IMG/VR virus record: IMGVR_UViG_3300042525_000798
Span: 1 to 23,378 of that record
DNA from: a virus
Length of the DNA: 23,378 nt
Direction: 5' to 3' (one strand)
In this document: piece after piece, positions 1 through 23,378 of the stretch
Numbering within the stretch: the first letter of the stretch is position 1
How the letters are laid out: each line of letters starts with the position of its first letter
The notes under the pieces: generated by a model
What the model was told of the DNA's origin: nothing
The model's database searches: none
Seen by the model: only the letters and a program-made list of their open reading frames with translations
Translations under genes and position numbers: made by a program

Positions 1-3
1 CTA

Positions 4-564
4 TCAGGTGTCAGCGGTGAGGGTGAACGAAGGACCGTTCAGCTCAACGATCGCCAGGCCAGAGCCGGTGACGGAGGTGAGATAACGGGCATTCGACAGA
101 ATCGCGCTCTTGCCGGCAATAGCATCGCCAGTGAGCTGACCGGCATACTTGACGCCAGTAGCAGTGTGGATGACGCGCACGGCAGTCGCCGGAGTGCAAG
201 CGCCATGAACATACAGGGCAACGGCGCCTTCGTTGGCCACGTTGAGCACTTGCTCATCCTTCACGCCGGGGCGGCTGTTGGAATCTTGAGCAGTTTCGTC
301 AACGTAGGTGAGCACGTTCACGCCCACGACGGTTTCGCCAGTGCCGCCAATGGTCTTAGCGGAGTTGGCGACAGTGCCGCCAGAGTTGTACACCACAACA
401 TTACCGAAGGCCAGGACGGCGTTGGTTTCGTTGATGTAGGTGCCAATAGTGTTGTCACGGATGTCGGAAAGTTGACCTTCCAGCAGTGCGGTCAGCTCAA
501 GCGCATAGCTTTGCTGCACGCCACCTGCCGTCCCGGAACTCACCGAAGAAAAAACGACGGCCAT
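4..564 (-). CDS. Head structural cement/decoration-like protein
   Basis: A 186-residue protein rich in Ala, Gly, Val and Thr, with no signal peptide or membrane segment. Short stretches such as ALLEGQLSDI and LAFGNVVVYN resemble small phage head cement or decoration proteins that bind the outside of the capsid lattice. Position supports this: in phages with a DUF2213 protease the usual order is portal, gpF-like protein, DUF2213 protease, cement protein, major capsid protein, and this gene starts 2 bp after the protease stop. The ATG at 564 has a good ribosome site, AAGGAG about 8 nt upstream. The major capsid gene would be expected just outside the window. The structural role is fairly safe; the cement assignment is inferred from order and composition, and a minor capsid protein is the alternative. 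Confidence 0.65.
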   Translation of the reverse strand: MAVVFSSVSSGTAGGVQQSYALELTALLEGQLSDIRDNTIGTYINETNAVLAFGNVVVYNSGGTVANSAKTIGGTGETVVGVNVLTYVDETAQDSNSRPGVKDEQVLNVANEGAVALYVHGACTPATAVRVIHTATGVKYAGQLTGDAIAGKSAILSNARYLTSVTGSGLAIVELNGPSFTLTADT

Positions 565-566
565 AA

Positions 567-1760
567 TCAGCGCTCCTTAGTAACGGAGAGGGGGGTTTTC
601 CAAGCGTTCTGCAGATTGTCCATGTAGGACGCAGGAGCAGAAACAGGGGTGGCAATGGATGCCACAGCTTTGCGCAGTTCGTCGGTCGAGGCGGAGTCAC
701 TCCGAGGAGCAGCTTCAGCCAGCGTGTCGAACATTGCTTGAACGTAATCATCGGAACGCTCCGACAGATCAGCGTCGCCACGAACAGCTTTGATCGAGGC
801 TTCCATGATCTCACGGGCGCTCTTGCCGGCAAAATCAAACTCACTATCCAGATTGGTGCGAGCTTTGTCAATGAGGGCAACGCGCTCTTCAACAAGCGAA
901 TCAATATTCACTTGACCAGCAACAGTCAGATCGGCCTTAGCGGCTTCCAGCTCTTGCTCGAGGGCATCAGCGCGACCTTCGGCAGCGTCGCACTTGCCTT
1001 GCATCTCTTTCTTCATGGCATCCATCTCTTCCTTCATTTTGGAAGCGTTGGACATCATTTCATCGTATTTCTTCTTCATGTCCTCGTAGGACATGCGGGC
1101 GTCGTCGCGTTCTTTAGTGATCGCCAGAGCAACGCTCTCGCTCACTTCAAACTCGGCGCCATCGAAGTTGACCTTGGCAGTCATAGATGGTTCCTCTTTT
1201 GTAAGGAGTAATTGTGGGTCAGCGGCATCTAGGCGATCCAGATGCAGCTTCACTTGTGGGCCAGCCCTGCCCCGACGAACCACGGCAATGTGATTTCCAC
1301 TAATAGCACGTTGAATGCCATCGTAGTTTTCGCCATCGCTCGTCACACCAGGAGTGGAATCGTATTCCACTCGATAGCCAGCACTCACTTCCTTGGCATC
1401 GCCCCTCATGATCTTTTCAATGGCATTTTTATCGGTGATTGTCATGACTGCACGGACAAATCCGTCGTCGTAAACCACTTCAGTGCCCGAAAAGCCAATT
1501 TGATAGTCCTTTGTATTGGCGCTATCAAGGAGGATTGGAGGATGCTCAAGCGTGATGGCCTTGCCCGCAAATGAAGCGAGGCTTTCAGGAGACGCCACTT
1601 CTTCTTTGGGACGATATTCGCGCCTGACACTGCCGTCCGCATCGGAGTACATCTGCACTCCAGTGCGAGCGATAGTGGCCCAAGCACGAAGATAACCCTC
1701 GGGGGTCACTTCATACTTTTCAATGGGCGCGACATCGTAGCGGAAAGAAGTTTCGCTCAT
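567..1760 (-). CDS. DUF2213 prohead protease fused to scaffold
   Basis: A 397-residue protein. Residues about 1-180 match the DUF2213/XkdF-like prohead protease: an N-terminal section with GYLRAWATIARTGVQ, then ITLEHPP, then KEVSAGYRVEYD, and the late motif GNHIAVVRRGRAG holding a conserved His. Residues about 210-290 are a highly charged coiled coil (repeated MKKKYDEMM and MKEEMDAMKKEM), as expected of a scaffold core. The tail to 397 is Ala/Ser rich. The protein should form the inner scaffold and cleave itself and other head proteins during maturation. The ATG at 1760 has no clear ribosome site. A strong internal start at 1184 (codon 193) could give the scaffold separately. It is the first gene of a minus-strand pair with the cement gene. 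Confidence 0.85.
   Translation of the reverse strand: MSETSFRYDVAPIEKYEVTPEGYLRAWATIARTGVQMYSDADGSVRREYRPKEEVASPESLASFAGKAITLEHPPILLDSANTKDYQIGFSGTEVVYDDGFVRAVMTITDKNAIEKIMRGDAKEVSAGYRVEYDSTPGVTSDGENYDGIQRAISGNHIAVVRRGRAGPQVKLHLDRLDAADPQLLLTKEEPSMTAKVNFDGAEFEVSESVALAITKERDDARMSYEDMKKKYDEMMSNASKMKEEMDAMKKEMQGKCDAAEGRADALEQELEAAKADLTVAGQVNIDSLVEERVALIDKARTNLDSEFDFAGKSAREIMEASIKAVRGDADLSERSDDYVQAMFDTLAEAAPRSDSASTDELRKAVASIATPVSAPASYMDNLQNAWKTPLSVTKER
1182..1197 (-). promoter_or_regulatory. Internal ribosome site and start for a separate scaffold
   Basis: Within the protease/scaffold gene an in-frame ATG (1184, codon 193) is preceded by AGAGGA with about 8 nt spacing. It lies at the boundary between the protease domain and the coiled coil. 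The outer start at 1760 has no comparable site. Nested scaffold genes in the same frame are known from lambda (C/Nu3), so a separate 205-residue scaffold is plausible here. Confidence 0.5.
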
Positions 1761-1780
1761 ATATTAATAATAGCGCACAT

Positions 1781-1808
1781 GCTATAGTCGGCCCAACCGA
1801 TGAGTCAA
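1781..1808 (-). promoter_or_regulatory. Predicted promoter for the protease/cement genes
   Basis: Reading on the minus strand there is TTGACT, a 16-nt spacer and TATAGC, ending about 20 nt before the protease ATG. It resembles a sigma70-type promoter and lies in the only intergenic gap (56 bp) between this gene and the divergent endonuclease gene. TATAGT on the plus strand at 1783-1788 overlaps it and could serve the divergent gene. Confidence 0.35.
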
Positions 1809-1816
1809 ATCCGACT

Positions 1817-2440
1817 ATGAACGAAAATTACTGGCACTACGTCTACTACTCATATGAGGAGGGCGGGCGTGGTTACATCGGAAAAAGAAGTTCAAAACTG
1901 CCCCCGGAGGAAGATCCATACCTCGGAAGCTTCACTGACAAGACTTTTAAGCCCAGTCGCAAAATCATTATTGCCACGTTTGACAGCTCAGAAAATGCGA
2001 TACGCGCTGAAATAGCCTTGCATCGCCTTTTCAAGGTTGACAAAGAGCCTCACTTCGCCAACAAGGCGATTCAGCCGTCTCCACATTTCTGCCGCTTCTT
2101 AAGGCGACCATCAAAGGCAAGGATTTGCCGTCTCAGCAAGAAACGCAAGCCATTCACATCGCCACCCTCAAGTATCGAGACTGATTATGTCTGGTCACAA
2201 GAAGAGATTGACTACTGGCTTGATCAATTCAAGATGATACAAAAAGAAAATGAATGGTTAATCCGAGAAGGGAGGGGTCATGAGCTGATTAATCTTTGCT
2301 TGCTGAAAACGCCCGCTGGAGTGCCAATGGCTATCACGAATTTGCCCAATTTTTGCGAAAGATTTAACTTGAATGCGAAAAAACTTGCCCTTGTCATGGC
2401 TGGAGGGCTTGAGAATTGGCAAGGGTGGACTCGCTTGTAG
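1817..2440 (+). CDS. GIY-YIG homing-type endonuclease
   Basis: A 207-residue protein. The N-terminal 90 residues carry the GIY-YIG pattern: HYVYYSYEE followed by RGYIGKRS, then a DPYLGSF segment of the type seen in phage Seg-like enzymes, a later Arg (PSRKIIIATF), the catalytic-position Glu in AEIALHRLF and an Asn in HFANKAI. The middle (about 100-135) is basic. The C terminus, from ITNLPNFCERFNLNAKKL to NWQGWTRL, matches the small DNA-binding helical motif ending in GW found on many phage GIY-YIG and HNH endonucleases. These enzymes cut DNA at a specific site and are often mobile. The gene runs against the flanking head genes, as an inserted element would. Its target cannot be told from the sequence. 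Confidence 0.8.
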   Translation: MNENYWHYVYYSYEEGGRGYIGKRSSKLPPEEDPYLGSFTDKTFKPSRKIIIATFDSSENAIRAEIALHRLFKVDKEPHFANKAIQPSPHFCRFLRRPSKARICRLSKKRKPFTSPPSSIETDYVWSQEEIDYWLDQFKMIQKENEWLIREGRGHELINLCLLKTPAGVPMAITNLPNFCERFNLNAKKLALVMAGGLENWQGWTRL

Positions 2441-2448
2441 TTTTTTTT

Positions 2449-2745
2449 ATGGAAAAAATTCTGACCATGTTTGCCGTAACGCAGTCTTCCTACCTTGCCG
2501 CAAAGGAAGAAATCGCTTCCCGCATCAAAAATGCACGCCTTCAATCTGGACTGAGCCAGAGAGACGTAGCAAGAGCCTTGTCCGTTAGTCAAAGTTCTTA
2601 TTCACGCATGGAACGAGGAATCTTGATGCCCGACTGCGCACAAATTCGCGTGCTTAGCGGGCTTCACGGAGTCTCTATTCTTTGGCTTCTTGGCATGCCA
2701 AACTATTTTGTCTATGCTCAATCTTCGTCGTCATCGTCGTCCTGA
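2449..2745 (+). CDS. XRE-family helix-turn-helix regulator
   Basis: A protein of about 98 residues with a lambda-repressor-like helix-turn-helix: IASRIKNARLQSGLSQRDVA, then ALSVSQSSYSRMERG and a third helical stretch ending in GVSILWLLG. It should bind DNA as a dimer and regulate phage genes. No effector or protease domain follows. A TTG in the same frame at 2416 overlaps the endonuclease gene; ATG 2449 is preferred, with ATG 2467 possible, and neither has a clear ribosome site. The protein ends in seven serines, produced by a TCx-type repeat that encodes aspartates on the other strand, where the convergent gene ends. Its operator is not identified. Confidence 0.75.
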   Translation: MEKILTMFAVTQSSYLAAKEEIASRIKNARLQSGLSQRDVARALSVSQSSYSRMERGILMPDCAQIRVLSGLHGVSILWLLGMPNYFVYAQSSSSSSS

Positions 2746-3029
2746 AGCCCTTCGATTTGTTGTTCGATGCCGGTCATCACATAACTTTTTGCAATAGCCT
2801 CGGCCTCGAAGACCAGCATTTTGACTGGTTCAAAATATTCATGGGGCTTGTCATAGGCATTGCGCACAAAGATGTGGGTTTCGTCAAGACGCCCATTCTT
2901 GAAGTGCTGCTCTTCGACTAGCCGCCAGTTGGAAGTGTCACGATGCTCATGTGCGGAAAGAATGCACAGAGCCTTCATGATGCCAATGCCGTCTTCTTCT
3001 TCTTCAATGACGCGGACGTATTCGCTCAC
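2718..3029 (-). CDS. Hypothetical acidic phage protein
   Basis: A 103-residue protein of unknown function. It is acidic at both ends (VIEEEEDG near the start, DDDDDED at the end) and reads well as a folded soluble protein in between, with SNWRLVEEQHFKNG, DETHIFVRNAY and AEAIAKSYVMTG. No membrane segment or known motif is visible. The ATG at 3029 overlaps the preceding gene stop by 4 bp, a translationally coupled arrangement. Its last 28 bp overlap the 3' end of the convergent XRE gene, and the acidic tail is encoded by that shared repeat. Confidence 0.6.
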   Translation of the reverse strand: MSEYVRVIEEEEDGIGIMKALCILSAHEHRDTSNWRLVEEQHFKNGRLDETHIFVRNAYDKPHEYFEPVKMLVFEAEAIAKSYVMTGIEQQIEGLQDDDDDED

Positions 3030-3424
3030 GATTGTTCCTTGCGGCTTTCCACCATCTTAATAATCCGATTGGCCCACGCCCTACCAGCGTCACCTCCCCA
3101 CAAGAGCCATGCGTGAAATCCAGCATCACCTTCTCCTCCAGCTTTATTCTTTTCATGCCTTGAAAAGAACGCTGCCATGCGCTTAATCGTTTCGTAGCTC
3201 ACTTTCTCCCCATTGGCCAAGCTTGTCGCTCTAGCAACGCCACTGCCAATGCCTTGCTTGCCGGCTTCCTGAGTGGTCAGGCCGCCTTTGCCATGCTTCT
3301 TGCGCAGCTCCAAGCCGCGACGCGCTGCTGAACGAACAGGCGATGGAGGGGCAAACGATTCAGCGTCGCCCCTCAGCGCTTTTTTGCGCGGCTTTTTCGC
3401 AAGGCTGACAAATAACCCTTGCAA
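3026..3424 (-). CDS. Phage protein with LWGGDAGRAWA motif, probable frameshift product
   Basis: This frame gives a conserved phage domain: a basic N-terminal part (SAARRGLELRKKHGKGG), then GVARATSLANGEKVSYETIK, RMAAFFSRHEKNK and FHAWLLWGGDAGRAWANRII. I recognise the pattern from tailed phages, often next to head genes, but it has no established function. The frame has no ATG before the conserved part; the only upstream start is a TTG at 3424 inside the preceding gene. The -1 frameshift signal at 3346-3385 would instead make it the second half of a 224-residue fusion with the DUF6496 protein (107 residues plus 117). I favour the fusion. The stop overlaps the next gene's ATG by 4 bp. Confidence 0.7.
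   Translation of the reverse strand: MQGLFVSLAKKPRKKALRGDAESFAPPSPVRSAARRGLELRKKHGKGGLTTQEAGKQGIGSGVARATSLANGEKVSYETIKRMAAFFSRHEKNKAGGEGDAGFHAWLLWGGDAGRAWANRIIKMVESRKEQS
3346..3385 (-). promoter_or_regulatory. Predicted -1 programmed ribosomal frameshift signal
   Basis: On the minus strand the DUF6496 frame reads GCA AAA AAG CGC TGA, which contains the canonical slippery heptamer A_AAA_AAG (3379-3385) in the correct phase, one sense codon before the stop. Four nt later a perfect 7-bp stem, GAGGGGC with GCCCCTC (3368-3374 and 3346-3352, 15-nt loop), can form. A slip by -1 leads straight into the open downstream frame, which lacks a good start of its own. This matches known bacterial and phage frameshift sites such as dnaX; it is predicted only. 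Confidence 0.65.
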
Positions 3425-3699
3425 CGAGCTTCACCGGCAGTTTCGTCCATGGTGTCGCACTCTTCGTCTTCCATTTCTGCCTCTTCTTCCTCTTCGCCAG
3501 CAAGCTCTTTCATGAAGGCCAGATAGTATTCATCCCCCATGTCCTTCTTGGGCTTGCGCGAAAGTCCAGCTTCGGAGAGGGCAATTGCCAGTGCTTGCTG
3601 GGGATTCTTCACAGCTTCGCCGCTGCTGCTTTTCAGTTTGCCACTCTTAAATTCGCGCATCACCTTGGCCACTTTGGCCTGCTTTTCTTTGTTAGTCAT
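3373..3699 (-). CDS. DUF6496-type small phage protein
   Basis: A 108-residue protein. Residues about 8-47 match the DUF6496 pattern: AKVMREFKSGKLKSSSGE, then KNPQQALAIALSEAGLS. A charged linker follows, with an acidic run (EEEEEAEMEDEE) and a short basic end (RKSRAKKR). The function is unknown; such proteins occur in tailed phage genomes, often near structural genes. It starts at an ATG 3 bp after the DUF4422 gene stop. Its 3' end overlaps the next frame by 52 bp, and the codons just before its stop form a slippery site, so part of the product is probably extended by -1 frameshifting into the LWGGDAGRAWA domain. Confidence 0.75.
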   Translation of the reverse strand: MTNKEKQAKVAKVMREFKSGKLKSSSGEAVKNPQQALAIALSEAGLSRKPKKDMGDEYYLAFMKELAGEEEEEAEMEDEECDTMDETAGEARCKGYLSALRKSRAKKR

Positions 3700-3702
3700 T
3701 TT

Positions 3703-4428
3703 CTATGGGAAGAAATTGATTGGAGCTGTTTCAATGCTAAGCCCCGGCCACACCTTTTCACGACGCAAGATCAATGCTGTCATGATGCGTTCCGCTAGGA
3801 ACGAAATGTATCGACAATTGTAGCCTTCAATTTGTTTAATTTTTTCTTGGCAATTGTCCCAGATTGGCCACATGCAATCCAGCAAAGTTTGCATGACTTC
3901 GCAATAATTTACATGGGCTCCTCGCGCCATGATATGACCAAAGAAAATATTCTGATTAAGCGCAAGCTCTAGTTCTTCTTTCGTGATTGGCATTTGTCCG
4001 CGATCCGCAATCAATAGCGCCTGTTCGATGCCATCCATGCCTGCGTGCCCTTCCCTGTACTGCTTGGCAATGGAAAAGCCAAAATGTTCAGGCTCGGGAA
4101 TGTACAGCACTGAGGGAGAAGAAGGAGCCAGCCCCTCATCTGCCCATTGTCTCCTGTACTGAGCATTGCCGATGAACTCTTCCGTGGCATTGTTGACGAG
4201 CCAGTGAATGCCAGTCAGTTCGGACCACCACTTGTTGTAGGACGAAATATTATGCTCGCCCAAATTGTCCAGGGTCCAGCCCGCATGAAAAAGTTGCAGC
4301 AGTTCTTCTTGAGGAAGATTTTCTGCCCCTAATTTCATGCGATGGAGAGAAGCGCAGGATGAATAACGAGGCTCGTTATCGCCATGACACATCACATAGA
4401 TGTGCCAATCTTCAGCTTGCATAGACAT
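3703..4428 (-). CDS. DUF4422 glycosyltransferase-like protein
   Basis: A 241-residue protein matching DUF4422, a domain of capsular and exopolysaccharide synthesis proteins. Visible signatures are WHIYVMCHGDN near the start, HNISSYNKWWSELTGIHW (residues about 58-75), IGNAQYRRQW (about 85-94), and a late section from ALNQNIFFGHIMARG to the C-terminal ISFLAERIMTALI. The length is typical. The family is thought to transfer sugars, but the donor and acceptor are unknown. It overlaps the next upstream gene by 17 bp and belongs to a three-gene run of transferases. Likely roles are glycosylation of virion proteins or of the host surface. Confidence 0.75.
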   Translation of the reverse strand: MSMQAEDWHIYVMCHGDNEPRYSSCASLHRMKLGAENLPQEELLQLFHAGWTLDNLGEHNISSYNKWWSELTGIHWLVNNATEEFIGNAQYRRQWADEGLAPSSPSVLYIPEPEHFGFSIAKQYREGHAGMDGIEQALLIADRGQMPITKEELELALNQNIFFGHIMARGAHVNYCEVMQTLLDCMWPIWDNCQEKIKQIEGYNCRYISFLAERIMTALILRREKVWPGLSIETAPINFFP

Positions 4429-5131
4429 CTCGCTTGGCCCAAAGTTCGTTGTAATTGTTTACGCCTTTAGCGCCAACGCCAGTAAGATCACCACCGCCAG
4501 AAGGCTTGGACCAAGCCATAATAGTTCCATCGGGTAGGACGAAAGCCCTGTTCTTCTGCTCATGCGTAGGAGTTAGCTCTAGATAGTCACCATAAACGAA
4601 GTCCGAAGCAGGACCGTTCATTGCCAGTGCCTGACCAAGCAGCGTGGGGCCAGTAGGGCACAATGGCGTGATGCCATAAAAGCGCTCGTGACAATTGTTC
4701 ACGATCAACTGAATGGCGGTGGTTAACGCGGGATTGTCGGGCTGTGAATACAGAACAGTCGTGGCGCATGCCCAGGAAGTGAAGCTAAAGCGCTGGATGT
4801 CCCTGAAGGCCAACCATTTGATGCGAGGCCCCACTTCTACGGGGTTGACCACTCTGATGGCAATGTCCAAATACCATCCACCAAGCTTGTTCAGCAAGCA
4901 AAAGCGTCCAAGATCAGCCTTGTACGAATAGGGCTTCAGACAGTCATAAGCCCACAGCACGTCAGGGTCGTAATTGTCGGCAATAAATTGCCTTAGTGTT
5001 TCCTTGGTGTAGATCGTGTGATTTGCAGAAGGAAACGAAGCTTTAACAGTGCCAGTGGCATATTGGAGAAACGGCGAAAGCTCATCCCCCGCGTCGCTTA
5101 GAAAAATTTGAGAGATTTCCATGGTGGTCAA
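4412..5131 (-). CDS. DXD-type glycosyltransferase (GT32/OCH1-like) with altered motif
   Basis: A 239-residue protein resembling the sugar-binding region of OCH1/GT32-like transferases. The hallmark segment is YKADLGRFCLLNKLGGWYLD (residues about 70-89), where family members usually continue as D-x-D to hold the metal and sugar nucleotide. Here the triad reads D89-I90-A91, so the second Asp is missing. Later conserved-looking parts are NNCHERFYGITPLC and TGPTLLGQALA. The ATG at 5131 overlaps the GT4 gene stop by 4 bp. The missing Asp may mean a changed metal site or reduced activity; D75 or another acidic residue might compensate. The family call is fairly good; the substrate is unknown. Confidence 0.65.
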   Translation of the reverse strand: MTTMEISQIFLSDAGDELSPFLQYATGTVKASFPSANHTIYTKETLRQFIADNYDPDVLWAYDCLKPYSYKADLGRFCLLNKLGGWYLDIAIRVVNPVEVGPRIKWLAFRDIQRFSFTSWACATTVLYSQPDNPALTTAIQLIVNNCHERFYGITPLCPTGPTLLGQALAMNGPASDFVYGDYLELTPTHEQKNRAFVLPDGTIMAWSKPSGGGDLTGVGAKGVNNYNELWAKRDVYAS

Positions 5132-6348
5132 ACAATTTTTGCGGGAGTGCCGAAGCCTTTGAACTGTGAAGACGCACCTTGAGCAAGCGTTTCTTCAATG
5201 ATGCCAAGCATCTGCCTCTGGATGAAGGGCCAAGTGAATGGCTTCTCATGAATGCGTTTATAGCACCATTCCCCATCGGCGGCCAGGAAGTCACGATTTT
5301 CGTAATATCCGCTCAAAAGCTCCGCCAAACTTTCGGGCGTAGGAATCGGACGCTCGAGGCCATAGTTCCTATCGGTTTCTGAGCCTTGGCATTGAATGCG
5401 AGGTACTTCACCGAAGATTTCCTTCAGACTTGTATGGTCAGGCACCAACTGCGCCACGCCAGTAGCTGCATGCTCCGTATTGACCAAGCCCCAGCCCTCG
5501 CCAATGCAAGTGTTTACACCCACGTCGCAGGCGTTGTACACCTTGTTGAGTTGTTCAATGGGAAGGCAGTTGTGAGTGGAAAACTCGGGGCTGGTAAGAA
5601 TCAGCTTGCCCGTAGGGTCATATCCCTCATCTTTAGCCACGCGCTTAAACAGCGGCACCAAGTCCCAGCCCAAATCTTTCTTGCCCATATTGAGCCATAG
5701 ACGTGCGTCGGGCTTGTCTTTCGCAAACTTGATGAAGCCCTTAATGGTCAAGTCAATACGCTTACGAGGTTGATTCCTGTTGCCATTGAAGACGATAAAT
5801 ACATCGCTTGGCACGCCCAATTCTTTCCGGCATTGCTCTTTATCCATCGGGAAAAACTTTGTGAAGTCCGTACCATGCCCTACCACTTCAATAGGCTTTT
5901 CATAGCCCATTTTTCGCAGCTCTTCCTTCGCGAACTCCGTGTAGGTGATGAGTTTGTCCCAGTGGTTGATAGGCTCGCATAGCTCCGCAAATAGCCCATA
6001 AGAATCAATGGGGGTGTACACAATTGTTTTGAAGCCAATATCCTCCTGGAATTGCTTGATGGCATTAAACAAATTGATCGCCACCCAAATGTCGTTAAGG
6101 ATGAAAACGAGGTCGGGCTTGATTTTCTGAACCAGCTCTCCAATGCGATGCTGCCCAAACGGGTCGGAGCCGTAGGCCATGGCGGGATACATTTTGCAAT
6201 GCTCCTGCATTTCATTGGGGTCGCCATGCCAGTTCACAGCCAGGGCATGCACATCGTGCTCTCTGGCCAGTGCTGGAATCAAATGCTCGCTCACGCGCCC
6301 AAAACCAGTTTGCACCCCCACGTCGCCGCAGTAGAGAATAGTTGCCAC
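5128..6348 (-). CDS. GT4-family (GT-B) glycosyltransferase
   Basis: A 406-residue protein with the two-domain GT-B layout. The N-terminal Rossmann-like half starts MATILYCGDVGVQTGFGRVS and includes KPDLVFILND and KTIVYTPIDSYG. The C-terminal half has FIVFNGNRNQPRKRIDLTIK, the donor-binding region typical of GT4, then VGVNTCIGEGWGLVNTEHAA with the conserved Glu of the nucleotide-sugar site, and GVAQLVPDH. No membrane segment is present, so a soluble enzyme is expected. It is the first gene of the minus-strand transferase trio. A 42-bp gap separates it from the divergent FAD oxidoreductase. It retains full length for the family; donor and acceptor sugars cannot be told. Confidence 0.85.
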   Translation of the reverse strand: MATILYCGDVGVQTGFGRVSEHLIPALAREHDVHALAVNWHGDPNEMQEHCKMYPAMAYGSDPFGQHRIGELVQKIKPDLVFILNDIWVAINLFNAIKQFQEDIGFKTIVYTPIDSYGLFAELCEPINHWDKLITYTEFAKEELRKMGYEKPIEVVGHGTDFTKFFPMDKEQCRKELGVPSDVFIVFNGNRNQPRKRIDLTIKGFIKFAKDKPDARLWLNMGKKDLGWDLVPLFKRVAKDEGYDPTGKLILTSPEFSTHNCLPIEQLNKVYNACDVGVNTCIGEGWGLVNTEHAATGVAQLVPDHTSLKEIFGEVPRIQCQGSETDRNYGLERPIPTPESLAELLSGYYENRDFLAADGEWCYKRIHEKPFTWPFIQRQMLGIIEETLAQGASSQFKGFGTPAKIV

Positions 6349-6390
6349 AAGAAAAGGAAAGCTGGCCTCATCTTACAAGGGTTTTAGACT

Positions 6391-7392
6391 ATGGCAGAAG
6401 CGGACTGTGGCATGCGCGTAGCGATTATCGGAGCTGGATGGGTGGGATGCCACTTGGCTTATCAACTCAGAGACGAACACCACATCACGCTGTTTGACCG
6501 CAAGCCTGAACCGTTTCACGGCGCTTCGCTGGTCAACCAAAATCGGCTTCACCTTGGCTATCACTACGCAAGGAATGCAGCCACTCGTTCGCTGTGCAGA
6601 TTTACTTTCGATCGTTTTATGCACGAATATGGAAGTCTCACTTACACGGTGGAGAATAATTTGTATGCGGTGCCAGAAGATGAAAGCTTGCTAGACGCGG
6701 GAACCGTCAGAAGCATCTTCCCTCCATTGATCTTTCAGCATGAAGAAATTGAAGCCGACTTTCTTCGCGACACTTCCATGGTTTGGCGCACTCAAGAGCG
6801 TTACATTTCCCCCGTCGAGGCCAAGCAGTTCTTCTCGGAGCAACTGTCTCCAGTGTTCCAACAAGAACAAATTACCAAGGAAGACATTAAGCGGCTGAAG
6901 CAAGATTTTCATTTGGTGATTGATTGCACGAATAATGCGCTGCTAAAACCATCAAGCAATGAATACTTTGAGGCAGTGGCAATGTTTCTCTATAGCATTC
7001 AAAAGCCTTTGCCTTTTGGTGCGCTCACTTATATTGACGGACCATTGTTTTCTTTCTATCCGTTTCACGATGGCACTATGTCCCTGAGTCATGTGGTGCA
7101 TAGCGTTGCCGCCGATTCAGTGTTGCCCATTGAGGAAGAGCCGCCAATGGAAAAGCTGGAACAATTAAGACACAAGGCAGAGCTTCATGCTCGCTCGTAC
7201 TGGCCGGGCTTCCTGGACCATCTTTCTCGTCATAGTATTGTGTTGTCAATGAAAAGCAAACGAACCAATGCCAGTGCATATCGAGCCCCGCTGTTCAAAC
7301 AGCAGGACAATCTTCTGTCTTGCTATACAGGCAAGATTCAGGGCATCTACTTAATCGAAGAAAAAGTGCGCGAAATACTGGAAGGCCTGTAA
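6391..7392 (+). CDS. FAD-dependent oxidoreductase (DAO superfamily)
   Basis: A 333-residue protein. An N-terminal dinucleotide-binding fold is clear: MRVAIIGAGWVGCHLAYQL with G14xG16xxG19, then TLFDRKPEP with an acidic residue at the end of strand 2. The segment ASLVNQNRLHLGYHYARN is typical of FAD oxidoreductases found in surface polysaccharide clusters. The C-terminal half (SFYPFHDGTMSLSHV, then IQGIYLIEEKV) fits the substrate and cap part of this superfamily. The ATG at 6391 has AAGGG about 10 nt upstream; ATG 6412 is the alternative. It is the only plus-strand gene in the carbohydrate island and its last 46 bp overlap the convergent isomerase gene. The substrate is unknown, possibly a sugar or amino sugar. 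Confidence 0.75.
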   Translation: MAEADCGMRVAIIGAGWVGCHLAYQLRDEHHITLFDRKPEPFHGASLVNQNRLHLGYHYARNAATRSLCRFTFDRFMHEYGSLTYTVENNLYAVPEDESLLDAGTVRSIFPPLIFQHEEIEADFLRDTSMVWRTQERYISPVEAKQFFSEQLSPVFQQEQITKEDIKRLKQDFHLVIDCTNNALLKPSSNEYFEAVAMFLYSIQKPLPFGALTYIDGPLFSFYPFHDGTMSLSHVVHSVAADSVLPIEEEPPMEKLEQLRHKAELHARSYWPGFLDHLSRHSIVLSMKSKRTNASAYRAPLFKQQDNLLSCYTGKIQGIYLIEEKVREILEGL

Positions 7393-8090
7393 AGATGAGC
7401 GAAATAATGGTACTCACCTGGATAATTCTTTGCCTTTAACAGCTCGCGAATGACCGCTCCTTCGTATTCGGCATTGCGCAACGCTTCAGCAAAACGCTCA
7501 TGCTTTTCCTGGGAGACAATGGGGCCAATATTTTGATCGCTAATGTGAACATGCTTGATGTAGGGAAAGTATTGAACAAGCACATCTTCAGGCCATTGAC
7601 TCTCCAGCCACACGCTATTAGTGTCGATCATTGTTGCAGTGTGGGACAATGAGTATTCCGCAAGGCTTTGCACGATTTCTTCGACTGTGAAGAAATATTC
7701 GCCGCCATAGGGCTTGGCTACTGGCTCAATGCAAACAGTGCAATCGAGAGCAGCAAGGGAATCATTCACCCTTGCAAGCGCGTCCATCAAATAACGCCTG
7801 TCGCCTTTGCGCAGTCCTGGGCTTCCAAGCACCATTTTCTTCCATCCGTACTCGTGCGCCATTGCCACCAAATTGGCCAAGCATGAATCCAGCGCTTGCT
7901 CGTCCCAGAAGGCGTCAATGTCCATGCCATAGAACAATGATTGCGCCGAATATTTTTGCAAGTAGCCGGAAAAGCGACTGTGCCTTTTGAAGGGCACTGC
8001 TTCCAATAGCTCGACGCCATCGGGAAGATGCAGGACAATTTCTGTATGGTCTTCGGCTTCCCAGCCAATTGCACTAACCCCGAGCTTCAT
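7347..8090 (-). CDS. TIM-barrel sugar isomerase/epimerase-like protein
   Basis: A protein of about 247 residues resembling the xylose isomerase-like TIM-barrel (AP endonuclease 2) family. Barrel-strand motifs with likely metal ligands are TVCIEPVA (Glu), ATMIDTNSVW (Asp) and IKHVHISDQN (His, Asp), with GWKKMVLGSPG before them. The start chosen is ATG 8090 because GGAGG lies about 9 nt upstream; an in-frame ATG at 8111 has no such site. It overlaps the preceding SDR gene by 17 bp, implying coupled translation. Its 3' end overlaps the convergent oxidoreductase by 46 bp. It probably isomerises or epimerises a sugar or sugar phosphate used by the neighbouring transferases; a DNA repair role is less likely in this setting. 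Confidence 0.7.
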   Translation of the reverse strand: MKLGVSAIGWEAEDHTEIVLHLPDGVELLEAVPFKRHSRFSGYLQKYSAQSLFYGMDIDAFWDEQALDSCLANLVAMAHEYGWKKMVLGSPGLRKGDRRYLMDALARVNDSLAALDCTVCIEPVAKPYGGEYFFTVEEIVQSLAEYSLSHTATMIDTNSVWLESQWPEDVLVQYFPYIKHVHISDQNIGPIVSQEKHERFAEALRNAEYEGAVIRELLKAKNYPGEYHYFAHLYRPSSISRTFSSIK

Positions 8091-8826
8091 TGATAAATGC
8101 CTCCATTTCATCCATTACTTCCCCCTTGGAAAGCCAATAACCGCTTTTCGTTGCCATGGTGCGATAATCGTAAGAGATGCGCTCACCTGAAGAGATTTCA
8201 GCATTGGGAAAAAACTTATCAATGATTTCTAAGGTTTCAATGGGAGGCGGAAATAAGTTTATCACTTCATTGTCTTTTACTTCTTGAATGTCTTGCCACA
8301 GTCGCTTGAGCGGATACCACTGATAGGCCGAGTTGCCATTGATTTGACCGACATTGTGATCATTTAGCAAATCAAACAAGATATTCTTTTTGATAAGCGG
8401 ATGGAAGACGGCTGGCAGTCGCACAATACAAGTATCAAAGGCAAGCGTGTCTTGGACAAGTGTTTCAAACAAAAGCCTGTTAGAGCCGTAGCTCAATGGT
8501 CCAAAATGCGTCCAACAACTTTCATTGCCTCCGCAATCGTCGGGCTGATAAATGTCAATGGTGGAAATAAGAATTACTTTCGTTGCCCATACCTCTGTTA
8601 GAACATCGACAATAGAGAGAATATTGTTGAAGTCTTTTGCTGGATCTTTATTGACCAACCATTTTGTTGCAGGCAGGCAAGCAAGGTACAGTTCGTCCAC
8701 TTGCCCTGGCATATTGGCAATCTCCGGCAACTCATGAATGTTGCTGGAATTAAAGGTGGCGTCGAAGTTGGCGGATTGCTGCAGAACACTACCAATCAGA
8801 CCAGTGTCTCCTACGAGAACTTTCAT
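8074..8826 (-). CDS. NAD-dependent epimerase/dehydratase (SDR)
   Basis: A protein of about 250 residues of the extended SDR type. The N terminus MKVLVGDTGLIGSVLQQ carries the GxxGxxG nucleotide motif. ILISTIDIYQP corresponds to the strand with the catalytic Ser/Thr, and LSYGSNRLLFETLV to the Y-x-x-x-K helix, with the usual Lys replaced by Arg. CIVRLPAVFHP follows, as in nucleotide-sugar epimerases. The frame is open to 8901, but ATG 8826 begins exactly at the first strand and is preferred. It sits between the gpF-like gene and the isomerase. It probably makes or modifies a nucleotide sugar; the K to R change could lower or alter activity. Confidence 0.75.
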   Translation of the reverse strand: MKVLVGDTGLIGSVLQQSANFDATFNSSNIHELPEIANMPGQVDELYLACLPATKWLVNKDPAKDFNNILSIVDVLTEVWATKVILISTIDIYQPDDCGGNESCWTHFGPLSYGSNRLLFETLVQDTLAFDTCIVRLPAVFHPLIKKNILFDLLNDHNVGQINGNSAYQWYPLKRLWQDIQEVKDNEVINLFPPPIETLEIIDKFFPNAEISSGERISYDYRTMATKSGYWLSKGEVMDEMEAFINEARG

Positions 8827-8846
8827 GGGCTTGAAACTTTGCCCTA

Positions 8847-9524
8847 CTATACTGGCACTGCTTGCGGCTGCTGCCTGAAGTAGCGCACAGAGCAGCGGCA
8901 CCTAGCGCCGCATTCACAACGCTGTCCCGGCAGTGGCACGCTTCCAATGGAAACAACGCCACGAGCGGCATAACGCAGACAATCTTCGCAGTGCTTGGCT
9001 TGTTCGTCCAAGATGCGCCGCATTAAGGAATAGCCTTGTTCTTGCTGTCTGATTTCGGCTCCCAGCCAGTAACTGCCACGAACGCTTTGAGCGTATAAGC
9101 CAATGCGAGCCAAAGCCATGGGAGCAGAAACGCGATCGCCAAGCAAATCGGAGGCAAAATTCGCAAGAAAATCATATTCCAAGCGAAGCCTTTGACCCAC
9201 GCGACCATATTCTGCACTGCCCATACCAGCTTTGCCTCCATGGCCAATAATTGCTGCTTGAATGTGGGCGGCTTTAATAGCTTCTCGCACACTTCCTTGC
9301 CACTGGTCAAGAGTGATTGATCCATTGCTGAGCATGCGCGTGAAGCGCTTAAGCGAAGCTTCCAGCTTATCAATGCGCCCGTCGACAAGCTTTTGCACAG
9401 AAGCTTGACTTAGGAATTTGCCACGTTCGTCCCGATAGCGTCCAGTGTTACGGTCGTAAGACCATGCAGCGTCCATCCTGCTAGACAACACTGCTTCTGC
9501 AAATGCGCTGAGGTCATTCAGCAT
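8847..9524 (-). CDS. Phage head morphogenesis protein (Mu gpF-like)
   Basis: A protein of about 225 residues. The C terminus holds the Cys-rich signature of gpF-like head morphogenesis proteins: DEQAKHCEDCLRYAARG, then SVPLPGQRCECGARCRC. These Cys pairs (C-x-x-C, C-x-C, C-x-C) probably bind metal. The N-terminal part includes RNTGRYRDERGKFLS and a helical section (VDGRIDKLEASLKRFTRML). The ATG at 9524 overlaps the portal stop by 11 bp, so it is preferred over an in-frame start 54 bp upstream. It follows the portal gene, the usual order, and acts in early head assembly. The carbohydrate island begins 20 bp after its stop. Confidence 0.8.
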   Translation of the reverse strand: MLNDLSAFAEAVLSSRMDAAWSYDRNTGRYRDERGKFLSQASVQKLVDGRIDKLEASLKRFTRMLSNGSITLDQWQGSVREAIKAAHIQAAIIGHGGKAGMGSAEYGRVGQRLRLEYDFLANFASDLLGDRVSAPMALARIGLYAQSVRGSYWLGAEIRQQEQGYSLMRRILDEQAKHCEDCLRYAARGVVSIGSVPLPGQRCECGARCRCSVRYFRQQPQAVPV

Positions 9525-11589
9525 TGTCGGCTTCCAGGATTTCCTTGAACTTGACAGGAGCTTCCTCCTTCCATTCACTCAAAGCCTTGTCAATGTCAGC
9601 CTCCGTAATGAAAGCTTCCTCATCAATGTTGCCGAGGATCATGCCTTCTACTTTCATGGGCTCAATGGCATCGACTTTGCTGCTGACCATCTTCGCCGGC
9701 CCTTTGCGCTCTGGATCGGGATCAGCTTTGCGCTTGCGAGCAACAATGGTTTGGCGCTCTTCCTTGCTCATGGCTTGAGCCTTCGCCTCAGGGAGGCACT
9801 TGGGCTTTCCTTCTTTCTCTTCACGAGCACCGCATGGTCCCATGATTTCGCCATTGGCCCCAATTCTCACCCATTTCTCCTTGAACCACTTATCAAGATC
9901 ATCGGCATAAATTTCTTGACCATCGCTCTTGAAAGCGCCGCTCATTGAACCGTGCTTTTCTTTGTACATGCGCTTGTACTGCTGCACCACATAGCCACTG
10001 GCATAAGCTGATGGCCACACTTTGAATTTGCTTTTAGCCGCTGCCACGGCTCGACTGTGCAGATCTTTGTCGGTAAAGGTGACATCTCCGCGTCGATGCT
10101 CAAGATCACGAGGCAAGTACAAGCCGGCAGCATCTTCCACTTCTCGACTTCCGTCCATGGGAAGAGTGCCATTGGCCTCGTCAAGGGGGTCGCGACCACC
10201 TGGGGGCACCTTCATCTCACCCCTTTCTTGAGTGGAACCACCCCCAAGTTGAGTGGGAAGTTCCCGCACAACGGACGGATCGAGAGTGAGTTCCATTGAC
10301 CAGTCAGTGCCACCGTAACGGGCGTCAGCTACTTCCTTGGGACTCAGCACTCCCAGTTGGATGTAACGCCCGTCAACGGCTGCTACACGGGCTCTCACGT
10401 CTGCCTTTTCGCGTTCATTCAGCTCGAACAAATCGTTGAACTTGACACGCCATGACTCAGGCATGCGTCCATTTGTGGGACCAGTGCGGCTGAGCATGAT
10501 TAGCTCCATCAGCTTCTTAAGAGGGCGATGGAAAGTGGATTGCTGGTAGTCTGCAAGCGTCTTGGCAAAATCGCGCTCTTCGCTTCTGCCAGTGGAGCCA
10601 AGGCCGCTTGGGCTTTCCCCAAACAACACTGTGTGAGGAATCTTGGAAGCTCCAATGATGTCCACGCGCATCTTTTCAAGGATTTCTCCCACGCCTCCAA
10701 AGTTTCTGCTGATAAAAGCAAGCTCTTCTTTCTCTGCATCAATGGCGTAGCCGCGATAAACGCTCTTACTCATATCATTTAGTACCAGACGATCACGCAC
10801 ATCTTTTTCTTTTCCAGCGGCCAGCATTTGCGCCAAGCCCTTAATCTTGTGAACAAAAATATCAAACTCGCACAACAACGTGGCCGAAGCATTTAGGCCA
10901 GTCCAGTAGTGCTTAAAGCTTTCGTAGACAGTTTGCAAACTACTCATCCCCCATCCATAGTTCCTTTGCCTAATGCGATAGGGAAGCCAGTCACCGTCAA
11001 AACGCAAAATCCTATCTTTATGGATGTAGGTGAGTTGTGGCTGGCGAATGAGGTCGCCTGAAATGATTTGATAATATGTTGCCTTGGAGTAGTCGTATAG
11101 ATTTTCTTCGTTAATCACTGGTGCAATTTGCCAACGGTCAAGCACTTCCATGCCTTCAACGGCATAAATGCGGCTCTTGTCTACTGGCTGATCCGCTGGA
11201 CGCCCATCGTCGATGTAGAGCAGGATGACGGACCCTCCATAGAGCCGAGCATTCTTGGAAGCCAGCATGAAATTCTCGAGGATGTGCAGATCCTCGATAG
11301 TTTGTTCAATGCCCACCACCTCCTCGGCAGCGGCACCCTCGCCGCCAAACAGCACCTTGAAGCCTTTGCGGGTGGCCTGCTCGGCATAAATGTCTACGAT
11401 GCGGCGTGGAAGCCATTCGCCGTACAGCGCCTCTAGCTCTTCTTGAGCCAGGAAGACGATGGGCTGGGCAGTGGTCTGCAGGCTTTTGTCACGGCCTTTG
11501 ATGCCCATGCCCGTGAGCGCATTGGCAAGGCCGTCCGCTCGCAGACCAGCTTCATTCGCATGGCCAAGATCCACTGCTTCTTCCGACAT
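9514..11589 (-). CDS. DUF1073-type portal protein with C-terminal extension
   Basis: A 691-residue protein. The first 440 or so residues match phage portal proteins of the DUF1073 group: PRRIVDIYAEQATRKGFKVL, LASKNARLYGGSVILLYIDD, QRNYGWGMSSLQTVYESFKH, IPHTVLFGESPSGLGSTGRS and RTGPTNGRMP. The portal ring forms the DNA entry vertex. Residues about 505-625 form an added module: AAKSKFKVWPSAYASGYV (a DUF5872-like motif), then KWVRIGANGEIMGPCGA, GKPKCLPEAKAQAMSKEERQ and VARKRKADPDPER, patterns known from separate small phage proteins. An acidic tail ends the chain. The ATG at 11589 is divergent from the plus-strand nuclease and terminase genes. The portal call is strong; the job of the extension is unknown. 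Confidence 0.85.
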   Translation of the reverse strand: MSEEAVDLGHANEAGLRADGLANALTGMGIKGRDKSLQTTAQPIVFLAQEELEALYGEWLPRRIVDIYAEQATRKGFKVLFGGEGAAAEEVVGIEQTIEDLHILENFMLASKNARLYGGSVILLYIDDGRPADQPVDKSRIYAVEGMEVLDRWQIAPVINEENLYDYSKATYYQIISGDLIRQPQLTYIHKDRILRFDGDWLPYRIRQRNYGWGMSSLQTVYESFKHYWTGLNASATLLCEFDIFVHKIKGLAQMLAAGKEKDVRDRLVLNDMSKSVYRGYAIDAEKEELAFISRNFGGVGEILEKMRVDIIGASKIPHTVLFGESPSGLGSTGRSEERDFAKTLADYQQSTFHRPLKKLMELIMLSRTGPTNGRMPESWRVKFNDLFELNEREKADVRARVAAVDGRYIQLGVLSPKEVADARYGGTDWSMELTLDPSVVRELPTQLGGGSTQERGEMKVPPGGRDPLDEANGTLPMDGSREVEDAAGLYLPRDLEHRRGDVTFTDKDLHSRAVAAAKSKFKVWPSAYASGYVVQQYKRMYKEKHGSMSGAFKSDGQEIYADDLDKWFKEKWVRIGANGEIMGPCGAREEKEGKPKCLPEAKAQAMSKEERQTIVARKRKADPDPERKGPAKMVSSKVDAIEPMKVEGMILGNIDEEAFITEADIDKALSEWKEEAPVKFKEILEADNAE

Positions 11590-11605
11590 TGTTCACATTA
11601 TGGGC

Positions 11606-11633
11606 TTGCTTCCATTCTAAAGATGTGTATGAT
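11606..11633 (+). promoter_or_regulatory. Predicted promoter for the nuclease/terminase genes
   Basis: TTGCTT, a 16-nt spacer and TATGAT lie in the 65-bp gap between the divergent portal and nuclease-like genes, ending about 20 nt before ATG 11655. The match to a sigma70-type promoter is moderate. Confidence 0.3.
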
Positions 11634-11654
11634 GGCCATGACGTGCGTCTTACT

Positions 11655-12164
11655 ATGCCCACTCCCATTGAATTTGTCTTTTCCGAAGAGGAACGAAAGC
11701 AGGCAATGGAGGAAGGAAAGCGGAGGCAGTCCGTGAATGAAGCAAAAGGGCTTCGTGGTCGCAATCGTGGCGCCGCTCGTGGCGATAAAGCCTTGGAAAT
11801 CCACTTGCTTGGTGCAGCGGGGGAAATGGCCGTGGGTTCCTACTTAGGGCTCAAGCATTTGCTCTATAAAGAAAGCGAAGCCAAGCGGGGCTCAGATGAC
11901 CTGCCCGGCATGGACGTCAAAACCCGGTCGAAACATTCTTACGACCTTATCGTGCAACGCAATGAAGATCCGCATAAGAAATTTGTCTTGGTGACCATCG
12001 AAAACCATCGCACTCTCATCCACGGATGGTGCTGGGGAAAGGAAGCGATGGACGAACAGTATTGGGCAGATCCGGCTCGTAACAGACCAGCGTATTTCTT
12101 TCCAAAGGAATTGTTGCATAACATGGAAGAACTGGCCGTGGCTAAATATCGTGCTGAAGTGTAG
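11655..12164 (+). CDS. PD-(D/E)XK nuclease-like phage protein
   Basis: A protein of about 169 residues. The central part reads LLGAAGEMAVGSYLGL, then GSDDLPGMDVKTRSKHSYDL, with the E...D...DxK spacing expected of PD-(D/E)XK nucleases. The C-terminal half (IHGWCWGKEAMDEQYW, NRPAYFFPKELLHNM) matches a conserved phage protein pattern I recognise without an established function. The N terminus is basic and helical. ATG 11655 is used; a TTG at 11589 in the same frame would overlap the portal start. The stop lies 14 bp inside the terminase frame. Its position before the terminase suggests a role in packaging or DNA processing, but that is inference from neighbourhood. Confidence 0.6.
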   Translation: MPTPIEFVFSEEERKQAMEEGKRRQSVNEAKGLRGRNRGAARGDKALEIHLLGAAGEMAVGSYLGLKHLLYKESEAKRGSDDLPGMDVKTRSKHSYDLIVQRNEDPHKKFVLVTIENHRTLIHGWCWGKEAMDEQYWADPARNRPAYFFPKELLHNMEELAVAKYRAEV

Positions 12165-13524
12165 TGAGTTTGCAGAGCTAGTCCTCAAGACGCCCCTGTG
12201 GCCAAGGCAGCAAAGAATTCTCAACAATCTGTTTGAAGAGAATGTCAACCATGCCATTTGGTCAATGGGAAGAAGGAGTGGCAAGACCTTCATGGCCTCA
12301 GTGGCTGCTGCCTACATGGCCTTTTGTCAAGATGAGCACTTCCGCCGGAGGGTTCGCAAAGGAGAGAAGTGGTATGTGGTGACGGTTGCTAACGATTTGG
12401 GCCAATCCAAGATTGCTCTTGACAACATTCGTCAGCTCATTATCAACAGCCCGCTAGAGCAAGAAATCACAAGGGAAACATCCTTGGAGATTGAACTGAG
12501 CAATGGCTGTGTATTCCAAGCTATTCCCGCCTCAGCTCGAGCATCTCGAGGGAAAGCTGTCGTGGCTGTGGTCATGGACGAACTTGCTTTCAGTATTGAC
12601 GGCGATGCAAACCGTGGCGCAGAAGCCATGTACACAGCACTGTCCCCCTCTATTGCTCAGTTCGGCAAGCACGGCAAGATTATTGAACTGTCGTCTCCAT
12701 GGCTAACCAGTGGCTTGTTCTACGAGCATTTCAAGCAAGCAGAAAGTGGTGAATACCCTGGCATGCAAGCATTGCAGATTCCCACATGGGACATCAACCC
12801 TAATCTGCCTTTTGATTGCCCCTTCCTGCAAAACGCTCTCAAGAAAGACGAAGAAAGCTTTTGGGTGGAATATGGCGCCCAGTTCAGGCGTAGCAACTCT
12901 GTGCTGCTGGCTCCTGAAGTGGTAGATGTGGCGGTGAACAAAGACAGATCAGTGCTGCCCCCTAAGCGTGAACTCGCTGGCACCTATTTCCTTTCTCTTG
13001 ACCCTGCTCGTGGTGGCGTAGGCCGAGACGAATACATTGCTTGCATTATTCACTACGAAGGCGAACGCCTTGTCGTGGACAAGCTCCATACTTTCGACGC
13101 TGATTTTGAGATTGGTGGCAAAAAGGAAGTGAGCATTGCAAAAGTGGAAGAATGGATTAAGGAGCACCATCGCCTTTATGAATTCCAGAGCATCACGCTT
13201 GACCAGTTCAATAGCTCTGCCATCATTCAAGACCTCTCCAAAGATTTTCCCATTACTGAACTTTCATGGTCAGTCAGCACCAAGATGAAAGCCTTCAGCA
13301 AGCTGCGCGAACTGTTCAATGCTGGACTAATTGAACTGTATCCGCACAAAAAGCTCATCTGGCAGCTTAAAAATTTGAGCGTGTTGTATCGAGCAAGCGG
13401 CCAATGGGCAGTAACTGGCGGCAAAGACTCAGGCGTGGATGACTATTGCTTTGCTCTTGCGGCAGCAGTATTAGATGCGTCAAAAGATGACAACATTGAT
13501 TGGATAAGGAGCCTTACTAGATAG
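12151..13524 (+). CDS. terL: Terminase large subunit
   Basis: A 457-residue protein with the two expected domains. ATPase: Walker A SMGRRSGKT (residues 38-46), Walker B VVAVVMDE with D143 and E144, and a coupling segment IIELSSPW. Nuclease: RNase H-like acidic residues in YFLSLDPARGG (D284), ITLDQFNSS (D351) and GVDDYCFALAAAV (D430, D431). It pumps DNA into the prohead and cuts it. The start is a GTG at 12151 that overlaps the previous gene by 14 bp; no strong ribosome site is seen, so translation may be coupled. No small terminase subunit is recognisable beside it. It is on the opposite strand to the portal, which is uncommon. Confidence 0.93.
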   Translation: MLKCSEFAELVLKTPLWPRQQRILNNLFEENVNHAIWSMGRRSGKTFMASVAAAYMAFCQDEHFRRRVRKGEKWYVVTVANDLGQSKIALDNIRQLIINSPLEQEITRETSLEIELSNGCVFQAIPASARASRGKAVVAVVMDELAFSIDGDANRGAEAMYTALSPSIAQFGKHGKIIELSSPWLTSGLFYEHFKQAESGEYPGMQALQIPTWDINPNLPFDCPFLQNALKKDEESFWVEYGAQFRRSNSVLLAPEVVDVAVNKDRSVLPPKRELAGTYFLSLDPARGGVGRDEYIACIIHYEGERLVVDKLHTFDADFEIGGKKEVSIAKVEEWIKEHHRLYEFQSITLDQFNSSAIIQDLSKDFPITELSWSVSTKMKAFSKLRELFNAGLIELYPHKKLIWQLKNLSVLYRASGQWAVTGGKDSGVDDYCFALAAAVLDASKDDNIDWIRSLTR

Positions 13525-13539
13525 CGCTTAGAATTTTCA

Positions 13540-13576
13540 CCAATCAGACTTTTCAGCATTTTTGTAAAATGATTGG
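13540..13576 (+). repeat. Inverted repeat spanning the start of a small gene
   Basis: CCAATCA at 13540-13546 and TGATTGG at 13570-13576 form a perfect 7-bp inverted repeat around a T-rich 23-nt loop, just after the terminase stop. The second arm covers most of the ATG of the next small gene, so a folded mRNA could hide that start. It could also be an operator. No clear terminator is seen here. Confidence 0.35.
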
Positions 13577-13745
13577 CGTTGAACTTACGGACAAAGAACT
13601 AACCTTTATTCTTGCTCTTCTTGAGGCGGACAGGCAAACAGCGCTGCAGCTCTTGGCGGCTGAACATGCCTACAAGCCCACGTTGTTGCCGAAACTGCGC
13701 AATGCAGAAAAAGTGGTAAAAACAATGCAGAATTTGCAGGGATAG
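13569..13745 (+). CDS. Small hypothetical protein (58 aa)
   Basis: A 58-residue frame beginning MIGVELTDKELTFILALLEA and ending KTMQNLQG, 44 bp after the terminase stop and on the same strand. The composition is that of a mostly helical soluble protein, and codon use resembles the terminase gene. No motif is recognised. An inverted repeat overlaps its start codon. Its size and place would also suit a small accessory packaging protein, but nothing in the sequence shows that. Confidence 0.5.
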   Translation: MIGVELTDKELTFILALLEADRQTALQLLAAEHAYKPTLLPKLRNAEKVVKTMQNLQG

Positions 13746-13770
13746 ACTAAAGAAACCATGCCTGCCTTCC

Positions 13771-13944
13771 ATGGCCCTTCACCCTGCTGCCGAAGAAGCC
13801 TGGGAGCTTGCTGTGGAAGCCGCCAGGGCCGTTGAAGCCAGCGGAAGGCTATATGGCCCCAATAGCGAGGAAGTGCGCCTTGCAAGGGCAGCATTCCATC
13901 AATGGCGAGCCGAATACATCGAACTCACCGAAGCTCAAGGCTAA
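13771..13944 (+). CDS. Small hypothetical helical protein (57 aa)
   Basis: A 57-residue frame starting MALHPAAEEAWELAVEAARA, with LYGPNSEEVRLARAAFHQW in the middle and ending ELTEAQG. Its alanine-rich heptad pattern suggests two amphipathic helices. The stop overlaps the next start (TAATG), a coupled arrangement that supports both frames being real. An ATG at 13758 is in another frame and runs quickly to a stop. Function unknown. Confidence 0.5.
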   Translation: MALHPAAEEAWELAVEAARAVEASGRLYGPNSEEVRLARAAFHQWRAEYIELTEAQG

Positions 13945-14072
13945 TGGTGCGCCTATTTTTTTCTCGTAATGGACAGCGGGAAATATGGGAAGTGCCATTC
14001 CACGAGGCCCGTCATGTCAATAAGCGATTGTTCCTAGAGGGAGCCGCCGTGTATTGGACGGAAGTCTGCTAA
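13944..14072 (+). CDS. Very small hypothetical protein (42 aa)
   Basis: A 42-residue frame starting MVRLFFSRNGQREIWEVPFH and ending GAAVYWTEVC, coupled to the previous gene by TAATG. It resembles other tiny proteins in this window that pair a Trp-containing strand with a short helix. No function is recognised. It is the last gene of the plus-strand terminase run and is followed by a hairpin-rich gap. Confidence 0.45.
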   Translation: MVRLFFSRNGQREIWEVPFHEARHVNKRLFLEGAAVYWTEVC

Positions 14073-14263
14073 GCTTTTCAAGCTTCCTGCAGGAGCCCAC
14101 TAGGCGCCTAGTGGTATTCATACCAGGGGAGGGCTCAGTCTCTCCCCGCTCCAACATCCTCGTCACTGTTGGCTTTGGGGATTCCGTGAGTGAGTTGAAG
14201 CACTCACAACAAGGCAGAGCGTGGGCCGCACCCATTGATTCCCTAATGCGGGAAAACTCTGCC
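14073..14263 (+). ncRNA. Hairpin-rich gap, possible structured RNA or 3' UTR
   Basis: No gene is seen in these 191 bp, but almost all of it can pair. From left to right: a perfect 18-bp palindrome at 14097-14114, GGGGAG with CTCCCC (14126-14131, 14142-14147), GTGAGTG with CACTCAC (14186-14192, 14201-14207), and a three-way junction with outer stem GGCAGAG/CTCTGCC (14213-14219, 14257-14263) enclosing TGGG/CCCA and TTCCC/GGGAA hairpins. On the plus strand a pyrimidine tract follows, so the last unit may end the terminase transcript. The strand is uncertain. Confidence 0.4.
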
Positions 14264-14464
14264 TCACCCTTCTTCTTTTTTCTTCACCCAGTTTTTTAGG
14301 TCTCTCACATAGCTTCGCAAGCTTTCCGCTTTTTCCAAGTGCCAAGGATCGTGATCCTCGAAATAGCGGGAATTGTGCCAATCAATGGCTTGAAGGAGAC
14401 GATGGATGATGGGATTGAGAGGCTCACGCAACGGCGTGTTAAAAGTTCGCCGCTCCTCGGACAT
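14264..14464 (-). CDS. Small hypothetical protein (66 aa)
   Basis: A 66-residue frame reading NPIIHRLLQAIDWHNSRYFE, then DPWHLEKAESLRSYVRDLKN and a lysine-rich end WVKKKEEG. It looks like a helical soluble protein. The ATG at 14464 lies 26 bp inside the end of the phosphoesterase gene, so the two are probably co-translated. The stop falls directly against the outer stem of the three-way junction. No known family is recognised. Confidence 0.55.
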   Translation of the reverse strand: MSEERRTFNTPLREPLNPIIHRLLQAIDWHNSRYFEDHDPWHLEKAESLRSYVRDLKNWVKKKEEG

Positions 14465-14999
14465 TGGTGCGGAAGTGATCGACGATCAAATCCAATGCTA
14501 CAGGAGTGAAATCGTTCCTCTCAACGCAGGCATTGAAAAATCGTTGATCAACTTGCCCATCTTTTATCACTAGATGGCAGTGAAGGTGTCCGTGAACATT
14601 ACCTAGATAGTGCCCACGAAGATTGTCGGGATGCACTGGAATGTGCGTGAAAATAAGACCACCTGGCAATGCCTTACCTGCATGGTGAAACATGGCCCCG
14701 CGAATGTCTTCAAAATACTCGGCGTAGTCTTTGAGCTTGAACGTGTCGTGATTGCCGCGAATGAGAATCTTTCTCCCATTGCATCTGGCTAAGTTTTTTA
14801 GCCCACTACGCGGAATCGCTACGTCGCCAAGATGGTAAACAGTGTCTTTATCCTTGACCACTGCATTCCACCGCTCCACCATTGTCTCATCCATCTCTTC
14901 GCACGAAGAAAAAGGACGCAATGGGGAACCATTGGGCTGCGCAAAAGACAAGCTTTTGGCGTGTCCCCAGTGGCTGTCTCCAATGACGAAGGCGCTCAT
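14439..14999 (-). CDS. Calcineurin-like metallophosphoesterase
   Basis: A 186-residue protein with the full set of metallophosphoesterase motifs: D-x-H in FVIGDSHWGH (residues 5-14), GD in VYHLGDVAIP, GNHD in ILIRGNHDTF, and H residues in IFTHIPVHP and NVHGHLHCH. These bind two metal ions and hydrolyse phosphate esters. The length and motif spacing match small phosphoesterases common in phages, whose substrates are mostly unknown. The stop overlaps the next small gene and its ATG shares one base with the preceding stop, so three genes form a tight run. Confidence 0.88.
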   Translation of the reverse strand: MSAFVIGDSHWGHAKSLSFAQPNGSPLRPFSSCEEMDETMVERWNAVVKDKDTVYHLGDVAIPRSGLKNLARCNGRKILIRGNHDTFKLKDYAEYFEDIRGAMFHHAGKALPGGLIFTHIPVHPDNLRGHYLGNVHGHLHCHLVIKDGQVDQRFFNACVERNDFTPVALDLIVDHFRTNVRGAANF

Positions 15000-15193
15000 C
15001 AGTCGTACTCCTTGATCACCATTCTTGAAATGGGAGTTGCCTCTATCAGGCTATGAGCGCGACGCTCTGCGTCGTCGACGGTGGTAAATGTCCCCCTGGG
15101 CTCCCACCAGAGCCAGCATCGCTCTTCCACATCGTATATGGGCACTCCTGCTTGCACAAAGGATGAACGCCTAACAATGCGAAAACGAGCCAT
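14999..15193 (-). CDS. Small hypothetical protein (64 aa)
   Basis: A 64-residue frame: MARFRIVRRSSFVQAGVPIY, then CWLWWEPRGTFTTVDDAE and RRAHSLIEATPISRMVIKEY. The layout of a Trp-rich strand, a turn with Gly, a Phe/Thr pair and a helix with Ala is shared with the small proteins at 17790-18002 and 23088-23243. The ATG is 2 bp after the tRNA-like sequence, so its transcript probably includes or follows that RNA. The stop shares a base with the phosphoesterase ATG. Function unknown. Confidence 0.6.
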   Translation of the reverse strand: MARFRIVRRSSFVQAGVPIYDVEERCWLWWEPRGTFTTVDDAERRAHSLIEATPISRMVIKEYD

Positions 15194-15194
15194 A

Positions 15195-15263
15195 GGGCGC
15201 TTCTGGGAATCGAACTCCAGGACTCTAGGCTATCTGCCTAGCGTGTGCCAACACTTAAGCGCA
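15195..15263 (-). tRNA. Degenerate tRNA or tRNA-like gene, possible tRNA-Ile(GAT)
   Basis: The minus strand folds into a reduced cloverleaf of 69 nt. Acceptor strands are TGCGCTT and AAGCGCC (6 of 7 pair), the D stem is GTGT/ACAC with a 4-nt loop TGGC, and the anticodon stem CTAGG/CCTAG is perfect with loop CAGATAG. A 4-nt variable region leads to a T arm with loop TTCGATT, where one bulged A interrupts the stem. By position the anticodon is GAT (Ile), but base 33 is A instead of the near-universal U. CCA is not encoded. The short D loop, A33 and bulge suggest either a decayed tRNA or a tRNA mimic. Confidence 0.5.
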
Positions 15264-15480
15264 AGTGACCCCCAGGTTTGAGCATTGTTAAGAGGCTTAG
15301 GGGGGCTGCAGGAGGCGATCAACTCCCCTGGCCTGCCGAGGCAGGACTTAGTTTACAAGCGCTGCGACCAGAAATTTCCAGTCCGTGCGCTGCTTGACAA
15401 TCGTAGCAAGAGATGGGCCAAGCGTGAACAGCCGCAAGCGGCTCAAACAGGGGCTTGGCCTCTGTCACAGACCACTATAG
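15264..15480 (-). ncRNA. Structured non-coding block upstream of the tRNA-like gene
   Basis: No convincing gene lies here. A long-range closing pair joins CCCC plus GTTTGAGC (15270-15273, 15276-15283) with GCTCAAAC plus GGGG (15441-15448, 15450-15453). Inside it TTGTTAAG (15285-15292) pairs with CTTGACAA (15393-15400), enclosing AGGGG/CCCCT, the hairpin CCTGC-CGAG-GCAGG (15332-15345) and AGCGC/GCGCT (15358-15362, 15387-15391). GGCCAAGC (15416-15423) pairs with GCTTGGCC (15453-15460), crossing the outer stem as a pseudoknot. The block ends 6 nt before the tRNA-like acceptor, so both may belong to one RNA. The strand is chosen from that link. Confidence 0.45.
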
Positions 15481-15504
15481 AGCAGACAAGTCGGAAAAGC
15501 CCAC

Positions 15505-16230
15505 TCAACCATAGGACGGTAAATTCAGCGCATTCGTTTCAAAAAACGCTGGCACTGTACTGGCACGAGTTTCTTGTAATTCTGGGGCTTTACCGCTGAG
15601 AAAAAGGCTATCACTTTGGCGAAGCCAAAAATCTTTGTCCAAGTATTTATTAGACGAAGAATCAAGCTTATCGTAAATCCACAGCGCCGTCATTTTTCTG
15701 AGCTTGTTCAGACTGCTGCTGTATTCCTCCCCAGACTCCTCCGCAATCTTGGTATTGCAAAACGAGTGGCATATTTCATCGCGAGAAATGTCACTAGCAA
15801 CAGTTCTCAACCCTTTGTCGCCATTGAAACGAAAGAATGGCAAAATTGTAAAAAACAAACTGCGTTCAATTGTTGCCACCTTGAGAATTGGATGGGCTGG
15901 ATGGTCGATCCATGCTTGGCGAATCCGAAAAGCTTCTTTTTCCGATTGCTCATTTGTGCCATGGGCAGCAGCAACGTAGTTGAGAGCTTCGTCATGACGC
16001 TCTTCGTCGGCCATATTGCTATGAATGGATTCAATAAGGCCGGGGCTATTGGGAAGTTCTCGCTCGAGGCCCTCAAGAAGCATGTCCTTCACAGGCAGTT
16101 CAAGGTGACGAATGGCAAGGGCGCGGAAAATCGTTTCCTCAGAACCTTCCACAAAATCACCTGTAGTGACAGGCACTGCTTGCCAAGGACGCTTGCGGGC
16201 AACTGCAGAAAAATAATCAAGAACTGCCAT
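15505..16230 (-). CDS. nrdB: Class I ribonucleotide reductase small subunit, compact and lacking the radical Tyr
   Basis: A 241-residue helical protein of the ferritin-like R2 family. Likely metal ligands are E44, E76 and H79 (DEERHD), E122 (ATIERSLFF), and E152 and H155 in SRDEICHSF; the R-D-E-x-x-H string is a hallmark of R2. W16 may start the radical path and Y240 lies at the C terminus. In most R2 proteins a Tyr follows the first His by four; here that residue is L83, so no ordinary tyrosyl radical can form. The chain is far shorter than the usual 320-390. ATG 16230 is used; the frame is open to a TTG at 16266. It follows nrdA with a terminator-like hairpin between. An aldehyde-deformylating-type diiron enzyme was considered but fits less well. 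Confidence 0.75.
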   Translation of the reverse strand: MAVLDYFSAVARKRPWQAVPVTTGDFVEGSEETIFRALAIRHLELPVKDMLLEGLERELPNSPGLIESIHSNMADEERHDEALNYVAAAHGTNEQSEKEAFRIRQAWIDHPAHPILKVATIERSLFFTILPFFRFNGDKGLRTVASDISRDEICHSFCNTKIAEESGEEYSSSLNKLRKMTALWIYDKLDSSSNKYLDKDFWLRQSDSLFLSGKAPELQETRASTVPAFFETNALNLPSYG

Positions 16231-16261
16231 GTGAAAAGAAGCAATGGTAAAAACAAAGGAC

Positions 16262-16289
16262 GACAAACAAGGGCAGCTAATGCTGCCCC
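16262..16289 (-). terminator. Rho-independent terminator after nrdA
   Basis: On the minus strand GGGCAGC-ATTA-GCTGCCC (16271-16288) is followed by TTGTTTGTC. It lies 18 bp after the nrdA stop and 41 bp before the nrdB start. It may partly separate the two subunits' expression. Confidence 0.6.
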
Positions 16290-16306
16290 ATTGTCTTAAA
16301 CGTGGC

Positions 16307-17737
16307 TCACTCTGCGCAGGCGCTACAGAAGCCAGCTTCCAAAGAACAAGCCTCAGGCTCGTCCAAGCTAAAGAAGTCGGCCAGACTCTCTCCCAAGTCT
16401 ACTCCAACATCGTCCTTGGCTTGTGTGCCTGATTGCACTTGCAGCGCATAGTAAATAGACGATTGAGGACTGGCAAGCCATTCGCGAAGAAAAGCTTCAT
16501 CACAAACGGTCATATCAGACCACCAGTTCATGGAATAGCCATGGAAAAGACCAGTGCGGCGCATCAGCTCAACAATGCCATCGGCTACTTTCTTAAATGC
16601 TTCCCAGCCCACTTGCTCTGCAATCTCCACTGGCCCGTATTCAAATCTTTCCACACCCATCGTCTCGCTATCACGGTCAATAATTTGGTCAATGGGAGGA
16701 GCGATTTCAGGAGCAGTCGTAAAGCCTCTAGAGTCCAAATACCTATAAGAGCATGAAGCAGTGGGGGCAACGGTAAAGGCACGTTCCATGCCATGCTCCC
16801 TGGCAATGTCCGCAGCACCAAGCAAGCCTAATTGGATGGCGGCTACGGCGTCGCCAGCACGTTGATCAGTCCAATGATGGCACCAAGGATGAGGATCCTC
16901 ATCAAGATAAGCTTCCAAAGCTTTGCCAAAATCTTCGTAGGAGATGTCATGAATGGAAAGGAAATTAGCTAAACCAAGAATGCCAAGCCCCACTTGCTTG
17001 TCAATGGAAGGCGAAAGGTATTCGCCAGTGTCGCCCACGCCAGTGGAAGGATGAAGCTCACACAGTTGCTTCATGCCATCCTTGAAAGCTTGCTCTACAT
17101 CATTGATGCCACAAGCACCGAGATTGACATGCTGTAGAAGACAAGTGCCACGATGAGGAAGATAAATCTCGAGGCAGACATTTCCACGCAAGCGTTCTCC
17201 TCTTTCGTTATAGCGAATCTTATTGAGCCAAATATCTCCGCTGGAAATGCCCTGGCATAATGCTTTGATGAATTCAGGCGAAGATTTATCAAGAAATTGC
17301 TCATCCACATCAATGCAGCGCTTTGCCCATGGAAATTCTGATCGCGGAGCAGTGATTAAATCAATGGCATCGGGATGGTCGTAGTCAAGATGTAAAACAA
17401 CAGCACCATTTTTGTACTTGCCACCACGACGCAGAATTTCATTGAGCGTGGAATAGATTTTGCCAAAGCTGAGTGGACCACTCGCAACAAGCCCTTTGCC
17501 ATTTTCTTGGCCTTTGGGACGCAAGTTGGAAAGATGCACTGCCACGCCAGCGCCATTACGAAGGCCATGGGAAACAAAGCGCCACGATTGCTCAATGCCA
17601 TCTGGCCCTTCCATTGAATCTTCCACGACGAACACCGTGCAACTCACGGCCAAGCGCCCCTCAGGATCATTTAACCAGCTCTCCACTCGTCCAGTTCGAG
17701 CAATCTTTTCGCACTTTGCGCTTTCTTTGAGCTTCAT
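16307..17737 (-). CDS. nrdA: Class I ribonucleotide reductase large subunit, compact
   Basis: A 476-residue protein that makes deoxynucleotides. Catalytic features, numbered from M1 at 17737: redox C33 (SCTVF), the radical triad N186, C188, E190 in NVCLEI, partner C199 (CLLQHVNLG), phosphate loop APTASCSY near 325-330, the tandem Tyr pair Y429-Y430 in SIYYALQ, and the C-terminal relay CSAC (C471, C474). The Tyr pair corresponds to Y730-Y731 of the E. coli class I enzyme, which pass the radical from the small subunit, so this is class I and not B12-dependent class II. The N-terminal ATP cone and about 200 more residues are missing. The frame is open to a GTG at 17776, but a terminator hairpin lies in that stretch. 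Short cyanophage enzymes have been misread as class II before. Confidence 0.85.
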   Translation of the reverse strand: MKLKESAKCEKIARTGRVESWLNDPEGRLAVSCTVFVVEDSMEGPDGIEQSWRFVSHGLRNGAGVAVHLSNLRPKGQENGKGLVASGPLSFGKIYSTLNEILRRGGKYKNGAVVLHLDYDHPDAIDLITAPRSEFPWAKRCIDVDEQFLDKSSPEFIKALCQGISSGDIWLNKIRYNERGERLRGNVCLEIYLPHRGTCLLQHVNLGACGINDVEQAFKDGMKQLCELHPSTGVGDTGEYLSPSIDKQVGLGILGLANFLSIHDISYEDFGKALEAYLDEDPHPWCHHWTDQRAGDAVAAIQLGLLGAADIAREHGMERAFTVAPTASCSYRYLDSRGFTTAPEIAPPIDQIIDRDSETMGVERFEYGPVEIAEQVGWEAFKKVADGIVELMRRTGLFHGYSMNWWSDMTVCDEAFLREWLASPQSSIYYALQVQSGTQAKDDVGVDLGESLADFFSLDEPEACSLEAGFCSACAE

Positions 17738-17741
17738 GAGA

Positions 17742-17764
17742 CAACAAAGCCCGCTTTGCGCGGG
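17742..17764 (-). terminator. Terminator-like hairpin before nrdA
   Basis: The minus strand reads CCCGC-GCAAA-GCGGG (17750-17764) followed by CTTTGTTGT. It lies after the stop of the small gene at 17790 and ends 5 bp before the nrdA ATG. It may terminate the upstream transcript or act as an attenuator. The T tract is imperfect. Confidence 0.45.
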
Positions 17765-17789
17765 CCGAACGAACACTCCTTACTGTAGC

Positions 17790-18002
17790 TCAGTCGCAAA
17801 GCCCTTCAGGATCACTTCCACTTTGCTGATCCCTAGCAAAAAGCAACGCTTCGCTTTTTGTACGGAAATAATACGGCTTACCTCCGTAAGCAATGAACCA
17901 TTGATAGCCAGGGCGACTGTGAACGGGCCAAAGCTTAATCGCTCCGGCCATGAAAGGCATTGGCAGATCATCTAGCATGGCACCAAAGCTTAATCCTTCC
18001 AC
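17790..18002 (-). CDS. Small hypothetical protein (up to 70 aa)
   Basis: A small frame whose informative part reads AIKLWPVHSRPGYQWFIAYG, then GKPYYFRTKSEALLFARDQ. It shares the pattern of Trp-containing strand, Gly turn, aromatic plus Thr and a helix with E-A with two other small proteins of this window. The start is uncertain: GTG 18002, or ATG 17978 (MLDDLPMPF). A GGAAGGA element lies 15 nt before the ATG, farther than usual. The stop is followed by a terminator-like hairpin and nrdA. Function unknown. Confidence 0.55.
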   Translation of the reverse strand: MEGLSFGAMLDDLPMPFMAGAIKLWPVHSRPGYQWFIAYGGKPYYFRTKSEALLFARDQQSGSDPEGLCD

Positions 18003-18069
18003 GCTATCAAAAGAAACAATGGGGGGAGAGTAGGATTGGCTACAAAGCTAGAAAATTAACAATCGCACA

Positions 18070-19038
18070 ATGTACATTGCCCTGTTGTTTTCTGGCCATA
18101 AGCGTAGCTTTATGAAGCATGCAGGACGATGGCGAGAACTAATTGATGCGCTCGAGGCTGATGGCGCCATTGTCAACTGCTTTTTCCATTCTTGGACGGT
18201 GGATTGTCAAGTGGAGCAACGAGGAAAGCAGCGCATTGAAGGCTCCTATGTGAAGGTGCCTTTGGAAGGCAAGCAAGAAATGATTGATGCGCTTCCTTTT
18301 AAGAACTATTGCTTTGAGGATGAAGAAAAAGCGGAAGCTCAATTAGTGCTGCCGGAACGAGCCTTTCTATTGGACAAACAAGCCGCAAAGAAGCACATTG
18401 GCATGCAGCTCTATTCCATGCAGCGCAGCTATGAGCAAATGATCCAATGGGAAAAAGAAAATGACATAGAGCATTCCACCATTGTTAAGCTTCGTTTTGA
18501 TATAGAACCTAAGCGCTGGGACAAAAGAGAATTTTTTCTTTCCGAAGACCCTCGCTTTGCTCGTTTGCTCATCGCCTCTAACGAAGCAGTGCATAAGCAT
18601 CCGGGAGGCGGAGGAGGTTGCTTGGCTTGCTGCGAGCAGCATCGTAAATGGTGGGAACAAAACTGGCGAGACAAAAGGAGCGAGGGGCCAGAGCCCGAAG
18701 ATGAACTATGGCAGCATGAAGGGGCTCATAGCAACGACATTTGCGACCTTTATGCCATTGGCAATCGTTTGACAATGGAAAGGTATATGACGGTGTATAG
18801 CAGAGCAACAAAGCTTTATTCGCCAGAATTATTTGAGAGCACTTTCAATTTTGTGAAAACCATTCTCAAAAAGCCCTTTAGTGTTTGCAGCGTGGATGAT
18901 CGTGATTTGCGCTTGGCATTGCGCAACAAGGACATGGAAGATCATCGCCTTGCCTGCTTCTATCCCGAACGTCTTCAGCGACTGAATTTAGAAGGCTTTA
19001 GCGTGCTGCATGCCGCTTCAATGTTCTATAGAGACTAA
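18070..19038 (+). CDS. Putative glycosyltransferase-like protein
   Basis: A 322-residue protein. It begins MYIALLFSGHKRSFMKHAGR, like phage and viral transferases that open with a short strand and a G-x-x-R motif. Residues about 117-143, from LYSMQRSYEQMIQWEKE to STIVKLRFDIEP, match the pattern in which an aromatic/Ser helix precedes a V-x-x-R-x-D strand, the acidic site of a GT-A-like fold. A Gly/Cys patch, GGGGGCLACCEQH, near 180-190 might bind metal. No membrane segment is seen. It is alone on the plus strand here; its 3' end overlaps the convergent gene by 4 bp. The transferase assignment rests on pattern only, and the substrate is unknown. Confidence 0.5.
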   Translation: MYIALLFSGHKRSFMKHAGRWRELIDALEADGAIVNCFFHSWTVDCQVEQRGKQRIEGSYVKVPLEGKQEMIDALPFKNYCFEDEEKAEAQLVLPERAFLLDKQAAKKHIGMQLYSMQRSYEQMIQWEKENDIEHSTIVKLRFDIEPKRWDKREFFLSEDPRFARLLIASNEAVHKHPGGGGGCLACCEQHRKWWEQNWRDKRSEGPEPEDELWQHEGAHSNDICDLYAIGNRLTMERYMTVYSRATKLYSPELFESTFNFVKTILKKPFSVCSVDDRDLRLALRNKDMEDHRLACFYPERLQRLNLEGFSVLHAASMFYRD

Positions 19039-19439
19039 TCTTGTTGATATTTCTCGACAAAATTTCTATTGATCAAAAAGGGTTCAAACAGGAGATCAAG
19101 CTGCTCTAGATCTTCTTCGTCTTCCATCATTTCTTCGCAAAGCCAGCAATGTACAAGAGTGAGAATTCTGTCTGTAGCTTGTAGCGAATCAATTTTCCTT
19201 TCTATCGCTTCTTCCACTACTGATGAACATTGCTCATGAATGCCTTTTGTAATGGTTTTCTTGCCATTGGCTTCTTCCATGGCGGCGTAATAACCAAAAG
19301 CAGCGGCAGTGGCTTTATCGGCACACCATTCAAAACCAGCAAAGCGCTTCTTCAGCTCAGAGAGGGAAGGTTCAGACATTTCAGGACACAGGGCGTATTT
19401 AGTGGCGAGGCGACACAGCTCCTCAAGAGAGTAAGTCAT
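19035..19439 (-). CDS. Hypothetical phage protein (134 aa)
   Basis: A 134-residue soluble, mainly helical and acidic protein: MTYSLEELCRLATKYALCPE at the start, FAGFEWCADKATAAAFGYYA in the middle, and EDLEQLDLLFEPFLINRNF near the end. No family is recognised. ATG 19439 shares a base with the preceding stop (TGATG), which is preferred over a GTG one codon upstream. It is the third gene of a minus-strand run of three. Its stop meets the convergent transferase gene. Confidence 0.6.
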   Translation of the reverse strand: MTYSLEELCRLATKYALCPEMSEPSLSELKKRFAGFEWCADKATAAAFGYYAAMEEANGKKTITKGIHEQCSSVVEEAIERKIDSLQATDRILTLVHCWLCEEMMEDEEDLEQLDLLFEPFLINRNFVEKYQQD

Positions 19440-19678
19440 CACCAGTCAGGGTAAAAAGAAGACAGGCTTGCTTCCCCATGATCAATGGAAAAGGAAAGGA
19501 GGTCAAATTGATAGCCATCGTATCTTGGAAAGCTGGTTTTGTAAAAGCTGGCCTTGGGCAGTTGCATAAGCTTCTCAAACACTGCTAGCACTTTGTTCTT
19601 ATAGCGCCTACTGGGCGTGTGGATGCGCCATACGGAACGCACTTCCGAAACCGTTTCAAAGGGGTCGTGGTAACTCAT
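19439..19678 (-). CDS. Hypothetical phage protein (79 aa)
   Basis: A 79-residue protein starting MSYHDPFETVSEVRSVWRIH and ending ASLSSFYPDW. A basic stretch (SRRYKNKVLAVFEKLMQL) in the middle could contact nucleic acid. It overlaps the upstream gene by 4 bp (ATGA) and the downstream one by 1 to 3 bp, so the three are read as one unit. No family is recognised. Confidence 0.6.
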   Translation of the reverse strand: MSYHDPFETVSEVRSVWRIHTPSRRYKNKVLAVFEKLMQLPKASFYKTSFPRYDGYQFDLLSFSIDHGEASLSSFYPDW

Positions 19679-20364
19679 AGCAAACCACCATACATGCTTT
19701 TAGCGCTTTTGCGTGGACGCGGCTCTTTAGGAACGTCTTCTGTTTCCTTCAAAAGTCTCTGTCCCTCGCTGGTGAGCGAAAACACTTTAGAAGTGGCAAT
19801 AGTGTCTTCCTTGACAAAGCCTTTATTCTTGCCTTCAGCGAGAACATTGTAGATAGTGCTTGCATTGTAAAGACCGTCATTAGCGGGATGGCGAATAATA
19901 TCCCGAGAGCAGCAATAGCTTCGTTGATCGTTAATAGCGGAAATAGCCCAGAGCACGTAGTCAGTGGCATTTTGAACGAAGCTTGGCAACTGCCCGGCTT
20001 CAATGTTCAGGCGACGACGCTCAGCGTGAGAAACGGACCATTCCGGCCATCGCAAATGATCGGCAATGGAAGAGGGAATAGCAGCTTTGAATGCTTCGCG
20101 TTGATTGTCAAGACTTTCCAAAAGGAGCACTTTCATTGCAGCAGAAAAAGCAAACCATTCTCCTTTGGCAATAGAAGGCCATTGACTTTTGAACTGACGC
20201 GCATCATCAACAAAACCAAAGGCAACCACTCGCAGGTCTTCAGGGCTGTGCGGCACCATCGTCTTAACTTGATTCATGGCTTCTTGCTGGTCTTGGCAAG
20301 GCACGAGCCTCACCTTACTTGGACTGTCGGCCCATGCCAGCACTAGCAAGCATTCCCTCTCCAT
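19675..20364 (-). CDS. Hypothetical protein with C-terminal winged-helix-like region
   Basis: A 229-residue protein. Residues about 40-85 run DLRVVAFGFVDDARQFKSQW to GEWFAFSAAMKVLLLE; the GEWF turn recalls the end of some GIY-YIG-like domains, but the GIY and YIG strands are not seen. Residues about 130-210 (DYVLWAISAINDQRSYCC, NASTIYNVLAEGKNKGFV, VFSLTSEGQRLL) have the helix-helix-strand rhythm of a winged helix, as in replication or regulatory proteins. The C terminus is basic (PRPRKSAKS). It is the first gene of a run of three and starts 117 bp from the large structured region. Function is uncertain; DNA binding is a reasonable guess. Confidence 0.6.
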   Translation of the reverse strand: MERECLLVLAWADSPSKVRLVPCQDQQEAMNQVKTMVPHSPEDLRVVAFGFVDDARQFKSQWPSIAKGEWFAFSAAMKVLLLESLDNQREAFKAAIPSSIADHLRWPEWSVSHAERRRLNIEAGQLPSFVQNATDYVLWAISAINDQRSYCCSRDIIRHPANDGLYNASTIYNVLAEGKNKGFVKEDTIATSKVFSLTSEGQRLLKETEDVPKEPRPRKSAKSMYGGLL

Positions 20365-20390
20365 GGTCCTTTTTCTGCAAACTTCCTCAA

Positions 20391-20419
20391 ATCATAGCGC
20401 ACTCTGACCCACAGTTCGA
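20391..20419 (-). promoter_or_regulatory. Possible promoter for the 20364-19035 run
   Basis: The minus strand has TCGAAC, a 17-nt spacer and TATGAT, ending 27 nt before the ATG at 20364. The -10 is good and the -35 poor (3 of 6). Confidence 0.25.
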
Positions 20420-20481
20420 TATATGATAGGCATATGGCGCAGCCTCGGCTGAAATCGTTACGCGCTGGTTCCAGCTCGTGC

Positions 20482-21076
20482 GATGGTTGTAAACCTTGCC
20501 GGCGGAAGGTCGCTTCGCGCAGAAGCTCCCCAAGAGCGCTCTGTCAAGCGACCTTCCTCCTGGCCCTCTCGAAAAGCTTTCATAAGCTCCCTTCGCAGAG
20601 GCCCGATACGCGCAGAAGCCCCCAAGGCGATTGTTCCAAGGGCCTCTTCTAACAACCATCTCCTAAACGACTTTCTTCTTCTGCTTAAATGCTCGTAAAT
20701 AGCCTCGAGCCGCTGAAAGTGTGCGCAGCAGCAATAGAAAAATGAAAATTAAGCAATAATTTATGCCATAACGACATTACTAAGAAAAATCTATGGGAAA
20801 GGCATTAATCTACGCCGCTTTGGGCGGCTTCTTCTCGTAAGCCTTTCCTTGGCGCGAACAATCTTAATGCGCTCACTCCAATGCATTGCAGACTAGATCG
20901 TTCGCGCAGTGCGCACTAGCTTTACAAGCACGTGCGTAAATTGCTGGAGTGGGTGTAAATATTGGGCGGAAAAAGTCGTTTGAAAATATCCCACCATCAA
21001 TTTTGGGATACCCCGCACCCCTGTAAAACTTTTTGCCGTGCTACTGCGCTGCAGCCAATCTACCACCAATCCGCCC
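20482..21076. ncRNA. Large structured element, candidate non-coding RNA
   Basis: The 870-bp gap 20365-21237 has no credible gene. From 20482 it is filled with stems. A first unit is closed by GATGGTTGT/ACAACCATC (20482-20490, 20652-20660) and encloses a 12-bp hairpin (20504-20515 with 20546-20557), AGCTT/AAGCT (20575-20588) and AGAGGCCC/GGGCCTCT (20597-20604, 20640-20647). A second holds GGAAAGGC/GCCTTTCC (20796-20803, 20841-20848) around GCCGC/GCGGC, and a 13-bp arm with one mismatch (20852-20864, 20895-20907) crossed by CACTCCA/TGGAGTG (20874-20880, 20945-20951). A third nests GGGCGGA, AAAAAGT and TATCCCA with their complements up to 21076. The strand is unknown. Size and style recall large phage RNAs such as GOLLD or ROOL, but identity is not shown. 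Confidence 0.55.
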
Positions 21077-21170
21077 CCAATTCTGTAGCCGTTGATACCA
21101 TTTTGTGGTTTGTAATGATTAGGAACGCTGGACAACCGGCAAATCTGGAGAATTTCCCCCTTGCCCAAGC

Positions 21171-21201
21171 AATAAAAAGACCCCGCCTATTGGCAGGGTC
21201 T
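21171..21201 (-). terminator. Rho-independent terminator of the gp88-family gene
   Basis: The minus strand reads AGACCCTGCC-AATA-GGCGGGGTCT (21178-21201), a 10-bp stem with one T-G pair and a 4-nt loop, followed by TTTTATT. It lies 37 bp after the gene's stop. It is the clearest terminator in the window. Confidence 0.8.
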
Positions 21202-21237
21202 GCGATCGATCGTCAACCTAAGGGTCCTGGAAGCCCA

Positions 21238-22146
21238 TCAGACAGGCTTTAAAGCGGCCGTCATCCCATGGCCGTCAAGACAGAATGCATCGCGCTCTGC
21301 TGCGCTGTATGCGATGCCATGGGGGAGCTTAAACCGCAACCCTACGATATGGTAACCGCTAGGGTCGGCGGGCCGGTAGTCCGTCAAATCGCCATCAGTC
21401 ACTTTGAAACTACGGTTCGCGATGTATGCAACGGGAGGCAAAGGCCGTCCCTTTTTGATTGCAAAGGCGGCCGCAACGTTAACGCCTGCAGCTAACGCGC
21501 TAGCTACGATTTTATGATTGGCAATATTATCTGCGCCATCGTAGCTAACAGTAAGGTGATAGCCTAAGCGCTGGCATTCAGCCCAGTTACGCTTGATTTT
21601 AGTATAGTCATAGAATATAACGTTTTCGCCCGTATTGTCTCGCATGAAATTGAAAATTTCAAAAAGGTTGCGCTGTCCTAATGGTAGGATTGCGCCAAGC
21701 TTAACCCGGCAAAATGTAGCGAATTCAGGCGTGATAATAAAGTCTACATTCTCCCAGGCTATGTCAGACGTGCCGTTTAGTCTGACTGCCAAGGGTTCGC
21801 CATTGTGCTTGTTAATTTTGTCGAGAATAGCCAGTAAAATCAACTTAGCAAACTCTCTAGGATTGGCAGAATAGGCTAAGGTGCGCCGGATGCGTGCGGC
21901 TTGTTTTGCCGTCATGTAGACAGGGTTGCCGGCAAAATGTAGACAAATCTTTTTACAGTTACCAGCGCCGGAGCAAACGTTAACGCCTGATATATCAGCG
22001 GGCGCCAAATGTAGAATATATGTTTGGACTTTAGATTTTTCGGTTTTAGGATTGGTGGAGAGTAGAGTTTTGAAATTAATTTTATATTGTTTCTGAATGG
22101 CGTTAAGATCAGCGGGGGTTTTAGCGCGAGAGTTGATAGCTTGCAT
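21238..22146 (-). CDS. Gp88-family phage protein
   Basis: A 302-residue protein matching the mycobacteriophage gp88-type family. Visible signatures are LHLAPADISGVNVCSGAGNC with KKICLHFAG after it (C58, C64, C68), AARIRRTLAYS, LAVRLNGTSDIAWENV, NVIFYDYTKI, YHLTVSYDGADN, GVNVAAAF, and a C-terminal VTDGDLTDYRPADPSGYHIV with GLRFKLPHG. The family is found in phages and plasmids; its biochemical role is not established, though the Cys cluster suggests a metal or iron-sulfur site. The ATG at 22146 has no ribosome site; a long pyrimidine tract precedes it on this strand. A strong terminator follows. It stands apart from the head and nucleotide genes and next to the repeat-rich region. Confidence 0.8.
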   Translation of the reverse strand: MQAINSRAKTPADLNAIQKQYKINFKTLLSTNPKTEKSKVQTYILHLAPADISGVNVCSGAGNCKKICLHFAGNPVYMTAKQAARIRRTLAYSANPREFAKLILLAILDKINKHNGEPLAVRLNGTSDIAWENVDFIITPEFATFCRVKLGAILPLGQRNLFEIFNFMRDNTGENVIFYDYTKIKRNWAECQRLGYHLTVSYDGADNIANHKIVASALAAGVNVAAAFAIKKGRPLPPVAYIANRSFKVTDGDLTDYRPADPSGYHIVGLRFKLPHGIAYSAAERDAFCLDGHGMTAALKPV

Positions 22147-22150
22147 GATT

Positions 22151-22187
22151 AGAAAGAGAGAAAGAGAAAGAGAAAGAGAAAGAAAGA
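22151..22187 (+). repeat. Purine-only GAAAGA microsatellite
   Basis: Thirty-seven consecutive purines on the plus strand, built from GAGAAA/GAAAGA units. It lies immediately upstream of the gp88-family ATG, so the mRNA leader there would be a pure pyrimidine run. It can vary by slippage, and its near-mirror symmetry could allow triplex DNA. A shorter similar run lies near 22325-22340. Confidence 0.75.
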
Positions 22188-22188
22188 A

Positions 22189-22461
22189 TTAGCGGCCGTT
22201 AATCTGCAGCAGACAGGCATCAACGCTGACGCCACTAGCACGGCAGGAGAGAAAGCGGCGCTGATCTTCTACTGCCAAGGACGCCGCAACGATGGCCAGC
22301 AAAGCGCCGCCGAAAAGCGCCACAAGTTTGCAGGAGAGAGAGAAAGAGTGAATCACGGGATGAGTTGCGAGAGAGGCGACCGATCGCTCAGTCGTGAACG
22401 GACTGTAAAACCGGCAAACCGTCAACGCTAGGTCAGTGTGGACGGTTAAAAAGGTGGCCAC
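22189..22461 (-). CDS. Possible small membrane protein (90 aa)
   Basis: A 90-residue frame beginning with GTG at 22461. Residues about 46-64 (LVALFGGALLAIVAASLAV) form a convincing single membrane segment, followed by EDQRRFLSCRASGVSVDACL. No family is recognised, and a holin-like or other small membrane role cannot be distinguished. It lies 42 bp upstream of the gp88-family gene on the same strand, which supports it slightly. No ribosome site or ATG is seen, so the frame could be spurious. Confidence 0.35.
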   Translation of the reverse strand: MATFLTVHTDLALTVCRFYSPFTTERSVASLATHPVIHSFSLSCKLVALFGGALLAIVAASLAVEDQRRFLSCRASGVSVDACLLQINGR

Positions 22462-22569
22462 TGTGCCGCGCCGTTGCCTTGACGCTATGGGGCAGGCGAT
22501 GCTATGGGCACCAATCGAACCGTGCCATGGCTGCCGCCCGTATCATTTGCGCCGCCCATAAGTCAAGGC

Positions 22570-22657
22570 CTGTAACGTTCCGTCACACTGACCCATGCCA
22601 TAACGCCATCGTGATAATGCGATGCCGTGGGCAAGCTTCCGTCACAAAACGTTACAG
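22570..22657. repeat. Long inverted repeat
   Basis: CTGTAACGTT (22570-22579) and AACGTTACAG (22648-22657) are a perfect 10-bp pair. Inside, TTCCGTCACA occurs as a direct repeat near both arms, CCCA pairs with TGGG, and CATCG-TGATAATG-CGATG forms the tip. The whole 88 bp can therefore form one long cruciform or RNA hairpin. Confidence 0.6.
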
Positions 22658-22720
22658 TTTGCCGCCCATAGATTCTCCCATTCTCCGGTCGACAATGCGA
22701 GGGATGAGAATAGCTGATCA

Positions 22721-22867
22721 GATAAGGAATGCTGATCCAACAGACGGGATCGATCACTATTGCTTATAAGATCAGGAATGCTGATGGTTCCGCTTGGAAT
22801 GATCAAAATCGCTTATATGATGAGGGATGCTGATGGTTCGGGCTGGGATGATAAGCTCAGCTTATCA
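22721..22867. repeat. Three 49-bp degenerate tandem repeats
   Basis: Units at 22721-22769, 22770-22818 and 22819-22867 are each exactly 49 bp and share GATnAGGnATGCTGAT at the start and TnGCTTATnA-like ends, with a more variable middle. Translated in shifting frames, they read as repeats of the type RNADGSAWND, but 49 is not a multiple of 3 and the first unit ends in a stop. Confidence 0.7.
22849..22867. promoter_or_regulatory. 19-bp palindrome, possible operator
   Basis: TGATAAGCT-C-AGCTTATCA is perfectly symmetric around one base. It lies within the third 49-bp repeat and 11 bp before the first LexA-type box. Its form suits a dimeric repressor such as the XRE protein at 2449, but no link is shown. 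Confidence 0.45.
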
Positions 22868-22878
22868 TTGGCCCAAAA

Positions 22879-22894
22879 TAGTACAAATGTACTA
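22879..22894. promoter_or_regulatory. Cyanobacterial LexA-type box 1
   Basis: TAGTACAAATGTACTA contains AGTACAAATGTACT, an exact match to the cyanobacterial SOS box RGTACNNNDGTWCB. The 7-bp arms are perfectly complementary. An identical copy lies 32 bp away. Confidence 0.6.
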
Positions 22895-22910
22895 CCCCGA
22901 AAAATGCCTA

Positions 22911-22926
22911 TAGTACAAATGTACTA
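22911..22926. promoter_or_regulatory. Cyanobacterial LexA-type box 2
   Basis: This is identical over 16 bp to box 1, with 32 bp between centres, about three helical turns, so two repressors would sit on the same DNA face. TATAGT (22909-22914) overlaps it and could be a plus-strand -10 element. No plus-strand gene follows. Confidence 0.6.
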
Positions 22927-22982
22927 CCGGGCGAAAATGGTTCTCGTTCTCAGGGGCACAGCGGGAAAATCGAGCAGGGCCT

Positions 22983-23068
22983 GATACGACCCTAGCCGGA
23001 CCCTAGATACGACCCTAGCCGGACCCAGATACGAAGCCAGCCGGGTCCAATACGAAGCCAGCCGGACC
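22983..23068. repeat. Four 22-23 bp tandem repeats (iteron-like)
   Basis: Units start GATACGAnnCnAGCCGGnnCC at 22983, 23006, 23028 and 23050 (the last shortened at both ends). The first two have CCCTAG where the last two have AGCCAG, so the array consists of two subtypes. Each contains a GCCGG or CCGG core. A repeat length of 22 bp, two helical turns, suits iterons bound by one protein. Confidence 0.7.
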
Positions 23069-23087
23069 TTTGTCATTGCCGGCCCTT

Positions 23088-23243
23088 TCACCATTTAAGC
23101 CCTGCTTGAGCCGCCGCAATGGCGGCTTCTTCGTCCCTGTACGGTCCTCCCACCTCTTCTCCATCGTCTTCATACCAGTACCAACCTTCCACAAGCTCAG
23201 TGCCTTTGCAGCAAGCTTCCGTGAAGAAATCAATGAGAATCAT
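23088..23243 (-). CDS. Small hypothetical acidic protein (51 aa)
   Basis: A 51-residue frame starting MILIDFFTEACCKGTELVEG, with WYWYEDDGEEVGGPYRDEEA and a final AAIAAAQAGLKW. The Trp/Tyr-rich strand, Gly-Pro turn and E-A-A helix follow the same plan as the small proteins at 14999 and 17790. Its ATG overlaps the preceding gene's stop by 14 bp, implying coupling. The 22-bp repeat array begins 19 bp beyond its stop. Function unknown. Confidence 0.6.
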   Translation of the reverse strand: MILIDFFTEACCKGTELVEGWYWYEDDGEEVGGPYRDEEAAIAAAQAGLKW

Positions 23244-23378
23244 GATGATCACCAAATTCAGCTAAGGCATCCCGCAAGAAATCAACAAAATGCTGTTTGT
23301 GAATGTTTTTGAAGATATTGTCCGCATAGTCTTTGGTGTCAGGATCGTAAAGCACCATGCCTCTCCACCAGTCCTCAA
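23230..23378 (-). CDS. Hypothetical protein, 5' end outside the window
   Basis: The C-terminal 48 or so residues of a minus-strand gene that enters from the right edge: EDWWRGMVLYDPDTKDYADN, then IFKNIHKQHFVDFLRDALAE and a His/Asp-rich end DHHDSH. The frame is open to the window edge and it is coupled to the next small gene. Too little is visible to name a family. Confidence 0.55.
   Translation of the reverse strand, partial: EDWWRGMVLYDPDTKDYADNIFKNIHKQHFVDFLRDALAEFGDHHDSH

Follow-up and report, generated by a model that had tools for sequence, protein, structure and literature searches.

A viral genome fragment of 23,378 bases, the IMG/VR record IMGVR_UViG_3300042525_000798 (analysed over its whole length and called the window below), carries a cassette of small RNAs that are quite probably phage antitoxin mimics directed against the AbiF toxins of the host, with at least two orphan antitoxin RNAs, of which the canonical one, abiF, would be released by RNase P. 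While the anatomy of the locus is secure, the decoy function and the processing are what we infer. To our knowledge little is known about phage answers to AbiF, and the widespread toxin-free copies of the abiF antitoxin in phages provide a ready candidate, which can be tested with cyanophages and mycobacteriophages that have already been isolated.

AbiF (Abi_2), of a HEPN RNase family from which Cas13 arose, has the abiF RNA as its antitoxin (PMC12373285). The RNA RCd22 of C. difficile, with two abiF motifs, neutralises AbiF both in cis and in trans and requires its stems to do so (PMC12373285), and the PbAbiF-RNA complex is structure 8VZ6 (PMC12737573). An abiF sRNA is also listed in the paper on phage S-CREM1, with no anti-AbiF reading (PMC9964418), and among open-licence papers no report was found of phage AbiF mimics or of a phage tRNA-like 3′-end signal, a scope that leaves novelty uncertain.

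The RNA cassette and its genomic setting

By sequence, the record is related to the cyanosiphovirus S-CBS4, a Synechococcus phage, with which it shares the synteny rnrA-rnrB-phosphoesterase-terL-portal and a terminase that is 56% identical. The whole RNA cassette lies on the minus strand, downstream of an rnrB-like gene for the ribonucleotide reductase beta subunit (15505-16266, minus strand, homologue of S-CBS4 gp002) and upstream of a 64-aa open reading frame (14999-15193, minus strand, taken from the ORF list), which is followed by a phosphoesterase gene (14439-14999, minus strand, Metallophos PF00149, homologue of S-CBS4 gp004). In S-CBS4 the gap between the rnrB and phosphoesterase genes, the site of the RNA cassette in its relatives, is filled by an endonuclease VII gene (L122:2654-3091), and several of these relatives possess both the endonuclease gene and the cassette; no abiF RNA was found in the scanned stretch of S-CBS4, the closest isolate. 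Abi_2 was not found anywhere in the 23-kb record and, since the record is a fragment, an AbiF gene may still reside elsewhere in the same phage.

The only match in the window at Rfam gathering level is the canonical abiF RNA (type A, RF03085) at 15268-15304 on the minus strand, which scores 55.3 bits against a gathering threshold of 37, is complete over model positions 1-37 and can be aligned to the RNAs directly upstream of host AbiF. It was missed by the first-pass annotation, which had described a structured upstream block and a tRNA-like part on either side of it, and it ends 4 nt before the tRNA-like element (15195-15263, minus strand). The linker between the two, CACU (15264-15267, minus strand), is predicted to form the 3′ end of the abiF RNA upon release, and UCACU also follows the stem in host AbiF RNAs. 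Among 24 relatives the outer stem is paired in 94% and the inner stem in 100% of cells. Between phages and hosts one inner-stem pair has changed in both bases (most phages A-U, S-CREM1 U-A and hosts G-C), and the apical loop of the viral RNA is shorter than in picocyanobacterial type A RNA. Altered abiF units occur in other phages: L282 and L273 carry such units, one with an enlarged apical loop; in L282 (3413-3850) a long hairpin replaces the apical loop and both halves of the conserved core are retained; and the variants in L284, L285, L286, L288 and L289 share the inner stem ACGCC...GCGCA with the type C AbiF RNAs of picocyanobacteria.

The 5′ unit of the cassette is a type B AbiF-antitoxin-like RNA (15416-15466, minus strand), with the consensus GACAGAGGSCAAGCCYCUGU...CACGCUUGSYC. 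It is closed by an 8-bp stem in which GGCCAAGC (15460-15453) pairs with GCUUGGCC (15423-15416); each of 17 sequences keeps all 8 pairs, and compensatory changes are seen at 4 of them. The crossing 8-bp stem proposed by the first-pass annotation is therefore real, and closes this unit, but the 12-bp long-range pairing proposed with it is not supported, as the upstream TTTGAGC that it requires is present in only 2 of 45 loci with a tRNA-like element and as it competes with the abiF fold; conservation in relatives extends to the 8-bp stem and the tRNA-like stems and not to the 12-bp pairing. A 5-bp stem that would make type B a classical pseudoknot is only hinted at (81% of cells formed, with no two-sided change), so the claim for type B is left to the 8-bp stem. 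A -10-like hexamer, TATAGT (15474-15479, minus strand), stands 7 nt ahead of this first RNA unit as a putative promoter element, and of 29 distinct phage copies of the type B unit, 18 have a TAYRNT hexamer, often TGCTATAGT, that ends 6-7 nt ahead of it.

The middle modules (15305-15415, minus strand) separate the two antitoxin units and are three short elements (the CUGGAAAUUUC hairpin, AAGUCCUGC...GCAGGCC and GUUGAUCGCCUCCUG) that 11-33 phage loci share in interchangeable combinations. They have no Rfam match and no real host counterpart, and are possibly further toxin-antidote mimics. An apparent host counterpart in L404 was rejected as a chance match, lying antisense within a long ORF (by eye, DNA polymerase III alpha). 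A weak -10-like TACGAT is also present at 15405-15400.

Host counterparts and toxin-free copies in phages

In a phylum sample of cyanobacteria and relatives, Abi_2 is above cut-off in 23 of 386 genomes, several of them photosynthetic by PsaA/B, and in the family of one of these, G521 (genomes of 1.3-4.0 Mb, whose size and photosystem genes point to the picocyanobacterial family), AbiF is rare (13 of 300 genomes). Three types of RNA are found directly upstream of AbiF in this family. Type A (e.g. CAACACCCCCUAGGCCUCU...AUGCCCAAACCUGGGGGUCACU) matches the phage abiF RNA in its flanks, outer stem and core, including UCACU, and the flanks of host abiF are almost letter-for-letter identical to those in the phage (CAACACCCCCU...GGGGGUCACU). 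Type B (GAUAGAGCUCAAGCCCCUG...UCACGCUUGAGCCAUC) matches the 5′ unit of the phage and stands directly upstream of AbiF in genomes G601 and G771 (L396 and L400); it accompanies a second subfamily of host AbiF, whose identity to the others is 26-33%. Type C (ACGCC...GCGCA) resembles the variants in phage loci L285 and L288, and the AbiF proteins of types A, B and C are 26-45% identical to one another.

Viral abiF loci were mostly found by an exact match to the core, which at least 120 viral contigs matched, so that divergent viral abiF RNAs are under-counted; the counts are of loci and not of independent events, with 57 distinct sequences (a few loose matches included) from the composite search. 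By Pfam, one of the 138 viral records with abiF RNA, many of which are fragments, contains Abi_2 (PF07751), which was not found in S-CREM1 and S-SZBM1, complete cyanophages with the abiF RNA. A profile HMM built from 51 bacterial AbiF proteins detects AbiF at 75 of 120 bacterial abiF loci (directly downstream at 74 of them) but at 1 of 136 viral ones, and since the same HMM succeeds in the bacterial loci, the difference is not due to detection. Such toxin-free copies of host antidotes suggest that the virus probably disarms the AbiF defence.

The abiF-type RNA also occurs in cultured actinobacteriophages, namely the Omegavirus mycobacteriophages Wanda (L342) and Redno2 (L343), Lolly9 (L344) and Arthrobacter phage Mimi (L345), none of which is among the phages with an AbiF protein. 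AbiF together with a canonical abiF RNA is seen in Gordonia effusa (L226), of the same order as the mycobacteria.

A sample unbiased for abiF was provided by 80 viral loci fetched by rnrB alone. The abiF core is found at most 3.5 kb downstream of rnrB in 26 of them (0 in shuffled sequence), and type B in 26, 14 of which also have abiF; the type B pattern matched none of the 80 loci when applied to the antisense strand or the coding control, and neither type A nor type B is present, by the patterns used here, in 42 of the 80 loci.

The tRNA-like element and the probable processing of the abiF RNA

At 15195-15263 on the minus strand, ARAGORN finds a cloverleaf and calls it tRNA-Ile(GAT), with a short D arm, an A at position 33 (loop CAGATAG) and a bulged A in the T stem, in line with the 4-nt D loop, A33 and T-stem bulge described by the first-pass annotation; its suspicion that such a molecule may be unable to decode normally is supported by A33, a drifting anticodon and a score below the Rfam tRNA threshold. 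Specifically, the element falls below the 29-bit gathering threshold of RF00005, which is not its best Rfam match even up to an E-value of 10, whereas most true phage tRNAs reach 47-71 bits in the same searches; the best match is mascRNA-menRNA (RF01684), which is non-significant (14.9 bits against a gathering threshold of 42.5, E 2.6). Among 24 distinct relatives, position 33 is A in 12, T in 8 and C in 4 (U33 in only 8 of 24), the anticodon varies and the discriminator is C in 23. CCA is not encoded after position 73.

The 69-nt element is a real structure and not an ordinary tRNA. When folded with the 37 nt upstream, the cloverleaf yields exactly the abiF stem plus the cloverleaf. Across 24 distinct composites of abiF and tRNA-like element, all of the same class as that in the window, pairing holds in 95.3% of 717 cells, with two-sided changes at 12 pairs; in none of 500 shuffles of this set did the pairing, the number of two-sided cells or the covariation score come up to the real value. 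Folding energy does not set the region apart, its minimum free energy having a z of -0.6 to -1.0.

A structural scan for a 7-bp acceptor and a T arm at a set position after abiF finds a tRNA or tRNA-like element there in 50 of the 138 viral loci, against 0 of 120 bacterial ones and 0-3 of about 127 loci at nine shifted control positions, and about 13 more loci pass by eye. The T-arm sequence lies 48-78 nt downstream of the abiF core in 40 contigs, compared with 2 at the wrong spacing (148-178 nt) and 3 on the 5′ side, and in 40 loci picked on T-arm sequence only, the acceptor pairs at 6 or more of 7 positions in 37, compared with 22% when strands are swapped between loci. In the rnrB sample, all 26 abiF cores are followed by a tRNA-like element when the printed sequences are read by eye; a stricter automatic scan with exact pairing reports it in 7 of 25 only. 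The element is absent after abiF in Omegavirus mycobacteriophages and in many viral contigs, and is thus not essential everywhere. The bacterial loci show a T-run after the abiF stem, resembling an intrinsic terminator, in 109 of 120 cases, against 15 of 138 viral loci. In S-CREM1, S-SZBM1, S-SRM01 and mycobacteriophage Lolly9 a genuine tRNA (Gly, Ala, Arg, Asn) is found 4-5 nt after abiF. The tRNA-Asn of Lolly9 begins 4 nt after abiF; in Mimi the motif comes after a tRNA-Tyr.

The acceptor and T arm together are the known minimal substrate of bacterial RNase P. Both are kept in relatives in which the anticodon arm is gone (L055, L064 and L109) or extra arms have appeared (L017 and L101). Since genuine tRNAs occupy the same slot in other phages, the tRNA-like part is most likely an RNase P processing signal, predicted to be a substrate of RNase P at its 5′ end and of RNase Z at its 3′ end, and for the same reasons the RNAs are probably cut apart and do not form one tmRNA-like molecule. 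The plan put forward by the first-pass annotation, a structured domain with a tRNA-like 3′ end that is neither tmRNA nor a known mimic, stands as anatomy, conserved across many phages, but not in its meaning, the domains being orphan AbiF-antitoxin RNAs that are probably separated. Neither ARAGORN nor Rfam reports a tmRNA in the window. Cleavage at the 3′ end of the tRNA-like structure would leave a nearly leaderless mRNA for the 64-aa ORF, which begins 1 nt further on.

On infection, the cassette would be transcribed early or within the rnr operon, and host RNase P would recognise the acceptor stem and T arm and cut 4 nt after the abiF stem, producing an abiF RNA that ends in ...GGGGGUCACU, as in the host's own antitoxin. 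In bacteria the same 3′ end would arise by termination just after the stem; given a tRNA slot in viruses and a T-run in bacteria, the simplest reading is that phages make this end by RNase P, which would let the abiF RNA sit inside an operon. The free RNAs may then bind the HEPN toxins of the host AbiF family and hold them inactive during phage replication, as tested antitoxin RNAs of the same family suggest, and types A and B together would cover different AbiF subfamilies.

A single functional RNA in which abiF keeps its tRNA-like part, the latter for instance sitting in the active site of AbiF or shielding the 3′ end, is unlikely. Such a joined RNA would suit the rigid spacing (of the 50 positive viral loci, 37 have the acceptor start at offset +35), the strong covariation across the composite as a whole and the presence of the element with each abiF core of the rnr loci. 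However, genuine tRNAs in the same slot and at the same spacing would be useless as tRNAs if fused, bacterial AbiF RNAs do without such a part, and the form of the element varies widely except in the features that RNase P requires.

The maintenance of the stems by compensatory change where there is no toxin speaks against remnants of captured AbiF modules, which would decay, and a reading of the RNAs as such remnants, or as regulators of phage genes, with no role in anti-defence, is very unlikely. Their position within an operon, from rnrB to the phosphoesterase, and the shuffling of modules by recombination would suit this reading, but the same RNA occurs in unrelated phages of cyanobacteria and actinobacteria, and the types that are combined match distinct host AbiF subfamilies. 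Finally, an ordinary tRNA-Ile that supplements host decoding beside an unrelated RNA is hardly credible: tRNAs are common in phages and ARAGORN makes this very call, but the score (below the Rfam tRNA threshold, far from the range of most true phage tRNAs), position 33, the drifting anticodon, the C discriminator and the loss of the anticodon arm in some relatives all stand against it.

Relation to known systems

The phage RNA shares with the abiF RNA/AbiFr (RF03085) the stems and the conserved single-stranded core, and has the flanks of picocyanobacterial AbiF operons. It departs from the AbiF type III-like toxin-antitoxin system in that no toxin gene is adjacent, and from the bacterial abiF RNA in that (i) its 3′ end is apparently set at the tRNA-like element and not by termination after the stem and (ii) it comes together with an antitoxin of a second type.

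Pseudo-ToxI of phage PhiTE is a phage RNA antitoxin mimic of proven action against ToxIN (PMC3475682), and the RNAs of the window would likewise be phage-borne type III antitoxin mimics facing a toxin-based defence. The target of pseudo-ToxI, however, is ToxN and not a HEPN AbiF, and PhiTE carries repeats of one unit whereas the window combines different antitoxin types with a tRNA-like element. Solitary CRISPR repeats in phages (Racr) mimic the repeats of crRNAs and hit Cas6/Cas7 (PMC10651486); they too are an orphan RNA part of a host defence, often beside a promoter, but the target in the window would be AbiF, the ancestor of Cas13.

In MALAT1/mascRNA and MENbeta/menRNA, a tRNA-like element sets the 3′ end of the upstream RNA via RNase P (PMC11693755, PMC12941219). 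The arrangement is alike, with an acceptor and T arm directly 3′ of an RNA at fixed spacing, and RNase P cleavage is predicted in the phage; those, however, are eukaryotic long noncoding RNAs, and homology is not claimed (14.9 bits against 42.5). In the element of the window, bacterial viruses would have their own counterpart to the 3′ end that RNase P makes on MALAT1. Read as processing signals, such elements would account for some of the 'defective' tRNAs of phage genomes, which should not be counted as decoding genes.

More broadly, phages of cyanobacteria (with single units in those of actinobacteria) could carry modular cassettes of different antitoxin mimics, each matching one AbiF subfamily and possibly other toxins, and matured by degenerate tRNAs whose sole role is that of RNase P signals; such a general architecture of RNA-based anti-defence is plausible, with the case for and against it evenly balanced.

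No abiF RNA was found in the lactococcal phage sk1, which is cited, as far as the reference list of PMC12737573 tells, for a region that shields phage 712 against AbiF. An abiF RNA with no AbiF in the fetched stretch is also seen at 45 bacterial loci (within L142-L260), some of them clipped by contig ends; these loci, mostly of Bacteroidota and with a T-run after the stem, may represent prophage-borne orphan antitoxins.
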